Shown here in pieces: positions 1-64,000 of a DNA stretch of 64,000 nucleotides; position 1 is the stretch's first letter; each line of letters begins with the position of its first letter. Location: positions 186,001 through 250,000 of the forward strand of contig NZ_JAQZSM010000001.1 in NCBI RefSeq assembly GCF_028745735.1, in the 5' to 3' direction. The DNA is from Roseinatronobacter alkalisoli. GTDB taxonomy: Bacteria; Pseudomonadota; Alphaproteobacteria; Rhodobacterales; Rhodobacteraceae. Below the pieces are notes generated by a model. The model did not search any database and was not told where the DNA came from. It saw only the letters and a program-made list of their open reading frames with translations. Made by a program: the position numbers and the translations under genes.

Positions 1-813
1 TTTGCCGCGTTTCAGGCAACGCGGACACTGGATGATCTGATTGTGTTGCTGGCGACAGGGGTTCTGGGCGTTTACATGCGCCGCTTTGGCTGGCCGCGGC
101 CCGCGCTGCTGATCGGCTTTGTGCTGGCGACGCAGGCGGAAACCTATCTGTATCAGGCCGTGCAGTTCTATGGTTGGGAATTCCTGACACGTACCGGCGT
201 CATGATCATCATCGGCATTACCGCCGGATCGATCTGGCTGGGTCTGCGCGCGCGTGTGTCAGAGGTAAGCCCCGAAGAAGTGCTTGCACTGGAAGCGCGC
301 GACGACGCTGCTGGCCCGGCGGCGAATATACGCGCCCGCGCGCCGCAGATCCTGTTTGCCTTGGTTGCTTTCGGGTTTTTCAGTGTCGGGCTGCATGACG
401 CGCTTCAGCATAGTTTTCTGGGGCAGGTCTTTCCATTGATCATGGCCAGTGCGGGTATGCTGTTCACGGCGCTGGTGCTGGGGTTTCTGATCCTTGGCAA
501 ACCCAATCATGCTGTTTCAAGTGATACCGAGCATCTGGAGCGCCCGGATGCCGAACCCCAGCGTTCAACCCTTGGCGCACTCGCATGGGTGGCGTCGCTG
601 GTCGCGCTGACGGCGGTGGTTGGTTTCGTCACCGCATTGGTGGTCTTTTTCGTGGCGTTCCTGAAGATACGGGCGCGGGCAAGCTGGCTGATGACGCTAC
701 TTCTGACCGGGGGCTGCACGGGTTTTGTGCTGACACTCGCTTCGGCGCTGAACATGCGCTTTCCGGGCGGGCTGCTGCAGGAACTGTACCGCCTGCCCTG
801 GCCCTTCAGTTAA
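1..813 (+). CDS. Fused TctA-TctB permease of a tripartite tricarboxylate transporter (3' part only)
   Basis: The reading frame is open from base 1, so the gene starts before the window; about 270 residues are visible. The first ~80 (DDLIVLLATGVLG, then MRRFGWPRPALLIGF) look like the C-terminal end of a TctA large permease. After a polar linker come four hydrophobic segments (about 115-135, 143-166, 190-220 and 228-249) ending in LNMRFPGGLL, which resembles the small TctB subunit. I read this as a TctA-TctB fusion in the inner membrane, importing a di- or tricarboxylate with a periplasmic TctC protein that is not in view. The tautomerase gene starts 6 bases after its stop, so the two are probably cotranscribed. 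The family call is good; the fusion is judged by eye. Confidence 0.8.
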   Translation, partial: FAAFQATRTLDDLIVLLATGVLGVYMRRFGWPRPALLIGFVLATQAETYLYQAVQFYGWEFLTRTGVMIIIGITAGSIWLGLRARVSEVSPEEVLALEARDDAAGPAANIRARAPQILFALVAFGFFSVGLHDALQHSFLGQVFPLIMASAGMLFTALVLGFLILGKPNHAVSSDTEHLERPDAEPQRSTLGALAWVASLVALTAVVGFVTALVVFFVAFLKIRARASWLMTLLLTGGCTGFVLTLASALNMRFPGGLLQELYRLPWPFS

Positions 814-819
814 GGAACG

Positions 820-1920
820 ATGCCCATGCAAACTGCAATCCCTTTCATCTTTATGCGCGGCGGCACATCAAGGGGACCGTATTTCCATGCCGAAGATTTG
901 CCGACAGACCGCGAAACCCTGTCGAATGTCCTGCGTGCCGCAATCGGGTCCGGGCATCCGCTGAATATCGACGGTCTGGGCGGCGGGGCAAGCGTGACCA
1001 CCAAAGTCGCGATCCTGTCACGCTCGGATTGCGACGGGGTGGATGTCGAATACTTGTTTGCGCAGGTTGACCCAATGCGTGAGGCTGTGGATTTCCGCCC
1101 CACCTGTGGCAATATCATGGCCGGTGTCGGCGCGGCGGCACTTGAGATGGGACTTGTTCCTGTGCAGCGCGGCGAGACCCGCTTGCGCATCCACGCGGTC
1201 AATACGGGTGCGCTGGTCGATACCGTGGTGCAAACCCCGGACGGGCAGGTGTGCTATGACGGCACGCAAACCATTGCCGGGGTGCCGGGCAGTGCCGCGC
1301 CTGTGACCTTGGGTTTCACAGGGATTGTGGGAACAGCGACCGGGGCCATGTTGCCCACAGGGAAGGCGCGCGATGTGATTGACGGTGTTGCGGTTACCTT
1401 GATCGACGTTGCCATGCCGATGATGATCCTGCGCGCTGCCGATATCGGATTACGCGGCGACGAATCCCGCGAGGAGATCGACGAGAATACGCAATTGCTG
1501 GCGCGCATCGAGTCGATGCGCTGCAAGGCAGGCCCGATGATGGGGTTGGGCGCGGATGTTTCCGGTGCGGTCATGCCCAAGGTCGGGCTGATTTCGGCGC
1601 CTGTGACGGGCGGGGCGTTGCGTGCGCGTTACCTGACACCTTGGACCTGTCATCCCAGCATGGCGGTTACTGGCGCGCAATGCCTGTCGGCTTGCGCTGT
1701 GCTGCCGGGGTCAGTGGCAGAAGGGTTGGCAGTGACACCTGCCACTGGCCCTGCAGAACTGCTTATTGAACATCCGATCGGGTTTTTGCCCGTTGTGCTG
1801 GATTTCGTCCGCGATTCCGATGGTGCCACGATCCATAGCGCGGGTATCGTGCGCACTGCGCGGATGCTGGCACGGGGGCATGTAATGGTCCCGAGCGCGG
1901 TCTGGGACGGCGCGCGCTGA
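820..1920 (+). CDS. galD: 4-oxalomesaconate tautomerase-like PrpF family protein
   Basis: A 366-residue PrpF-family protein (two diaminopimelate-epimerase-like lobes). The N-terminus FMRGGTSRGPYF and the block DGLGGGASVTTKVA are typical of GalD/LigU, which isomerise 4-oxalomesaconate in gallate and protocatechuate 4,5-cleavage pathways. Lys62 (TTKVA) and Cys96 (RPTCGN) are 34 residues apart, the same spacing as the catalytic Lys66/Cys100 I recall for LigU. The alternative PrpF role, 2-methylaconitate isomerisation, is less likely because there is no methylcitrate gene nearby and a PDC lactonase, whose product is 4-oxalomesaconate, lies 2 kb away. It follows the transporter gene by 6 bases. 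Confidence 0.8.
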   Translation: MPMQTAIPFIFMRGGTSRGPYFHAEDLPTDRETLSNVLRAAIGSGHPLNIDGLGGGASVTTKVAILSRSDCDGVDVEYLFAQVDPMREAVDFRPTCGNIMAGVGAAALEMGLVPVQRGETRLRIHAVNTGALVDTVVQTPDGQVCYDGTQTIAGVPGSAAPVTLGFTGIVGTATGAMLPTGKARDVIDGVAVTLIDVAMPMMILRAADIGLRGDESREEIDENTQLLARIESMRCKAGPMMGLGADVSGAVMPKVGLISAPVTGGALRARYLTPWTCHPSMAVTGAQCLSACAVLPGSVAEGLAVTPATGPAELLIEHPIGFLPVVLDFVRDSDGATIHSAGIVRTARMLARGHVMVPSAVWDGAR

Positions 1921-2031
1921 CACGCGGGTATCGGCGGGCGCTATATTTTTTCCCCGAAGCATTTTCAGCTTGTTGCCGTTGCTGCAACCCTGTCGAAACG
2001 ACCGGCCCGTACGTTTGCACCGCGTCGCCCC

Positions 2032-2736
2032 CTATATGGGGACATCGCCGCCGTCTTCATGTGCGTGGCTGTCCAGAAAGCCAGCCTCGCGCAATTGTCG
2101 CAGGCGGATGCGATGGGCCGCTTCGATATGGGTGCGCATTGCGGCTTCGGCTGCGGTGCCATCGCGGTTTTGCAGGGCGCGCAGCAATTCTTCATGTTCC
2201 TGTGCGCCGGTCGCTATGCGGGCGGGGTCGAACAGGGTGGACCGGCCAAGGATCAGTAAAGTGCGCCCCATAGCGGCGATGGCGCGTTGGAGGTAGCGGT
2301 TCTTGGCCGTGTTGACCAGCGCAGCATGAAACAGCCGGTTCAGGCGGACAATATCTTCCGGGTTGGTGCTGGCGGTCATTTCGGCATTGATCCCGGCCAG
2401 TTCACGCAGTTCCAGTTCCGAGGCAGCGCGCGCGGCCAGACGTGCCGCAGTGCCTTCCAGCACGGCGCGCATTTCATATAGCTCCATCACTTCGGCATAG
2501 CTCAGCCGCCGCAGGGTCGCACCCTGACGGGGCAGGTGTTCCACCAACCCGTCAGCTTCCAGCCGACGGATGGCTTCGCGCACGGGCGTACGTGAAATGC
2601 CCAGCCGCGCCGCAAGATCAACTTCCCGCAGCCGCGCACCGGGAGGGAGGGTGCCATGGCGGATTTCATTGAGCAACCGGTCATAGGCGTTTTGGCCCTG
2701 CGACAAGTCGGAGGCAGACTCGGGTCGGTTGCGCAT
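2032..2736 (-). CDS. GntR family transcriptional regulator with FCD domain
   Basis: A 234-residue regulator. The winged helix-turn-helix lies at about 17-76 (RLGISRTPVREAIRRLEADG). The all-helical FCD ligand domain follows and keeps its metal-binding pattern: an Asp and His around DIVRLNRLFH, then His in QEHEELL and MRTHIEAAH. FCD regulators usually sense small carboxylates. The frame is open to an ATG at 2781, but that start has no ribosome site and would place coding sequence over an inverted repeat. The ATG at 2736 has AGGA just upstream and is preferred. The gene is divergent from the AbrB-family gene and convergent with the tautomerase gene, so it plausibly controls the transporter half of the island. 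Confidence 0.87.
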   Translation of the reverse strand: MRNRPESASDLSQGQNAYDRLLNEIRHGTLPPGARLREVDLAARLGISRTPVREAIRRLEADGLVEHLPRQGATLRRLSYAEVMELYEMRAVLEGTAARLAARAASELELRELAGINAEMTASTNPEDIVRLNRLFHAALVNTAKNRYLQRAIAAMGRTLLILGRSTLFDPARIATGAQEHEELLRALQNRDGTAAEAAMRTHIEAAHRIRLRQLREAGFLDSHAHEDGGDVPI

Positions 2737-2771
2737 GTCATCCTGTGCGGCTACGGGTAGTTGATTGCCTA

Positions 2772-2801
2772 TTGCATACATATGGATGCAAGCGTATGCA
2801 A
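2772..2801. promoter_or_regulatory. Candidate GntR operator
   Basis: TTGCATAC (2772-2779) and GTATGCAA (2794-2801) are exact reverse complements. A third half-site, ATGCAA, lies between them (2786-2791), so TTGCAT-8-ATGCAA is also present. The site lies in the short gap between the divergent GntR and AbrB-family genes, where an autoregulated FCD regulator would bind. Assignment to this regulator is by position only. Confidence 0.5.
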
Positions 2802-2814
2802 TAGCTAATCAGCA

Positions 2815-3858
2815 ATGAGTCACACCATGTTTACCCGCACACGCCTGCAGACATTTGCCATAGCCCTTTCCGGGGTCGGGGTTTTTCATCTGTTGGGGTT
2901 GCCGCTGCCGTTTCTGTTCGGGCCGATGTTTGCCTGTCTGCTCGCGGCGCTTCTGGGGGTGCAGATGCAGGGGGCCGGGCAGGTCTCGGTTGGCGCGCGC
3001 ACAATATTGGGGGTCGCGGTCGGCGCGTCCGTCACGCCCGCGCTGTTGGGACAGGTGCCGCTGATGGCGGTGACACTGGCGCTGATCCCGGCCTATGTGG
3101 CGGTGATTGGTCTGGTGGGGGTGCCGTTCTTTCACCGTGTCTGTGGGTTTGACCGGATCACCAGCTATTATGCCGCCATGCCCGGCGGGTTTCAGGACAT
3201 GGTCATCTTCGGGCAGGAAGCGGGGGGCAATGCCCGTGCGCTGTCGTTGATTCATGCGACGCGCGTGCTGATCATCGTGACGCTGGTGCCGTTCCTTCTG
3301 ACGGGGCCGTTCGGGGTCAGCCTTGATCACCCCATCGGTGCGCCGGCAAGCGAACTGCCCTTGCATGAAATGGCGATCATGGTGGCAATTGCACTGATCG
3401 GCTGGAAAGGTGGCGAACGTATCGGCCTGTTCGGTGCCTCTATTCTGGGGCCGCTGCTTCTGGCGATGGTGCTGTCACTGGGTGACGTGATCCACCACCG
3501 CCCGCCCGCCGAGGCGATTCTGGTCGCGCAGTTTTTCATCGGCATGGGAATCGGAATGTATTATCGCGGTGTGACGGTCGCGGAACTGCGCCATGACGTG
3601 GCATCGGGTGCTGCCTTCGCGGTTGTTCTGGCCGGGCTGGCGGCAGGATTTACCCTGCTTGCCCATCATATTGGTGACGCGCCGCAGGTCGAGGCGTTCC
3701 TGTCCTTCAGCCCCGGCGGACAGGCCGAAATGACCGTTCTGGCCATCGTCGCCGGGGCGGATCTGGGCTTTGTTGTTATTCACCACCTTATGCGGATGAT
3801 CCTTGTCATAACTGGTGCGCCGATTATCGCGCGGCTGTGGTCGCAACGTCGGGAATGA
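2815..3858 (+). CDS. AbrB family (PF05145) integral membrane protein
   Basis: A 347-residue protein made almost entirely of hydrophobic segments, with the repeated glycine/proline-rich motif of the membrane AbrB duplication family (LPLPFLFGPMF early and SFSPGGQAEMTVLA late; YYAAMPGGFQDM in the middle). Databases often label such proteins as transcriptional regulators or ammonia monooxygenase, but nothing here resembles DNA binding; a transport role is more likely. Family members often sit beside GntR regulators and TTT transporters, as here. No clear ribosome site was found; ATG 2815 is used and ATG 2827 is an alternative. Substrate unknown. Confidence 0.78.
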   Translation: MSHTMFTRTRLQTFAIALSGVGVFHLLGLPLPFLFGPMFACLLAALLGVQMQGAGQVSVGARTILGVAVGASVTPALLGQVPLMAVTLALIPAYVAVIGLVGVPFFHRVCGFDRITSYYAAMPGGFQDMVIFGQEAGGNARALSLIHATRVLIIVTLVPFLLTGPFGVSLDHPIGAPASELPLHEMAIMVAIALIGWKGGERIGLFGASILGPLLLAMVLSLGDVIHHRPPAEAILVAQFFIGMGIGMYYRGVTVAELRHDVASGAAFAVVLAGLAAGFTLLAHHIGDAPQVEAFLSFSPGGQAEMTVLAIVAGADLGFVVIHHLMRMILVITGAPIIARLWSQRRE

Positions 3859-3898
3859 CATTCGGCCGGAATTCAGGATCACGCGCAGGGCGTTCGGG

Positions 3899-4768
3899 TC
3901 AGTTCTGCCAGTAAAGCCGTGTCGGGTTGGTGACCGTCAGCTTTTCAAGCAGGGTCTGGCCGGGCGCTATATCTGCAAGCAGATCGACCAGCGCGCCGTC
4001 ATCGGGCATGTCTTTCCTGATGTTCGGGTGCGGCCAGTCCGTGCCCCACAAGACCTGATCAGTGAAACGCGCCACCAGATCTGCGGCAATCGGCACTGCG
4101 TCTGCATAGGGTGGGCCTTCTCGGGTGATACGTTCAGCCCCGCAGACCTTGACCCAGAACCGGTCATCGCGCAGCAGGTCCACAAGCATTTCATAGGCAG
4201 GCTGATGAATCCCTTTGGACGCATCAACACGGCCCATATGATCAATCACCATCGGCACCGGCAGCGATTTCAGCACAGGTGCCAGCGTTTCCAGACGGTC
4301 CGCATCGAAATGCACCACGGCATGCCAGCCCAGACGCGAAATGCGCTGCGCAAGGTCGCGCACAGCATCCACATCCGCATCTTTGCCCAGATGCGACACG
4401 AAATTGAATCTGATCCCGCGCACCCCGCCTGCATGCAGCCGGTCCAGTTCCGCATCCGATATGTCGCGGCGCACCATTGCCACGCCGCGGCAAGACCCGT
4501 TGGATTTTGCGATTGCGTCCAGCATGGCCGCGTTGTCGGTGCCATGGCAACTGGCCTGAACCAGAACCGTGCGGCTGATGCCCAGCCTTGAATGCAGCGC
4601 GGCCAGCGTTTCCCAAGGGGCGTCTACCGGGGTATAGGTGCGTTCGGGGGCGAATGGAAAATCCTTTGCCGGGCCGAAAACATGGCAATGCGCATCGCAG
4701 GCCCCGTCCGGCAGGCGTAGTTTCGGGACGGAAGGATTGGGATGAAACGGTAGGTTCTGTTCTGTCAT
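3899..4768 (-). CDS. ligI: 2-pyrone-4,6-dicarboxylate lactonase (amidohydrolase family)
   Basis: A 289-residue TIM-barrel amidohydrolase that should hydrolyse the pyrone ring of PDC to 4-oxalomesaconate in the protocatechuate 4,5-cleavage route. It follows the known LigI pattern throughout: DAHCHVFGP (His27, His29), VQASCHGTDNAAMLDAIA, GIRFNF, VIDHMGR, and WGTDWPHPN with the probable catalytic Asp244. I chose the ATG at 4768: it gives a normal LigI N-terminus and forms a 4-base ATGA overlap with the upstream TRAP permease stop. The frame continues further upstream inside the permease gene, which is a shadow. It is last in the tetR-TAXI-permease-lactonase operon. A related pyrone or lactone substrate cannot be excluded. 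Confidence 0.88.
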   Translation of the reverse strand: MTEQNLPFHPNPSVPKLRLPDGACDAHCHVFGPAKDFPFAPERTYTPVDAPWETLAALHSRLGISRTVLVQASCHGTDNAAMLDAIAKSNGSCRGVAMVRRDISDAELDRLHAGGVRGIRFNFVSHLGKDADVDAVRDLAQRISRLGWHAVVHFDADRLETLAPVLKSLPVPMVIDHMGRVDASKGIHQPAYEMLVDLLRDDRFWVKVCGAERITREGPPYADAVPIAADLVARFTDQVLWGTDWPHPNIRKDMPDDGALVDLLADIAPGQTLLEKLTVTNPTRLYWQN

Positions 4769-6714
4769 GTGTCTGCTCTGGATTGGGTGAAAGGGGCCAG
4801 CCGTGCCTTTCGGACAAGCAACGCAATGACGACCATAAGGCCACCCATGCGTGCGATCAGTGTCAAAGGGTCGGTGGAACTGACTGGCGAAGGCCACAGG
4901 ATCAGGCAGGATGCTGCGGCAAGCAGCCAGCGTTCAGATGCGGGCATTGGTGACTGGAACCAGCCCGCAAAAGCGATGGTCAGCCCGACAAGGCCGACCG
5001 CAGCCAGCACAACCGACAAGGCAATTTCTGTGCCAGTGCCGATCATCAGCAGGCCGGGCATGGATGCAAACAGGAACGGCACCAGCAGCTTGACAAATCC
5101 CAGCCTGACAGATTCGACAGCGGTTCGATTTGGCTCGCCGCCAGAAATGGATGCAGCAGCATATGCCGCCAACGCGACCGGTGGCGTGATCGCTGATGCA
5201 AGGCCATAGTAGAAAATGAACATATGGGCGACCACCGGTTCCAGTCCGGAGCGCGTCAACGCGGGACCGACCAGAACCGCAAGCAGCAGATAGGCCGCCG
5301 ATGTTGGCAGGCCCATGCCGAGCACGAATGACACCACAGCGGTCAGCATCAGCAAGGCAAGCAGATGTCCGCCCGCGATATTCACGATCATGCCTGACAT
5401 CATCAGACCCAGCCCGGTCAGGTTCAGCACACCAATCACGATGCCTGCAGACGCCACGGCGACAACAATGGGCATTGTCGTGATCAGTGTGTCCCGGCAG
5501 ACGACAGCCAGTGTCACCAGCCCGACGCGCGTTTCCTTGCGCCAGGGAGAGATGACAAGCCCGACGCCAATGCACAGCACTGCCGCTTGTGTGGGCGAAT
5601 ACCCGTTGGCCAGAAAGAGAATGAGGGAGATCAGTGGCAAAAGCAGATAGCCACGGTAGACCACAGTTTCCTTCAATAGCTGAAATCCCGCCTGCGGATC
5701 CCGATCCAGCCCCAGACGCCCTGCTTCCAGCCAGACAGCGGTCATCAGCGCCAGAACATATAACAGGCCCGGCACCAGCGCGGCCAGCGCGATCGTGGCA
5801 TAGGGCACCTGAATGATCTCTGCCATCAGAAAGGCGGCAGCCCCCATTACGGGCGGCAATATCTGGCCTGCGGAACTTGCCGCAGCCTCGATCGCGCCCG
5901 CAAGGTTCTTTGAATACCCCGCGCGTTTCATCAGCGGTATGGTAAAGGTTCCGGTCGTCACGACATTCGCAACTGCGCTGCCGTTGATCGACCCGAGCAT
6001 TGTGGATGACAGCGCCGCTGTCAGCCCCGGCCCGCCGCGCATCCGCCCGGTCAGGCCGCGTGCCAGATCGACAAACACTTCGCCGGTGCCGATTTTCATC
6101 AGCAAACCGCCCATCAGCGCGAACAGGAATATATATTCGACCGCGACACCCATCGGCAGGCTGAAAATGCCCTCGGTTGACAGCATCAGCATTGATGCCA
6201 GCCGCCGCACGGAATACCCCCGATGCCCGTACTGGCCGGGTATCATGTCCCCGAGCATCGCATAGGCCAGCGCCACGGCCACCAATACCAGCAATGCCAG
6301 CCCGACACTCCGCCAGATCAGGGTAATAAGCGCCGCCATCAGACCAACAAAGACATATACATCAAACGGGGTGGCCATGCCGCCACGCATGACGATGGGC
6401 AGATAGTTCGCTTCTATATTGATGCCCGGATACAGCGCCAATGGCACCAGCGCATAGAAAAACGCCCGCGCCCAGACCGGCCCCGCCTGCAAGCCCAGCA
6501 GAAGCAAGCCACCCGCAGCGACCATGGAAAAGAACACGGATCGAAGAATCAGGGCGGTGATCAGCCCGAAATATGCACCCCACAACACCAGCGCTGTGGT
6601 GGCAATCGCCAGCCCGGTTACCAGCAGCGATACCAGCACCACCTCCGTTCTGGATCGGTCGGGCACCGCAAGGCATAGCGGGTTCAGCCAACGAAAGATC
6701 ACCGCCCTGATCAC
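4765..6714 (-). CDS. TRAP transporter fused permease (DctQM type, TAXI partner)
   Basis: About 649 residues with many transmembrane helices: an N-terminal four-helix DctQ-like part joined to a DctM-like part. Conserved TRAP motifs are present (GSINGSAVANVVTTGTFTIP, AASSAGQILPPVMGAAAF, LGMGLPTSAAYLL, YYGLASAITPPVALAAYAA). Fused permeases of this kind work with TAXI binding proteins, and one is encoded immediately upstream. A GTG start at 6714, one base after the TAXI stop and with GGGGA 8 bases upstream, is preferred over ATG 6750, which has no ribosome site and would overlap the TAXI gene. It should drive sodium- or proton-coupled uptake of an organic acid, probably the substrate handled by the lactonase. 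Confidence 0.9.
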   Translation of the reverse strand: MIRAVIFRWLNPLCLAVPDRSRTEVVLVSLLVTGLAIATTALVLWGAYFGLITALILRSVFFSMVAAGGLLLLGLQAGPVWARAFFYALVPLALYPGINIEANYLPIVMRGGMATPFDVYVFVGLMAALITLIWRSVGLALLVLVAVALAYAMLGDMIPGQYGHRGYSVRRLASMLMLSTEGIFSLPMGVAVEYIFLFALMGGLLMKIGTGEVFVDLARGLTGRMRGGPGLTAALSSTMLGSINGSAVANVVTTGTFTIPLMKRAGYSKNLAGAIEAAASSAGQILPPVMGAAAFLMAEIIQVPYATIALAALVPGLLYVLALMTAVWLEAGRLGLDRDPQAGFQLLKETVVYRGYLLLPLISLILFLANGYSPTQAAVLCIGVGLVISPWRKETRVGLVTLAVVCRDTLITTMPIVVAVASAGIVIGVLNLTGLGLMMSGMIVNIAGGHLLALLMLTAVVSFVLGMGLPTSAAYLLLAVLVGPALTRSGLEPVVAHMFIFYYGLASAITPPVALAAYAAASISGGEPNRTAVESVRLGFVKLLVPFLFASMPGLLMIGTGTEIALSVVLAAVGLVGLTIAFAGWFQSPMPASERWLLAAASCLILWPSPVSSTDPLTLIARMGGLMVVIALLVRKARLAPFTQSRADT

Positions 6715-6715
6715 A

Positions 6716-7642
6716 TCAGTTCCCCGCGAAATAGGCCGCTGCACCTGCATGCAGGTCGATGGGTGTGTTTGGCGCGGTTTCGTGCAGGATCAGCCGCGCA
6801 AGCGGATGAATTTCCCCCAACGTATCCAGATTGTCGAACAATGCCGCCGTCATCGCCTGCACGAATTCATCCGGCGCATCAGCATGCACGAACAACACTG
6901 CGGGATCATTGATAACCAACGTGGGGTCCGTCACGCCACCATATGTATTCGCCGGAATTTCATACAGTTGGTAGAAGGGGTATTCTTCCAGCAACCCGGC
7001 AACGCTTTCAGCGTCAACCGGCAACAAAACCATATCTTCGCGCGCATCAAGATCGATCAGCGCCGCCACTGGCGCACCCGCCAGCACAACCGCTGCATCA
7101 ACTGATCCGTTGACCAGCGCGTTCACCCCTTCGGCATAGGACAGGAATTGCGCATTTTCCGGGCTGAAGGCCCCGTAACTTTCAAGAAGCCGCTGCGCCA
7201 GCACCGCGGCATTGGAACCGGGCGGGCCAAGGCTGACGGGACGCCCGGCAAGGTCTTCGAAACTGGTGATCCCTGTGCGTGCCGTTGTGGCCACTTGCAT
7301 GACAGCCGGATAGAGATAGGCCAATGCCGCAACAGGATGCGGGTCGCCATCGAATGCACCCGTGCCGCTGGCAGCTTCATAAAGGGTGGATGAGGATGAA
7401 AACCCAAGTTCAAGCTCACCCAGCGCGGTGCGCCGGATATTTTCGATGGACGCGCCGGTGACTTCGGCGCGTGCGGTGGTGTCGGGCATATGTTCGGTGA
7501 TCAGTTCCGCCATTCCGGCGCCGATCACATAGAACAGCCCGCCGGTCCCGCCGGTCCCGATCGATATGCGTTCCTGCGCGGTCGCAGGCATGGCAAATGC
7601 CATGGCCACGGCTGCGGCAATCAGGCTTCCTGTCAGTTTCAT
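6716..7642 (-). CDS. TAXI family TRAP transporter solute-binding protein
   Basis: A 308-residue periplasmic binding protein. Residues 1-22 form a signal peptide (MKLTGSLIAAAVAMAFAMPA, cleaved after ATA). The TAXI signature begins the mature protein (ISIGTGGTGGLFYVIGAGMAE), followed by GELELGFSSSSTLYEA, DLAGRPVSLGPPGSNAA and the C-terminal HPLA. TAXI proteins deliver organic acids or related solutes to a fused TRAP permease, here encoded directly downstream. It lies 18 bases after the TetR gene on the same strand, so regulator, binding protein, permease and lactonase form one operon. Confidence 0.92.
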   Translation of the reverse strand: MKLTGSLIAAAVAMAFAMPATAQERISIGTGGTGGLFYVIGAGMAELITEHMPDTTARAEVTGASIENIRRTALGELELGFSSSSTLYEAASGTGAFDGDPHPVAALAYLYPAVMQVATTARTGITSFEDLAGRPVSLGPPGSNAAVLAQRLLESYGAFSPENAQFLSYAEGVNALVNGSVDAAVVLAGAPVAALIDLDAREDMVLLPVDAESVAGLLEEYPFYQLYEIPANTYGGVTDPTLVINDPAVLFVHADAPDEFVQAMTAALFDNLDTLGEIHPLARLILHETAPNTPIDLHAGAAAYFAGN

Positions 7643-7660
7643 TAGTCCCTCCCTTGGGTT

Positions 7661-8338
7661 TCAGTCTGCGGTCGAGTAATCCGCAACATGCTCGCGCGAC
7701 AGCGCGCGAAAACTTGCATGCGCAGCGTCCACCAGTTCGCGGATCGCTGTTTCGTGGTCGGTTCCGCTGGTCGCGCCATCCGACAACCGTTCAATACGTT
7801 CGGGGTTGATCAGCGTGTAATACAGCGCGCCAAGCAGGAATTGTGACCGCCACACAATCTGGCGTCGGTCTGCGCCCGGCAAGCATTCTGCTATGGCATC
7901 AAGAAAACTGCGCGTTACCCCATCGAAAGCCGCAGCGATGATGCGTTTTGCCTCCGGGTCGCCCTCTGCTGACAGGACGGCACGCATCCGGGTGAACCGC
8001 GCGCCGCCGCCCGCCGCCCCATTCGCGGCAAATGAAAATGTCGGAAGCAGATAGGCCCGCAGGATGGCGCGCAATCGCGCAGAAAGGTCGGCAATCTGGC
8101 GGGCTTCGCCCAGAAGTTCCAGCCGCCGGGCATTCATGGGGATGGTATGAATGTCATAAATCGTCTGCAGCAGGTCCAGCTTTCCCTCATAGTGATAGGA
8201 CACGCTGGACACCACGACACCTGCTTCGCGCGCGATTTCCCGCAGCGACACCGCCGCAAACCCACGTTCGGAAAACAGGCGTTCCGCAGCCTCGCGGATT
8301 GCGGTCGCGGTGTCGTTCTGGCTTTCGGATTTTTTCAT
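7661..8338 (-). CDS. TetR/AcrR family transcriptional regulator
   Basis: A 225-residue regulator with an N-terminal helix-turn-helix at about 12-58 (AERLFSERGFAAVSLREIA, then VVVSSVSYHY) and a helical ligand domain with the ARFTRMRAVLSAEGD stretch seen in several TetR C-terminal families. It is the first gene of the TAXI-TRAP-lactonase operon and divergent from the dienelactone hydrolase. Two matching inverted repeats lie in the 132-base gap between them. The likely role is to repress both directions until a pathway compound binds. The ligand is unknown. Confidence 0.9.
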   Translation of the reverse strand: MKKSESQNDTATAIREAAERLFSERGFAAVSLREIAREAGVVVSSVSYHYEGKLDLLQTIYDIHTIPMNARRLELLGEARQIADLSARLRAILRAYLLPTFSFAANGAAGGGARFTRMRAVLSAEGDPEAKRIIAAAFDGVTRSFLDAIAECLPGADRRQIVWRSQFLLGALYYTLINPERIERLSDGATSGTDHETAIRELVDAAHASFRALSREHVADYSTAD

Positions 8339-8372
8339 TGCCGTCCTCCTGAGTATGGATTTTGCATAGATT

Positions 8373-8430
8373 TGGACAAGTGTCCATTAATTTTATTGCA
8401 TATGATTTATTATTTTGAACACTTGTCCAA
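8373..8430. promoter_or_regulatory. Paired TetR operator candidates in a divergent promoter
   Basis: Two inverted repeats of the same type sit between the tetR gene and the dienelactone hydrolase gene. Site 1 is TGGACAAGTGTCCA (8373-8386); site 2 is TTGAACACTTGTCCAA (8415-8430). The 14-base string ATTTGGACAAGTGT around site 1 reappears exactly, reverse-complemented, around site 2. Each site has 7-base arms around a 2-base centre, a common TetR operator layout. One site near each promoter would allow joint control. Confidence 0.65.
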
Positions 8431-8470
8431 ATACGATATACACGTGACCATCAAGACAGGAGATTCCGAT

Positions 8471-9130
8471 ATGTTCAAACCCCTGACAGCAGATGACGGC
8501 CATCGTTTTGAATGCTGGATGCAGCCCGCAGAAGGATCACCGCAAGGCGGGCTGGTCATTCTGCAGGAAATATTTGGTGTGACCGAACAATTGCGCGGCG
8601 TCGCCAGGGACTATGCGGCAAAAGGGTTCAACATCGCCATTCCCGCCCTGTTTGACCGCCAGCAGCGCGGCGCAATCATCCCGTTTGACAATGCCGCGCC
8701 GGGCCGGGACATGATGCTGGCCGCAAAGCCGGATGACACAATGCGCGACATCGCCGCCGCCGTGAACGCGCTTGCGCAAACAAGCAACAAGGTCGCGGTT
8801 TTGGGGTTTTGCTGGGGCGGTGGGCTGGCAATCCGTGCGGCGCAGGTGCTGGATATTGCCTGTGCTGTCCGCTTTTACGGGACACGTTTGCCGCAATATA
8901 TGGACATGGCGCTGGGCAAACCCGTTCAGGGCCATTTCGGCACGCGTGACGACCATGTTCCGCCGGAAATGCTGGATCAAGCGCGCGCGGCGTTCCCGAC
9001 GCTGGAAATTCACATGTATGACTGTGGGCACGCATTCGCCAATGATGCGCGCCCGGATGCCTATGACGCCGAAGCGGCGACGCTGGCGCATGCCCGCGCG
9101 CAGGCATTTCTGTCTACGCATCTGGGTTAG
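8471..9130 (+). CDS. Dienelactone hydrolase family protein
   Basis: A 219-residue alpha/beta hydrolase of the carboxymethylenebutenolidase type. The catalytic triad is visible: Cys114 in GFCWGG, Asp160 in HFGTRD, His187 in YDCGHAFAN; Glu33 in LQEIFGV is the conserved helper. The ATG at 8471 is chosen because AGGAGA lies just upstream and the protein then begins as family members do. The frame runs back to 8147, but that extension would cross the tetR gene and both operator sites. Divergent from the tetR-TAXI-TRAP-lactonase operon, it may open a lactone related to the imported compound. The substrate is not shown by sequence. Confidence 0.88.
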   Translation: MFKPLTADDGHRFECWMQPAEGSPQGGLVILQEIFGVTEQLRGVARDYAAKGFNIAIPALFDRQQRGAIIPFDNAAPGRDMMLAAKPDDTMRDIAAAVNALAQTSNKVAVLGFCWGGGLAIRAAQVLDIACAVRFYGTRLPQYMDMALGKPVQGHFGTRDDHVPPEMLDQARAAFPTLEIHMYDCGHAFANDARPDAYDAEAATLAHARAQAFLSTHLG

Positions 9131-9170
9131 CGTGTGATCATGTCAGGCAGAAACGCAAAGGCTGGTTACT

Positions 9171-9388
9171 GGCCTGAAGCAGTCACCCAAAGGCGCGGAA
9201 TCAAGGCCGCAGGCCGCCGCGCCATCGGCGGGCCGTCCCGCGGCCTGCCGATGACCTGATGTCAGTCAAGTCCTTTGAACTCAGGAGTATGCCGCCTGCA
9301 TAAAGTGAACTTCTCCAACGTGGGGTCGGCAGTCCCCGGCCCACCGATGGCGCGGGCTTGATCCGAGTGCAAATGTCCCCTTCAGGCC
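9171..9388 (+). repeat. Structured intergenic repeat, copy 1
   Basis: The 338-base gap 9131-9468 between the convergent hydrolase and RidA genes has no gene; it holds a copy of a repeat also found inverted at 22728-22926. Bases 9211-9316 (106 bases) match the other copy without a mismatch by eye, and similarity extends over 9195-9359. Internal hairpins include CGGCGGGCCG with CGGCCTGCCG, TATGC with GCATA, and GGGG with CCCC. CCGCGCCATCGGCGGGCC near the left pairs, with one mismatch, with bases 9339-9356. GGCCTGAAG (9171-9179) and CTTCAGGCC (9380-9388) could be outer inverted ends. It may be a small non-autonomous mobile element or a structured RNA. Confidence 0.75.
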
Positions 9389-9468
9389 GGAACCACCCGC
9401 CAAACAGAATGCTTCAGCCTGTTCTGATCAGACTTGCAGTCAGGGCGCGGGCGATGCCGCCCGTTCCG

Positions 9469-9933
9469 TTACCCGATTTCAAAAATCCCATCGATTTCAA
9501 CCGCGACACCCAATGGCAGGGACGGGGCACCGACTGCCACGCGGGCGTGACGCCCTGCTTCGCCGAACACCGCAACCATCAGGTCAGACGCGCCGTTCAC
9601 GACCTTTGGCTGGTCCGTGAAATCGGCGGTGCAATTGACAAAACCTGTCAGTTTGACGACGCGCTTTAGCCGCGTCAGGTCGCCGCCGCAGGCCACGCGC
9701 AGCTGTGCGATCAGCGCAAGGGCGCAGCTTTTTGCCGCCGCTGTCCCTTGGGCGATATCCATATCCGCGCCCAGCTTGCCACAGATCAGGCCATCTGCCC
9801 CAGTGCTGATCTGCCCCGACACAAAGACAAGCGCGCCGCTTTGCACGAAAGGGACATAATTTGCCGCAGGGGCGGGCGCGTCCGGCAGGGTCAGGCCAAG
9901 TTCGGACAGGCGGGTTTCGATGGGGTTTGTCAT
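9469..9933 (-). CDS. RidA family protein
   Basis: A 154-residue protein of the RidA (YjgF/YER057c) family. The motif GALVFVSGQISTGADG and the C-terminal block HARVAVGAPSLPLGVAVEID, with the Arg position used for imine deamination, are visible. RidA proteins hydrolyse reactive enamines and imines released by PLP enzymes. The gene is the last of a three-gene operon after a class IV aminotransferase and a sulfotransferase-like gene, with only 4 bases to its upstream neighbour, so it probably removes by-products of that aminotransferase. Its extended N-terminus is typical of the RidA subgroup around 150 residues. Confidence 0.9.
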   Translation of the reverse strand: MTNPIETRLSELGLTLPDAPAPAANYVPFVQSGALVFVSGQISTGADGLICGKLGADMDIAQGTAAAKSCALALIAQLRVACGGDLTRLKRVVKLTGFVNCTADFTDQPKVVNGASDLMVAVFGEAGRHARVAVGAPSLPLGVAVEIDGIFEIG

Positions 9934-9937
9934 GTGT

Positions 9938-10690
9938 TCAGTCCTTGTCAGTTGAAGTCAGCAAAGGCGTGGTCAATCTGTACTGTGCCAGGCGTTCATA
10001 ATGGGGCAGCGCTGCATCGCGGATACGGGCATATCCGGCTTCCAGCTCCGGCAGTGGTCCTTCGCGCCCGGCGAAGCCGCTGGAACGGTGAACTGCCCCA
10101 TACCAGACCGGCGCCCAGACCCCGTCAAAGGGTTTTGGCCCCGGTTGCCATGTCAGCATACGGTCTGTGAACGCAATCCCAAGGGCTGCGCATAACGCTT
10201 GCAGCATTGCGTCCGGGGCCGCGCGGATATCGGCGGAATCGATGACAACAGGCGCGGCACCAGTGCTTTGCGCGACCTGATCGAATAGTTCGGCCTGTTG
10301 CACAAACCCGATATCATCTAGCCCCACAGCTGCATATTTCGCGGAAAAACTTGCCAAAACCCGACTTGGGTGCCGGATAAGAAAGGCATGGGTCACACCC
10401 GCCATCCAGTCGCGGGGCATGCCGCTGATCATATGCTGGCACATGTGTTTCTGGAAGAATACCGGCTGGCCGTCCGCGTCGGAATGGGCCAGATCATGCG
10501 CCACGCGTGCGGCGTCCTGTTCGCTTGCGGCCATGATTTCGGCGTGCATTGGGTGTGCCAGTCCCGTGGCCTGAAGATACGCCGCGTAAAACGGTTCATC
10601 CCAGACCGCGCAATCCCCGCGCGCCGCGAAGGAATACATCATTGCCGTTGACAGGTTGCGTGGCCCTGACCACATGGCAATGCGCTTCAT
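9938..10690 (-). CDS. Sulfotransferase-like P-loop protein
   Basis: A 250-residue protein beginning MKRIAMWSGPRNLSTAMM, which matches the 5'-phosphosulfate-binding loop of sulfotransferase-fold proteins (R-N-x-S/T-T). FLIRHPSRVLASFSAKY resembles the second (3'-phosphate) motif. The substrate cannot be told from sequence, and some proteins of this fold are not proven to transfer sulfate. It overlaps the aminotransferase gene by 4 bases (ATGA) and precedes ridA by 4 bases, so the three genes are translated together, suggesting work on one amino- or keto-compound. Confidence 0.7.
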   Translation of the reverse strand: MKRIAMWSGPRNLSTAMMYSFAARGDCAVWDEPFYAAYLQATGLAHPMHAEIMAASEQDAARVAHDLAHSDADGQPVFFQKHMCQHMISGMPRDWMAGVTHAFLIRHPSRVLASFSAKYAAVGLDDIGFVQQAELFDQVAQSTGAAPVVIDSADIRAAPDAMLQALCAALGIAFTDRMLTWQPGPKPFDGVWAPVWYGAVHRSSGFAGREGPLPELEAGYARIRDAALPHYERLAQYRLTTPLLTSTDKD

Positions 10691-11580
10691 GCACCCACCA
10701 TGTCCATATACAAATCCCTTATCCGCGCGGTGACTGGCCCCAGTTGTCCATCCCCGATCCGGCGACCGTCGATTTCACTGACAGGGGTTTGCGCACCGAA
10801 GCTGCCGGTCAGAAACGCCTCTTCCGCGCTATAGGCGTCCACCAGCGAAAAGTTCCGTTCATATACGGGAATGCCATTGCCCCTGCACAGATCGATGACA
10901 GCGCGGCGGGTGATCCCGTTCATGCAATAGTCGCCCGTGCTGGTCCAGACTTCGCCCTTGCGCACGATAAAGAAGTTGCAGGCATTGGTCGTGTTCACAA
11001 ACCCATGCACGTCCAGCATCAATGCTTCATCCGCGCCGGCCTTTTCGGCGGCAATACAGGCCAGAATGCAGTTCAGTTTCGAATGGCTGTTCAGTTTCGG
11101 GTCTTGTGTCATGGGCAGGCCGCGCAGATGCGGCACTGTGGCCAGCCGGATCGGGCGCGCAATTGCGGGGCGGGAATGCTCCATGATGATGGCAATCGTC
11201 GGACCGGACCGCGACAATGCCGGGTGCTGGAAAGGCCGCGTCTTGACACCGCGCGTGACCATCAACCGGGCATGCGCGTCGGTCTGCATATTGTTGGCGG
11301 CGCGCGTCTGCTCCAGCGCGTCCATGATCTGCGCAGGGGTTTGCCCGATTTCCAGATCAATTGCCTTGGCCGCTTCAAACAATCGTTCGATATGCGCATC
11401 CAGAAAGGCCCAGACGCCATTGTAAAGCCGCAACCCTTCCCACACGCCATCGCCCAGCATGAAGCCCGAATCATAGACCGAAACCAGCGCCTGCGCGCGG
11501 GGTTTCAACTGTCCGTTCACCCAGATCTGGATGTCGGCGTTGCGCGCATCTTCTGCCGCTTGATGCGTGAATGTGTCCAT
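10687..11580 (-). CDS. Class IV PLP aminotransferase (branched-chain / D-amino acid type)
   Basis: A 297-residue fold-type IV enzyme. The N-terminus VSVYDSGFMLGDGVWEGLR and the PLP lysine Lys168 (NSHSKLNCILA) are clear, as is the late GITRRAVIDLC block. In the usual motif G-[YF]-V-x-E-G, the Glu that contacts the pyridine nitrogen appears to be replaced: this protein reads HGFVNTTNACNFFIV. Judged by eye, that places it outside ordinary IlvE or D-alanine aminotransferase. It heads an operon with a sulfotransferase-like gene (ATGA overlap) and ridA. The general class is secure; the substrate is unknown. Confidence 0.85.
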   Translation of the reverse strand: MDTFTHQAAEDARNADIQIWVNGQLKPRAQALVSVYDSGFMLGDGVWEGLRLYNGVWAFLDAHIERLFEAAKAIDLEIGQTPAQIMDALEQTRAANNMQTDAHARLMVTRGVKTRPFQHPALSRSGPTIAIIMEHSRPAIARPIRLATVPHLRGLPMTQDPKLNSHSKLNCILACIAAEKAGADEALMLDVHGFVNTTNACNFFIVRKGEVWTSTGDYCMNGITRRAVIDLCRGNGIPVYERNFSLVDAYSAEEAFLTGSFGAQTPVSEIDGRRIGDGQLGPVTARIRDLYMDMVGA

Positions 11581-11634
11581 GTGTTTCCCTTCTCCGCGGC
11601 GCAGGCTAGCGTGTCTGTGCGCAGGCGCAAGGGG

Positions 11635-12888
11635 TCAGGCGCGCAGGCGGGTCTCAGACCTGCCGGAGATCGTGACATCAATAATGGAACCGACGGGCTG
11701 CGGGGTTTCGAAATCAACTTCGGTGAATTGTTCGGTGCGGCCCATGTGGGGGTTTTCCATCAGCACCCGATGGCGCTTGCCCTGCTGCGCGGTCAGATGC
11801 GTGGCGCAGGCGCGCGTGCCTGCATCGCGCAGACGTGCGGCGCGGTCCCGGATGGCTTGCCCCGCCACTTGCGGCATGCGCGCGGCAGGCGTGCCCTTGC
11901 GCGGGCTGAAGGGGAAGACATGCAGGAATGTCAGCCCGCAATCATCCACCAGTTTCAGGGAATTGGCAAACATCGCGTCGGTTTCAGTCGGAAAGCCCGC
12001 GATGATATCCGCGCCGAACACCATGTCAGGGCGCAGGCGGCGGGCCTCTTCGCAAAAGCGGATGGCGTCATCGCGCAAATGGCGGCGTTTCATGCGTTTC
12101 AGGATCATGTCATCGCCAGCCTGCAGCGACAGGTGCAGATGCGGCATCAGGCGCGCTTCCGTGGCGATGGCTTCCATCAGGGCGGGGTCTGCTTCAATCG
12201 AATCGATTGACGAAATCCGCAGGCGGGCCAGATCGGGCACCAGTTTCAGGATGCGGCGCACCAGATCGCCCAGTCGCGGGGTCGCGGGTAGATCCGCGCC
12301 CCAGCTTGTCAGGTCCACGCCAGTCAGCACCACCTCATGATAGCCTTGTCCGACCAGGCGTTTGATCTGTTCCACCACCACCCCCGCCGGGACAGAGCGC
12401 GAATTGCCCCGCCCGAACGGAATGATGCAAAATGTGCAGCGATGATCACACCCATTCTGCACCTGCACATAAGCGCGCGCGCGGGTGCCGAACCCGTCGA
12501 TCAGGTGCCCGGCGGTTTCGCGCACCGACATGATGTCATCGACCTGCACCCGTTCGGTTGCGCCAATCAGGTCAGGGGTCAGTTGTGCCCATGTGGCCGC
12601 CTGCATCTTTTCGGTATTGCCGATGACACGGGTCACTTCGGGCATGGCAGCAAATGTTTCGGGTTCGGTCTGCGCGGCGCAGCCGGTCACGATGATGGGT
12701 GCATCGGGGTGTTCCCGGCGCAGACGACGGATTTCCTGTCGCGCCTTGCGCACCGCTTCGGCAGTGACCGCGCAGGTATTGACCACGACAGCACCCTGCA
12801 CGCCCGCAGATTCCGCAAGGGCCTTCATCGCCTCTGTTTCATAGGCATTCAGGCGGCAGCCAAGTGTGGTGAAGACAGGCGCGCTCAT
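11635..12888 (-). CDS. mtaB: tRNA t6A37 methylthiotransferase MtaB
   Basis: A 417-residue radical-SAM methylthiotransferase that converts t6A at position 37 of ANN-reading tRNAs to ms2t6A. It has the N-terminal cluster domain ([32 protein letters not shown]), the radical-SAM motif CDHRCTFC, the RGNSRS motif and a short C-terminal TRAM-like region. The start overlaps the dapF stop by 4 bases (ATGA). MiaB is less likely because the N-terminus and the [17 protein letters not shown] stretch are MtaB-like. Confidence 0.93.
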
Positions 12889-13718
12889 CTATGGGCCGCG
12901 ATGAATTCGGCTGACAGGGTTGCGTCAAACACATGCGCGACAGGACCGGAGAGCCACACGCCATCGTCGCGCCAGTCCACCAGAAGTTGCCCGCCATCGG
13001 CGTCAATGCGTACCCGTCGCCCTGTCAGCCCGCGCCGGTGCGCGGCAACAGCAGTGGCACAGGCACCGGACCCGCAGGCAAGCGTTATGCCTGTGCCGCG
13101 TTCCCACACCCGAAGGCGCAGGTGGTCGGGGGCTGTCACGCTGGCAAATTCGACATTGGTTGCCTGCGGGAACAGTGCGTGATGTTCAATATCGCGCCCC
13201 AGAGCAGCCACAGGCGCGGCGTCTGCATCCGCCACGAAGAAAACGCAATGCGGGTTGCCCATGCCCACGCCCGCAGGGTCGCCCTCTATCGGCAGATGAT
13301 CGGTGTCGCAGGCATGCGCCAGGGGAATGTCCTGCCAGTCCAGCAGCGGCGCACCCATATTCACCCATATCTGCCCCTGCCGGTTTTCCGCCACCAGAAT
13401 GCCGCGTGCAGTGCGGATGCGCAGCCGGTCCAGACCGCGTGCTGTCATGACCATATCTGCCACGCAGCGGGTCGCATTTCCGCAGGCCCCCGCGCGCGAT
13501 CCGTCGGCATTCCAGAAATCAAGGTCCAGATCGGCGGCATCGGACTGGCGCAACTCCGCCAACTGGTCAAACCCCACGCCGCGATGGCGGTCGCCGATGG
13601 CGGCGGCCAGCGCAGTTGTCATTACCCCGTCTGCCTGATGCATCGAGTCGATGATAACAAAGTCGTTGCCAGCGCCATGCATTTTGACAAAGGCTAGGGG
13701 GGCGTTCACATCCGTCAT
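12885..13718 (-). CDS. dapF: Diaminopimelate epimerase
   Basis: A 277-residue enzyme interconverting LL- and meso-diaminopimelate for lysine and peptidoglycan synthesis. Both catalytic cysteines are in place: [11 protein letters not shown] and [11 protein letters not shown]. The N-terminal [12 protein letters not shown] is diagnostic. It is followed directly by mtaB with an ATGA overlap, an arrangement I recall from other Rhodobacterales. A tRNA-Lys gene lies upstream on the other strand. Confidence 0.96.
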
Positions 13719-13847
13719 GCGCGCGATATAAGTGGCCGACAGCGCGCTGACCAGCCGTCATTTCAACATTGCCTCGAATTCCTGTGCGAAAAGCGCATTT
13801 CGCCCTTGACCCGGTGACCGTGCTTTTCTAAGTAGCGCGACATGTGT

Positions 13848-13923
13848 GGGCCGGTAGCTCAGTTGGTAGAGCAGCTGACTTTTAATCAGCGGGTCACAGG
13901 TTCGAATCCTGTCCGGCTCACCA
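13848..13923 (+). tRNA. tRNA-Lys (UUU)
   Basis: A 76-base cloverleaf. The acceptor arm pairs GGGCCGG with CCGGCTC (one G-U), the D arm is GCTC...GAGC, the anticodon stem GCTGA/TCAGC encloses the loop CTTTTAA with anticodon TTT, and the T arm carries GGTTCGAATCC. The discriminator A and an encoded CCA end at 13923. Confidence 0.97.
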
Positions 13924-14040
13924 TCTTTTAGTGACATCAAGTAATTGTAACATACCGCATGCTGATTCGGCTGCGCGACAGATCTTGCAAGCGTGACCGG
14001 TTCTGCCCATATCCAGTCCATTGCTGAAAGGGGTATTGTG

Positions 14041-14934
14041 ATGACAGGTTACTTCAAGACCGCTGTGCTGATGGCGGCCATGACTGCGCTGTTTATGGGC
14101 GTGGGCTATGCGATTGGCGGTGGCGCCGGGTTGCTGATCGCGCTGGCCGTGGCCGCAGGCATGAATGCCTTTGCCTACTGGAATTCGGACAAAGCCGTTT
14201 TGCGGATGCACAATGCGCAGGAATGCAACAGCCAGATTCACCCCGATTTGCAGCGAATGGTTCACAAGCTGGCCGATGACGCGGGCATGCCGCCCCCGCG
14301 CGTCTATGTTATTGATCAGGACCAGCCCAATGCTTTTGCCACCGGGCGTAACCCTGAAAACGCTGCTGTGGCCGCGACAACCGGCCTGTTGCGGCGTATG
14401 TCACGCGAAGAAATTGCCGCCGTCATGGCGCATGAACTGGCGCATATCCGCAATTATGACACGCTGATCATGACCATCACAGCCACCTTTGCCGGTGCGA
14501 TTTCCATGTTGGCGAATTTCGCGCTGTTTTTTCGCGGCGGCCGCAATCAGGGGGCAGGGGGCGCAATTGCCATGATTGCGGTGATGATTCTGGCACCGCT
14601 GGCGGCAGCGGTGGTGCAGATGGCGATTTCGCGGTCACGCGAATACGAAGCGGACCGCGCTGGTGCGGAAATCTGCGGCAACCCGCTGTGGCTGGCATCA
14701 GCGCTGGAAAAGATTCAGGGCTTTGCGTCTCGGATTGATTTTGACCGCGCCGAAAAGAACCCGCAGACCGCGCATATGTTCATCATAAACCCACTGCATG
14801 TGCATAAGCGCGACAAGCTGTTTTCCACCCACCCGAACACGGAAAACCGCATCGCAGCCCTGGTTCGGCTGGCACAGGAAAACGGCATTTCGCACCCCGC
14901 GCCGCAGTCGCGCGCTGGTAATCCCTGGGGCTGA
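14041..14934 (+). CDS. htpX: Zinc metalloprotease HtpX
   Basis: A 297-residue membrane-bound M48 protease that degrades misfolded membrane proteins. Two N-terminal helices (about 7-45) precede the domain; the zinc motif HELAH is at 131-135 and the third ligand Glu lies in [10 protein letters not shown]. Two further helices lie between about 145 and 210. ATG 14041 is chosen: GAAAGG lies upstream and the protein begins as other HtpX proteins do, while the frame extends to 13993 without a better site. It is convergent with ilvA. Confidence 0.95.
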
Positions 14935-14948
14935 TGCATGTTGCGGCA

Positions 14949-15050
14949 AAGCGGGACCGGTTTTCCGCTTCCCGAACAGGCGTTGTCAAAAGGTTCGGTC
15001 GTGTCGTGCGACTGCGGATGCGGGCGATGCGCCTTGATCGATTGCATCCG
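14949..15050. other. Hairpins between convergent htpX and ilvA
   Basis: Two inverted repeats lie in this 127-base gap: AAGCGG (14949-14954) with CCGCTT (14965-14970) around an ACCGGTTTT loop, and CGGATGC (15015-15021) with GCATCCG (15044-15050). Neither has a clear T tract on either strand. They may act in termination from both sides, or be part of a dispersed palindromic repeat. Confidence 0.35.
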
Positions 15051-15061
15051 ACAGCAACGGG

Positions 15062-16309
15062 TCAGATAACAAAATTGGCGATCACCTCGTCATCGGTGAT
15101 GTCGGTGAAGGTGAATCCGTACTCTTCCATCCGTTGAAAAAGCCCATGAAAGTTCTGCGGCTGCGTGGTTTCAATTCCCAACAGAACCGTTCCAAAATTG
15201 CGCGCTGTCTTTTTCAGATATTCGAAACGGGCAATGTCATCCTCTGGTCCCAATATGCCCAGAAAGTCCTTCAGCGCACCGGGGCGCTGGGGCAGGCGCA
15301 GAAGCAGGTACTTCTTGGTGCCGGCGAAACGCATGGCGCGTTCCTTGACCTCTGGCAGGCGTTCAAAGTCGAAATTGCCACCTGACGCAATGCACACGAC
15401 CGTTTTACCCCTGATCTGCGGCGCGATATCCTGAAGCGCATCTATGGACAGCGCGCCTGCAGGCTCCAGAACGATGCCTTCGTGATTCAGCATTTCCAGA
15501 ATGGTAAGGCAGATTCTGTTTTCAGGCACCAGAAACACATGATCCGCTTTTGCGTGGCGCAACCTGTCGAATGTATGTGCCCCGATCTGGGCGACGGCCG
15601 CCCCATCCACGAAATTATCCAGTTTTGGCAGGGTGACGGGCATTCCGGCGTTCAGCGCGGCGCTCAGGCTGGCCCCGCCAAGGGGTTCCACGTAACGCAG
15701 CGCAACCTCTGGGGCCGCATGCGCCAGATAGGCCGACATGCCAGCACCCAAGCCCCCTCCGCCAACGGGCAGGATCAGCATATCGGGCGCATGGCCCAGC
15801 TGCTCCAGTACCTCGACCGCGACACTGGCTTGCCCTTCGATGACGTCTTCATCGTCAAACGGGGACAGGAAATAGGCACCAAGATCACTGCAGAAGCGCT
15901 GCGCCGCGTCCAGCGCCTGATCAAAAATATCGCCTGTCAGCCTGATTTCAATCTGATCCCCGCCGAAGGCACGGGTTTTCATGATTTTTTGTTGGGGCGT
16001 GGTGACGGGCATGAAGATAGTCCCGCGCGCGCCGAAATGCTTGCATGCGAAGGCCACGCCCTGCGCATGGTTGCCGGCACTGGCACATACGAAATGGCGC
16101 TGTCCGGGTGCCTGGGCCAGCCGCTTGCGCATGGCGTTGAATGCGCCCCGAATCTTGTAGCTGCGCACCGGCGACAGGTCTTCGCGTTTCAGCCATATAT
16201 CGGCGTTGAATCGCCGCGACAGATGCTCATTGCGCAATAATGGCGTGGGTGGGAACAGTTCCCGCAAGGCGTTGGTCGCGGTTTGTGCGGTATCCGCGAA
16301 ATCACTCAT
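15062..16309 (-). CDS. ilvA: Threonine ammonia-lyase IlvA (short ACT-like form)
   Basis: A 415-residue PLP enzyme that deaminates threonine to 2-oxobutanoate, the first committed isoleucine step. The PLP lysine is Lys52 in VRSYKIRGAFNAM; the glycine loop VGGGGLGAG and the serine-rich SASAGNHAQG region are present. The C-terminal ~80 residues (KYLLLRLPQRPGALKDFLG) form one ACT-like regulatory domain, as in short biosynthetic forms. The start at 16309 gives a normal N-terminus and overlaps the thioesterase gene by 8 bases; the open frame further upstream shadows that gene. Confidence 0.92.
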   Translation of the reverse strand: MSDFADTAQTATNALRELFPPTPLLRNEHLSRRFNADIWLKREDLSPVRSYKIRGAFNAMRKRLAQAPGQRHFVCASAGNHAQGVAFACKHFGARGTIFMPVTTPQQKIMKTRAFGGDQIEIRLTGDIFDQALDAAQRFCSDLGAYFLSPFDDEDVIEGQASVAVEVLEQLGHAPDMLILPVGGGGLGAGMSAYLAHAAPEVALRYVEPLGGASLSAALNAGMPVTLPKLDNFVDGAAVAQIGAHTFDRLRHAKADHVFLVPENRICLTILEMLNHEGIVLEPAGALSIDALQDIAPQIRGKTVVCIASGGNFDFERLPEVKERAMRFAGTKKYLLLRLPQRPGALKDFLGILGPEDDIARFEYLKKTARNFGTVLLGIETTQPQNFHGLFQRMEEYGFTFTDITDDEVIANFVI

Positions 16310-16730
16310 GGGGGGCCAGCCATTCCTGCAGCTTCGCGCGGATTTCCGGCGGCATGGGTGCGGATTTACGGGTTGCAGGATCGAAAAACACCTCAACCAG
16401 ATCATAGGTTGCATGCACCGCGCCGCTATCCGCGTGCAGCATCCGCATGTGAAAGCAACAGCTTTTCGTGCCAATCCGCGAGACAACACCGTCAATCACA
16501 ATCAGATCCCCCGCCTGCAATTCCTGCACAAAGCGCGTAGTGGCCTGCGCTGCTACAGTATGCACCCCATGCTGAGAGAGCATCTCACTATAAGGCAAGC
16601 CCAGTCTGGTCCACATGTGATAGCTGGCATCGTCGAAAAATGGCGCATAATGGCGCACATTCATATGGCCGAAATGGTCATGGTGCCACGGATGGATGAC
16701 CCCTTGCAGCAGGTTCAGACGGTTTTGCAT
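16302..16730 (-). CDS. 4HBT-type (hotdog-fold) thioesterase
   Basis: A 142-residue hotdog-fold acyl-CoA thioesterase. HPWHHDHFGHMNVRHY carries the catalytic Asp18 followed by GHMN, the pattern of 4-hydroxybenzoyl-CoA thioesterase and YbgC-like enzymes. ATG 16730 is chosen because GGAGG lies 6 bases upstream; the frame reaches 16847 but lacks a site there. Its stop lies 8 bases inside ilvA, so the two are cotranscribed, though no metabolic link is evident. Substrate unknown. Confidence 0.88.
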   Translation of the reverse strand: MQNRLNLLQGVIHPWHHDHFGHMNVRHYAPFFDDASYHMWTRLGLPYSEMLSQHGVHTVAAQATTRFVQELQAGDLIVIDGVVSRIGTKSCCFHMRMLHADSGAVHATYDLVEVFFDPATRKSAPMPPEIRAKLQEWLAPHE

Positions 16731-16858
16731 GTGCCCTCCGACAGCGCGTTCTGGCCAGTGCATAGCATATCTGTGGCCCAACAGAACCCCTGTACCCTTG
16801 CAGCACTGCGCAGAAGCCAATAGACGAATGGAAAACCTGTCATCCAACCGGAGCCGTC

Positions 16859-18097
16859 ATGTCCGCTAAACCGAATGCCCCCAAGAAAGTCGTGCTTGCC
16901 TATTCCGGCGGGCTGGATACCTCGATCATCCTGAAATGGCTGAAAACCGAATATGATTGCGAAGTGGTCACATTTACCGCCGATCTTGGTCAGGGTGAAG
17001 AACTGGACCCCGCCCGCAAAAAAGCAGAGATGCTGGGCGTCGCGCCTGAAAACATCTTTATCGAAGATCTGCGCGAAGAATTTGTCCGCGATTTCGTGTT
17101 CCCGATGTTCCGCGCCAATGCGCTCTATGAAGGGCTGTATCTGCTGGGCACATCAATTGCGCGCCCGCTGATTTCCAAGCGCCTTGTAGAAATTGCCGCC
17201 CAGACCGGTGCCGATGCCGTGGCCCATGGCGCCACCGGCAAGGGCAATGATCAGGTGCGGTTCGAACTGGCAGCCTATGCGCTGAACCCCGATATCAAGG
17301 TGATTGCACCCTGGCGGGAATGGGATCTGACCAGCCGCACCAAGCTGCTGGAATTTGCCGAGGCCAACCAGATTCCGATTGCCAAGGACAAGCGCGGCGA
17401 AGCGCCCTTCAGCGTGGATGCCAACCTGCTGCACACCTCTTCTGAGGGCAAGGTGCTGGAAAACCCCGCCGATGATGCGCCGGATTACGTTTATCAGCGT
17501 ACAGTTAACCCCGAAGATGCGCCCGACACGCCCGAATTCATCGAAATCAGTTTCGAGAAGGGCGATGCAACCGCCATCAACGGTGAATCAATGTCACCCG
17601 CCACCATTTTGACCGCGCTGAACGAATATGGCCGCAAACATGGTGTCGGGCGGCTGGATTTCGTGGAGAACCGCTTCGTGGGCATGAAATCGCGCGGCAT
17701 ATATGAAACACCGGGCGGCACCATCCTGTTGGAAGCGCATCGCGGGATTGAACAGATCACCCTGGACAGTGGCGCGGGCCACCTGAAAGACAGTCTGATG
17801 CCGCGGTATGCGGAACTCATCTATAACGGTTTCTGGTTCTCGCCGGAACGCGAAATGCTGCAGGCTGCCATCGACAAAAGTCAGGAACATGTGACTGGCA
17901 CGGTTCGGCTGAAACTTTACAAAGGGTCCGTGCGCACAGTCGGGCGCTGGTCCGAGCACAGCCTGTATTCCGAAGCGCATGTCACTTTTGAAGATGATGC
18001 CGGCGCCTATGACCAGAAGGATGCGGCAGGCTTCATCCAGTTGAATGCGTTGCGTCTGAAACTGCTTGCTGCACGCAACCGGCGGCTGAAGGGCTGA
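16859..18097 (+). CDS. argG: Argininosuccinate synthase
   Basis: A 412-residue enzyme joining citrulline and aspartate with ATP in arginine synthesis. It has the N-type ATP pyrophosphatase loop [48 protein letters not shown] and the C-terminal [10 protein letters not shown] and [10 protein letters not shown] blocks. It is divergent from the thioesterase-ilvA pair across 128 bases and followed by a conserved motif and hairpin before gpmI. Confidence 0.97.
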
Positions 18098-18108
18098 TCG
18101 AACAGCGC

Positions 18109-18158
18109 TTCATCTTGCCTGAAATACTCGCGGCCTGAAGGCAGCCTGCCTTCAGGCC
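18109..18158 (+). repeat. Downstream motif plus perfect hairpin after argG
   Basis: TTCATCTTGCC followed by TGAAATACTC (18109-18129) is one of three near copies in this window (others at 28507 and 59821), all just after a plus-strand gene. A perfect 12-base-arm hairpin follows immediately: GGCCTGAAGGCA (18132-18143), loop GCC, and its complement (18147-18158). There is no T tract, so this is not a classic terminator, but it could stabilise the argG 3' end. Confidence 0.6.
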
Positions 18159-18195
18159 TGGCCCGGAAAACCGGCCTTCGGAAAAAGGGAACGCC

Positions 18196-19713
18196 ATGAC
18201 CAGACCTGTCGTTTTATGCATCCTTGACGGATGGGGCCTGAACCCCGACAGCACCAGCAATGCCGTTGCCCAGGCGAATACGCCGAATTTCGACCGTGTT
18301 ATGCGCGACTGCCCGAACGCGACATTGATTACCCATGGCCCGGATGTGGGCCTGCCCAGCGGGCAGATGGGGAATTCCGAAGTGGGCCATACCAATATTG
18401 GCGCAGGCCGTGTGGTGGCAATGGATCTGGGGCAGATCGATCTGGCGCTGGAAGATGGCAGTTTCCTGCGCAACGAGGCGCTGCAGGCCTTCATCGACAA
18501 GATGAAAGCCAGCAAGGGTACCGCGCATCTGTTCGGTGTGGTGTCGGATGGCGGTGTGCATGGCCATATCACGCATCTGAAAGCGGCGATAAACGGGATC
18601 TGTGCGGCGGGCGTTCCGGTGGTGGTGCATGCCATTACTGACGGGCGCGATGTCGCACCGCAATCCGCCACCCCGTTCATCGACGATCTGCAAGCCAGCC
18701 TGCCGCAGAATGCCAGCATCGGCACGGTGATCGGGCGGTATTGGGCGATGGACCGCGATAATCGCTGGGACCGCGTGCAGCGCGCCCATGACGCGATCAT
18801 GCGCGCCGAAGGGCTGGAAGCTGCGAGTGCTGCCGCCGCTGTGACCGAAGCCTATGCGCGCGGCGAAAACGATGAATTCATCGCGCCCACGGTTATTTCG
18901 GGCTATGTAGGCGCGCGGGCGGGGGATGGTTTGTTCTGCCTGAACTTCCGTGCTGACCGCGCGCGCGAAATCCTTGCGGCACTGGCCGCGCCGAGTTTCA
19001 GCGGCTTTGAACGGGGGGCTACCCCACAATGGTGCGCACTTCTTGGGATGGTTGAATATTCCGACGCGCATAATGCCTTCATGTCCACAGCATTCCCTAA
19101 ACGCAGGATCGTGAACACGCTTGGCGCTTGGGTTGCATCCAAGGGGTTGCGCCAGTTCCGTCTGGCAGAAACCGAAAAATACCCGCATGTCACCTTCTTT
19201 CTGAATGGCGGCAAGGAAGATATGGAAACGGGTGAAGACAGGGCCATGCCCTCCAGCCCGAAGGTTGCGACGTATGATCTGCAACCGGAAATGGCTGCGG
19301 GCGAAGTGACCGATAAATTGGTTCAGGCCATCGGCGACGGCTATGACCTGATTGTCGTGAACTTCGCCAATCCGGATATGGTGGGCCATACCGGCGATCT
19401 GGGTGCCGCCATTCGCGCGGTCGAAGCGGTGGATACCGGCCTTGGCGCGGCGCTGGATGCGCTTGCGGCTGCGGGCGGGGCCATGGTGTTAACAGCGGAT
19501 CATGGCAATTGCGAAATGATGACTGACCCCGAAACCGGTGGGCCACATACGGCGCATACGCTGAACCCCGTGCCGGTGGTCCTGATCGGCGGGCCTGCGG
19601 GCGCGCGGCTGCGCGCGGGGCGTCTGGCCGATATCGCGCCCACAGTGCTGGAACTGATGGGGCTGGACACCCCGCCTGAGATGACAGGCCAAAGCCTGAT
19701 TGCGCAGGAATGA
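18196..19713 (+). CDS. gpmI: 2,3-bisphosphoglycerate-independent phosphoglycerate mutase
   Basis: A 505-residue alkaline-phosphatase-superfamily enzyme that interconverts 3- and 2-phosphoglycerate using two Mn ions. The metal-binding Asp11 (CILDGWG), the phosphoserine Ser61 (QMGNSEVGHTNIGAGR), DGRDVAP and the late TADHGNCEMM are all present. AAAAAGGGA precedes the ATG. It overlaps the following envC-like gene by 4 bases (ATGA), heading the gpmI-envC-ctpA-rppH group. Confidence 0.97.
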   Translation: MTRPVVLCILDGWGLNPDSTSNAVAQANTPNFDRVMRDCPNATLITHGPDVGLPSGQMGNSEVGHTNIGAGRVVAMDLGQIDLALEDGSFLRNEALQAFIDKMKASKGTAHLFGVVSDGGVHGHITHLKAAINGICAAGVPVVVHAITDGRDVAPQSATPFIDDLQASLPQNASIGTVIGRYWAMDRDNRWDRVQRAHDAIMRAEGLEAASAAAAVTEAYARGENDEFIAPTVISGYVGARAGDGLFCLNFRADRAREILAALAAPSFSGFERGATPQWCALLGMVEYSDAHNAFMSTAFPKRRIVNTLGAWVASKGLRQFRLAETEKYPHVTFFLNGGKEDMETGEDRAMPSSPKVATYDLQPEMAAGEVTDKLVQAIGDGYDLIVVNFANPDMVGHTGDLGAAIRAVEAVDTGLGAALDALAAAGGAMVLTADHGNCEMMTDPETGGPHTAHTLNPVPVVLIGGPAGARLRAGRLADIAPTVLELMGLDTPPEMTGQSLIAQE

Positions 19714-20825
19714 TCCGCGCGGCCCTGATTACAGCAGGGCTGATGCTTGCATCCCTGCCCGCGTTGGGCCACCCGGCAGACCGCGCCATGGCGGCGGCGC
19801 GCGCATTGCAGGACGCGGGCGCGGAGTTGCAACAGGCCAGTTCCGGGCGCGACAGGATTGCCGCGCTCAGCCTGACAATTCAGGCCTATGAGGATGGCAT
19901 GGTCGCCCTGCGCGAAGGGTTGCGCGATGTGCAGTTGCGTGAAGCGACAATGGCGAGTGTGTTTTCTGCGCGCGGCGGGGATCTGGCGCGTTTGCTGGCG
20001 GTTCTGATGGCGACGGATAGGGTTGATGCCGCCAGCGCGCTTGTACATCCTTCCGGCGCGCTGGAGGCCGCGCGCACTGCGCAATTGCTGGGTGAACTGG
20101 CCCCCGGTCTGGGTGCGGAAGTGGCTGCGCTGCGCGATGATTTGCAGGAATTGCGCGCCCTGCGCCGCGCGCGTCAATACGGGCTTCTGGCGCTGGAACA
20201 GGGGCTTGGCACCGCGCAGGAAGCCCGCATCGCACTGGCACAGGCTATAGCCGATCGTGGCCCGCTGCCAAAGCGGCTGATCGATGCGCCAGAACGCTTG
20301 CAGATACTGGCCCAGGACGCCGCAACGCTGGATGAATTCGCCGCCGAACTGGCGCTGGGCGGGGTGGCCGCGCTGGCAAATACACCGGTGGCCAGTCTTG
20401 CGGCGGCGCATGGCACGCTGGATCTGCCCGTGCGCGCAACTGTGTTGCGCCGCTTCAACCAGCCGGATGCGGCAGGAATCGCGCGCCCCGGTCTGGTTCT
20501 GGCCACCACCCCCGAAGCATTGGTGACTGCCCCATGGTCGGGTACAGTGCGCTATGCCGGACCTTTGGCGGGGCAGGGCAATACTGTCATTCTGGAACCT
20601 GCGGAAAACAAGTTGATGGTGCTGGTCGGACTGGGTGGGCTTATGGTCGAAAACGGCGAAATTTTACCCCGTGGTGCCCCTTTGGGTACCATGCCTGCCG
20701 CCGGTTCAGACGCCCCAGGGACTGGAACGCGCAATCAAACACTCTATTTTGAAATGCGTGATGACGGGAACACCATTGACCCCGAGCCCTGGTTCGCATT
20801 CACTGCACGTCAGGAACCAGAATAG
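19710..20825 (+). CDS. EnvC-like murein hydrolase activator (degenerate LytM domain)
   Basis: A 371-residue exported protein: a signal peptide (about 1-20), a long helical, Ala/Arg/Glu-rich coiled-coil region (about 25-240), and a C-terminal M23/LytM-like fold (about 265-365: TAPWSGTVRYAGPLAGQGNTVILEP). The HxxxD and HxH zinc ligands of active M23 peptidases are missing, as in EnvC and NlpD, which activate amidases during septum splitting rather than cut peptidoglycan. It overlaps gpmI by 4 bases and precedes ctpA by 10 bases. Confidence 0.85.
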   Translation: MIRAALITAGLMLASLPALGHPADRAMAAARALQDAGAELQQASSGRDRIAALSLTIQAYEDGMVALREGLRDVQLREATMASVFSARGGDLARLLAVLMATDRVDAASALVHPSGALEAARTAQLLGELAPGLGAEVAALRDDLQELRALRRARQYGLLALEQGLGTAQEARIALAQAIADRGPLPKRLIDAPERLQILAQDAATLDEFAAELALGGVAALANTPVASLAAAHGTLDLPVRATVLRRFNQPDAAGIARPGLVLATTPEALVTAPWSGTVRYAGPLAGQGNTVILEPAENKLMVLVGLGGLMVENGEILPRGAPLGTMPAAGSDAPGTGTRNQTLYFEMRDDGNTIDPEPWFAFTARQEPE

Positions 20826-20835
20826 GAACGACAGC

Positions 20836-22164
20836 ATGAAACGTTACGTTGTGGCAGGTATTGGCGGTGCGCTTGCGGGTGTGGTGCTGGCCACCCAGGT
20901 TGCAGCCCCGCTGCTGGCACAGGAACGTGGCCAGACCAGTTCGGTCTATGAACAGCTTGACCTGTTCGGGGATGTGTTTGAACGCATTCGCAACCAATAT
21001 GTAGATGATGTCGAAACCGCGAAGCTGATCGAAGCCGCGATCAATGGCATGCTGACGTCGCTGGACCCGCATTCGGGGTATCTGCCACCGGATGATTTCG
21101 ATGACATGCGCACACAGACGCGCGGGTCATTCGGTGGCCTTGGCATTGAGGTCACACAAGAAGATGGCTTCATCAAGGTGGTCACCCCCATGGACGGCAC
21201 CCCCGCCGATCAGGCGGGCGTGGAACCGGGCGACCTGATTACCCATGTCGATGGTGAAGCGCTGATGGGGCTGAACCTGTCGCAGGCCGTGGATATGATG
21301 CGCGGGCCTGTCGGGTCCGAAATCATCATCACGATTCTGCGTGACGGTGTGGCCGAACCGTTCGACCTGTCGATCATCCGCGACACCATCCGGCTGCAGG
21401 CCGTGCGTGTGCGCACGGAAGGAAGCAATGTCATCCTGCGCGTGACGACGTTCAACGAACAGACCTTTCCGAACCTGCGCGACGGGTTGCAGGACGCGAT
21501 CGACGAACTCGGCGGGCTGGATGAACTGGGCGGTGTTGTGCTGGATCTGCGCAACAATCCGGGCGGTTTGCTGACACAGGCAATCCGCGTGTCCGATGCG
21601 TTTCTGGACCGCGGCGAAATCGTCTCGACTCGTGGCCGCAATGAAGGCGCTGGTGAACGGTTCAATGCCCAGTCGGGTGATCTGATCGATGGCAAGCCGA
21701 TTGTGGTCCTTATTAATGCCGGTTCGGCATCGGCGTCCGAAATCGTTGCAGGTGCGTTGCAGGACCACCGCCGCGCCATCGTGGTCGGCACACGCAGTTT
21801 CGGCAAAGGGTCTGTGCAGACCGTGGTGCCCTTGCGCGGGGACGGGGCGATTCGTCTGACGACATCGCGCTACTACACACCTTCAGGGCGGTCGATTCAG
21901 GCGTTGGGCGTTTCGCCCGATATTGTTGTCGAACAGCCCCGCCGCCAGCCGATCGAAGAAGATCAGGCTGAAACACCGCGGATCCGGTCGGAAGACGACT
22001 TGCGCGGGCGGCTGGATAACAGCGACATCACCGATGATGAACGCCGCCAGCTGGAGGATGAGCGCAGGCAGGCCGAGGATGTTGCGCGCCTTCGGCTGGA
22101 TGACTACCAGCTGGCCTATGCGCTGGACATCCTGCGCGGGCTGACAGCGCTGAACGGGCGGTGA
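20836..22164 (+). CDS. ctpA: Carboxy-terminal processing protease CtpA (S41)
   Basis: A 442-residue periplasmic serine protease. An N-terminal signal or anchor (MKRYVVAGIGGALAGVVLAT) is followed by SLDPHSGYLPP, a PDZ domain (about 90-170; FGGLGIEV, VEPGDLITHVDGE) and the S41 core with nucleophile Ser in NAGSASASEIVAGAL and Lys in SFGKGSVQT. The C-terminal tail is charged. ATG 20836 after GGAACGACAGC gives the signal peptide; the open frame back to 20635 overlaps the upstream gene. Beside an EnvC-like factor it probably acts in envelope maturation. Confidence 0.94.
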   Translation: MKRYVVAGIGGALAGVVLATQVAAPLLAQERGQTSSVYEQLDLFGDVFERIRNQYVDDVETAKLIEAAINGMLTSLDPHSGYLPPDDFDDMRTQTRGSFGGLGIEVTQEDGFIKVVTPMDGTPADQAGVEPGDLITHVDGEALMGLNLSQAVDMMRGPVGSEIIITILRDGVAEPFDLSIIRDTIRLQAVRVRTEGSNVILRVTTFNEQTFPNLRDGLQDAIDELGGLDELGGVVLDLRNNPGGLLTQAIRVSDAFLDRGEIVSTRGRNEGAGERFNAQSGDLIDGKPIVVLINAGSASASEIVAGALQDHRRAIVVGTRSFGKGSVQTVVPLRGDGAIRLTTSRYYTPSGRSIQALGVSPDIVVEQPRRQPIEEDQAETPRIRSEDDLRGRLDNSDITDDERRQLEDERRQAEDVARLRLDDYQLAYALDILRGLTALNGR

Positions 22165-22173
22165 TACGTTTCC

Positions 22174-22659
22174 ATGACCCCCGAACAGATTGCGCGACTG
22201 CCCTATCGTCCCTGTGTCGGGGTGATGCTGATCAATGCCGACGGGCTGATCTTTGCCGCCCAACGCATCGACAGTGCCATTCCTGCGTGGCAAATGCCGC
22301 AAGGCGGTATTGACGCGGGCGAAGACCCCGGCGCCGCCGCCTTGCGTGAACTGCATGAAGAAATCAGCGTGACCCCTGATCTGGTTACCCCGTTGGCGGA
22401 AACCCGTGACTGGCTGGCCTATGACTTGCCGCATGACATAGTGCCGCGTATCTGGAAAGGGTGCTATCGCGGGCAGAAACAGCGCTGGTTCCTGATGCGG
22501 TTCACCGGGCGCGATGAGCAGATCGACATTCAGACGGAACATCCTGAATTTTCGCAATGGCGCTGGATCACGGCGCAGGAGATGCTGGCCGCGATCGTAC
22601 CCTTCAAACGCGAGATTTACGCCAGCGTCATTGATGAATTCCGCGACTGGTTGGCGTAA
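22174..22659 (+). CDS. rppH: RNA pyrophosphohydrolase RppH
   Basis: A 161-residue Nudix hydrolase that removes pyrophosphate from RNA 5' ends and so starts mRNA decay. The start [28 protein letters not shown] and the Nudix box RELHEEISV are RppH-like, as is [17 protein letters not shown]. The last Gly of the Nudix box is Ile here, a tolerated change. It lies 9 bases after ctpA and closes the operon. Confidence 0.93.
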
Positions 22660-22727
22660 GCGAATGCGTGATCAGGCCGGGTTGAAGCGGATGGTTCTGG
22701 TGTGAATCGGGTGTTGGGGAGCGCCTA

Positions 22728-22926
22728 AAGCCCGCGCCAGCGGTGGGCCGGGGACTGCCGATCCCACGCCCGGAGAAGTTCACTTTATGCAGGCGGCATA
22801 CTCCTGAGTTCAAAGGACTTGACTGACATCAGGTCATCGGCAGGCCGCGGGACGGCCCGCCGATGGCGCGGCGGCCTTCGTCCTTGATTCCGCACCGGGT
22901 TACACCTCGACCGTCCCCTTCAGGCC
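22728..22926 (-). repeat. Structured intergenic repeat, copy 2 (inverted)
   Basis: The 314-base gap 22660-22973 between the convergent rppH and flavin reductase genes contains the second copy of the repeat, in the opposite orientation to 9171-9388. Bases 22772-22877 match copy 1 exactly by eye over 106 bases; weaker similarity covers 22728-22893. CCCCTTCAGGCC at 22915-22926 corresponds to the GGCCTGAAG outer end of copy 1. Sharp identity in non-coding DNA, with diverging flanks, points to a recently spread or constrained element. No open reading frame of note lies inside. Confidence 0.75.
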
Positions 22927-22973
22927 AGATTTGACCAGCCCGCTTTGCCATTCGCCTTGATCATGCGCTGACG

Positions 22974-23579
22974 TTACTCCCCCGGCCGTTTCAGGCTGAA
23001 CACCTGTTCCACCACGGCATAATCCCGGTATCCGCAGCGCGCCAACGGTTTGAAGCGTGTAATGTCGAACATACCATCCTGCAGGCAGTCATCGCGCATA
23101 TGCACACCAATGACTTCGCCCAGAACCATGAAATTGGCCTCTCCCGCCAGCGTGACAATTTGTGTCATCCGGCATTCCAGCGCGGCAGGGGCGTTTGCTA
23201 CCCGTGCAGCATCGATCATTCGGCAGGGGGTGCGGGGAATGCCCGCCTGCTGGAATTCATCTACCTCGCGCGGCCAGGGGCCGGATGTGGTATTCATGCC
23301 ATCGCGCGCGGCATGTTCCACGATATTGACACAGAACACCCCTGTTTCACGAATATTGGCCACACTGTCCTTGGTGCCATCGCGATCAGGTTTGGTGCTG
23401 GTGGATGCAAACATCACCTGTGGTGGCACATAGGCGACGGCGTTGAAAAAGGAATAGGGGGCCAGATTGTCCTGCCCGTCCCGCCCGCGCGTTGAAATCC
23501 AGCCAATGGGGCGGGGTGTCACGATGGCGTTAAAAGGGTTGTGCGGCAATCCGTGGCCGTTGCGGGGTTCATAAAACAA
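22974..23579 (-). CDS. Flavin reductase family protein
   Basis: A 201-residue FMN-binding split-barrel protein of the flavin reductase (FlaRed/HpaC-like) family. Motifs include NAIVTPRPIGWISTRG, NLAPYSFFNAV and VFCVNIV. The start is a TTG at 23579 with GAGG 6 bases upstream; no in-frame ATG gives the usual MFYEP...GLPHNPF beginning. Members reduce or bind flavin for partner oxygenases or act on unknown substrates. No partner oxygenase is adjacent. It is divergent from the GNAT gene. Confidence 0.86.
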   Translation of the reverse strand: MFYEPRNGHGLPHNPFNAIVTPRPIGWISTRGRDGQDNLAPYSFFNAVAYVPPQVMFASTSTKPDRDGTKDSVANIRETGVFCVNIVEHAARDGMNTTSGPWPREVDEFQQAGIPRTPCRMIDAARVANAPAALECRMTQIVTLAGEANFMVLGEVIGVHMRDDCLQDGMFDITRFKPLARCGYRDYAVVEQVFSLKRPGE

Positions 23580-23660
23580 AACATGCCTCTTCGTGTGTTT
23601 GCACCCAGTGTAGCGTCATGCTAGGGCCGCGACCAGCGTTGAGCACGCGGGGAACGGGTG

Positions 23661-24179
23661 ATGCAGCTATTTCAGGAAGCGCGTGCAGACTGGTGGGAGG
23701 TCGAGGCCCTTTATGACCTGTGCTTCGCACCGGGGCGCGAGGCGCTGTCATCCTACCGCCTGCGTGATGATGTGCAACCAGTGGCCGGTTTGTGTCTGTT
23801 GCTGCGCGATGACAGCGGGGTTGCGGCGGCCATCCGGTTCTGGCCTGTGTGCGTTGCGGGCAAGGATGTATTGTTGCTGGGACCAATCGCGGTTCACCCC
23901 ACCCATCAGGGCGAGGGGCTGGGCGGCTGGCTGATGCGCGAAAGCCTGTCGCGCGCCGCGCAACTGGGCTGGGCGCGGGTGCTGCTGGTGGGGGATGAAC
24001 CCTATTATGGGCGCTTTGGTTTCCACCGGCTGGACGGTGTTCATATGCCCCCCCCTACGAACCCGGCCCGCATTCTGGGGTTGGCGCTGGTGCCCGGCGG
24101 CTGGGATGGCGTTCGCGGCGATGTGGTCAAATACTGTGCGACCGATGCCGACGCCGCTCAGGGTAGCGATGCAACGTAG
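23661..24179 (+). CDS. GNAT family N-acetyltransferase
   Basis: A 172-residue acetyltransferase. The acetyl-CoA loop is seen in IAVHPTHQGEGLGGWLM, followed by the late motif DEPYYGRFGFHR shared with YhbS-like members. GGGGA lies upstream of both a GTG at 23658 and the ATG at 23661; ATG is used. The 3' end overlaps the converging ptsP gene by 22 bases. Substrate unknown. Confidence 0.85.
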   Translation: MQLFQEARADWWEVEALYDLCFAPGREALSSYRLRDDVQPVAGLCLLLRDDSGVAAAIRFWPVCVAGKDVLLLGPIAVHPTHQGEGLGGWLMRESLSRAAQLGWARVLLVGDEPYYGRFGFHRLDGVHMPPPTNPARILGLALVPGGWDGVRGDVVKYCATDADAAQGSDAT

Positions 24180-26401
24180 TCCAGCAGGGCAGGGCGCGCG
24201 TTTTCCAGCCCGCGGGCCTTGGTGCGGGCGATGATTTCCGAGACTTCATTCAGGTTTGCACGCCGGATCAGCGATTTTACCGGCCCGACGGACGCGGGAC
24301 GCATGGACAGCGCCTGAATGCCGATTCCTGCGAATGCCAGCGCATCCAATGGGCGACCGGCATCCTCTCCACAAAATGACAGGTCGGTTCCGGCAACGTG
24401 GCACCGGTCCACAATATGCTGAAGGAAGGTCAGAAAACTCAGGTTCAGGGTATCATACCGGCGCCGCACCAGTTCATTTTCGCGGTCAGCAGCGAAGAAA
24501 AACTGTTTCAGGTCATTCCCGCCGATCGAGATGAAGTCCACTGCCTTGAAGAAACTGTCAGGCGCATAGGCCAGTGACGGTGTTTCCAGCATCGTGCCGA
24601 TTTCCACCTTTTCCGGCAGGACATGACCAAGCCTGCGTTCGCGGTCAAGTTCACGCATCAAGACATCGCGCGCGCGGTCAAATTCGCTGGCCTGTGCCAC
24701 CAGCGGGAACATCACACTTAGCGGGCGTCCGGCGGCGGCACGGATCAGGGCCTGCAACTGCATGCGCAGCACACCGGGCTTGTCCAGCCCGACCCGCAGC
24801 GCCCGCCAGCCCATCGCTGGGTTGGGTTCGTCCGGGCGCTTCATATAGGGCGTAACCTTATCCGACCCGATATCCAGGGTACGGAAATACACCTTCTTGC
24901 CATGCGCTGCGTCCAGAACACGGGTGTAATTCGCCACCAGTTCCGCCCGCTTCGGCATCTTGTCGCGTATCAGGAATTGCAGCTCCGTGCGGAACAGGCC
25001 CACGGCTTCAGCACCGGAACTGCGCAGGGATGGCAGGTCTGCCATCAGGCCCGCATTCATCTTTAATGTGATCCGCGTTCCGCACAGGGCCGTTGCGGGT
25101 TTGCCGCGCAGGCTGGCATAGCGTTCCTGCGCCTTGGCCTGCATGGCCATCTTGTCACGGAATGCCGAGGTGATACTGTCATCGGGGCGCAGATGCACAA
25201 CACCTTCGGTGCCATCGACAAGGATGTGGTCGCCGTTCAGTGCCTCGGTGGTGATGCGCGGTACATTGATGATCAGCGGGATGGCCAGCGCACGTGCGAC
25301 AATCGCGGCATGGCTGCCGACGGATCCTTCTTCCAGCACAACGCCGCGCAGGTTGCGGCCATATTCCAGCAATTCCCCCGGCCCGATATTGCGTGCAACC
25401 AGAATTGGGCGTTCGGGCATTTCCGCGCCGGTTTCATTTCCCTGACCTGTCAGAATGCGCAGCAGTCGATTCGACAGATCATCCAGATCATGCAGCCGGT
25501 CGCGCAAATAGGCATCGGGCACCGTTTCCAGCCGTGCCCGCGCTTCGGATTGTTCCTTTTCCACGGCGGCTTCTGCCGACAGGCCAAGGCGAATGTCTTC
25601 TTCCATCCGTTTCAGCCAGCCGCGGGAATGGGCAAACATGCGATATGTCTGCAGGACTTCCATATGCTCCTTGTCGCGCGAACGGGTCGCGGCAAGCATG
25701 TCATCGACTGAAACGCGCAGTGCATTGACCGCCTGTTGCAGGCGTTTCAGTTCCGCCTGTGAATCATCATTGACCAGATTGGTGATGACAACGCGCGGCT
25801 GGTGCAGCCATACATGGCCTTCCGCCTCGCCTTCCTGGGCGGGAATGCCATGCAGGACGGCCTGACGCATATGGGGTGACGGCATATCAGCCGACATGCC
25901 GACAAAGGCACCCAGTTCAGTCATTTCCGCTAAGACCATGGCAACCACTTCCAGGCCGTAAACTTCGTCCTCGGAATACAGGCGCGATTCGCGCGACTGG
26001 ACCACAAGAACGCCCAGCCGCTCGCCCAGACGCTGTATTGGAACCCCCAGAAAGGACGTGAACACATCCTCTCCGGTTTCCGGCATATAGCGAAAACCCT
26101 GTTCAGCCGGGGCGTTAGCTGTGTTGATGGGGCGTGCCAGCCGCGCTGATTTGCCGACCAGCCCTTCGCCCAGCCGCAGGCGGGTATGATGCACCGATTC
26201 AGGTTTCAGCCCTTCGGTTGCGCAAAGTTCCAGCGTATCGGGGTCGCGGAACAGATAGACAGAGCACACATCCGTCCCCATGGATTCCGCGATGATGGTG
26301 GTAATGCGGTCAAGGCGCTCCTGTCCGGGGCTGCCTTGTGCCAGTGTGTCGCGCAAACGGCGCAACAGCATGCGACTGTCTGTCTTTGTTCTGTGGGGCA
26401 T
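24158..26401 (-). CDS. ptsP: Nitrogen-PTS enzyme I (PtsP)
   Basis: A 747-residue PEP-protein phosphotransferase starting the regulatory PTS-Ntr phosphorelay (PtsP to NPr to EIIA-Ntr). An N-terminal GAF domain spans about 20-165. Next come the HPr-binding helices, the phosphorylated His364 (GSVGSHAAIVARA) and the PEP-binding barrel, with GLFRTELQFLIR and the Cys in SFCGEDAG. The GAF domain marks it as PtsP rather than sugar PTS enzyme I. It lies 30 bases after lysC on the same strand, a pairing I recall from other Rhodobacterales. Confidence 0.95.
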   Translation of the reverse strand: MPHRTKTDSRMLLRRLRDTLAQGSPGQERLDRITTIIAESMGTDVCSVYLFRDPDTLELCATEGLKPESVHHTRLRLGEGLVGKSARLARPINTANAPAEQGFRYMPETGEDVFTSFLGVPIQRLGERLGVLVVQSRESRLYSEDEVYGLEVVAMVLAEMTELGAFVGMSADMPSPHMRQAVLHGIPAQEGEAEGHVWLHQPRVVITNLVNDDSQAELKRLQQAVNALRVSVDDMLAATRSRDKEHMEVLQTYRMFAHSRGWLKRMEEDIRLGLSAEAAVEKEQSEARARLETVPDAYLRDRLHDLDDLSNRLLRILTGQGNETGAEMPERPILVARNIGPGELLEYGRNLRGVVLEEGSVGSHAAIVARALAIPLIINVPRITTEALNGDHILVDGTEGVVHLRPDDSITSAFRDKMAMQAKAQERYASLRGKPATALCGTRITLKMNAGLMADLPSLRSSGAEAVGLFRTELQFLIRDKMPKRAELVANYTRVLDAAHGKKVYFRTLDIGSDKVTPYMKRPDEPNPAMGWRALRVGLDKPGVLRMQLQALIRAAAGRPLSVMFPLVAQASEFDRARDVLMRELDRERRLGHVLPEKVEIGTMLETPSLAYAPDSFFKAVDFISIGGNDLKQFFFAADRENELVRRRYDTLNLSFLTFLQHIVDRCHVAGTDLSFCGEDAGRPLDALAFAGIGIQALSMRPASVGPVKSLIRRANLNEVSEIIARTKARGLENARPALLDYVASLP

Positions 26402-26431
26402 GGCCCCTCCAAATTGTTGCAGGCTGTTGGG

Positions 26432-27691
26432 TCAGCCTGCCTTGTCCAGTTCAAACGCATCATGAAGCGCCTGAACAGCCAGTTCCATATATTTCCTGTC
26501 AATCAGGACGGAAATCTTGATTTCCGATGTCGCAATGACCTTTATATTGACACCTTCATCCGCCAGAGCGCGGAACATGCGTGCGGCCACGCCGGCATGG
26601 CTGCGCATGCCGATCCCCACGACCGAAACCTTGGCCGCGTCTTCATCTATTTCCAGCGCGTCATAGCTTATCGTCCCGGCGTCGCGCGCGGTTTCCAGTG
26701 CCTTGCGCGCGCGGGCAACCTGTTCGACGGGGCAGGAAAACGTCATGTCGGTGACCGGTTTTTCGCGGCCCTTGTAATTCTGTTCTGAAATATTCTGGAC
26801 AATCATGTCCACATTGACCCCTGCTTCCGACAGTGGCCCGAAAATGGCGGCGGCAATACCGGGGCGGTCCTCCACGGTGACAAGGGTAAGCTTGGCTTCT
26901 TCGCGGCTATAGGCCACGCCAGACACGACTTTCGATTCCATGATTTCATCCTCATCACAGACCAGGGTTCCTGATAGCTCATCCGTATCATCGAAGGATG
27001 ACAGCACACGCAAGCGTACCTTATAGCGCATTGCCAGTTCAACGGACCGCGTTTGCAGTACCTTGGCACCAAGGCTGGCCAGTTCCAGCATTTCCTCGAA
27101 GCTGATCTTGTCCAGCTTGCGCGCCTTGGATGTGATGCGCGGGTCGGTTGTATAGATGCCATCCACATCCGTATAGATGTCGCAGCGTTCCGCGTCGAAC
27201 GCCGCCGCAAAGGCCACGGCCGTGGTGTCCGAACCGCCACGTCCCAATGTGGTAATACGCCCTTCAGCGCTGACACCCTGAAAGCCTGCGATCACGGCGA
27301 CCCGGAACCCTTCGGCAAATTTGGCGTCCAGATTGGCGCGCGGAATGTCCTGAAACCGCGCCGCGCCATGCTGGCTTGTGGTCTGGATGGGCACTTGCCA
27401 GCCCTGCCAGCTGCGTGCGGGCACATCCATTTCCTGCAATGTCAGCGCCATCAGGCCCGCGGTTACATTCTCGCCCGAACTGACAACGGCGTCATATTCA
27501 CGCGCGTCATACATGGGCGAGGTTTCATTGACCCATCCCACCAGTTCATTGGTCTTGCCCGACATGGCCGACACAATGACAATCACGTCATAGCCGCGCT
27601 CAACCTCGGATTTGACCTTTTGCGCCGCGTTGCGGATGCGCGCCAGATCCGCGACCGAAGTGCCGCCGAATTTCATTACCAGAAGCGGCAT
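26432..27691 (-). CDS. lysC: Aspartate kinase
   Basis: A 419-residue enzyme phosphorylating aspartate, the first step to lysine, threonine and methionine. The kinase domain begins MPLLVMKFGGTSVADL; SAMSGKTNELV and FTTDPRI-type contacts (IYTTDPRITSKARKLDKI) follow. Two ACT domains (about 265-415; VEDRPGIAAAIFGPL and VGIGMRSHAGVAARMF) provide feedback control. ATG 27691 has GGAGGGG 8 bases upstream; the longer frame to 27766 has none. Cotranscribed with ptsP. Confidence 0.96.
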   Translation of the reverse strand: MPLLVMKFGGTSVADLARIRNAAQKVKSEVERGYDVIVIVSAMSGKTNELVGWVNETSPMYDAREYDAVVSSGENVTAGLMALTLQEMDVPARSWQGWQVPIQTTSQHGAARFQDIPRANLDAKFAEGFRVAVIAGFQGVSAEGRITTLGRGGSDTTAVAFAAAFDAERCDIYTDVDGIYTTDPRITSKARKLDKISFEEMLELASLGAKVLQTRSVELAMRYKVRLRVLSSFDDTDELSGTLVCDEDEIMESKVVSGVAYSREEAKLTLVTVEDRPGIAAAIFGPLSEAGVNVDMIVQNISEQNYKGREKPVTDMTFSCPVEQVARARKALETARDAGTISYDALEIDEDAAKVSVVGIGMRSHAGVAARMFRALADEGVNIKVIATSEIKISVLIDRKYMELAVQALHDAFELDKAG

Positions 27692-28025
27692 TGGCCGACC
27701 CCTCCACACGGTTTCGCGCCACTTCATATGCGGGGGCAGGGGGGCGCGCAAGGTGGCCAGTGCCACCAGGGTAGGGCTTTGGGCAGTTTTTTACCAGTGA
27801 TGCGGGGGAATTTCACCTGCCGCCATGACGTAACGTCAGATTGCACGCGCAGGTAGGCCGCCAGGTGCCGAATCCCTGAACTTTGGGCGGCGTTGCGGGG
27901 TGGGCGGTTTCGGCGTCGTTTTCCGCAATCCGGCAGTGCATGTCACCCTTCGGGCATACGGTTTTGCCTTGAATTCAGCGAAGTTGCGTATAACTACCAT
28001 ATAGAGGTCGCAAGGGTCGTGCGGA
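27692..28025. other. Intergenic region between divergent lysC and DUF1178 genes
   Basis: These 334 bases hold the two divergent promoters. An exact palindrome TGACGTAACGTCA (27826-27838) sits in the middle and could be a regulator site. A hairpin GGTGGC-CAGT-GCCACC (27752-27767) lies in the probable lysC leader; it does not resemble a lysine riboswitch, and no leader peptide was found. Confidence 0.4.
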
Positions 28026-28466
28026 ATGATCAAGTTCTCCCTCAGATGCGCGCAGGGGCATGGTTTTGAAAGCTGGTTTCAGTCCGGCGCGGCATTTGAC
28101 AGCCTGAAAGGGCGCAATCTTGTCACCTGTCCTGTCTGTGGCGGCACCGAGGTTGAAAAGGCGTTGATGGCCCCGGCGGTGGCGCAGGGCCAGCAGTCGG
28201 CGCGTGAGCACGCGGACACACCCCCTACACCATCATCACATTCGCCCGAAATGGCGGCCAGATTGCGGGAATTGCGCGCCCATGTCGAAGCGCATTCCGA
28301 ATATGTCGGCGAGGATTTCCCCACGCAGGCGCGCGCGATGTATCTGGGCGACATTCCCGACCGCCCGATCTATGGCGAGGCACACCCGTCTGAGGCAAAA
28401 GCCTTGATCGATGACGGTGTTCCGGTGCTGCCCCTGCCTTTTACCCCCAGCCGCAAGGCCAATTGA
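28026..28466 (+). CDS. DUF1178 family protein
   Basis: A 146-residue protein of unknown function. The N-terminal MIKFSLRCAQGHGFESWFQS and the pair CPVCGG form a small zinc-ribbon-like element (CxxGH and CPxCG). The C-terminal half (GEDFPTQARAMYLGDIPDR, then GEAHPSEAKALIDDG) is the conserved DUF1178 block. The middle is Ala/Ser/Pro-rich and probably flexible. It stands alone and is followed by a copy of the TTCATCTTGC motif. Confidence 0.88.
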   Translation: MIKFSLRCAQGHGFESWFQSGAAFDSLKGRNLVTCPVCGGTEVEKALMAPAVAQGQQSAREHADTPPTPSSHSPEMAARLRELRAHVEAHSEYVGEDFPTQARAMYLGDIPDRPIYGEAHPSEAKALIDDGVPVLPLPFTPSRKAN

Positions 28467-28506
28467 TCCAAGGCTACCGCAGAACCTGTCGCATGTCCCG
28501 GGCTGC

Positions 28507-28527
28507 TTCATCTTGCGGAAAATACGC
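28507..28527 (+). repeat. Third copy of the TTCATCTTGC downstream motif
   Basis: TTCATCTTGCGG followed by AAAATACGC lies 41 bases after the DUF1178 stop. It matches the argG and murI downstream motifs in its core but is weaker, and no clean hairpin follows. Confidence 0.4.
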
Positions 28528-28578
28528 CACCCACCATCTGCGTTGTCAGCCGACGCTGATATGGGTGCGCACCGATGT

Positions 28579-29217
28579 CTAAAGTTGTATCCGTTCCCCC
28601 ATGACGTTGATGACCGGCCCGGCAGCGGCGCGGGCGTCATCATGGTCGTGGGTTACCAGAATCACCGGCAGGTTGCGCTCAGTCGCCCGTTCAAACACGA
28701 ACTGGCGCATGCTGGCGCGCATATTGCTGTCCAGACTGGAGAACGGCTCGTCCAGCAGCAATGCGCGCGGACCAGACAGAAGCGTGCGCATTAATGCCAC
28801 GCGCGCGCGCTGCCCGCCTGACAAGGTGGCGGGGTCGCGTGCGCCCATGCCGGGCAGTCCGGCCTCTGACAGGGCGGCGTCTGTGGCGGCGCGGCGTGCG
28901 GTCACATTTCCGGGCAATCCGAATCCCAGATTACCGGCAACCGACATATGCGGAAACAGAATGTCATTCTGAAACAGAATCCCCATGCGCCGCGCATGGG
29001 TCGGCACTTGCGTTACGTCCACGCCATCCAACCAGATACGCCCGCGCATGCTGAAGGCGGGCGGTAAGGCCCCGATCAGCGCGGCAAGAACGGTGGATTT
29101 CCCGCATCCAGACGGGCCCATGATGGTCAGCACATTGCCGCCGGAAACCGTCAGGTCCAGTTTGGCCAGTACGCGACCGGCCAGCGTGATGCACAGGTTT
29201 TCAAGGCGCAGGGTCAT
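28579..29217 (-). CDS. ynjD: ABC transporter ATP-binding protein, YnjD type
   Basis: A 212-residue ABC ATPase with Walker A GPSGCGKST, signature LSGGQRARVAL, Walker B ALLLDEPFSSLD and switch His in VTHDHDDA. It overlaps the permease stop by 4 bases (ATGA at 29214-29217); the frame upstream shadows the permease. Size and context match YnjD of the poorly understood YnjBCD system. It energises import through the fused permease encoded just before it. Confidence 0.88.
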   Translation of the reverse strand: MTLRLENLCITLAGRVLAKLDLTVSGGNVLTIMGPSGCGKSTVLAALIGALPPAFSMRGRIWLDGVDVTQVPTHARRMGILFQNDILFPHMSVAGNLGFGLPGNVTARRAATDAALSEAGLPGMGARDPATLSGGQRARVALMRTLLSGPRALLLDEPFSSLDSNMRASMRQFVFERATERNLPVILVTHDHDDARAAAGPVINVMGERIQL

Positions 29218-30902
29218 GTAACGCGCATGCCTTGGCGGCGCCGGAAAATCAAGGTGGGCAACAGGATCGCCAGCGCGAATACCAGCATCGGCAGCGCCAT
29301 CTGGACAGCGGCCCACACCCCGATCAGGCGACGATTGGCCGAACTGGCCAGCGCGACTGCTTCGGTGGTCACCGTTGTCACCCGCCCCGCGCCAATCAGC
29401 AGCGTGGGCAGGTATTGCGCAACCGATGTGGCAAACCCGACCGCGAATGCAATAAGCAAGGGCCGCGTCAGCATCGGCAGGCGCACTGCCCACAGCACCC
29501 GCCACGGCCCGGCCCCCAGCGCTTGCGCTGACAGGCCCGCGCGCGCGTCCCATGCGCGCCAGGGGTCGGCCAGCGACAGATAGACATAGGGCAGCACGAA
29601 CACCAGATGCAGCGCCATGACCGCAAGGCGCGACCCGTCCAGCCCCAGCACCAGCGCGAAACTGGCAAGCCCCGGCACAAACGCGATCTGCGGTGCGATC
29701 AGCGGCAGATAGACCAGCGCGATAGCGTGGGTCTTGTTCCCGCGCGCTTCGGCTTCCAGCACCGACACGCTAAGCGCCATGGCGATGGCGGTTGCCCCCA
29801 GTGCAATCAGTGCCGTGTCGCGCGTGATCGGGCCAAGGCTGCCCATCTGGCCTGTCCAGTTGCGCAGGCTCCAGCTTTGCGGCAGCAGGTCCGGAAAGCG
29901 CCACAGGCCCGCGAAGGACCAGACCACCAGCCCCGCCAGACCCAGGGCGACGACCGCGCCGATGATCAGCGCGCCGAGGGCCGCGAGTGGACGCAGGCCG
30001 CGATCCGCCATCACCCCGCGCTCACCGCTTGCGGCCCAGTTGCGCCCCCATCGGGCAATGGCAAGTTCCGCCAAGCGCCACAATACCAGCACACCCAGCA
30101 CCAGCGCCAATTGCAGCACAGCCCCCGCCGCTGCCTGAAACCGCATTGCCAGGTCGGGGCGGGTCATCCAGTCCAGGATCTGCACGGCCAATGTGGGTGG
30201 GCGTGTCGGGCCAAGGATCAGCGCCACATCGACCACTGACATGGAATAGGCCAGTACCGCATAGACCGGCAGACGGATTTGTGGGTAAACGCGCGGCAAC
30301 ACAGTTTTCAGCCAGCCTGTGACCCGGCCATAGCCCAATGCGCGTGCGACAAGCTGCGTGCGCAGGCTGTCGGTTTGTCCCAGCGCGGCAAGCGTCATCA
30401 ACAGCAGAAACGGCACTTCCTTGACCACAAGCCCCGCGATCAGCGCCATTCCCCATGTGTCATTGACAATCAGCAGGTCGGGGGGGCGGTCCCATCCGGT
30501 CAGCATGGGCGAGGCGGCGCGCGCCAACCAGCCCGAAGGTGCAATTAGAAATGCCAGCCCGAACGCCGCCGCCGCATGGGGCAGCGCCAGCAGCGGCGCA
30601 AGCGCGCGCGTGACCCAGACGAAGCTGCGTGTGCCCTGCCACGCGGCCACGATAAGGATGGTCAATGCCAGCGACAGCGCGGTGGCTGCCACGCCCGTCA
30701 CAACCGACAGGCGTATTGCAGCAGGCAGGCCGGGCCAGCTAAGGGTCGCCTGCCAATGGGCCAGCGAAACAGCATTTCCGCCCAACGCTGGCATATAGCC
30801 AAAGGCAGGGGCCACAACCCCCACGAGGCCCGCCAGAACCGGAAGGGCCAGCACCGCAATGCTGACCCATGGTACCAGCGACCAGCCGCGCGGGTGGGGC
30901 AT
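29214..30902 (-). CDS. ynjC: Fused ABC transporter permease, YnjC type
   Basis: A 562-residue inner-membrane protein with two tandem binding-protein-dependent permease modules (about 50-285 and 350-550), each with an EAA-like loop (ARALGYGRVTGWLKTVLP and AQALGAGPWRVLWAVRLP). Such head-to-tail fusions occur in ThiP, FbpB and YnjC; the YnjB-like binding protein encoded one base upstream points to YnjC. The substrate is unknown; thiamine and iron remain formal alternatives. Confidence 0.87.
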   Translation of the reverse strand: MPHPRGWSLVPWVSIAVLALPVLAGLVGVVAPAFGYMPALGGNAVSLAHWQATLSWPGLPAAIRLSVVTGVAATALSLALTILIVAAWQGTRSFVWVTRALAPLLALPHAAAAFGLAFLIAPSGWLARAASPMLTGWDRPPDLLIVNDTWGMALIAGLVVKEVPFLLLMTLAALGQTDSLRTQLVARALGYGRVTGWLKTVLPRVYPQIRLPVYAVLAYSMSVVDVALILGPTRPPTLAVQILDWMTRPDLAMRFQAAAGAVLQLALVLGVLVLWRLAELAIARWGRNWAASGERGVMADRGLRPLAALGALIIGAVVALGLAGLVVWSFAGLWRFPDLLPQSWSLRNWTGQMGSLGPITRDTALIALGATAIAMALSVSVLEAEARGNKTHAIALVYLPLIAPQIAFVPGLASFALVLGLDGSRLAVMALHLVFVLPYVYLSLADPWRAWDARAGLSAQALGAGPWRVLWAVRLPMLTRPLLIAFAVGFATSVAQYLPTLLIGAGRVTTVTTEAVALASSANRRLIGVWAAVQMALPMLVFALAILLPTLIFRRRQGMRVT

Positions 30903-30903
30903 G

Positions 30904-32121
30904 TTACTGGCCTGTGCCGTAGCGCGCTACCCAGTCATCGGCAATGCGCGTCATCCATGTCGGGTGCGGCTCCATCAGGCCCGTGCCCATCTGGTCGGGC
31001 GCAAGGGTGGCAATGCCCAGCTCCAGTGCATCAAAGCGCGCGCGATCCTCAGAGGCCAGCAGGTCCAGGCCCAGCACTGTCTGAAACCCTAGCACATCCG
31101 GATCCTGTGCGCGGGCCTGAATTTCAGGGTCGAGGATCAGGTTGGCCAACACCAGCGCGCCAGCCTTGTTCGCGGCATTATAGGGGATGGACAGATAGGA
31201 TGAATTCGCCAGCGTCCCTTCGTCGAAAACATAGGTGCGCACACTGTCTTGCAATTCACCATCTGCAATGGCGGCGGATGCGCGCCCCGGATTGAACGCA
31301 AACGCTATGTCAATTTCCCCATCGGCCAGCAATTGCCCAAGGGCAGGTTCATTCGCGGGATAGGCGCGGCCCTGTCGCCACAGGTACGGGGTGATTTCGT
31401 CCAGAAACGCCCAAAGGGGCGCTGTCACTGCGTCATAATCGGCATCACCGGCAGGTTTCAACAGGATGGCGGGATCATCCAGCACGCCGTAAAGAGCCTG
31501 TTTCAGAAAACTGGTGCCCAGATAATCCGGTGGTTGCGGATAGGTAAACCGCCCCGGATTTTCCGCAATCCATGCACGCAAGGCATCCAGCGAGCGTGGC
31601 GGCTCCGGCAGGGTGGTGCTGTCATATTCAAACACCATCTGGAACATGGCCCAGGGGCTGCCATAGCCCTCAACAGGCAGGGTGAAATCCACCAGAATAC
31701 CGGGGTTCGCATCAGTATCGACCAGCGCCCAGTTTGGCAGATCATCGGCAAACGGGCCGAAAAGCAGGCCCTGCTCCTTCATCGAGGCGAAATTAGCGCC
31801 GTTGATCCAGATCGCATCCACCGCGCCGCCTGCGTCCCGGCCCGCGCTGCGTTCGGTAATGACGCGGGTGACGGCATCGGCGGTATCGGCCAGACGGACA
31901 TGTTCCAGCGTGACGCCGTGGCGGGCCTGCAGATTATCCCCGACGGACGCAATGAAGGCATTGATGCGCGCATCCCCGCCCCATGCGTGCCAGTATACTG
32001 TTTGCCCGTGGGCCTGTTCCAGCACCGCGTCCCAGTCCTTCGGGTCGACATTCTGTGCCAGCGCCGGGGTGTGCAGGGCCGAAAACAACGCGAGCGAGAA
32101 CGCAAGTATATGGCTTTTCAC
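30904..32121 (-). CDS. ynjB: ABC transporter substrate-binding protein, YnjB type
   Basis: A 405-residue periplasmic protein: a signal peptide (about 1-22, ending PALA), then DWDAVLEQAHGQTVYWHAWGGDARINAFI, a start typical of the YnjB/COG4134 group, and VDAIWINGANFASMKEQGLL and YGSPWAMFQMVFEYD further on. It starts with GTG at 32121 after AAAGGA. It leads the ynjBCD-type operon, and a YnjF-type gene lies divergently 249 bases away. Ligand unknown. Confidence 0.88.
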   Translation of the reverse strand: MKSHILAFSLALFSALHTPALAQNVDPKDWDAVLEQAHGQTVYWHAWGGDARINAFIASVGDNLQARHGVTLEHVRLADTADAVTRVITERSAGRDAGGAVDAIWINGANFASMKEQGLLFGPFADDLPNWALVDTDANPGILVDFTLPVEGYGSPWAMFQMVFEYDSTTLPEPPRSLDALRAWIAENPGRFTYPQPPDYLGTSFLKQALYGVLDDPAILLKPAGDADYDAVTAPLWAFLDEITPYLWRQGRAYPANEPALGQLLADGEIDIAFAFNPGRASAAIADGELQDSVRTYVFDEGTLANSSYLSIPYNAANKAGALVLANLILDPEIQARAQDPDVLGFQTVLGLDLLASEDRARFDALELGIATLAPDQMGTGLMEPHPTWMTRIADDWVARYGTGQ

Positions 32122-32370
32122 GGATAGTCCTTTCGATATTGTGTTCGTACCCTATACGCGCGGCCTACGCGATTGTTTCACAGGAAGATATTGTTCCTTG
32201 TCACACTGGCAAGTTTATTTGAAACATTCTGGCCGCAATGCACGTATCGGTTATGTGTGTAAAACAGGTTTCTTCGTTTCCGGGCTGACATTGGGTGTGA
32301 TCGGATTTGCAAGGGTCTGATATGGTGCAATGCTACGTGTTTCCGAAGTTCCACAGGAAGGCAAAATGCG

Positions 32371-32982
32371 ATGCTGGATCGTCATATCCGCCCTTATATT
32401 GACCCGCCCTTGAACCGGATTGGCGGGCATATCGCCGGGTGGGGACTAAGTGCCAATGCCGTGACGTTTGCAGGGCTTGCTTTTGGTCTGGCGGCGGCGG
32501 GGGCCGTGGTGGCCGAAGCCTTTGTGCTGGCGATGTTGTTTATTCTGGCGTCGCGGCTGGCGGACGGACTGGACGGTGCCGTGGCCCGCGCGCGTGGTGT
32601 CACTGATTTTGGTGGCTATCTGGACATCACCTGTGATTACGCGTTCTACGCCGCGATTCCGCTGGCCTTTGTCATGCTGAATCCCGCGGCGCATGGCGTG
32701 GCGGGGACGTTCCTGTTACTGAGCTTCTATGTCAATGCGGGGTCATTTTTGGGGTTTTCCGTGTTGGCGGAACGCCGGAAGATGAGAAGTGATGCGCATG
32801 GGATGAAGTCGCTGTATTTCACCAGTGGCCTGCTGGAGGGGACAGAAACGATCGTGTTTTTTCTGGTGCTGTGTCTGCTGCCCGCATGGTTTTCGCCGCT
32901 TGCTTTCGGGTTTGGGGTGTTGTGCCTGTTCACAGCCGGCGCGCGTGTATTGCTGGCCTGGAAGGTGTTTGCCACGAAATAA
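32371..32982 (+). CDS. ynjF: CDP-alcohol phosphatidyltransferase family protein (YnjF-like)
   Basis: A 203-residue membrane enzyme with about six helices and the full family motif DGLDGAVARARGVTDFGG followed by YLDITCD, which provides the metal-binding aspartates. It would transfer a phosphatidyl group from a CDP-lipid to an alcohol. The start is preceded by AGGAAGG. In Escherichia coli the ynjF gene sits at the end of ynjBCDEF; here the gene is divergent from the same transporter, which supports the YnjF assignment. The acceptor alcohol is unknown. Confidence 0.85.
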   Translation: MLDRHIRPYIDPPLNRIGGHIAGWGLSANAVTFAGLAFGLAAAGAVVAEAFVLAMLFILASRLADGLDGAVARARGVTDFGGYLDITCDYAFYAAIPLAFVMLNPAAHGVAGTFLLLSFYVNAGSFLGFSVLAERRKMRSDAHGMKSLYFTSGLLEGTETIVFFLVLCLLPAWFSPLAFGFGVLCLFTAGARVLLAWKVFATK

Positions 32983-33064
32983 GCGGGGGGCCGAGAAGAC
33001 CGGAATTGCCCGGCCCTACATTGCCACCTGATACAAGAATGCCATAGGGCAACGAATGCGCGTT

Positions 33065-33925
33065 CTAACCCCGGTTCGGCACGCGCTGTGACAGGCCCAC
33101 CGGGGCCGACATTTCCTTTGGCATGACCAGACGAGTAACCTGTTCTGCGATGGGCGGCACCGACAGCGGATGCGTTGCCCGTGAATAATCCGATTTATCA
33201 ACCAGATCGCGCCAATGCCCTTCGTGATAGACTTCCAGCGCGCTATAGCCTGCCTTGTAATCCATCTTGGGGCTGCCAGGCACCCAATACCCAAGATAGA
33301 CAAAGGGCAGTCCTGCAGCCCGTGCGAGTTCCAGATGATCAAGGATCATGTGCTGGCCAAGCGATTGCTTGTCCAGATCCGGATCGAAGAAGGAATAGAC
33401 CAGACTCAGCCCGTCATCCAGCACATCGGTCAGGCACACAGCAGCAAGGGATTTGCTGCCGGTTTCCCCTTGGATTCTGTATTCAATGACGCGCGTGCGC
33501 ACCGGGGTTTCTTCGACCATGGCGGCGAATTCGAACACATCCATATCGGCCATGCCGCCATCGGCATGGCGGCTGTCCAGATAGCGGCGGAACAGATCAT
33601 ATTGTTCTTCGGTGGCCCAGGCACTGGTCACTTCGCGCATCAGATGGGCATTGCGCCTGCGTGTGCGGCGCTGGCCGCGCGATGGCGTGAAATCATCCAC
33701 ACGGATGCGGGCGGACAAACATGCGCAGCAATCCGAACATGACGGACGGTACAGAACATTCTGCGATCTGCGGAACCCTTGCTTGGACAAGGTGTCGTTC
33801 ATGGCTTCGGCCTGATCGCCCTGCAGCGCGGTAAACAGTTTCCGTTCCATGCGCCCATCCAGATAGGGACAGGGCTGTGGCGCTGTCACATAAAACTGGG
33901 GGATGGTCGGAAGGCTATGGCGCAT
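33065..33925 (-). CDS. bpt: N-end-rule aminoacyl-tRNA-protein transferase (Bpt/Ate)
   Basis: A 286-residue enzyme that transfers leucine (bacterial Bpt) or arginine from tRNA to N-terminal acidic residues, marking proteins for ClpS-ClpAP. The N-terminal cysteine cluster [14 protein letters not shown] and the C-terminal [20 protein letters not shown] are hallmarks. Length is normal for bacterial forms. The arginyl label is common in databases; leucyl transfer is more likely in bacteria. It stands alone. Confidence 0.9.
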
Positions 33926-34007
33926 GAGAGTAAGCTTGTTGGCAATGGGATGGCGCGCAGATTAGCAAGGCTTTGTGATTGCGCCAAGTAATCATTGGTC
34001 TGATGCC

Positions 34008-34442
34008 CTATTGTGGTGCGATACGGTGCAGCATTGTGGTATTCAGGACAAAATCATGCAACCCCTGACGATAAGGCGTTAGCAGGATCATGACCATGGA
34101 CGCGGCCTGAAGCGGAAACACTGTCCACATGCCCGCATGCATTACACTATACCAGAATGCGGTCATGGCGTCAGGGTTGCGCCCGTCAAGGCTGCGCCAT
34201 TTCAGGGCTGTTCCCATCATGCCCAGGGTCGCGCCATAGCGTGCCAGCATTACCGTTCGATAGGCAATTGAGGCGGTTGCAAACAGAACCGGCAGGAAAA
34301 ACACGCTGATAAACAAGGTCATGACCAGTCCGATCAGCGTCAGCAGCGCGGTTACTACCAGATCAATCGCCCAGGCGCCAACCCGTTTCAGGGGCACATC
34401 GGCATAAAATTCCGGCTGCAGTTCTGGGTCGGGCAGGGTCAT
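34008..34442 (-). CDS. RDD family membrane protein
   Basis: A 144-residue membrane protein with about three helices. The family signature is seen as RVGAWAIDLVVTALL (the R..D.D element, with the second Asp varied), GATLGMMGTALKW and a C-terminal RQGLHDF. Function is unknown; some members are ion antiporters. It overlaps the YbaK gene by 4 bases (ATGA). Confidence 0.82.
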   Translation of the reverse strand: MTLPDPELQPEFYADVPLKRVGAWAIDLVVTALLTLIGLVMTLFISVFFLPVLFATASIAYRTVMLARYGATLGMMGTALKWRSLDGRNPDAMTAFWYSVMHAGMWTVFPLQAASMVMILLTPYRQGLHDFVLNTTMLHRIAPQ

Positions 34443-34906
34443 TCCACAAAATCCGCAAGTGTTGCATTCGACAGTGACATAAGCATTTGCGGATCAATTG
34501 AAAAGACATGGCGAGGCGTGCCAGCAGCGGCCCAGACAGTTCCGAAGTCCAGCAAGCGTGGATCAATCCATGTGGGTTGCGGGGTCAGATGGCCGATTGG
34601 CGCGACACCGCCGATGGCGAATCCCGTGGATGCGCGCACAAGGCTGACATCCGCGCGCCCCAGTTCCTCGCCCGCCAGCGCCGACGCTTTTTGTGCGCAG
34701 ACACGGTTGCCACCGGCCGTAAGGAAAAGCCGCACAGCCCCCGATGACAGGCCGCAGAAGATGATAGATTTTACAATCTGGTCAATCGCGCAGTCGCAAG
34801 CGGCGGCGGCCTGCTCGGCGGTGCGGGTCTCGCCTGCTTCCTTGATGGTGTCGTGCAGGCCCGCATCCGACAGGGCGCGGGCCACACGTTTCAGGGATTT
34901 GCTCAT
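34439..34906 (-). CDS. YbaK/EbsC family aminoacyl-tRNA deacylase
   Basis: A 155-residue protein of the prolyl-tRNA editing family, which hydrolyses mischarged tRNAs. The invariant Lys is in DQIVKSIIF and the GIPG-like loop appears as GFAIGGVAPIGH. It lies 5 bases after the aminotransferase gene and overlaps the RDD gene, so the three are probably cotranscribed, although no common role is apparent. Confidence 0.88.
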   Translation of the reverse strand: MSKSLKRVARALSDAGLHDTIKEAGETRTAEQAAAACDCAIDQIVKSIIFCGLSSGAVRLFLTAGGNRVCAQKASALAGEELGRADVSLVRASTGFAIGGVAPIGHLTPQPTWIDPRLLDFGTVWAAAGTPRHVFSIDPQMLMSLSNATLADFVE

Positions 34907-34911
34907 ACCGC

Positions 34912-36234
34912 TCAGTCCAGACTGTCCAGAACCTCGCCCAGGGTGCCGATCAACTGGTCGATATGTGCCTTTTCGATGATCAGGGGCGGGGACATGGCAA
35001 TGATGTCGCCGGTTGTGCGGATCAGCACGCCCTTTTCATAGGCTTTCAGGAAAGCGTTGAAGGCGCGTTGTGTGGGCGCACCTGCAATCGGTTCCAGTTC
35101 CACCGCGCCGATAAGCCCCATGTTGCGAATGTCGATGACATGGCGGCGGTCCTTCAGCGAATGCACGGCATCTTCCCAATAGGGCGCAAGGTCGGCGGCG
35201 CGTTCAAACAGCGATTCTTCGCGGTAGGTTTCCAGCGTGGCCAGCCCCGCTGCAGATGCGATCGGGCTGCCGGAATAGGTATAGCCGTGGAACAACTCTA
35301 TCAGGTTTTCAGGACCGGTCATGAATGCGTCGTGAATTTCAGCCGTGGTCAGCACCGCACCCATGGGAATGACACCATTGGTCAGCCCCTTGGCACAGGT
35401 GATCATGTCGGGCATCACATCGAAATGCTGCGCGGCAAAAGGGCTGCCAAGGCGGCCAAAGCCGGTGATCACTTCATCAAATATCAGCAGGATACCATGT
35501 TTGCGCGTGATTTCGCGCAGGCGCTGCAAATAGCCCTTGGGCGGGATAAGAACGCCGGTGGACCCCGCGACCGGTTCGACAATGACAGCCGCAATCGTAT
35601 CGGCGCCGTGCAGGGCGACAATGCGTTCCAGTTCATCGGCTATTTCTGCGCCATGTTCGGGCTGACCCCTGGACCATTGGTTTTGCGGGATATGGGTGTG
35701 GGGCATATGGTCCACGCCCACCAGCATTGCGCCAAAATGGCGGCGGTTATTGACGATCCCGCCGACCGAAATGCCGCCGAAATTCACCCCGTGATAGCCC
35801 CGCTCGCGCCCGATAAGGCGGGTGCGGCTGGCATCGCCCCTGGCGCGGTGATAGGCCAGCGCGATTTTCAGCGCGGTTTCCACGCTTTCCGACCCGGAGT
35901 TGGTGAAGAACGCATGATCAATGCCTTCGGGCGCAAGATCCACCAGTCGGTTTGCCAGTTCAAACGCCTTGGGGTGGCCCATCTGGAAGGCTGGCGCGTA
36001 ATCCAGTTCCTCAGCCTGTTTCTGGATGGCTTCGGTTATTTTCGGGCGCTTGTGGCCTGCATTGCAGCACCAAAGACCGGCTGTGCCGTCCAGCACCTGC
36101 CGCCCGTCCGATGTGGTGTAGAACATGCCATCTGCGGCCACCAGCATGCGTGGGGCCTGCTTGAACTGGCGGTTCGCGGTGAATGGCATCCAGAATGCGC
36201 GCAGGTCATTGGGCGTAGGGCGGTCGAGGGCCAT
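34912..36234 (-). CDS. Omega-amino acid-pyruvate aminotransferase (class III)
   Basis: A 440-residue PLP enzyme. The opening FWMPFTANRQFKQAPRML and GTAGLWCCNAGH are characteristic of beta-alanine-pyruvate / omega-amino-acid aminotransferases; the PLP lysine is in TCAKGLTNG. These move the terminal amino group of beta-alanine, GABA or diamines to pyruvate. ATG 36234 with GGGAGA upstream gives the normal N-terminus; the frame reaches 36261. A LysE-family exporter lies just upstream on the same strand. The exact amino donor cannot be read. Confidence 0.9.
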   Translation of the reverse strand: MALDRPTPNDLRAFWMPFTANRQFKQAPRMLVAADGMFYTTSDGRQVLDGTAGLWCCNAGHKRPKITEAIQKQAEELDYAPAFQMGHPKAFELANRLVDLAPEGIDHAFFTNSGSESVETALKIALAYHRARGDASRTRLIGRERGYHGVNFGGISVGGIVNNRRHFGAMLVGVDHMPHTHIPQNQWSRGQPEHGAEIADELERIVALHGADTIAAVIVEPVAGSTGVLIPPKGYLQRLREITRKHGILLIFDEVITGFGRLGSPFAAQHFDVMPDMITCAKGLTNGVIPMGAVLTTAEIHDAFMTGPENLIELFHGYTYSGSPIASAAGLATLETYREESLFERAADLAPYWEDAVHSLKDRRHVIDIRNMGLIGAVELEPIAGAPTQRAFNAFLKAYEKGVLIRTTGDIIAMSPPLIIEKAHIDQLIGTLGEVLDSLD

Positions 36235-36309
36235 GAGGGTTTCTCCCGTAGATTTGATCAAATGACGCTACCAGATTTGCGCGCCATGGCAAGGGGGCTG
36301 AACCGTGGG

Positions 36310-36903
36310 TCAGATAAAGACCATCAGCGCAGATGCAGCAAGCAATCCGGCCATGACGCGCATGAAGATTTTCCAGTGATGCGGTGCGCGCAAAAGCGCT
36401 GTCAGCAATGCGCCTGCGCTGGTCCAGAACAGGCATACGCCAAGATTGACCGAACTGAACGCAAGACCAAGGCGCAGCCCTTCCAGCGACGGGGACAGTC
36501 CTGCCCCATATCCCGCCGATGCGGCAAAGGCTATGGCCCAAACCTTGGGGTTGATCCATTGAAACAGCACTGCCTGCAGCAATGTCATGGGCTGGCCGGT
36601 TTCCTGCGTGTCTGATGCCGGGCGGCGTGTCGCGTTGAAATAGGACCACGCCATAAACAGGATCCACCCGGCCGCCAGCAAGCGCAGAACCAGCCCCAGC
36701 ACCGGATTGGCCAGCACAAGCGCACCAACCCCGAACCCGGTAACCCCCGCTGTGATACCAACACCAGCAACCACCCCAAACAGGTGCGGAACTGTGCGCC
36801 GGAACCCGAAACGCGCCCCCGAAGCTGTCAGCATGATGACATTCGGTCCGGGTGAAAACAGGCCAAGAAAGACGAAGCTGTAAAGCAGTGGATCAAGGAA
36901 CAT
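36310..36903 (-). CDS. LysE family exporter
   Basis: A 197-residue membrane protein with about six helices. The N-terminal LFSPGPNVIMLTASGARFG carries the SPGPN motif of LysE/RhtB amino-acid exporters, and QWINPKVWAIAFAAS is the second conserved loop. ATG 36903 gives the usual start. It precedes the aminotransferase gene on the same strand (75-base gap). Substrate not known. Confidence 0.88.
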   Translation of the reverse strand: MFLDPLLYSFVFLGLFSPGPNVIMLTASGARFGFRRTVPHLFGVVAGVGITAGVTGFGVGALVLANPVLGLVLRLLAAGWILFMAWSYFNATRRPASDTQETGQPMTLLQAVLFQWINPKVWAIAFAASAGYGAGLSPSLEGLRLGLAFSSVNLGVCLFWTSAGALLTALLRAPHHWKIFMRVMAGLLAASALMVFI

Positions 36904-36937
36904 GAGGCTTTGCGTACGAGGGCGGGAAACCAGCAAA

Positions 36938-36958
36938 CCCCGGCACGAGGGGCCGGGG
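36938..36958 (-). terminator. Terminator-like hairpin after the dctPQM operon
   Basis: CCCCGGC (36938-36944) pairs exactly with GCCGGGG (36952-36958), 32 bases beyond the dctM stop. On the minus strand it is followed by TTTGCTGG, a weak T tract. It separates the TRAP operon from lysE. Confidence 0.55.
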
Positions 36959-36989
36959 TCATGATGGTCTTAGCGGGACGCGCAGGCGT

Positions 36990-38345
36990 TTACAACAGCC
37001 GCCCCGGCAGCCACAGCACCAGTTGCGGGAAGATGAACACCATAAGAACCGCAAGCATCTGCAGCAACACAAAGGGGATGACACCTTTGTAAATGTCGAT
37101 AATTGTCACCTCCGGCGGTGCGACCCCCTTCAGGTAGAACAGCGAAAACCCTACTGGCGGTGTCAGAAAGGATGTCTGCAAAACCACAGCGAACAACACG
37201 ATGAACCAGATCTGGTCGAAGCCCAGCAATACGACCACAGGCGACACCAGCGGCAGCATGATCAGCGAAATTTCCAGCCAGTCCAGAAAGAACCCGGCCA
37301 GAAACGCAATGAACAGGATTGTCAGCACCACGCCGCTTGGCCCGAATGGCAAGCTCCGTAAGGACTGGGTGATGAAATCATCCCCGCCCAGCTGGCGCAT
37401 GACCACGGCAAACATCGTGGCGCCCAGAAAGATGCCGAAAATGAAGGCCGTGGTCAGCGTGGTTTTCATGCCGACATCTTTCAGCACCGCCCAACTCAGC
37501 CTGCCATTGGCTGCCGCAAGCAGCGTTGCACCGAATGCCCCCACACCAGAGGCTTCGGTCGGGGTGGCCAGACCGAAGAAAATCGATCCGAGCACCGCGA
37601 AAATCAGCAGCAGCGGCGGGATGACGGCCAGCAAAGTGTTCCAGACCAGCCGCGCGGTGACAGGGGACAAATCCTTGGGCGCGGGCGCAAGCGTCCTGAA
37701 GAACGTCGCCGCCCCCATGATATAGATGATATAGAACACCCCCAGCATAAGCCCGGGAATCAGCGCGCCCATGAACAGGTTGCCGACCGATACCGACATC
37801 TGATCCGCCATGATGATCAGCATGATGGATGGCGGAATCAGAATGCCCAGCGTGCCTGCGGAACAGACCACACCGGACGCAAAGCCCTTGTTATAGCCCT
37901 GTTGCAGCATGATCGGCATGGACAGAAGCGCCAGCAGCACAACCGACGCGCCGACAATCCCGGTTGAGGCGGCCAGCAGAATGCCGATCAGCACAACCCC
38001 CAGCGCCAGCCCGCCGCGGAACCGCCCGAAAAGCTGGATGAAGTTTTCCATCAGTTTTTCGGTCACGCCGGATCGTTCCAGCATCAGCCCCATGAAGATG
38101 AACATCGGTAGCGCCACCAGAATCCAGTTCGACATCTGGCCCCAGATGCGCTGCACAAAAATGCCGAATATCCGGTAGTCAGTCAGGAAAAACGTGTCCC
38201 ATCCGAATGCTTCAAAGCCATAGATGGCGATGAAACTGAAGGCGATCGACACGCCCGCCAGTGCCCATGTCACAGGAATGCCCGTGAAGATAAGTGCGAT
38301 GAAGGATGCGAGCATCGCAACCACCAGGATTTCGTTCGTTTCCAT
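36990..38345 (-). CDS. dctM: TRAP transporter large permease DctM
   Basis: A 451-residue membrane protein with about 12 helices and DctM motifs: FTGIPVTWALAG, LIGILLAASTGIVGASVVLL, SAGTLGILIPPSIMLII and FLDWLEISLIMLPL. It forms the ion-coupled channel with DctQ and receives solute from the DctP protein encoded upstream. ATG 38345 with AGGACA upstream is chosen over the adjacent GTG at 38348. Operon order is dctP-dctQ-dctM. Confidence 0.95.
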   Translation of the reverse strand: METNEILVVAMLASFIALIFTGIPVTWALAGVSIAFSFIAIYGFEAFGWDTFFLTDYRIFGIFVQRIWGQMSNWILVALPMFIFMGLMLERSGVTEKLMENFIQLFGRFRGGLALGVVLIGILLAASTGIVGASVVLLALLSMPIMLQQGYNKGFASGVVCSAGTLGILIPPSIMLIIMADQMSVSVGNLFMGALIPGLMLGVFYIIYIMGAATFFRTLAPAPKDLSPVTARLVWNTLLAVIPPLLLIFAVLGSIFFGLATPTEASGVGAFGATLLAAANGRLSWAVLKDVGMKTTLTTAFIFGIFLGATMFAVVMRQLGGDDFITQSLRSLPFGPSGVVLTILFIAFLAGFFLDWLEISLIMLPLVSPVVVLLGFDQIWFIVLFAVVLQTSFLTPPVGFSLFYLKGVAPPEVTIIDIYKGVIPFVLLQMLAVLMVFIFPQLVLWLPGRLL

Positions 38346-38399
38346 CACTTGTCCTGTCGTGAAACCGCGCCGAAAAGCAGCCGTTCTGCGGTCTGGTTG

Positions 38400-39002
38400 T
38401 TATTGCGTGACCCGCGCGCGCGGGAAATTGAAAAGAAATGCGGTGATGCGCAGCAGCCGAGCGAAAGCGGCCATTCCGATATACAGGAAGGCCAGCACGA
38501 TCACGCTTTTTATCATCCAGCGATTTGCCAGCCCGCCCGGTGCCGATGACCGTTCGCCCCGGTTATACGACGCCTCGACAAAGGGAATGCCGTATTGGAC
38601 GATGATCCAGCACAAAGGAAGTATGATGCCGACAATCGAGATCACCTCGATCCAGGCGCGGGTCGTGGGGCGGAAATTTGCGGCCAGCACATCAACGCGG
38701 ACATGGGAATCATGCATCACGGCATAGCCGATTCCGAACATGAACCCTACGGCATACATGTGCCATTGTACTTCTTCGACCCAGACATAATTGACATTAA
38801 ACGCATAGCGCATGGTCACATTGACCACGATGATCAGAACAAGTGCGATCCAGATCGTGTTCAGCAAATATGACAGCGATCCAAGCACCTTCTCTATGAC
38901 ATCGGACGGCCATGTGCGCGGAAATTCCAGCCCATGGCTGCGCGCGCCTGAATCTTCGATCTTCTCCAGATCCAGTTCGATATGGGGCTCTGTCTGGTTC
39001 AT
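38400..39002 (-). CDS. dctQ: TRAP transporter small permease DctQ
   Basis: A 200-residue membrane protein with four helices; VNVTMRYAFNVNYVWVEEVQWHMY is the conserved DctQ stretch (R-Y...WxEE), followed by HDSHVRVDVL. ATG 39002 has GGAGG upstream. The N-terminal extension of about 45 polar residues before the first helix is longer than in the simplest DctQ proteins and matches the type paired with large DctP proteins of the TakP group. Confidence 0.93.
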   Translation of the reverse strand: MNQTEPHIELDLEKIEDSGARSHGLEFPRTWPSDVIEKVLGSLSYLLNTIWIALVLIIVVNVTMRYAFNVNYVWVEEVQWHMYAVGFMFGIGYAVMHDSHVRVDVLAANFRPTTRAWIEVISIVGIILPLCWIIVQYGIPFVEASYNRGERSSAPGGLANRWMIKSVIVLAFLYIGMAAFARLLRITAFLFNFPRARVTQ

Positions 39003-39103
39003 GGGTCGCCTCCTTCCGTCGGTCCGGGCGTCAACCATCTGTTTGTCTGTGCAAAACGGGACCGCGCCCTTGCAGGCACGGTCCTTTTCAGAAACGGATC
39101 AGA

Positions 39104-40165
39104 TTATTCTTCAATCCGGGACTGCCAGTCGCGCGGCAGGTAGCCTTGCTCTTTCCATGGGCGCAGTTCAGCTTGGAAGTCCATCATCGAAGAATAGACC
39201 CTTCCGAACATTTCATCCTGCTCTGACCAGCGGCCCATCACAGTCTGAGTGGCATCATAGAAAGCAGCAATCTGCTCGTCGGAGTAGGTGCGCACATTGG
39301 TGCCGCGCTCCTCAAAGCTGGTGATGACCGCACCTTGCAACGCTTCAGCACGTGCGATGGAGTAGGCATTGCCCGCCATGCAGGTGGTTTCGATCATGGC
39401 GCGGGTCTGATCTTCCAGCCCGTTCCAGACGTCAAGATTGACATACAGGAACTGGTTGGTTGAAGGCTGGTGCCAGCCCGGCATATACAGGTAATCAGCC
39501 ACCTGATAGAACCCAAGCTGTTCATCCACTGTCGGCAGCGAGAATTCGGTGCCGTCAAGGTTGCCGGTCTCCAGCGCCTGATACAGTTCCCCGCCTGGCA
39601 GCAGGGTGACTGACATGCCGAATTCCCCGAAGATTTCACCACCCACACCAGCCGCGCGGAATCGCAGGCCGCGCAGATCTTCGACGGTGTTCATTTCTGA
39701 CCGGAACCAGCCAGCTGTTTCGGGGCTGATAGTGCCGCACAGAACAGGATGCACGTTATAGGCGTGGAAGGTTTCTTCCAGAAGTTCCTGACCGCCGTGA
39801 TGGGTCATCCATGCCAGAAACTCGACCGATTCAAGGCCAAAGGGCGTTGCACCGAACAGGGCGGCGGCGGGCACTGTGCCCCATTCATAGCCCATCCAGC
39901 TATAGCCTGCGTCGATATTGCCTTCCGACACGTTTTCGAAGATGGACAGTGCCGGAACAACGGCACCCGGTTCCGCCACGCGCAGGTCAATATTGCCGCC
40001 GGATACGGCGCGCAACTGATCTGCCACCCATGGCATCGTGTCACCAAGCGCGGTCAGGGTGGATGCGAAGCTCATCGGCACCTGCCAGCGAACACGTTCC
40101 TGTGCTTGCACGGACCCCGCGACAAGGCTTGCACCCAGCGCAGTGGTGATCAACAGTTTATTCAT
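39104..40165 (-). CDS. dctP: TRAP transporter solute-binding protein DctP
   Basis: A 353-residue periplasmic protein with a signal peptide (about 1-21, ending VQAQ). RWQVPMSFASTLTALGD begins the mature domain; LRGLRFRAAGVGGEIFGEFG holds the conserved Arg that clamps the carboxylate of ligands; GGELYQALETGNLDGTEFS follows. The sequence resembles the TakP-like group that binds 2-oxo acids; this specificity is inferred. It leads the dctPQM operon and is divergent from glnE. Confidence 0.92.
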   Translation of the reverse strand: MNKLLITTALGASLVAGSVQAQERVRWQVPMSFASTLTALGDTMPWVADQLRAVSGGNIDLRVAEPGAVVPALSIFENVSEGNIDAGYSWMGYEWGTVPAAALFGATPFGLESVEFLAWMTHHGGQELLEETFHAYNVHPVLCGTISPETAGWFRSEMNTVEDLRGLRFRAAGVGGEIFGEFGMSVTLLPGGELYQALETGNLDGTEFSLPTVDEQLGFYQVADYLYMPGWHQPSTNQFLYVNLDVWNGLEDQTRAMIETTCMAGNAYSIARAEALQGAVITSFEERGTNVRTYSDEQIAAFYDATQTVMGRWSEQDEMFGRVYSSMMDFQAELRPWKEQGYLPRDWQSRIEE

Positions 40166-40467
40166 TATTTCCTCCTCAGTGTTTGGACTTTACCAATCTC
40201 ACTCGACACGCAACGAGTGTGTTGCGTCAAGGAAAGAGTTGCGCTTTCGTCGGACTGGGCCGATTTGTCGCTTATATTGTTGTTCTCTCTCTCCCTGACT
40301 GCAGTGGTAAGGATAGTTTACCAATATTGGCAAGGAAAAAATCAACGTCCCTGATAATTTTATTACTTTGGTTTGCTTTCTGCCCGCTTGGGAACAGTAT
40401 ATGCTGAGGTTCCGTCGCCCGGGATGTGATTGAATTGACCCGCGCCATGAAAGGTTCATCTTTCGTC
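40166..40467. other. Intergenic region between divergent dctP and glnE
   Basis: About 300 bases containing three palindromic sites: ACGCAAC-GAGTGT-GTTGCGT (40208-40227), CCAATATTGG (40321-40330), and TTTACCAAT occurring twice (40189-40197, 40316-40324). AT content rises noticeably around 40300-40400. No gene is seen. The sites are candidates for control of the TRAP operon, whose regulator is not adjacent. Confidence 0.4.
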
Positions 40468-43275
40468 ATGACATATTGGCCAATCACGCGATTTCCGTTG
40501 CCCTATGACCGTGCCGCTGGTGCCGAAGCGCGGTCACTTTTCCCGAATCTGACACAAGACAAGCTGGATCTGGTTGATGGCGCTGCGGGGTGCAGCCCCT
40601 ATCTGAAAGCGCTGATGACACGCGAACGTGACTGGATGGCGGCTGCGTTTGCCTGCGCGCCGGATGTGGCGCTGACCGATGAACTTACGGAACTGGATGA
40701 TACGCCGCTTGCGGATTTGTCCGTGCGCCTGCGTCAGGCGAAGCGGCGCGTCGCGCTGCTGGCGGCCTTGGCCGATCTGGGCGGGGTCTGGTCGCTGGAT
40801 CAGGTGACAGGTGCATTGACCGACCTTGCCGACCGCGCCACGCATGTCACACTGACCACGCTGATCGCCGATGAAATCCGGCGTAAAAAATTGCCCGGCG
40901 CAACGCCGGATGACGCCGCGACCGGCGCGGGAATGGTTGTGCTGGCCATGGGTAAGATGGGTGCGCGGGAACTGAACTATTCATCCGATATCGACCTGAT
41001 TTGCCTGTTTGACGAAACCCGATTCGCGCCCGATGATTACCTGGATGCCCGCGCCAGTTTCATTCGCGTGGCCCGCAGATTATGCGGGCTGTTGTCCGAT
41101 CATACTGCCGAAGGGTATGTATTCCGCACCGACCTGCGCCTGCGCCCGGACCCGTCGGTGACGCCCGTATGCTTGTCGATGGATGCAGCAGAACGCTATT
41201 ATGAAAGTCTGGGTCGCACATGGGAACGCGCCGCCTATATCAAGGCGCGGCCCTGCGCGGGGGATCTGGCGGCGGGGCAGCGCTTTCTGGAAACGCTGCG
41301 CCCTTTCGTGTGGCGCAGGCACCTTGATTTCGCCGCCATTCAGGATGCTCATGACATGCGCCTGCGCATCAAGGCGCATAAGGGCCTGGGTGGTGCGCTG
41401 AGCCTTGAAGGGCATGATATCAAGCTGGGGCAGGGCGGTATCCGCGAGATCGAGTTTTTTACCCAGACCCGTCAGCTGATTGCCGGGGGCCGCGACCCCG
41501 ACCTGCGCAGCCCCCGCACGGTTGACGGGCTGGCAGCGCTGGCCGCCAAGGGGTGGATTCCGCAGGACGTGGCCGACAAGCTGACCGCGCATTACATTGA
41601 ACACCGTGAGATTGAACATCGCCTGCAAATGGTTCAGGATGCCCAGACCCAGAAAATGCCGACCACCGCCGAAGGGCTGGACCGGATCGCACATTTCGTT
41701 GGTCTGGACAGCACGGACGCATTTCGCGACCGTCTTCTGGGCAGGTTGCGCGACGTGGCAGAACTGAGCGAAGGGTTCTTCGCGCCGGATGCCAGCGCAA
41801 GCGCGGATGAACCCGAATTGTCGGACGCTCAGCAGAATATAATCGAAGGCTGGCGCAGCTATGCGGCACTGCGGTCTGAACGGGCAAAGGAATTGTTCAA
41901 GCGTGTGCGCCCCGCGCTTCTGACACGGTTGCAGGATGCCGCTGATCCCGAAGCCGCACTCGTGCAGTTCGATCATTTTCTGGGGGGGCTGCCAGCCGGT
42001 GTCCAGCTGTTCGCCCTGTTCGAGGCAAACCCCCAGCTGATTGACCTTATCGTGGATATCTGCGCGACATCACCACGGCTTGCGGCCTATCTGTCGCGCA
42101 ATGCGGCGGTGTTTGATGCCGTGATCGGGGGGGGATTCTTCGCGCCATGGCCGGGATCAACGGCGCTGCAACATGATCTGACGGACCGTCTGGCCCAATT
42201 GGATGACTATGAACGCCAACTGGATGCAGCGCGGGTCTGGGCGCGGGAATGGCATTTCAGGGTCGGGGTGCATCACCTGCGCGGTCTGATCGACGCATTC
42301 GAGGCAGGCGCCGAATATGCATCCCTTGCCGAAGCGACACTTGGCGCATTATGGCCTGTGGTGCAGACAGAATTTGCGCGCAAACATGGCCCCGCGCCGG
42401 GGAAGGGGGCCGTGGTGCTGGGCATGGGGTCGCTGGGGGCGGGGCGGCTGAATGCCGCGTCTGATCTGGACCTGATCGTGATCTATGATGCCGATCCATC
42501 CGACAGTTCGGTAGGGCCGCGCCCGCTGGACACGCGCAGCTATTACGCGCGCCTGACCAAGGCGTTTCTGACGGCCATCAGCGCGCCCACAGCCGAAGGG
42601 CGCCTATATGAAGTGGACATGCGCTTGCGCCCGTCCGGGCGGCAGGGACCAGTTGCGACCAGTCTGAATGCCTTTCGCGACTACCAGCATAATGAAGCGT
42701 GGACATGGGAACATATGGCCCTGACCCGCGCGCGTCGTGTGGCAGGATCGGTTGCGCTTGGCGATGTCGTCGAAGGGTTCCGCAGGGCGCTGTTGCGGCA
42801 AAAATCCACCGGTGAAACGCTGCGCAAGGATGTGGCCGACATGCGTGCCAGATTGTCTGACGCCAAGCCCGCGCATGGGTTGTGGGATGCCAAGGCCGGG
42901 CCGGGCCGCCTGATGGATATCGAACTGGCCGCACAATTCTGCGCATTGGCTGCGGGGCATCACGGTCGGCGTGTCGAACAGCAATTGCGCGCGGGCGTCA
43001 GGGCAGGGGTCATCAGCGCAGATGCCGAGGCCGCCTTGCGGCGGGCCTATCACCTGTGCTGGACGATGCAGGCCACGGGGCGGCTGCTGACCGACCGGAT
43101 TTCCGACATTGCCGATCTGGGCCGTGGCGGGCAGAAGTTCATTCTGGCATCTGTCGGGGTGGAAACGGTTGATATACTGGCGCGCGACCTGAAAGACATA
43201 TGTGCGTTCTCGGAAAAAGTGATAGATTCAATTTTTGCCCCGGATGGGGAAGACAGGAAAAAACAATCGAAATGA
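40468..43275 (+). CDS. glnE: Glutamine synthetase adenylyltransferase / adenylyl-removing enzyme
   Basis: A protein of about 935 residues with two nucleotidyltransferase domains that add and remove AMP on glutamine synthetase in response to PII. The N-terminal (removing) domain has GKMGARELNYSSDIDL; the C-terminal (adding) domain has GSLGAGRLNAASDLDL; the long linker includes GQGGIREIEFFTQ. The start is uncertain: the frame is open to GTG 40426 with ATGs at 40447 and 40468, none with a strong ribosome site; 40468 gives MTYWPITRFPLPYD, most like related proteins. It overlaps the next small gene by 4 bases. Confidence 0.93.
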   Translation: MTYWPITRFPLPYDRAAGAEARSLFPNLTQDKLDLVDGAAGCSPYLKALMTRERDWMAAAFACAPDVALTDELTELDDTPLADLSVRLRQAKRRVALLAALADLGGVWSLDQVTGALTDLADRATHVTLTTLIADEIRRKKLPGATPDDAATGAGMVVLAMGKMGARELNYSSDIDLICLFDETRFAPDDYLDARASFIRVARRLCGLLSDHTAEGYVFRTDLRLRPDPSVTPVCLSMDAAERYYESLGRTWERAAYIKARPCAGDLAAGQRFLETLRPFVWRRHLDFAAIQDAHDMRLRIKAHKGLGGALSLEGHDIKLGQGGIREIEFFTQTRQLIAGGRDPDLRSPRTVDGLAALAAKGWIPQDVADKLTAHYIEHREIEHRLQMVQDAQTQKMPTTAEGLDRIAHFVGLDSTDAFRDRLLGRLRDVAELSEGFFAPDASASADEPELSDAQQNIIEGWRSYAALRSERAKELFKRVRPALLTRLQDAADPEAALVQFDHFLGGLPAGVQLFALFEANPQLIDLIVDICATSPRLAAYLSRNAAVFDAVIGGGFFAPWPGSTALQHDLTDRLAQLDDYERQLDAARVWAREWHFRVGVHHLRGLIDAFEAGAEYASLAEATLGALWPVVQTEFARKHGPAPGKGAVVLGMGSLGAGRLNAASDLDLIVIYDADPSDSSVGPRPLDTRSYYARLTKAFLTAISAPTAEGRLYEVDMRLRPSGRQGPVATSLNAFRDYQHNEAWTWEHMALTRARRVAGSVALGDVVEGFRRALLRQKSTGETLRKDVADMRARLSDAKPAHGLWDAKAGPGRLMDIELAAQFCALAAGHHGRRVEQQLRAGVRAGVISADAEAALRRAYHLCWTMQATGRLLTDRISDIADLGRGGQKFILASVGVETVDILARDLKDICAFSEKVIDSIFAPDGEDRKKQSK

Positions 43276-43523
43276 TACCAGAACATGACCCGAAGGGACT
43301 GATCCGCGAAAGCTATCGTATTGATGGCATCAGCATGGATGAATGCCGGTCCATCCTTATTGACTGGGCGCTGAGCCTGCCTTCGGGCCAGGACCATATG
43401 CAGGCGGTACAGGCTATGCTGGACCAGTATGGCCCGCTTGCCCCGGACCATCCCATGACCGGATTGCTGCGCGAAGGGATGACACCGCGCGCGCCGCGCC
43501 CGCGCAGGGGGCGCAGCAGATGA
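43272..43523 (+). CDS. Small conserved-looking hypothetical protein
   Basis: An 83-residue protein that I do not recognise. It starts at an ATGA overlap with the glnE stop and ends at an ATGA overlap with tusA, which strongly supports that it is real. The first 65 residues look like a compact helical domain (MDECRSILIDWALSLP, then DHMQAVQAMLDQYG); the last ~15 are Arg/Pro-rich (TPRAPRPRRGRSR). No signal peptide or membrane segment is seen. Its tight coupling suggests an accessory role to one of its neighbours. Confidence 0.75.
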   Translation: MIPEHDPKGLIRESYRIDGISMDECRSILIDWALSLPSGQDHMQAVQAMLDQYGPLAPDHPMTGLLREGMTPRAPRPRRGRSR

Positions 43524-43759
43524 CGGCCCCGATTGTCGCCGATCAGGAAGTTGATGCAATTGGCTTGCTATGCCCGCTGCCGGTACTGAAGGCGCGCAAG
43601 CGGCTTCAGGACATGGCACCGGGGCAGGTCTTGCGGGTATTGGCGTCTGATCCGGCGGCGTTTATTGATATTCCGCATTTCTGTCAGCAATCCGGCCACC
43701 ACCTGCTTCATTCGGAAGATGCGGGTTCGGGAACGGTGTATTTCATTCGCTGCGGGTGA
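43520..43759 (+). CDS. tusA: TusA family sulfurtransferase
   Basis: A 79-residue protein with the invariant motif LLCPLPVLKARK, whose Cys carries a persulfide. TusA-like proteins relay sulfur for tRNA thiolation, molybdenum cofactor assembly or sulfur oxidation. Translationally coupled to the small upstream gene. Several paralogues are usual in this family, so the true TusA role is not certain. Confidence 0.85.
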   Translation: MTAPIVADQEVDAIGLLCPLPVLKARKRLQDMAPGQVLRVLASDPAAFIDIPHFCQQSGHHLLHSEDAGSGTVYFIRCG

Positions 43760-43799
43760 TCTGCGTTTTCGCGTGAACCTGTGCTGAAGGGCGCGGGGT

Positions 43800-44435
43800 T
43801 TATGTCAGCTGCGACAATTCCCGCGCCAGATCGCCATATCCGGTAAAGCGTCGTTCATATGCCAGCCCCAGCCTGCGCGCGGCATCCATAGCCTTTTCAT
43901 CAAGGGCGGGGTCATTGGTCTGGGCCTGATAAACCAGCTTGGTGTAATTTCCGAACATCATTGCAATCAGTTCGGGGTGGCGGTCAAACCCCATCGGTTT
44001 CCAGACAAAGGCATCAAACTGGCGCACCAGAAAATCCGTCAGGTAGAAGGCGGTAATCTCATCCTCGGCATGGGCCGCGAATGTATCGACCCCTTCAAAA
44101 AACGCATAGCAATGCGGCCCCGGCACCATCTGCACCCCCAAGGCATCGCAGCGCGCCTGCAACAGCCCGCCGGTGCCGCAATCAGCATAGACAACGAATA
44201 TCGTTTCATACTGGTCGCGGTGTTCCAGCACGGCCTTTTCCACAGCATCAGGAATGCGGTCCGGCCACAGGTGCAGATTGGCGGGCAGGCACAGCAAATC
44301 CATATGTGTCCAGCCATTCACCTGTTTCAGCGCAAGAATTTCACGCGCCAATGCCCCGCAAGCCAGCAGCAGGATTGTACCGCGCCCCCGTGCGGGCAGC
44401 CCCTGTTCGGTCAGGGTCTGGTCATTCGGCTGCAT
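43800..44435 (-). CDS. DUF1638 domain-containing protein
   Basis: A 211-residue protein of the DUF1638 family. LLLACGALAREILAL at the start, then ADCGTGGLL, CDALGVQMVPGPHCYAFF and FYLTDFLVRQFD, are its marks. Family members sometimes sit near corrinoid-dependent methyltransferase genes, but none is here. ATG 44435 has AGGAAAA 8 bases upstream, and the gene starts 14 bases inside mazG, so it is read from the mazG transcript. Function unknown. Confidence 0.85.
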   Translation of the reverse strand: MQPNDQTLTEQGLPARGRGTILLLACGALAREILALKQVNGWTHMDLLCLPANLHLWPDRIPDAVEKAVLEHRDQYETIFVVYADCGTGGLLQARCDALGVQMVPGPHCYAFFEGVDTFAAHAEDEITAFYLTDFLVRQFDAFVWKPMGFDRHPELIAMMFGNYTKLVYQAQTNDPALDEKAMDAARRLGLAYERRFTGYGDLARELSQLT

Positions 44436-45252
44436 CGCGTTTTTCCTGATGTTTGGCGGCATTCCATAGTGCATCCATTTCGTCCAATGTACTGTCAGCG
44501 GGCCTGCGACCTTCGGCGGCAAGGGCACGCTCAATGGACTGAAAACGGCGGGTGAATTTTGCATTTGCGGCGCGCAGCGCTTCTTCCGGGTCCAGTTTCA
44601 GGTGGCGCGCCAGATTGGCCATGACAAACATCAGGTCACCGAATTCCTCTGCGATCTCGGTTTCGGTCAGGGTGTCGCGCGCTTCCACCAATTCGCGCGA
44701 TTCTTCGATGATCTTGTCCAGCACCTGATCGGTGGACGGCCAGTCAAACCCCACGCGGGCGGCGCGCTTTTGCAGCTTCACTGCCCGCATCAGGGCAGGC
44801 AGACCAAGCGCCACGTCATCCAGAACGCCACCTTGCGCGCGCGCCGCGCGTTCGGCGGCCTTCACCTGTTCCCAGTCCTGCACTTGTTGTGCAGCGCTTT
44901 TGTCCCGGCTCTCATTGCCGAACACATGCGGGTGGCGCGCAAGCATCTTGTCCGAAATGCCGCGGGTTATGTCGTCAAAGGTGAAATACCCGGCTTCTTC
45001 GGCCATCTGGGCATGATAGACCACTTGCAGCAGCAAATCCCCCAATTCCCCCTGAAGCGCGGTCCAATCGCAGTTTTCAATGGCATCGGCCACTTCATAG
45101 GCTTCTTCAATGGTGTAGGGGGCGATTGACGCGAAATCCTGCTCAATATCCCAGGGGCAGCCGGATTCAGGGTCACGCAACGCGCGCATGATCGCGCGCA
45201 GGCGTGCCAAGCTGCCATCGGGGGCAAAGATCAGGGGGTCATGGTCTGGCAT
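44422..45252 (-). CDS. mazG: Nucleoside triphosphate pyrophosphohydrolase MazG
   Basis: A 276-residue enzyme that hydrolyses (d)NTPs to monophosphates. Two MazG domains are visible: the first with CPWDIEQDFASI, YTIEEAYEVADAIE and GELGDLLLQVVYHA; the second, more divergent, with ELVEARDTLTETEIAEEFGDLMFVMAN. Length is typical. It overlaps the DUF1638 gene by 14 bases. Confidence 0.95.
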   Translation of the reverse strand: MPDHDPLIFAPDGSLARLRAIMRALRDPESGCPWDIEQDFASIAPYTIEEAYEVADAIENCDWTALQGELGDLLLQVVYHAQMAEEAGYFTFDDITRGISDKMLARHPHVFGNESRDKSAAQQVQDWEQVKAAERAARAQGGVLDDVALGLPALMRAVKLQKRAARVGFDWPSTDQVLDKIIEESRELVEARDTLTETEIAEEFGDLMFVMANLARHLKLDPEEALRAANAKFTRRFQSIERALAAEGRRPADSTLDEMDALWNAAKHQEKRDAAE

Positions 45253-45285
45253 GCGACACTCCGTTTTGCGGCTTGCCCTCTTCTG

Positions 45286-46008
45286 TTACAGCGCGGTCCG
45301 GTTCTGTCCAGCCCAAAGGTTGCGGATAGCGGCCAGCACCACCAGCAGCAGCGCAATCCATGTTACCGTGATTATCTGGGTCGTGCCCCCGGAATTGGCA
45401 ACCAACACGCCAACCAAGGCCCAGATCACCGCAACGCCATATTCGGGGCTGTCCGGCCGACTGGCCAGCACCCAGATCGCCAGCGCTGTTGCACCTGCCA
45501 GCGCAATGATCGCCGCCCATTGCGGGGATACCAGCCCATAGCCACCAAGCGCCACCCCCAGCGAGACATGCGCTGCCGCAGTCAGCCAGCCCGCATACAG
45601 CCCGACCGGGGCCTGAAGAACCCAACGGTCGCGCCGTGGCGCGCGTAAAAATGCGCGGATAGCAAAAAACAGCATCCAGAAAATCAGTGCTGTCGCACCA
45701 ATCGGGGAAAACCCGGCAATCCATAGCCAGAACGCCCCCGGCCCAAGGCTGAGGATCAGGGGGGCCTGTACGCGGTGCCATGCCGGATCTTGCCTGCGCG
45801 CATAGACTCCGGTGATGGCAGAAACCGCCAGCCACAGATAAATCACGCCCCAGATCGCAAAGGCATAGCCCGCAGGCTGAACCGGCGGGTCAGTCTGCGG
45901 GACGGGAAAGCGCTGTGGATCAAACCCGCTGAACGGGTCCGTCACATAGGGGGACAGAACAAAGGCAGCAGTTGCGATCAGGGTCAGCGTGGGCAGAAAC
46001 TGTTTCAT
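45286..46008 (-). CDS. TspO/MBR-like membrane protein
   Basis: A 240-residue membrane protein with about seven helices. PVQPAGYAFAIWGVIYLWLA resembles the tryptophan-rich TspO/MBR family, though the protein is longer than the ~160-residue bacterial TspO and may belong to an extended branch. ATG 46008 gives MKQFLPTLTLI; the frame upstream has no ribosome site and crosses the gltA terminator. TspO proteins bind tetrapyrroles and modulate pigment genes in Rhodobacter; that role is only suggested here. Confidence 0.6.
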   Translation of the reverse strand: MKQFLPTLTLIATAAFVLSPYVTDPFSGFDPQRFPVPQTDPPVQPAGYAFAIWGVIYLWLAVSAITGVYARRQDPAWHRVQAPLILSLGPGAFWLWIAGFSPIGATALIFWMLFFAIRAFLRAPRRDRWVLQAPVGLYAGWLTAAAHVSLGVALGGYGLVSPQWAAIIALAGATALAIWVLASRPDSPEYGVAVIWALVGVLVANSGGTTQIITVTWIALLLVVLAAIRNLWAGQNRTAL

Positions 46009-46055
46009 AATGAAAGACCTAGCCTGTGCATGACGGGTTCCAAGGGGGGGTGATG

Positions 46056-46083
46056 AAAAACGCCGCCCCTTTTGGGGCGGCGT
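46056..46083 (-). terminator. Rho-independent terminator of gltA
   Basis: A perfect stem CGCCGCCCC (46061-46069), loop TTTT, and GGGGCGGCG (46074-46082). On the minus strand the stem is followed by five T residues (46060-46056). It lies 24 bases after the gltA stop. Confidence 0.9.
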
Positions 46084-46106
46084 CTGGTTACTAGGTATGA
46101 AAAATC

Positions 46107-47402
46107 TTAGCGACTTTCGATCTCGGCATAGTCGCGGCGGGGGGCGCCGGTATAGCGCTGGCGCGGACGGCCGATCTTCTGCTCGGGATCGCTGATCATT
46201 TCCTTCCACTGTGAAATCCAGCCAACTGTGCGCGACAGCGCGAAGATCGGCGTGAACATGGATGTGGGGAAACCCATCGCTTCCAGAATGATGCCCGAAT
46301 AGAAATCGACATTCGGATACAGCTTCTTGCTGACGAAATACTCATCCTCCAGCGCGATGCGTTCCAGTTCCTTGGCAACTTTCAGTGTTTCGTTGTCTTC
46401 AATGCCCAGCAGCCCCAGCACTTCGTCTGCGGATTGCTTCATCACCTTCGCGCGCGGGTCGAAATTCTTGTAGACGCGGTGTCCGAAACCCATCAGGCGG
46501 AAGGGGTCATCCTTGTCCTTGGCGCGGGCGATGAATTCGGGGATGCGGTCAACCGTGCCGATTTCACGCAGCATTTCAAGGCAAGCCTGATTCGCGCCAC
46601 CATGTGCCGGCCCCCAAAGACAGGCAATGCCCGCCGCGATGGATGCGAATGGGTTCGCGCCCGAACTGGATGCCAGCCGTACGGTGGATGTGGATGCGTT
46701 TTGTTCATGATCGGCATGCAGCATCATGATCCGGTCCATCGCACGCGACAGGATCGGGTCAACAACGTATTCCTCAGCGGGAACGGCGAAGCACATATGC
46801 AGGAAGTTCCCCGCATAATCGAGGCTGTTTTTCGGGTAAACGAAGGGTTGCCCAACCGAATACTTATATGCCATGGCCGCGATGGTCGGCATTTTGGCGA
46901 TCATACGAATTGCGGCAACTTCGCGCTGCCATGGGTCGTTGATATCAGTGGAATCATGGTAGAAAGCAGACATTGCGCCCACAACCCCAACCATGATCGC
47001 CATTGGATGCGCATCGCGGCGGAAGCCGCGGAAGAAATACTGCATCTGTTCATGAATCATGGTGTGGTGGGTTACGCGGCTTTCGAAATCCTCCAGCGCG
47101 GCGGCGGATGGCAATTCCCCGTAAAGCAACAGGAAGCAGCATTCCAGAAAATGCGATTTTTCCGCCAGTTGTTCGATCGGATAGCCGCGATACAGCAATT
47201 CGCCCTCGTCACCATCGATATAGGTGATGGTCGATGAACATGCCGCAGTGGAGGTAAAGCCGGGATCATAGGTGAACACATCCGCCTCAGCATAAAGCTT
47301 GCGGATATCCAGCACGTCAGGGCCAACCGACGGCTTCATGATCGGAAGTTCGATTTCCTTGTCGCCGATGGTCAGTTTTGCAGTTTCGGTACTATTCGCC
47401 AT
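46107..47402 (-). CDS. gltA: Citrate synthase
   Basis: A 431-residue hexameric type II citrate synthase condensing acetyl-CoA and oxaloacetate. Conserved blocks include [20 protein letters not shown], the catalytic His regions [17 protein letters not shown] and [15 protein letters not shown], and [18 protein letters not shown] 47402 is preceded by GGAAAGGA. It follows gltX by 86 bases and ends in a strong terminator. Confidence 0.97.
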
Positions 47403-47488
47403 TGCGCATCCTTTCCCTGTGGCCTGCGGGTAAGGCACCACGCAGACAATCCCTGACCGCAGCCTTCGGGGCGCGACGCCCCAAAGGC

Positions 47489-48892
47489 TCAGGTCAATAC
47501 ATCCTGAATGCGGGCAAGCGATTCCTCGCGGCCCAGCACGATCATCATATCGAAAACACTCGGACTGCTGGTTCGCCCAGCCAGCGCGGCGCGAAGGGGC
47601 TGCGCAAGCTTGCCCAGACCCAGACCGTGTGCCTCTGCGGTTTCCTTGACAATGTCTTCAAGTATATTCCGTTTCCACGTAGCAGTTTGCAAACGCGGCG
47701 TCAATTCCTTCAGTATACCACGGGATACATCATCAAGGGATTGCGCTGCTTTCTCATCCGGTTCAATCGGGCGTTCTGATAAGATAAAATGTGCTTTTTC
47801 AAGTATTTGCGTGAACCCCTTGGCTTTCTCCTTCACGTATGGAATGGCTGCGGCCAGGCCGGTAATCTGCGCCTGCGTCAGTTCGGGCGCATCGGTTGCC
47901 TGCAGGAATGCACGAAGTTCTTGCAGCAGTGCAGCATTGTCGGCCACGGTCATATGTTGTGCGGTCAGGTGGTCCAGTTTTTTGAAATCCAGCCGTGCCG
48001 GGGATTTGCCGATTCCCCCCAGATCGAACCATTCTTTTGCCTGATCATCAGTAAAGAATTCATTATCACCATGCCCCCAGCCCAGCCGTGTCAGGTAGTT
48101 GCGCATGGCGGCGGCAGGGTAGCCCATGCGTTGGTATTCCTCGACGCCCAATGCGCCGTGACGCTTGGACAGTTTCTTGCCATCCGGGCCGTGAATCAAC
48201 GGGATATGCGCCCAGACCGGCACATCCCAGCCCATCGCGTGATAAACCAGCATTTGCCGGGCGGCGTTGTTCAGATGGTCATCACCGCGAATGATATGGG
48301 TCACGCCCATGTCGTGATCGTCCACCACCACAGCCAGCATGTAGGTGGGCGTCCCGTCCGAGCGCAGCACGATCATGTCATCCAACTGGTCATTGCGGAT
48401 GCGCACATTGCCCTGAACCTGATCGGCAATCACGGTTTCCGCGCCGCGCGGCGCCTTGACGCGAATGACAAAGGGCGCGTCAGGATGGGTGGCAGGCTCA
48501 GCATCACGCCATGGCGAGTGAAACAGCGTCGAGCGCCCTTCGGCGCGCGCGGCCTCGCGATAGGCCTCAATTTCCTCCTGGGTTGCGAAGCATTTATAGG
48601 CATGCCCGCTGGCCAGCATCTGATGCGCGACTGCCGCGTGACGCTCCGCGCGCGCGGCCTGTCTGACGGGTTCGCCGTCCCAGTCCAGACCCAGCCATGT
48701 TAACCCGGTCAAAATTGCGGCTGTCGCTTCAGGGGTGGAGCGGGCGTGGTCGGTATCTTCGATACGTAACAGGAATTTGCCGCCGCGCCCACGGGCATAC
48801 AACCAGTTGAACAACGCCGTGCGCGCCCCCCCGATATGCAGAAAACCCGTAGGCGAAGGGGCGAAGCGGGTGACAACAGGCGCATCGGACAT
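47489..48892 (-). CDS. gltX: Glutamate-tRNA ligase
   Basis: A 467-residue class I aminoacyl-tRNA synthetase. The HIGH motif appears as [17 protein letters not shown], and KMSKS as [11 protein letters not shown] 48892 gives [16 protein letters not shown], the normal start; the frame further upstream runs into the comEC gene on the other strand. Alphaproteobacteria often have two GltX enzymes; only one is in this window. It is divergent from comEC. Confidence 0.95.
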
Positions 48893-48975
48893 CGGGTTTT
48901 TACCTTTTGGTAACGAAGTTATGGCAGCATCACCCGTGGTTCTAGGCAAGGACAGGAGCAGAAACAAGGGTGCAT

Positions 48976-51063
48976 ATGTTGACCTTTCCTGCGATCCGGC
49001 CCGCATTGTCGCTTGCAGTGCTGACAAGGGGGATTGCGGTTCAGCGGGGGCATCTGTTCCTGTTCGTGCCGGTGTGCCTTGCTTTGGGCATCGGGGCATA
49101 TTTTTCATTGCCCCGCGATCCGGCGTGGACCGAATGGGTGGCGCTGGCTTTGGGAACGGGCGTGCTGCTTGCTGTGCTTTGGGTCACCCCGGAAGATGTC
49201 GCGCCATTGGTGCTTGCTGTGGCGCTTGTGGGCACGGGTCTGCTGGTGGCGGGGTTGCGCGTGTATCTGGTATCGGCGCCGGTGCTGACATATCGCTATT
49301 ACGGCGCAATTGAAGGGCGGATTGTCAAAATCGACCGCTCCGCCAGTGATGCGCTGCGCCTGACGCTGGATCAGGTCGTTCTGGAACGGCTGGATGGCGC
49401 GGCAACGCCCGACAGGGTGCGGGTCAGTCTGCATGGGCAACAGGGGTTCATTGATCCGGTGCCGGGGCTGCGGGTCATGCTGACGGGGCATCTTGCACCG
49501 CCACCCGCCCCGTCAGAGCCGGGCGGGTTTGATTTCCGCCGCCTTGCGTGGTTTGAACGGCTGGGCGCGGTCGGATATACGCGCAGCCCGGTGCTGGCAC
49601 GTGCGCCCCCGCAACACGGGGCCGCAGGGCTGCGTATTCACCGGCTGCGCATGCAGATATCTTCGGCCGTGCAGGACAGGCTTCCGGGCGATGCGGGCGG
49701 GTTTGCGGGTGCCATTCTGACGGGCGACAGGTCCGGTATCAGCCAGGCACGAATGGAAGAATTGCGACGGTCCAATCTGGCGCATCTGCTGGCCATATCC
49801 GGCCTGCATATGGGCCTGCTGACCGGGTTTGTTTTCGGGCTGTTGCGGCTGTTGATGGCGCTGGTCCCATGGTTTGCCCTGCGTGCGCCAACGCGCAAGA
49901 TCGCTGCGTTGGGCGCATTGGGGGCGGGCGTTTTCTACCTTCTTCTTTCGGGCGGGAATGTCGCGACAGAACGGGCTTTTATCATGGTCGCGGTCATGTT
50001 TGGCGCTGTGTTGCTGGATCGTCGCGCAATATCCCTGCGGTCGGTTGCGATGGCGGCCATCCTGATTCTTGTGCTGCGCCCCGAAGCTCTGGTGCAGGCG
50101 GGGTTCCAGATGAGCTTTGCGGCAACTGTGGCGCTGGTGGCGGTTTTCCGGGCGCTAAGTGCGGAACGCGCGTGGCGCAGGTCAATCCCGCGCTGGCTGT
50201 GGCCGATTGTCAGTGTCATCATCTGTTCCATGGTCGCGGGTATTGCGACCGCCCCTGTCGCTGCGGCCAGTTTCAACCGGCTGGCGGAATATGGATTGAT
50301 TGCCAATCTGGCGGCAGTGCCGCTGATGGGGCTGGTGATCATGCCTGCCGCAGTTCTGGCGGCGGTTCTGGCCCCGTTCGGGCTGGAATGGGTCGGACTT
50401 CGGGTGATGGAACCTGCAATCGGGTGGATATTGCGTGTGGCCGAAACCGTCAGCGGGTTTGACGGTGCGGTCATGCCGGTTGTGCAGCCTGCCCCTTGGG
50501 TCTTGCCGCTTCTGGCGCTGGGCGGTGTCTGGATGGTTGTCTGGCGCGGTGGCGGTGCGTGGCTCGGGGCAACGGTTACCGCACTGGCCGTTCTGGGCTG
50601 GGCCCAGGCAAGCGGTCGCCCGCATCTGCTGATTACCGCTGACGGGGTGGTGCTGGGTCTTATGGGCGATCAGGGGCGTATGATCAGCCGCGGCAGAGCG
50701 GGGTCCTTCGCTGCAGAAAGCTGGTTGCAGGCGGATGGGGATGGCGCGAGTCAGGCCGACGCGTTTGCCCGCACGGGTGTGAAGGACACGCGCAGCCCTG
50801 TGGTGCATTTGCGCCGCAACGGGCTGGATGTGGTGCATCTTCTGGGGCAACGCGGATTGGATTATCTGCCTGCTCTATGCCTTGAAGGGCGGTTTGTGGT
50901 GACATCTGCCCAGCCGGAAGCGGTGCAGGGTGCGTGCCACATCATTACACCACGCGACCTGCGCGCCAGTGGGGCCATTGCAATGACCCTGCGCGATAAT
51001 GGTGTTCTGGTTATGCGCACAGTCGCCGATACCAGCGGCCAGCGACCATGGACGCATCAATAG
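48976..51063 (+). CDS. comEC: ComEC/Rec2 family protein
   Basis: A 695-residue membrane protein for DNA uptake. N-terminal helices and an OB-like DUF4131 region (about 40-200: [18 protein letters not shown]-like PVPGLRVML) precede the multi-helix competence domain with the signature [18 protein letters not shown]. The C-terminal ~190 residues lack a recognisable metallo-beta-lactamase HxHxDH motif, so any nuclease domain is degenerate. ATG 48976 (ACAAGG upstream) is used; GTG 48970 is possible. Confidence 0.9.
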
Positions 51064-51127
51064 GCTGGCAAAGCGAAGAAAGGCTTCGGCAGCGCAATGA
51101 CGCTGCCGAAGTTCAGTTACACAGAGT

Positions 51128-51487
51128 TCAGGCGTTTGCTTCGCGGATTTTTTCGGCTGCGTCCTTGTCATAGGCGACGCCCTTCGCCGCAAACAACTCG
51201 TCCAGTTCGCCCGACAGGGTCATTTCGGTGATGATGTCGCAGCCCCCCACAAATTCACCCTTCACATACAGCTGCGGGATGGTGGGCCAGTCGGAATAAT
51301 CCTTGATGCCCTGGCGAATTGCATCATCGGCAAGGACATTCACATCGGCATATTCAACGCCTATGAAGTTCAGAACGCCGGCCACGCGGCTGGAAAACCC
51401 GCATTGTGGCATGGTCTTGGTGCCTTTCATGTAAAGCACCACGTCATTGCTTTCGACGGTTTGTTTGATGATGTCTTGCGCGCTCAT
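51128..51487 (-). CDS. grxD: Monothiol glutaredoxin Grx4 type
   Basis: A 119-residue monothiol glutaredoxin with the CGFS active site (MPQCGFSSRV), KGT before it (MKGTKTMP) and WPTIPQLYVKGEFVGGCDI, which binds glutathione and a [2Fe-2S] cluster. It carries and transfers iron-sulfur clusters with BolA, encoded directly upstream. Order purL-bolA-grxD on the minus strand. Confidence 0.96.
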   Translation of the reverse strand: MSAQDIIKQTVESNDVVLYMKGTKTMPQCGFSSRVAGVLNFIGVEYADVNVLADDAIRQGIKDYSDWPTIPQLYVKGEFVGGCDIITEMTLSGELDELFAAKGVAYDKDAAEKIREANA

Positions 51488-51510
51488 GGTGTGGTGATCC
51501 TTTTCAGATG

Positions 51511-51753
51511 TCAGTCGGGGGCTTTGGTTGTCAGGGCCAGCGCGTGCAATTCGCCATGATTGCCATCCATCTTGCCCTTTAGTGCGGCGTAGACGGCGCG
51601 CTGTTGCTGCACACGGTTCAGGCCCCGGAAACTTTCGTCAATGACTTCGGCAGCGTAATGATTGCCGTCACCGGCAAGGTCTGTGATCGTGACTTGTGCA
51701 TCGGGAAAACCTTCTTTCAGAAGGGTTTCCAGTTCTTCAGCAGTGATGGCCAT
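51511..51753 (-). CDS. bolA: BolA family protein
   Basis: An 80-residue BolA protein (BolA2/IbaG-like). The conserved FRGLNRVQQQRAVYAAL and a late ELHALALTT, whose His may ligate the cluster, are visible. It forms a [2Fe-2S] heterodimer with the monothiol glutaredoxin encoded 23 bases downstream, a pairing conserved from bacteria to eukaryotes. Confidence 0.93.
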   Translation of the reverse strand: MAITAEELETLLKEGFPDAQVTITDLAGDGNHYAAEVIDESFRGLNRVQQQRAVYAALKGKMDGNHGELHALALTTKAPD

Positions 51754-51804
51754 TTCGCGCCCCCAGTTGTCTTTGGATGAAGGTAATCCCCGCCTTGGGG
51801 GGAA

Positions 51805-53970
51805 TCAAGCGTCACCAATCGCGCGGCCAAAGGCCGTTTTGTAAATTGCGTTCAGCTCTGTCAGTGGCGCGCTGTCCTTGCCGAAGGCCACAGTGTCGCC
51901 GCCGAACCGGCCCATATGGGCAAGGCTCACCCCGGCCTGACCGGCCGCAACCATCAGCGCTTCTGCCTGATCGAAGCTGCACGCGACCAGGTAGCGGGCC
52001 TGATCCTCTCCGAAAAGGGTTGCAATATCATCGGTGTCCAGCGTCAGCCCCAACCCGGCGGCAGTTGCCATTTCAAATGCGGCAAGGGCAAGCCCGCCAT
52101 CTGACAGGTCGGTTGCCGCTTTCAGCAACTGGCGGTTATCGCGCAGGAATTCGCCGTTGCGGCGTTCCATGTCCAGATCGACATGGGGCGCATCGCCGGT
52201 TTCCAGCCCGAAAGCTTCGGCCAGAAGCGCGGACTGGCCCAGATGGCCCTGCGTTTCCCCGATGACCAGCGCCAGATCACCATCTTGCGGGTGCCCGGCG
52301 ATCAGATTGTCCACATGCTCGATCAAGCCCACTGCGCCAATGGTGGGTGTGGGCAGGATGGGTTGTCCGTCGGTTTCATTATAAAGCGACACATTGCCGG
52401 ACACGATGGGCATATCCAGCGCTGCGCAGGCCGCCCCAATGCCCTTGATGGCCCCCACGAACTGGCCCATGATTTCGGGTTTTTCCGGGTTGCCGAAATT
52501 CAGGTTATCGGTTGTGGCCAGCGGCACCGCGCCCACGGCGGACAGGTTGCGATAGGCTTCGGCAACGGCCTGCTTGCCCCCTTCAAAAGGGTTGGCGCGG
52601 ACATAGCGCGGGGTCACGTCACTGGTAAACGCTAAGGCCTTGTCGGTGCCATGCACGCGCACCACACCCGCGCCAAGGCCGGGCGCGCGCACCGTGTCGG
52701 CCATGACCATGGTGTCATATTGTTCCCATACCCATGCCTTATGCGCGTAAGAAGGCGATCCGATCAGCGCGCGCAACCCGTCCATTGGGGAAATCGTGGG
52801 AATGTCGCCCAACGGTGCCGGTGCGGGCGTTTCAATCCATGGCCGGTCATATTCCGGCGCACTGGAGGCTAGTTTCGACAGCGGCAGATCCGCCTTGGTT
52901 TCATTGCCCTGCAGAATCAGAAAGCGGTCTTCGGCAATGGTTTCACCTACAAGCGCGAAATCCAGATCCCATTTTTCAAAGATTGCACGGGCCTGCGCTT
53001 CCTTTTCGGGTTTCAGGACCATCAACATGCGTTCCTGACTTTCAGACAGCATCATTTCATAGGCCGTCATGCCGGTTTCCCGGCAGGGCACGCGGTCCAG
53101 TTCCAGCTTGATGCCAAGTCCGCCCTTGTCGCCCATTTCCACTGCCGAACAAGTCAGGCCAGCTGCGCCCATGTCCTGAATGGAAATCACCGCGCCCGAT
53201 GCCATCAACTCAAGGCAGGCTTCCAGCAGGCGTTTTTCGGTGAACGGATCACCCACCTGCACAGTGGGGCGTTTTTCTTCGATCGTGTCATCGAATTCGG
53301 CGCTGGCCATGGTAGCCCCGCCCACACCATCGCGTCCCGTTTTTGCGCCCAGATAGACGACAGGCATACCGACACCGCTGGCGGCGGAATAGAAAATCTC
53401 ATCCGCATTCGCCAGCCCGGCGGCGAATGCATTCACCAGGCAGTTCCCGTTATAGGCGGGGTGAAAACGCACCTCTCCGCCGACGGTTGGCACGCCGAAC
53501 GCATTGCCATAGCCGCCCACGCCTTCGACCACGCCGCGCACCAGATGCGGGGTTTTGGGGTGGCCGGGTTCGCCGAAGCTAAGGGCATTCATCGCGGCAA
53601 TGGGCCGTGCGCCCATGGTGAACACATCGCGCAGGATGCCGCCGACACCCGTCGCCGCGCCCTGATAGGGTTCGATATAGCTGGGGTGATTGTGGCTTTC
53701 CATTTTGAAAATCACCGCTTGCCCGTCACCAATATCGACAACGCCCGCATTCTCGCCGGGGCCGCAAATGACCTGCGGGCCGGATGTGGGCAGGGTGCGC
53801 AGCCATTTCTTGGAGGATTTGTAGGAACAATGTTCGTTCCACATGGCAGAAAAAATGCCCAGTTCAGTGAATGTCGGTTCGCGCCCTATGATGTCCAGAA
53901 TGCGGTCATACTCATCGGATTTCAGGCCATGTGCGGCAATCAGCGCGGGGGTAATGGCGGGTTCGGTCAT
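51805..53970 (-). CDS. purL: Phosphoribosylformylglycinamidine synthase subunit PurL
   Basis: A 721-residue small-type PurL that uses ATP to convert FGAR and PurQ-derived ammonia to FGAM in purine synthesis. Motifs: [53 protein letters not shown] and [18 protein letters not shown] 53970 with AAGGTG upstream gives the usual N-terminus; an ATG at 53994 is possible. PurS and PurQ are not in the window. Confidence 0.97.
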
Positions 53971-54269
53971 GTCGGGCACCTTTGGGCAGCGCAAAAAACG
54001 TGTGGCCCGCGCCGGTGTCGGGCCGTTTCATTCCCCTTACGGCAAAGGGGTCCGATGGGAAAGAGGGCAGCTTGATTGCGGTACCCGAGATGTCATGAAA
54101 CTGTGGCTGATACGTCAAAATACACGCATAAAGCGAAAAGTGACAGAATTGGCATCCACTATGCTGCACTGCAAAACAGTTGTGCAAACGGCCTGATTTC
54201 CTGGCAGGAATCGGATTGCCTGCCATATAGGTGCAGCATGAAATGCGGATAAATGCCCTGAATAACGCC

Positions 54270-54299
54270 AAAAAAAAGGGCCGAGCGCAATGCTCGGCC
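54270..54299 (-). terminator. Rho-independent terminator (minus strand)
   Basis: Perfect 8-base arms GGCCGAGC (54279-54286) and GCTCGGCC (54292-54299) with a 5-base loop, followed on the minus strand by eight T residues (54277-54270). It ends transcription from the LysR gene or from a small RNA. Confidence 0.9.
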
Positions 54300-54346
54300 A
54301 TAGTCCAACAGGGAGGTAAAGGCGCGAGTAACACTCAATCGCCTTG
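54270..54346 (-). ncRNA. Candidate small RNA with CCUCCC loop and strong terminator
   Basis: On the minus strand, a short hairpin GAGT-GTT-ACTC is followed by an unpaired TTTACCTCCCTGTTGGAC and then a terminator stem GGCCGAGC / GCTCGGCC (54299-54279). The terminator stands 162 bases beyond the LysR stop, long for a plain 3' end. TTGCGT and CATATC, 16 bases apart, could be promoter boxes near 54355-54385. An exposed CCUCCC can mimic an anti-Shine-Dalgarno, as in known Rhodobacter small RNAs. The 5' end is a guess. Confidence 0.4.
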
Positions 54347-54460
54347 TCCTTTAGATATGTTATTGCTCATGCATTACGCAAGTTAAATTGCCTTGCAGAT
54401 ACAACAATGCCGCCATGCGTTGCGAACATGCCTCATTAGCATGTTTTTGCTTATGCAGAT

Positions 54461-55354
54461 TTACACCTGTCTTGCGCGTCGGTAAGCCACGATTTCCTCG
54501 ACGACGAAATCACGGAATGCCGATATGCGTCGCGAATGGCGCAGCTCTTCCGGGTAGGCCAGAAAGACCGGAATATCCCCGCTGGCGATATCTGGCAGGA
54601 CATGAACCAGATCGGGATACTCCTCGCCGACATAATCGGGCAGAACCCCGATTCCCAGATGGTTCAGCACGGCCTGAAGTACACCAAAGTAGTTATTCAC
54701 GGTAAAACTGGACCGGGTTGGCTGCGCTGTCAGATCGCGTATAAGTTGTGCGCCGGCACTGACCTGCGCCGAAGAAATATTCTGCGAGATCAGGCGAAAA
54801 TCCTTCAGGTCGGCCAGTTCCTGGGGCGTTCCATGGGCGCGCAGGTATTCTGAACTGGCAAAAAGCCGCATATTTACCGTCATCAGGCGTTTGCGGATCA
54901 GGTCCGCCTGACTGGGTTCTTTCATGCGGATTGCGATATCAGCTTCGCGCATGGGCAAATCCAGTACACGTTCTTCCAGCATCAGATCAATACGCAGATC
55001 GGGGTATTGCGCATAAAGCGATGTCAGGCGCGGGGCCAGAAACAACGTACCAAAGCCTGTGGTCGTGGTGACGCGCAGATCACCATAGACTTCATCCTCG
55101 GCATCGCGGATGCGGGCAGAGGCTGTTTCCAACTGCCGACTCATGGCTTTGGTTGCATCAAACAGCAGTTCGCCTTGTTCAGTCAGAATCAGTCCGCGGG
55201 CATGGCGGTGGAACAGAACGGTATCCAGCCCTTCTTCAAGCGCGCGAATCTGGCGGCTGACAGCGGATTGGGACAGTTGCAGCGTGTCGCCGGCATGCGT
55301 CAGGCTCCCAGCGTCAGCTACCGCGTGAAATATTCTTAGCTTGTCCCAGTCCAT
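54461..55354 (-). CDS. LysR family transcriptional regulator
   Basis: A 297-residue regulator. The N-terminal helix-turn-helix (MDWDKLRIFHAVADAGSLTH, then LQLSQSAVSRQIRALEE) is at about 1-60, and the two-lobed ligand domain (DLRVTTTTGFGTLFLAPRL onward) follows. ATG 55354 gives the standard start; the frame reaches 55384. It is divergent from the indolepyruvate oxidoreductase gene with an inverted repeat of LysR type in the gap, so control of that gene is plausible. Confidence 0.92.
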   Translation of the reverse strand: MDWDKLRIFHAVADAGSLTHAGDTLQLSQSAVSRQIRALEEGLDTVLFHRHARGLILTEQGELLFDATKAMSRQLETASARIRDAEDEVYGDLRVTTTTGFGTLFLAPRLTSLYAQYPDLRIDLMLEERVLDLPMREADIAIRMKEPSQADLIRKRLMTVNMRLFASSEYLRAHGTPQELADLKDFRLISQNISSAQVSAGAQLIRDLTAQPTRSSFTVNNYFGVLQAVLNHLGIGVLPDYVGEEYPDLVHVLPDIASGDIPVFLAYPEELRHSRRISAFRDFVVEEIVAYRRARQV

Positions 55355-55453
55355 ACCAACAGTTCCATACAGATGTTTGCGCAAAAGCGGATGATTCGTT
55401 CTAAGGGGTTTTGCACCATCACAAAAGCACTGAATTACCCAGATTTCACTTTG

Positions 55454-55474
55454 TAGGTCAGAAATATTGACCTA
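55454..55474. promoter_or_regulatory. Candidate LysR-type operator
   Basis: TAGGTCA (55454-55460), 7 bases, TGACCTA (55468-55474): perfect 7-base arms. It contains a T-N11-A pattern (T55458, A55470), the LysR consensus. It lies 36 bases before the oxidoreductase start and close to a TTGACC/TTGACA promoter-like stretch. Confidence 0.55.
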
Positions 55475-55510
55475 TGATTGACATATACGCAACTTTGCTG
55501 GGAGGCGCAG

Positions 55511-58500
55511 ATGGGGCGGCAGGATATTTCGTTGAACGACCGGTTCGACCTGGAAAAAACACCAGTATTGCTGAACGGGACACAAGCCATGGTACGGCTT
55601 GTGTTGCAACAGGCTGCACGCGACCGGGCCGCGGGAGTGAACACCGCAGGATATGTAACCGGTTATCGCGGCTCGCCTTTAGGGGCGGTCGATCAGCAGA
55701 TGAACCGTGCAAAAACGCTGCTTGATGCCGCAAATATCCGCTTTCAGGAAGGACTGAACGAAGACCTCGCCGCAACCGCCCTTTGGGGAAGCCAGCAGGC
55801 GGAACTGCGAGGTGAAGGGCGTTTTGATGGTGTTTTCGGCCTGTGGTATGGCAAAGGGCCGGGTGTGGACCGCACCGGCGATGTGTTTCGACATGCCAAT
55901 ATGGCGGGAACGTCGCGCCATGGCGGCGTGCTGGTTGCTATGGGCGATGATCATACGGGCGAATCCTCAACCACGTTGCATCAGTCCGATTGGGCGATGG
56001 TTGATGCCTATATCCCGGTGCTGTCGCCCGCAGGTGTACAGGAAGTGCTGGATTTCGGCCATTACGGCTATGCATTGTCGCGGTTCGCGGGCGTCTGGGT
56101 TGGCCTGAAGACGATGAAAGACACAGTCGAGGCAACCGCCGTGGTCGATGGCGACCCGCAGCGGATGCAGTTTGTTTCACCGGAACTCATCATGCCCGAA
56201 GGCGGGCTGAATATCCGCCTGATCGATACGCCCGTGGCGCAAGAAGCGCGGATGATCGACCACAAGCGGTTTGCCGCTGAAGCCTTCAGCCGCGCAAATC
56301 GTATGGACCGGCGTGTCTGGGGCAAAGCGGGAGCAAAGATCGGTTTTGTCGCCGCAGGCAAGAACTGGCTGGACCTTGTTCATGCGCTGAGCCTTCTGGG
56401 CATCAGCGCGGAGGAAGCCGTGCGCCTTGGCCTGACCACCTATAAGGTCGGGCAGGCATGGCCGCTGGACATGGAAAGTTTCCATGAATGGGCCGAAGGG
56501 CTGGATCTGATCATTGTTGTGGAAGAAAAGCGCAAACTGATCGAGGTGCAGGTCAAGGAAGCCATTTTTGACGACCGGCGCGGTCGCCGTGTCTATGGCT
56601 GGCATAAGGGCGACACATGGGAACACGGGCGGCAGGTGGAATTGTTCCCCACCCGCTATGCGCTGGACCCGATCATGATTGCCGAACGTCTGGGTGAGAT
56701 CCTGATAGAGGAAGGGCGCGGCACCGACCGTGTGAAAGCAGGGCTGGCCATGCTGGCGGATGCGCGCCGCGCTGACAACGCACCCGATCTGGCCGTGCGG
56801 CTGCCCTATTACTGCTCAGGCTGTCCGCATAATACATCAACCAAGGTGCCCGATGGTCACCGCGCCTATGCGGGCATTGGCTGTCACTACATGGTGCAAT
56901 GGATGGACCGCAACACTGTGGGCTTCACCCAGATGGGTGGCGAGGGCGCGAACTGGATTGGCGAGGCCCCCTTTTCTACCCGTGACCATGTGTTCCAGAA
57001 TCTGGGCGACGGCACCTATAACCATTCCGGTGTGCAGGCTATCCGCGCGGCTTTGGCGGCGAGCACGAATATTACCTACAAGATCCTTTTCAATGACGCG
57101 GTTGCCATGACCGGCGGCCAAAAGAACGAAGGCGGGTTGTCCCCGGACCAGATTGCACATGAACTGGCCGCGATGGGTGTGCGCAAGATCGAAGTGGTGT
57201 TCGACGAAAAGGAAGAACCAAACCGCGCCGATTTCCCCAAATCCGCAGGCTGGCACAAGCGCGCGGATTTCGACGCCGTGCAAAGGGATTGCGCCGCGCA
57301 TAAGGGTGTTTCTGCCATTATCTATGTGCAAACCTGTGCCGCCGAAAAACGCAGGCGGCGCAAACGCGGCGAATTCCCCGACCCCGACCAGCGCGTGTTC
57401 ATCAATACCGACATCTGCGAGGGATGCGGGGATTGTGGCGTGCAATCCAATTGCGTGTCCATTGTGCCGGTGGAAACCGAATTTGGCCGCAAACGCGCGA
57501 TTGACCAGTCCAGTTGCAACAAGGATTTTTCCTGCCTGAAGGGGTTTTGTCCGTCATTTGTCACGCTGAACGGCGCGAAGCCGAAACGCGCGGCCACCCG
57601 TTCCGTGGAACTGCCCCGGCTGGCCGAACCCGCGCTGCCCGAAATCAGTGGCACGCATAATGTTGTCATTACCGGCGTGGGCGGCACGGGCGTTGTGACC
57701 ATCGGCGCAATTGTGTCGATGGCTGCGTATATCGATGGCAAGGGCGCGGGCATGATCGAAATGGCGGGGCTGGCCCAAAAGGGCGGCGCGGTGCATATTC
57801 ATTGCCGTATCGCCAATGCCCCCGAAGATATCAGCGCAATCCGCGTCGCAGTGGGCGAAGCGCATGCCGTTATCGGTGGTGATCTGGTGGTGACAGCGGG
57901 CGCGAAAACGCTGGGACTTATGCGCAGCGGCCAGACGGGTGCTGCGGTCAATACGCATGAAATCATCACGGGTGAATTCACCCGCAACACCGAATTTCGT
58001 ATCCCCGGCGATGACCTGCAGATGGCGCTTCAGGCACGGCTGGGCGACAATCTGCATCTGTTCGATTATTCGGAACTTGCCAGACGTCTGTTGGGCGACA
58101 GCATTTATTCCAACATGATTGCGCTGGGCGCGGCGTGGCAAATGGGGCTTCTGCCGCTGTCCGAATCGGCGATCCTGCGCGCGATTGAGCTGAACAAGGC
58201 CGCAGTGGACGGCAATAAACGCGCTTTCGCGCTTGGGCGCTGGGCTGTTGTTCACCCCGAGGCGGCGGCAAAAACACTTGCTGACACTGTTGTCCTGAAG
58301 CCGGAATCACTGGACGAAAAGATCGCTCGTCGCGAAGCCCATCTGGTGACCTATCAGTCAAAACGCCTTGCCAAACGCTACCGCAGGTTGGTGGATCAGG
58401 CCCCTGATGCGCGCCTGCGCGAAGCCGTTGCCAAGGGCTATCACAAGCTGCTGGCCTATAAGGACGAATATGAAGTTGCGCGTCTGCATCTGCAGACGAT

Positions 58501-58927
58501 GGACAAGGCGCGCGCCGAATTCGATGGTGATTTCACCGCGCGCTTCCATCTTGCGCCGCCGCTGATCTCGCGCATGGGGTCAGATGGCCGCCCCGTCAAG
58601 CGCAGCTTTGGCCCATGGATCGGGCGCGGCTTTGCCTTGCTGGCGCGGCTCAAGGCGCTGCGTGGCACGGTTCTTGACCCTTTCGGTTACACGTCTGAAC
58701 GCAAAATGGAACGTCAGTTGATCCGTGACTATGAAACACTGATGCCCCGCATTCTTGCGGATGTGACGCCGGACAATCATGCCATTGCCGTGGAACTGGC
58801 GGAACTTCCCTTGCAAATCCGTGGGTTCGGTCCGGTCAAGCACAACAATGCCAGCCTGGCGGCTGAACGCAGGGCCGCACTGCTGGCGGGATTTAACGCC
58901 CCGCCTGCGCGCGTTGCAGCAGAATAG
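55511..58927 (+). CDS. Fused indolepyruvate ferredoxin oxidoreductase
   Basis: A 1138-residue fusion of the alpha (IorA) and gamma/beta (IorB) parts of 2-ketoacid-ferredoxin oxidoreductase, which decarboxylates aryl- or branched-chain 2-oxoacids to acyl-CoA and reduces ferredoxin. In order: the pyrimidine-binding region (GYVTGYRGSPLGAVDQQM, GVDRTGDVFRHANMAGTS), the TPP domain (GGEGANWIGEAPF, FNDAVAMTGGQ), an iron-sulfur insertion (CEGCGDCGVQSNC) and the gamma domain (VVITGVGGTGVVTIG, MAGLAQKGG). ATG 55511 has GGGAGG upstream. It may degrade aromatic amino acids; true substrate unknown. Confidence 0.92.
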   Translation: MGRQDISLNDRFDLEKTPVLLNGTQAMVRLVLQQAARDRAAGVNTAGYVTGYRGSPLGAVDQQMNRAKTLLDAANIRFQEGLNEDLAATALWGSQQAELRGEGRFDGVFGLWYGKGPGVDRTGDVFRHANMAGTSRHGGVLVAMGDDHTGESSTTLHQSDWAMVDAYIPVLSPAGVQEVLDFGHYGYALSRFAGVWVGLKTMKDTVEATAVVDGDPQRMQFVSPELIMPEGGLNIRLIDTPVAQEARMIDHKRFAAEAFSRANRMDRRVWGKAGAKIGFVAAGKNWLDLVHALSLLGISAEEAVRLGLTTYKVGQAWPLDMESFHEWAEGLDLIIVVEEKRKLIEVQVKEAIFDDRRGRRVYGWHKGDTWEHGRQVELFPTRYALDPIMIAERLGEILIEEGRGTDRVKAGLAMLADARRADNAPDLAVRLPYYCSGCPHNTSTKVPDGHRAYAGIGCHYMVQWMDRNTVGFTQMGGEGANWIGEAPFSTRDHVFQNLGDGTYNHSGVQAIRAALAASTNITYKILFNDAVAMTGGQKNEGGLSPDQIAHELAAMGVRKIEVVFDEKEEPNRADFPKSAGWHKRADFDAVQRDCAAHKGVSAIIYVQTCAAEKRRRRKRGEFPDPDQRVFINTDICEGCGDCGVQSNCVSIVPVETEFGRKRAIDQSSCNKDFSCLKGFCPSFVTLNGAKPKRAATRSVELPRLAEPALPEISGTHNVVITGVGGTGVVTIGAIVSMAAYIDGKGAGMIEMAGLAQKGGAVHIHCRIANAPEDISAIRVAVGEAHAVIGGDLVVTAGAKTLGLMRSGQTGAAVNTHEIITGEFTRNTEFRIPGDDLQMALQARLGDNLHLFDYSELARRLLGDSIYSNMIALGAAWQMGLLPLSESAILRAIELNKAAVDGNKRAFALGRWAVVHPEAAAKTLADTVVLKPESLDEKIARREAHLVTYQSKRLAKRYRRLVDQAPDARLREAVAKGYHKLLAYKDEYEVARLHLQTMDKARAEFDGDFTARFHLAPPLISRMGSDGRPVKRSFGPWIGRGFALLARLKALRGTVLDPFGYTSERKMERQLIRDYETLMPRILADVTPDNHAIAVELAELPLQIRGFGPVKHNNASLAAERRAALLAGFNAPPARVAAE

Positions 58928-58998
58928 GCGCGAACAGACTGGATTTCTGCGTGCCCCGGACGTATGCAAGGCAAAATTCATGACTTTGGGGCAGGCGC

Positions 58999-59811
58999 AT
59001 GGCGGTTGGCGTATTCGATTCGGGATTGGGCGGGTTGACTGTTCTGGGCGCATTGACCGAACGTCTGCCGGATGTGCCTTTTGTCTATTTTGGGGACAAT
59101 GCCCATACGCCCTATGGCGTGCGCGATGCCGATGACATCTTTGCGCTGACCTGCGCGGGCGTTGAACGCCTGTGGGCTGAAGGCTGTGATCTGGTGATTC
59201 TGGCCTGCAACACGGCATCCGCTGCGGCGTTGAAGCGTATGCAGGAAACCTGGGTGCCCGAAAACAAGCGCGTGCTGGGCGTGTTCGTCCCCCTGATCGA
59301 AGCATTGACCGAACGCGGCTGGGGTGACAATTCCCCCCCTCGCGAAGTGGCGGTCAAACATGTGGCGCTGTTTGCCACGCCCGCAACCGTGTCCAGCCGC
59401 GCCTTTCAGCGCGAACTCGCCTTTCGTGCCATCGGTGTGGATGTTGAGGCACAGCCTTGCGGCGGTGTGGTTGATGCGATCGAACAGGGCGACATGCAAC
59501 TGGCCGAAGCGCTGGTGCATTCCCATGTCGAATCCCTTCTGCGCCGCATGCCGCGCCCGGAAGCGGCCGTGCTGGGCTGCACCCATTACCCGCTTGTCGA
59601 ACATGCGTTCCGCGAAGCGCTGGGCGCGGGGGTTGATGTCTATTCGCAACCCAATCTGGTGGCCGCCAGCCTTGATGACTATCTGGCGCGCCGCCCGGAA
59701 ATGCTGGGATCCGGCAAGGAAAGCGCGTTTCTGACAACGGGTGATCCGGTCAATGTATCGCGCAAGGCTACGCAGTTTTTGCGACGACAGATCACGTTCC
59801 GGGCAGCATAA
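58999..59811 (+). CDS. murI: Glutamate racemase
   Basis: A 270-residue enzyme making D-glutamate for peptidoglycan. The two-base mechanism residues are present: Cys in LACNTASA and Cys in LGCTHYPL, with the start [14 protein letters not shown] carrying the conserved Asp and Ser. It lies 71 bases after the oxidoreductase gene and is followed by the TTCATCTTGCC motif and hairpin. Confidence 0.95.
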
Positions 59812-59820
59812 TCTGCCTTT

Positions 59821-59876
59821 TTCATCTTGCCCCAAATACTCCCGCGCGGAGCGCTTGTGTAATCAGCGGCTCCGCG
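59821..59876 (+). repeat. Downstream motif plus hairpin after murI
   Basis: TTCATCTTGCC followed by CCAAATACTC (59821-59841) repeats the motif seen after argG. A hairpin follows: CGCGGAGC (59845-59852) with GCTCCGCG (59869-59876) around a 16-base loop, ending 21 bases before argC. No T tract follows. Confidence 0.6.
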
Positions 59877-59897
59877 TGACGCCGAAAGAGGAACACC

Positions 59898-60926
59898 ATG
59901 ACCAGATCCATCGCCATACTCGGGGCTTCGGGCTATACAGGTGCCGAACTTGTCCGCTTGATTTCCACCCATCCTGACATGAAAATTGTCGCCCTGACAG
60001 GGGAGCGCAAGGCAGGGCAGCCCATGGCGCAGGTCTTCCCGTTCCTGCGTCACCTGGATTTGCCGGATCTGTGCCGGATTGAGGATGTGGATTTTTCCGC
60101 CATCGACCTGGCATTCTGCGCGCTGCCGCATGCGACATCCCAGGCGGTTATCAAGGACTTGCCGCGTGATCTGAAAATCGTGGACCTGTCTGCTGATTTC
60201 CGGCTGCGTGATGTGGCGGAATATGAAAAATGGTATGGTCAGCCCCATGCCGCCCCTGATCTGCAGCGCGAAGCGGTCTATGGTCTGACGGAATTCTACC
60301 GCGATGAGATTCGCGCCGCGCGGCTGGTGGCGGGCACGGGCTGCAATGCCGCGACAGGGCAGTATATTCTGCGCCCCCTGATCGAAGCGGGTGTGATTGA
60401 TCTGGACCGCATCATCCTTGATCTGAAATGCGGTGTGTCAGGGGCAGGGCGCGCGCTGAAGGAAAACCTGCTGCATGCCGAACTGTCCGAAGGCACGCAG
60501 GCCTATGCGGTTGGTGGCACGCACCGTCATCTGGGTGAGTTTGATCAGGAATTCAGCGCGCTTGCGGGCCGCCCGGTGCATATCCAGTTCACGCCCCATC
60601 TGTTGCCGATGAATCGCGGAATTCTGGCAACCGCGTGGCTGGATGGCGACGCTGCGCGCATTCACGAAGTTTTGCAGGCCCGTTATTGCGCTGAATCAAT
60701 GATTCACGTGCTACCTTTTGGCACAACCCCCTCGACTCATGATGTACGAGGATCAAATTTCGTGCATATCGGGGTTGTCGGGGACCGCATTCCCGGTCGC
60801 GCGCTGGTGGTGGCTGCACTGGATAACCTGTGCAAAGGGTCATCGGGGCAGGCCGTACAGAACGCGAATCTGATGCTTGGTTTGCAGGAGGAGTCGGGCC
60901 TGATGGGGGCGCCGCTTTTCCCATAG
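59898..60926 (+). CDS. argC: N-acetyl-gamma-glutamyl-phosphate reductase
   Basis: A 342-residue NADPH-dependent reductase of arginine synthesis. The Rossmann start [18 protein letters not shown], the catalytic Cys in [12 protein letters not shown] and [14 protein letters not shown] are clear. Length and motifs match the longer (type 1) ArgC group. AAAGAGGAA precedes the ATG. It is followed 12 bases later by ccmE. Confidence 0.96.
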
Positions 60927-60938
60927 GAAGAGGTGACG

Positions 60939-61388
60939 ATGAAAAGCCTAAAGAAGACCCGCCGCATTCAGATCATCTTGGTCGCGGCTGTGGCGCTGGC
61001 GTTTTCAACCGCGCTGATCGGCTATGCCATGCGCGATGGCATCAATTTCTTCCGCTCGCCCTCCGAAGTGCTGGCGGCCCCGCCCCCCCCGCACGAAGTA
61101 TTCCGCATCGGCGGGTTGGTGGAGGCCGGTTCCATCATTCGCGGGCAGTCAGACACCGTGATTTTTCGCGTGACCGATGGTCCCGCGTCGGTGGAGGTGC
61201 GCTATCGCGGAATTCTGCCGGACCTGTTCACCGAAAATGAAGGCATGGTCGGCACCGGGCGTTTCATCGACGGCGTGTTTCAGGCAAGCGAGATTCTGGC
61301 CAAGCATGACGAAACCTACATGCCACGCGAAGTCATGGAAGCGCTGAAGGACATGGACGAATGGCGCGGCCCGGACCCGCAAAGCTGA
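60939..61388 (+). CDS. ccmE: Cytochrome c maturation heme chaperone CcmE
   Basis: A 149-residue membrane-anchored heme chaperone. An N-terminal helix (about 9-30) anchors the periplasmic OB-fold domain; His123 in KHDETYMP binds heme covalently and Tyr127 is the conserved partner. It passes heme to CcmF/CcmH. ATG 60939 with GAGGTG upstream is used; GTG 60933 is an alternative. It is convergent with the enoyl-CoA hydratase gene. Confidence 0.96.
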   Translation: MKSLKKTRRIQIILVAAVALAFSTALIGYAMRDGINFFRSPSEVLAAPPPPHEVFRIGGLVEAGSIIRGQSDTVIFRVTDGPASVEVRYRGILPDLFTENEGMVGTGRFIDGVFQASEILAKHDETYMPREVMEALKDMDEWRGPDPQS

Positions 61389-61453
61389 CAGGTTTTCAGG
61401 CGCGACTCATCGAGGCAATGATCCGGCACGCTCTGATATCCGAAGGCGCTTTG

Positions 61454-62233
61454 TCAGCGCCCTTCAAATTCGGGCGGGCGCTTTTCCAGAAATGACAGCA
61501 CACCTTCCTTGAAATCGCGTGTCTTTCCGGCCTCAGCCTGAAGCCGCGCTTCCAGCGCAAGCTGTCCGTCAAGGCTGTTGGACAGACTTGCGCGCACTGC
61601 TTTGCGGATATTGCGGTAGGCCACGGTCGGGCCACTGGCCAAGGTGGTGGCCCGCGCCATCCATGTTGCCTCGAATATTTCATCAGGAACCGCTTCCCAG
61701 ATCATGCCCCAGTCAGCGGCCTGACGGGCGGGAATGCGGTCAGCAAACAGCATGGCCCCCATTGCGCGGGCAAATCCGACCTGGCGGGGCAGGAAATAGG
61801 TGCCACCCGCATCCGGTATCAGGCCGATTCGGGTGAATGCCTGAATGAACATGGCGCTTTCGCACGCGATCACGACATCAGCAGCCAGCGCCAGATTAGC
61901 CCCCGCACCTGCCGCGGCACCATTCACGGCTGCAATTACAGGAACCGGCGCGTCATAAATTGCGCGCAATAGCGGTTCATATTCTTCGCGCAAGGTGCGT
62001 TCCAGGTCGATCTGCGCCGCATTGCCGCCATCACCCAGATCCTGCCCCGAACAGAATGCCCGCCCTGTCCCAGTCAGGACCAGCACGCGCGCCTGCGTGC
62101 TGAGAGTCTTGATGGCATTTGTCAGTTCAGCGCGCATCTGCTTGTTCAGCGCGTTCATCATCTCGGGCCGTGCCATGGAAATGATGGCGATGCCCTTGTC
62201 GTCAATACTGGTTGTCAGTGTGTCGTATTCCAT
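61454..62233 (-). CDS. Enoyl-CoA hydratase/isomerase family protein (PaaG-like)
   Basis: A 259-residue crotonase-fold protein. GRAFCSGQDLGD, AVNGAAAGAGANLALAADVVIA (oxyanion-hole loop) and IGLIPDAGGTYFLPR (with the acidic Asp typical of PaaG rather than Glu) are present. PaaG isomerises ring-epoxide phenylacetyl-CoA, but no paa genes are in view, so a general enoyl-CoA role is equally possible. It follows ccmF and ccmH on the same strand. Confidence 0.85.
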   Translation of the reverse strand: MEYDTLTTSIDDKGIAIISMARPEMMNALNKQMRAELTNAIKTLSTQARVLVLTGTGRAFCSGQDLGDGGNAAQIDLERTLREEYEPLLRAIYDAPVPVIAAVNGAAAGAGANLALAADVVIACESAMFIQAFTRIGLIPDAGGTYFLPRQVGFARAMGAMLFADRIPARQAADWGMIWEAVPDEIFEATWMARATTLASGPTVAYRNIRKAVRASLSNSLDGQLALEARLQAEAGKTRDFKEGVLSFLEKRPPEFEGR

Positions 62234-62304
62234 GCGGGGCCCCCAAGCGGAAATTTAGGGTTACCTTAGCGATGTCAGCACCGGGGGGAAGCCCGAACCA
62301 TGCG

Positions 62305-62769
62305 TCATTCTTTCAGCAATTCCTGTAAGCGGCGCTTTTCTTCCACGCTAAGTCCCGCCTTTTCGGGTTCCGGGGCCTTGTCGCGCCGCCGCAGGTAAAC
62401 CAACGCCGAGGACAGCGCGATCAAAAACAGAACCGGGGCCGCCACCCACAGGATAATGTTGGCCCCGTCAGTTGTCGGGCGCAGCAGCACATATTCGCCA
62501 TAGCGTTCCACGATGAAGGCAATGACTGCATCATCGCTGTCACCTTCGACCAGCCTTTCACGCACCAGTAGACGCATGTCGCGCGCAAGGTCAGCGTTCG
62601 ATTCGTCGATGGATTCGTTGCGACACACAAGGCAGCGCAGGCCCGCTGATATATCGCGCGCCCGCGATTCCAGCACCGGATCGTCAAGTATCTCATCCGG
62701 CTGAACGGCCAAGGCCGTGCTGGCGAATGCGATACACAGGACCGCCAGAATGGTGCGGATACCGTTCAT
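62305..62769 (-). CDS. ccmH: Cytochrome c maturation protein CcmH
   Basis: A 154-residue thiol-disulfide protein that keeps apocytochrome heme sites reduced. A signal peptide (about 1-20), the redox motif LRCLVCRN and a C-terminal membrane helix (about 100-122) are visible. The start at 62769 overlaps the ccmF stop by 4 bases (ATGA). The C-terminal TPR extension of E. coli CcmH is absent, as expected in alphaproteobacteria, where CcmI supplies it. Confidence 0.94.
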   Translation of the reverse strand: MNGIRTILAVLCIAFASTALAVQPDEILDDPVLESRARDISAGLRCLVCRNESIDESNADLARDMRLLVRERLVEGDSDDAVIAFIVERYGEYVLLRPTTDGANIILWVAAPVLFLIALSSALVYLRRRDKAPEPEKAGLSVEEKRRLQELLKE

Positions 62770-64000
62770 TCTGCCGGCACCGCGTCCGTGCGGGTTTTTC
62801 CCGCACCCGCCGCCACACGGTAGCGCCGGTCGCTCAGGCTGAAGATGCCGCCCAGCGCCATCAGGAAACACCCGAACCACAACCAGTTCGCGAAGGGTTT
62901 GATATATGACCGCACTGCCCATCCGCCATTGTCCTGCGGGTCGCCCAGCGCCAGATACAGATCGCGGGTGATCCGGTAATCGATGGCCGCTTCCGTGGTT
63001 GGCATGCCTGCAATCGGATAGAAGCGTTTTTCGGGTTGCAGGTTTGCAATGAACCGCCCGTCGCGCCGCGCCTCTATGTTGGCCATGGTCGACACGTAAT
63101 TCGGCCCCTCGACGCGGTCCACAGATGTCAGCGTCAGGTCATACCCGCCGTAGTAATAGGTTTCCCCGATCTGGACGACGCGAATATCCTCTGATTCCCA
63201 ACCAACAAGGGCGGCAACTGCAAAAACCGTGACGCCCAGCCCGGAATGCGCTGTGAACTTGCCCCAATCCGCGCGCGGCAGTCGCGTAAGGCGTGCCATG
63301 CGCGCGCGCATGGCACCGCGCCCGGTGCGTGACCAGATATCGGCCCCGGACCCCAGCACAACCCATATCCCCAGCGCCAGCCCCACCGGAACCAGCGCGG
63401 AATTTCCGGTCTGCATAGCCCATGTCAGTGCGCCCATCGCCACAGAAAATATCGCCAGCCCCCAAAGCGGGCGCATGGTCCGCGCCAGATTCCCGCGTTT
63501 CCAAGGCAGCATCGCGCCGATTGGCAGGACCATCGCCAACGCAACCATGAACGGCGTGAACGCCATGTTGAAAAATGGCGGGCCAACTGACAGCACCCTG
63601 TCGAACAGCATTTCCGCTACCAGCGGCCACATCGTACCAATGAACACCACGAAAGATGACACCGCCAGCAACACATTGTTGATGACCAGCGCTGATTCGC
63701 GGCTGACAGTCGCGAAGACGCCCTTTGCCTCCAGCACTGGGGCGCGGATGGCAAACAAGGTGAGTGCGCCACCCATGAAACCAGCAAGGATCATCAGAAT
63801 GAACACACCACGTTCGGGGTCCATGGCAAACGCATGCACCGATGTCAGCAGACCCGAGCGCACGATGAATGTCCCCATCAGCGAAAAGCCGAAACCCAGG
63901 ATCGCAAGCAGGATGGTCCAGCTTTTCAGTGTTTCGCGTTTTTCCACCACGATGGCAGAATGCAGCAGCGCCGCGGCGAACAGCCATGGCATGAAACTGG
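62766..64000 (-). CDS. ccmF: Cytochrome c heme lyase subunit CcmF (C-terminal part)
   Basis: The frame stays open at the window end, so the N-terminal part, including the heme-handling WWD region, lies beyond 64000; about 411 residues are visible. MPWLFAAALLHSAIVVEKRETLKSW, then FSLMGTFIVRSGLLTSVHAFA and several helices, are typical CcmF. The large periplasmic loop (IGETYYYGGYDLTL) and last helix (WLWFGCFLMALGG) follow. CcmF with CcmH attaches heme to apocytochrome c. It is cotranscribed with ccmH. Confidence 0.95.
   Translation of the reverse strand, partial: SFMPWLFAAALLHSAIVVEKRETLKSWTILLAILGFGFSLMGTFIVRSGLLTSVHAFAMDPERGVFILMILAGFMGGALTLFAIRAPVLEAKGVFATVSRESALVINNVLLAVSSFVVFIGTMWPLVAEMLFDRVLSVGPPFFNMAFTPFMVALAMVLPIGAMLPWKRGNLARTMRPLWGLAIFSVAMGALTWAMQTGNSALVPVGLALGIWVVLGSGADIWSRTGRGAMRARMARLTRLPRADWGKFTAHSGLGVTVFAVAALVGWESEDIRVVQIGETYYYGGYDLTLTSVDRVEGPNYVSTMANIEARRDGRFIANLQPEKRFYPIAGMPTTEAAIDYRITRDLYLALGDPQDNGGWAVRSYIKPFANWLWFGCFLMALGGIFSLSDRRYRVAAGAGKTRTDAVPAE

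Follow-up and report, generated by a model that had tools for sequence, protein, structure and literature searches.

We propose that bases 3899–9130 of the window, a 64,000-nucleotide stretch of Roseinatronobacter alkalisoli DNA (NZ_JAQZSM010000001.1, positions 186,001–250,000), probably constitute a scavenging unit for 2-pyrone-4,6-dicarboxylate (PDC), which arises in the breakdown of lignin aromatics and is in demand as a monomer for polymers. A TAXI binding protein would catch PDC in the periplasm, a fused TRAP permease would bring it in, powered by an ion gradient, and a LigI-type lactonase would open the lactone to 4-oxalomesaconate (OMA). A LigU-type tautomerase, a GalB-like hydratase and the LigK aldolase, encoded on contig C38, would then convert OMA to pyruvate and oxaloacetate. 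A literature search with most subscription journals outside its scope returned no paper naming a PDC importer. If the system is indeed specific for PDC, it would extend the short list of ligands known for this family, provide a transport component for PDC biosensors or for PDC-polymer breakdown, and imply an exchange of PDC between environmental bacteria.

Two modules at the start of the window

All genes named at bases 1–9130 by the first-pass annotation are present, and sequence matches confirm the TTT and TAXI-TRAP systems, the AbrB protein, the lactonase, the dienelactone hydrolase (DLH) and the two regulators (Table 1). They had been read as a single island for uptake and catabolism; judged by gene content and distribution, they are two modules. 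Module 1 extends from upstream of base 1 to base 3858 and comprises a histidine kinase/response regulator pair, tctC–tctAB, a PrpF-family isomerase, GntR and AbrB. In module 2 (3899–9130), DLH diverges from TetR, the TAXI binding protein, the TAXI permease and LigI, the start codon of the latter overlapping the permease stop (ATGA).

All three TTT parts are found for module 1. By Pfam, TctA scores 400.6 bits over the whole fused frame (cut-off 28.9). TctB, with a cut-off of 29.1, passes on the window part (29.4 bits) but falls slightly short when the whole frame is scored (28.3). The advice to look upstream of base 1 was borne out for TctC (28.6 bits, cut-off 27), but ligJ and ligK turned up neither in the 20 kb upstream nor in bases 1–9130. 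Two origins for the region were rejected: a genomic island marked by tRNA (there is no tRNA within 17 kb and no clear composition step) and a plasmid (72,556 plasmid records give no match to the TAXI protein at E 1e-40).

Table 1 Features of bases 1–9130 of the window and the evidence for each.
Feature	Module	Position	Strand	Evidence or remark
Fused TctA-TctB permease, 3' part	1	1..813	+	Gene starts ~1.2 kb before window; single open frame across window edge
PrpF-family isomerase, TTT-linked/YbhH-side clade	1	820..1920	+	NF033377 439.2 bits vs 440; tree
GntR/FCD regulator	1	2032..2781	-	Pfam FCD + GntR; homologues near several TTT-isomerase loci
AbrB-family (PF05145) membrane protein	1	2815..3858	+	Pfam 252.1 bits; homologues near many TTT-isomerase loci
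LigI-like lactonase (Amidohydro_2), predicted PDC to 4-oxalomesaconate	2	3899..4768	-	Frame open to 4897; phmmer to 4D8L, E 3.4e-87
Fused TRAP permease, TAXI type	2	4765..6750	-	TIGR02123 517 bits, cut-off 320.65
TAXI solute-binding protein	2	6716..7642	-	TIGR02122 245.6 bits, cut-off 84.35
TetR regulator	2	7661..8338	-	Pfam TetR_N + TetR_C_30; 18 bp before TAXI gene
Predicted operator 1, TTTGGACAAGTGTCCA		8371..8386	+	Palindrome
Predicted operator 2, TTTGGACAAGTGTTCA		8416..8431	-	Palindrome
Dienelactone hydrolase-family protein, divergent from TetR	2 (less sure)	8471..9130	+	Pfam DLH 116.6 bits

Distribution of the TAXI–LigI pair and of the TTT-linked isomerase

We compared 120 LigI loci, namely the 80 top-ranking ones out of 589 relatives, 20 of the 21 strongest remaining family matches and 20 chosen loci (8 for the absence of LigC, 12 for its presence); since the sampling is selective, class sizes are not population rates. 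L135 and L148, whose LigI is identical to that of L057 and L103, were left out, giving 118 loci. In 16 of them a TAXI permease gene lies directly beside ligI on the same strand. Neither ligB nor ligC occurs in any of these 16 loci, whereas 70 of the 102 others have at least one of the two.

The order TetR–TAXI binding protein–permease–LigI recurs in L052 (Stappia), L053 and L055 (Hyphomicrobiales/Rhizobiales), L132 and L133. GalB, LigK and a LigU-type tautomerase then follow on the same strand in L133, and lie nearby in L052 and L144. A second TAXI lineage, with a binding protein 23–24% identical to that of the window, shows the order LigI–permease–binding protein(–DLH) in nine loci, six of which hold GalB–LigK–tautomerase; Sphaerochaeta (L105) presents a third arrangement. 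Because the first two types of binding protein are only 23% identical, TAXI systems were probably recruited to LigI at least twice. DctA stands beside LigI in L056, L058, L073, L076 and L094 only.

No orthologue of LigC (CHMS dehydrogenase) was found in any of the 16 TAXI–LigI genomes, using a query that is PmdC-like by 9AZO (E 1.1e-136) and two controls, one of which (G120) is the query's own source genome. No LigAB-like pair was found in 12 of the 16 (G256 was left out of this screen), and six genomes (G047, G149, G133, G295, G296, G297) gave no PF02900 match at E 0.001. LigK was found in 14. Within the family sample (295 genomes for LigI, 290 for LigC), the 39 genomes with LigI divide without overlap into 26 with LigC, 9 with TAXI beside LigI and 4 with a divergent LigI group only, counting LigI at E up to 1e-85, a line drawn after seeing a gap in the match list. 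For G256, G205, G199, G239 and G192 the absence of LigC comes solely from the screen of 290 genomes, whose matches do not include them.

The repeated coupling of TAXI and LigI, with no LigC orthologue found and mostly no LigAB, fits the scavenging of ready-made pyrone, as the first-pass annotation had supposed, and suggests that such bacteria take PDC from outside and do not make it. A broader picture, to which we give slightly less than even credence, is that of a guild without ring cleavage and LigC that may live on PDC made by others as a shared good. On this view, ligI would have acquired unrelated importers on several occasions: two or three TAXI-TRAP lineages, a DctA-type symporter (Burkholderiaceae, Brenneria) and TctC binding proteins (Roseomonas-like).

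The isomerase gene, which follows tctAB, behaves differently from the TAXI–LigI pair. Its product had been labelled a 4-oxalomesaconate tautomerase, yet it misses the NF033377 cut-off for that enzyme (439.2 vs 440 bits), which a second PrpF-family copy on contig C38 passes with 518.7 bits. It retains the Lys and Cys that were altered in LigU entries 6P3H and 6P3K, and its nearest solved structure is E. coli YbhH (6OTV, 47% identical). In the tree it belongs to a 31-row clade (support 1.0) with YbhH as sister (0.991), grouping with TTT-linked copies, outside the LigU/gal-linked part and in a different clade from LigU/GalD. On its sub-cut-off score and tree position we reject it as a LigU orthologue; by score, the tautomerase label is borderline.

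Nor are lactonase and isomerase kept together, a result that, by the first-pass annotation's own criterion, speaks against the island for this pair: LigI occurs in none of the 18 module-1 loci read, three of them short contigs, and the isomerase in just one of the 16 TAXI–LigI loci. Of the 290 family genomes, 75 carry the isomerase, most of them lacking LigI, and over all genomes with LigI it stays at background (10/39 vs 65/251 without LigI, the latter number assuming that both screens cover the same genome sample). This makes it very unlikely that the entire 9 kb functions as one island in which the TTT system and the isomerase serve the TAXI–LigI pathway, even though some links exist. TctAB at least 45% identical occurs in 3 of the 16 TAXI–LigI loci (L055, L059, L061) and in none of the 102 others; the isomerase is found in 6 of 9 TAXI–LigI family genomes vs the same 65/251 (p 0.014, a Fisher value that ignores relatedness); the TAXI pair of G222 has an AbrB homologue (62%) at a distance of 5 kb; and module-1 locus L231, devoid of LigI, has GalB–LigK–tautomerase about 6 kb away. 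For the isomerase we reject the single island because module 1 mostly travels alone. What stands of the island is the coupling of TAXI-TRAP to a PDC-lactonase-like enzyme; the TTT–isomerase–AbrB–GntR module is, by its distribution, a separate, widespread system for the predicted uptake of carboxylates.

Substrate of the lactonase and of the importer

Among solved proteins, LigI of Sphingobium SYK-6 is by far the closest to the window lactonase (4D8L, phmmer E 3.4e-87); the next one that is a different protein reaches 3.7e-36. The lactonase and SYK-6 LigI share family, length, Arg124 and Arg217, as well as His31, His33, His180 and Asp248 (SYK-6 numbering), which we take to be the catalytic residues; Asp248 is the one changed in LigI entries 4DI8 and 4DIA. 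Unlike its SYK-6 counterpart, the window LigI adjoins a TAXI importer and not ligABC, and has His/His in place of Arg130 and Tyr156. This pair of positions divides the LigI tree into two strongly supported clades of 36 and 84 rows: Arg/Tyr (RY) is present in 84 of the 120 aligned rows, and in the window's clade 35 of 36 rows are His/His, the remaining one being His/Tyr. Two other assignments were discarded. The best NCBIfam name for the lactonase, 4-sulfomuconolactone hydrolase, scores 257.2 against a cut-off of 500; riboflavin catabolism, considered as a home of LigI-like genes, uses LumW as its pyrone hydrolase, and LigI is mentioned solely among the references, according to the accessible part of the source.

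The His/His pair raises the question of whether the lactonase has shifted its substrate and the TAXI–LigI pair serves a lactone acid other than PDC. Some members of the His/His clade have an SDR and an AhpD-like gene as neighbours, in what looks like another lactone pathway, and the window's group lies next to theirs in the tree, on an open branch (84/88). However, His/His LigI also shares loci with the PDC-forming LigC (L066, L099, L118) and with GalB–LigK–tautomerase (L052, L054, L133), while in G149 a window-type TAXI system (55%) is paired with an RY-type, SYK-6-like LigI. We consider a shifted substrate unlikely.

The importer belongs to the same TAXI family as the glutamate-binding proteins VcGluP and Thermus 1US4/1US5 and has Ser75 in common with them. 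Their Gln93, Glu125 and Tyr45, to which the accessible part of PMC11574862 ascribes roles in glutamate binding, are replaced by Ser, Ala and Phe, respectively, in 9 of 9 window-type sequences compared, making a non-amino ligand likely. PDC or a near analogue is the likely import substrate. The closest orthologue of the TAXI protein (77%, G222) is not beside LigI, nor is a 48% relative in G042; both genomes have LigC and LigAB.

Possible sources of PDC and predicted regulation of the unit

The absence of ligAB, ligC, ligJ and ligK, previously noted, holds locally but only in part for the whole genome. Two LigK copies lie elsewhere (375.2 and 331.6 vs 304.5 bits), and GalB-like, LigK and LigU-type tautomerase genes are found on C38. 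GalB- and LigJ-like genes beside LigK are assigned by fold family (PIG-L, Amidohydro_2) and context only, with no NCBIfam hydratase match. Two LigAB-like pairs reside on C24 and C41, one of them with a LigM-like O-demethylase (635.8 bits, cut-off 580); a LigC orthologue was not found in the genome. The proposed route has the LigI, tautomerase and LigK functions, and a putative hydratase, in common with the lig/pmd operons of protocatechuate 4,5-cleavage, but the unit has no LigA, LigB or LigC alongside.

Given these LigAB-like pairs and the demethylase, some PDC could arise inside this bacterium. In a rival reading, the TAXI system would import a precursor of aromatic nature (vanillate, syringate, 3-O-methylgallate, gallate or a phthalate), and LigI would handle the PDC formed inside by ring cleavage. 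LigAB of the same type also occurs in G226, G299 and G300, and a LigM homologue (81%) in type-B locus L140; in the accessible parts of the sources, the action of LigAB on 3-O-methylgallate gives rise to PDC in vitro with no LigC involved (PMC8091115), and a TAXI-TRAP system takes up o-phthalate in denitrifiers (PMC13040137). We nevertheless judge this route quite unlikely: a LigAB-like pair is missing from the matches of most TAXI–LigI genomes, as given above, and in all 16 loci the importer adjoins LigI, with LigB absent from the locus.

The preferred reading, scavenging of PDC, has a parallel in the same o-phthalate system and in the proposed OpaL/OpaN of Pseudomonas PTH10, where, as far as the accessible text goes, a binding protein and one fused permease likewise stand beside genes for the catabolism of a planar dicarboxylate. 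The window unit differs in its partners, which are a pyrone lactonase and, in relatives, OMA enzymes; the parallel is drawn from the published descriptions. Against a flat assignment to PDC we count the His/His pair, the nearest TAXI orthologue away from LigI, the SDR/AhpD-linked His/His LigI, the bacterium's own LigAB-like pairs with LigM, and the lack of the unit's palindrome before the C38 genes.

This palindrome occurs twice in the gap between TetR and DLH, where a TetR repressor is predicted to control the importer operon jointly with DLH. TetR homologues (59–70%) take the same place in L052, L053, L055, L132 and L133, not in L144; similar palindromes precede the TetR gene in L132, L052, L053 and L055, and a weaker one in L133. 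The only two exact genome matches of the operator pattern are those in the TetR/DLH gap. The pattern is absent from loci L002 and L016–L022 of the same genome (L016 being the C38 genes, and L022 covered by the stricter of two patterns only). With up to two mismatches, four sites appear genome-wide vs two for the reversed-pattern control; the additional ones lie on C69 (one mismatch, before a gene that is AraC-like by eye) and C76 (two mismatches).

As for DLH, its place in the unit is less sure. It is absent from the six window-type loci; a copy at least 55% identical is found in 8 of the 16 TAXI–LigI loci, all of type B, vs none of the 102 other LigI loci, and DLH also stands beside the TAXI pair in G222.

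Two gene blocks and a LigI-like lactonase

In the 4.84 Mb draft genome of Roseinatronobacter alkalisoli, where the window spans C1:186001-250000, positions 1-9130 and the sequence upstream of the window form two gene blocks. Within block 2, TetR and the TAXI binding protein are separated by 18 bp, binding protein and permease overlap by up to 35 bp (the permease start is uncertain), and permease and lactonase meet in an ATGA overlap; given this spacing, the four genes are probably read as one transcript. The 132-bp TetR/DLH gap contains TTTGGACAAGTGTCCA and, in the opposite sense, a nearly identical copy; outside this pair the genome has no exact match. Like palindromes stand ahead of homologous TetR genes at loci L132, L052, L053 and L055, with a weaker one at L133. 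We infer that TetR would control both the importer arm and the DLH arm.

Gene layout of the two blocks (window positions)
Feature	Position	Block	Arrangement
Histidine kinase/response regulator pair	before window	1	strand opposite to tctC-tctAB-isomerase
tctC, then fused tctAB		1	same strand as isomerase
PrpF-family isomerase	820-1920	1	same strand as tctC-tctAB
GntR regulator and AbrB-family membrane protein		1	after isomerase
TetR, TAXI binding protein, fused TAXI permease, LigI-like lactonase	8338 down to 3899	2	
Dienelactone hydrolase (DLH)	8471-9130	2	divergent from TetR

Among all solved structures, the top phmmer match of the lactonase is SYK-6 LigI (E 3.4e-87), the second-best different protein reaching E 3.7e-36. 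Asp29, His31, His33, His79, Arg124, His180, Arg217 and Asp248 (SYK-6 numbering) are invariant in 120 aligned LigI proteins. Arg130 and Tyr156 are both histidine in the window enzyme: the pair is Arg/Tyr (RY) in 84 proteins, His/His (HH) in 35 and His/Tyr (HY) in one. The maximum-likelihood tree divides the same way, into the 84-row clade of SYK-6 LigI and the 36-row window clade (35 HH, 1 HY), both supported at 100/99. Arg130 and Tyr156 reportedly bind substrate in the LigI structure, and it is mainly their replacement that calls for caution about which substrate exactly the enzyme takes. Genome G149 couples a window-type TAXI system to an RY-type LigI, which argues that the RY and HH types would meet the same imported compound.

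Importers beside ligI

Lactonase matches occur in 54 of 295 family genomes at E 1e-40, and the 80 named LigI loci are the best 80 of 589 relatives in a wider scan. Gene order was compared at 118 different LigI loci, window excluded. At 16 of them a TAXI permease lies beside ligI on the same strand, with match edges no more than 113 bp apart: the TAXI-LigI unit exists and recurs. LigB or LigC is found within none of these 16 loci vs 70 of the 102 others (Fisher 1e-7, kinship ignored), and within 0/13 vs 52/74 when only loci with flanks of at least 5 kb are counted. GalB, LigK and a gal-type tautomerase occur together at 10 of the 16 (LigK plus tautomerase: 10/16 vs 56/102); because many loci without TAXI hold the same genes, this set marks the shared pathway and not TAXI.

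Two main gene orders were seen. The window type, TetR-binding protein-permease-LigI, is found at L052, L053, L055, L132 and L133, and without TetR at L144; type B, LigI-permease-binding protein, mostly with DLH, at L059, L060, L061, L067, L134, L137, L139, L140 and L240. DLH at 55% or above is present at 8 of the 16 loci, all type B, in none of the six window-type loci and at none of the 102 others. Between the two types, the binding proteins share 23-24% identity and differ at 10 of the 15 pocket positions compared, which makes at least two separate recruitments of TAXI to LigI probable, with L105 (Sphaerochaeta) possibly a third.

Three unrelated kinds of importer adjoin ligI: TAXI, a DctA-type symporter and a TctC binding protein. 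The symporter lies 131-182 bp away at five loci (L056, L058, L073, L076, L094), the binding protein 26-89 bp away at five more (L064, L071, L077, L079, L084). These two kinds were identified by Pfam at L056 and L094 (SDF) and at L064 (TctC), and elsewhere by similarity to L056 or L064. No LigB or LigC was seen at any of these ten DctA- or TctC-ligI loci. At L094 of Brenneria roseae (8107-12894), the run tautomerase-GalB-LigI-DctA-RraA/LigK-like resembles a complete predicted operon for uptake and breakdown of 2-pyrone-4,6-dicarboxylate (PDC), with an importer differing from TAXI. An importer adjoining LigI does not always mean that ring cleavage is absent, since TctC-LigI of Roseomonas mucosa has LigAB-like genes nearby.

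Predicted PDC import and the capacity to make PDC

The most likely role of the TAXI-LigI unit is to take up PDC, or a close analogue of it, and open it. If it imports PDC, genomes with the unit need not make the compound. The 16 TAXI-LigI genomes yielded no LigC orthologue, only two weak matches at 27% and 35% identity, and Amorphus, which has LigI without TAXI at L054, gave none either; LigC was found in both controls, one of them the genome that supplied the query. Twelve of the 16 have no LigAB-like pair, six of these no PF02900 protein at all; the pair is present in G000, G226, G299 and G300. LigK is found in 14; it is missed in G133, which is 90% complete, and in G302, where a contig end cuts the gene. 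The 39 family genomes with LigI (E at most 1e-85) comprise 26 with LigC, nine with TAXI beside LigI and four with divergent LigI only; none of them combines LigC with TAXI beside LigI, G042 being judged on a 3.9 kb locus.

Several results point the other way. The nearest TAXI orthologue (G222, 77%) adjoins DLH and not LigI, and its genome encodes LigABC. G042 encodes LigABC too, and its 48% relative has a gene nearby that by eye looks like a dehydroshikimate dehydratase. Window-type TAXI is rare: a search at E 1e-60 finds it in 6 of 290 family genomes, including this one.

TAXI ligands given in PMC12344293, PMC13040137 and PMC6362003 are L-glutamate, 2-oxoglutarate with 2-hydroxyglutarate, and o-phthalate; glutamate pocket residues appear in PMC11574862, and judging from its residues 8S4J would be VcGluP. 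Extracellular PDC from engineered PDC-producing N. aromaticivorans is described in PMC8091115 and PMC12993862. The portions of the literature searched, including PMC13406360 and PMC10510227, yielded no PDC importer. The unit would add a predicted new ligand to an already known transporter family and pair it with a shortened form of a known pathway.

The first-pass annotation noted that ligJ, ligK and ring-cleavage genes were not here, which holds for 1-9130 and not for the genome. C38 carries a run of a GalB-like (PIG-L) gene, LigK (375.2 vs a cut-off of 304.5 bits) and a LigU-type tautomerase; on C44 a LigJ-like gene (Amidohydro_2) lies with the genome's other LigK (331.6 bits). LigAB-like pairs lie on C24 (L018, 7750-11140) and C41 (L019, 7928-9870), each beside an alpha/beta hydrolase (Pfam for C24, by eye for C41), that on C24 also adjoining a LigM-like O-demethylase. 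No LigC orthologue was found in this genome with a checked PmdC homologue as query. These LigAB-like pairs are ~70% alike to those of G226, G299 and G300, and only ~45% to LigC-linked LigB; they perhaps act on 3-O-methylgallate, which on cleavage in vitro yields PDC with no need of LigC (PMC8091115).

The C44 row (L017, 8017-11872) reads cytochrome P450 (Pfam), LigJ-like amidohydrolase, binding-protein-like gene (by eye) and LigK, a putative second 4-oxalomesaconate-type route. On C76 (L021, 7121-11103), genes similar to those for a TAXI binding protein and a fused permease directly adjoin another Amidohydro_2 gene, a candidate second TAXI-amidohydrolase pair. A DUF1932/NAD-binding protein recurs beside galB, ligK, ligAB or ligI (L059, L249, L257, L258, L254, L064, L084, L267).

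The isomerase block and divergent LigI relatives

The window isomerase scores 439.2 against the 440 cut-off for 4-oxalomesaconate tautomerase, which the C38 copy passes with 518.7. In a tree of 104 proteins it falls in a 31-row clade (support 1.0) with E. coli YbhH as sister (0.991), and groups neither with LigU nor with the gal-linked copies, one of which is the C38 copy. Identity to LigU is 43% (C38 copy, 66%), and the Lys and Cys altered in LigU mutant entries are kept. The sub-cut-off score and the position on the YbhH side rule it out as LigU.

Isomerase matches occur in 75 of 290 family genomes at E 1e-100. The eighteen neighbourhoods compared hold tctC-tctAB, often with AbrB, GntR or a histidine kinase, and none holds LigI (three are contigs under 12 kb), so the supposed joint conservation of lactonase and tautomerase fails for the window pair. 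Of the scavenging island proposed earlier, the TAXI-LigI unit stands as real and recurrent, while tautomerase and TTT belong to a neighbouring system. This TTT block is not wholly unconnected, since TctAB at least 45% identical occurs at 3/16 TAXI-LigI loci vs 0/102 other LigI loci, and the isomerase in 6/9 TAXI-LigI family genomes vs 65/251 without LigI. At isomerase locus L231, GalB, LigK and a gal-type tautomerase lie ~6 kb off. Window-type TctC-TctAB is found near a ThDP enzyme at three TAXI-LigI loci (L055, 236-5323; L059, 3097-4767; L061, 15569-20466); the ThDP enzyme of L059 resembles acetolactate synthase, and none of the families shown exceeds its cut-off.

A divergent LigI group (L241-L247 and L112, from G205, G199, G239, G192, G133, G149, G162 and Flavimaribacter) mostly neighbours an SDR, an AhpD/carboxymuconolactone-decarboxylase-like gene (by eye; no Pfam match in the single copy scanned) and DctPQM-TRAP genes, which may together form a lactone pathway not yet described. 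The four genomes with divergent LigI only mostly show SDR, AhpD-like (by eye) and DctP-TRAP genes, and another divergent relative lies at L265, on the UR115 plasmid.
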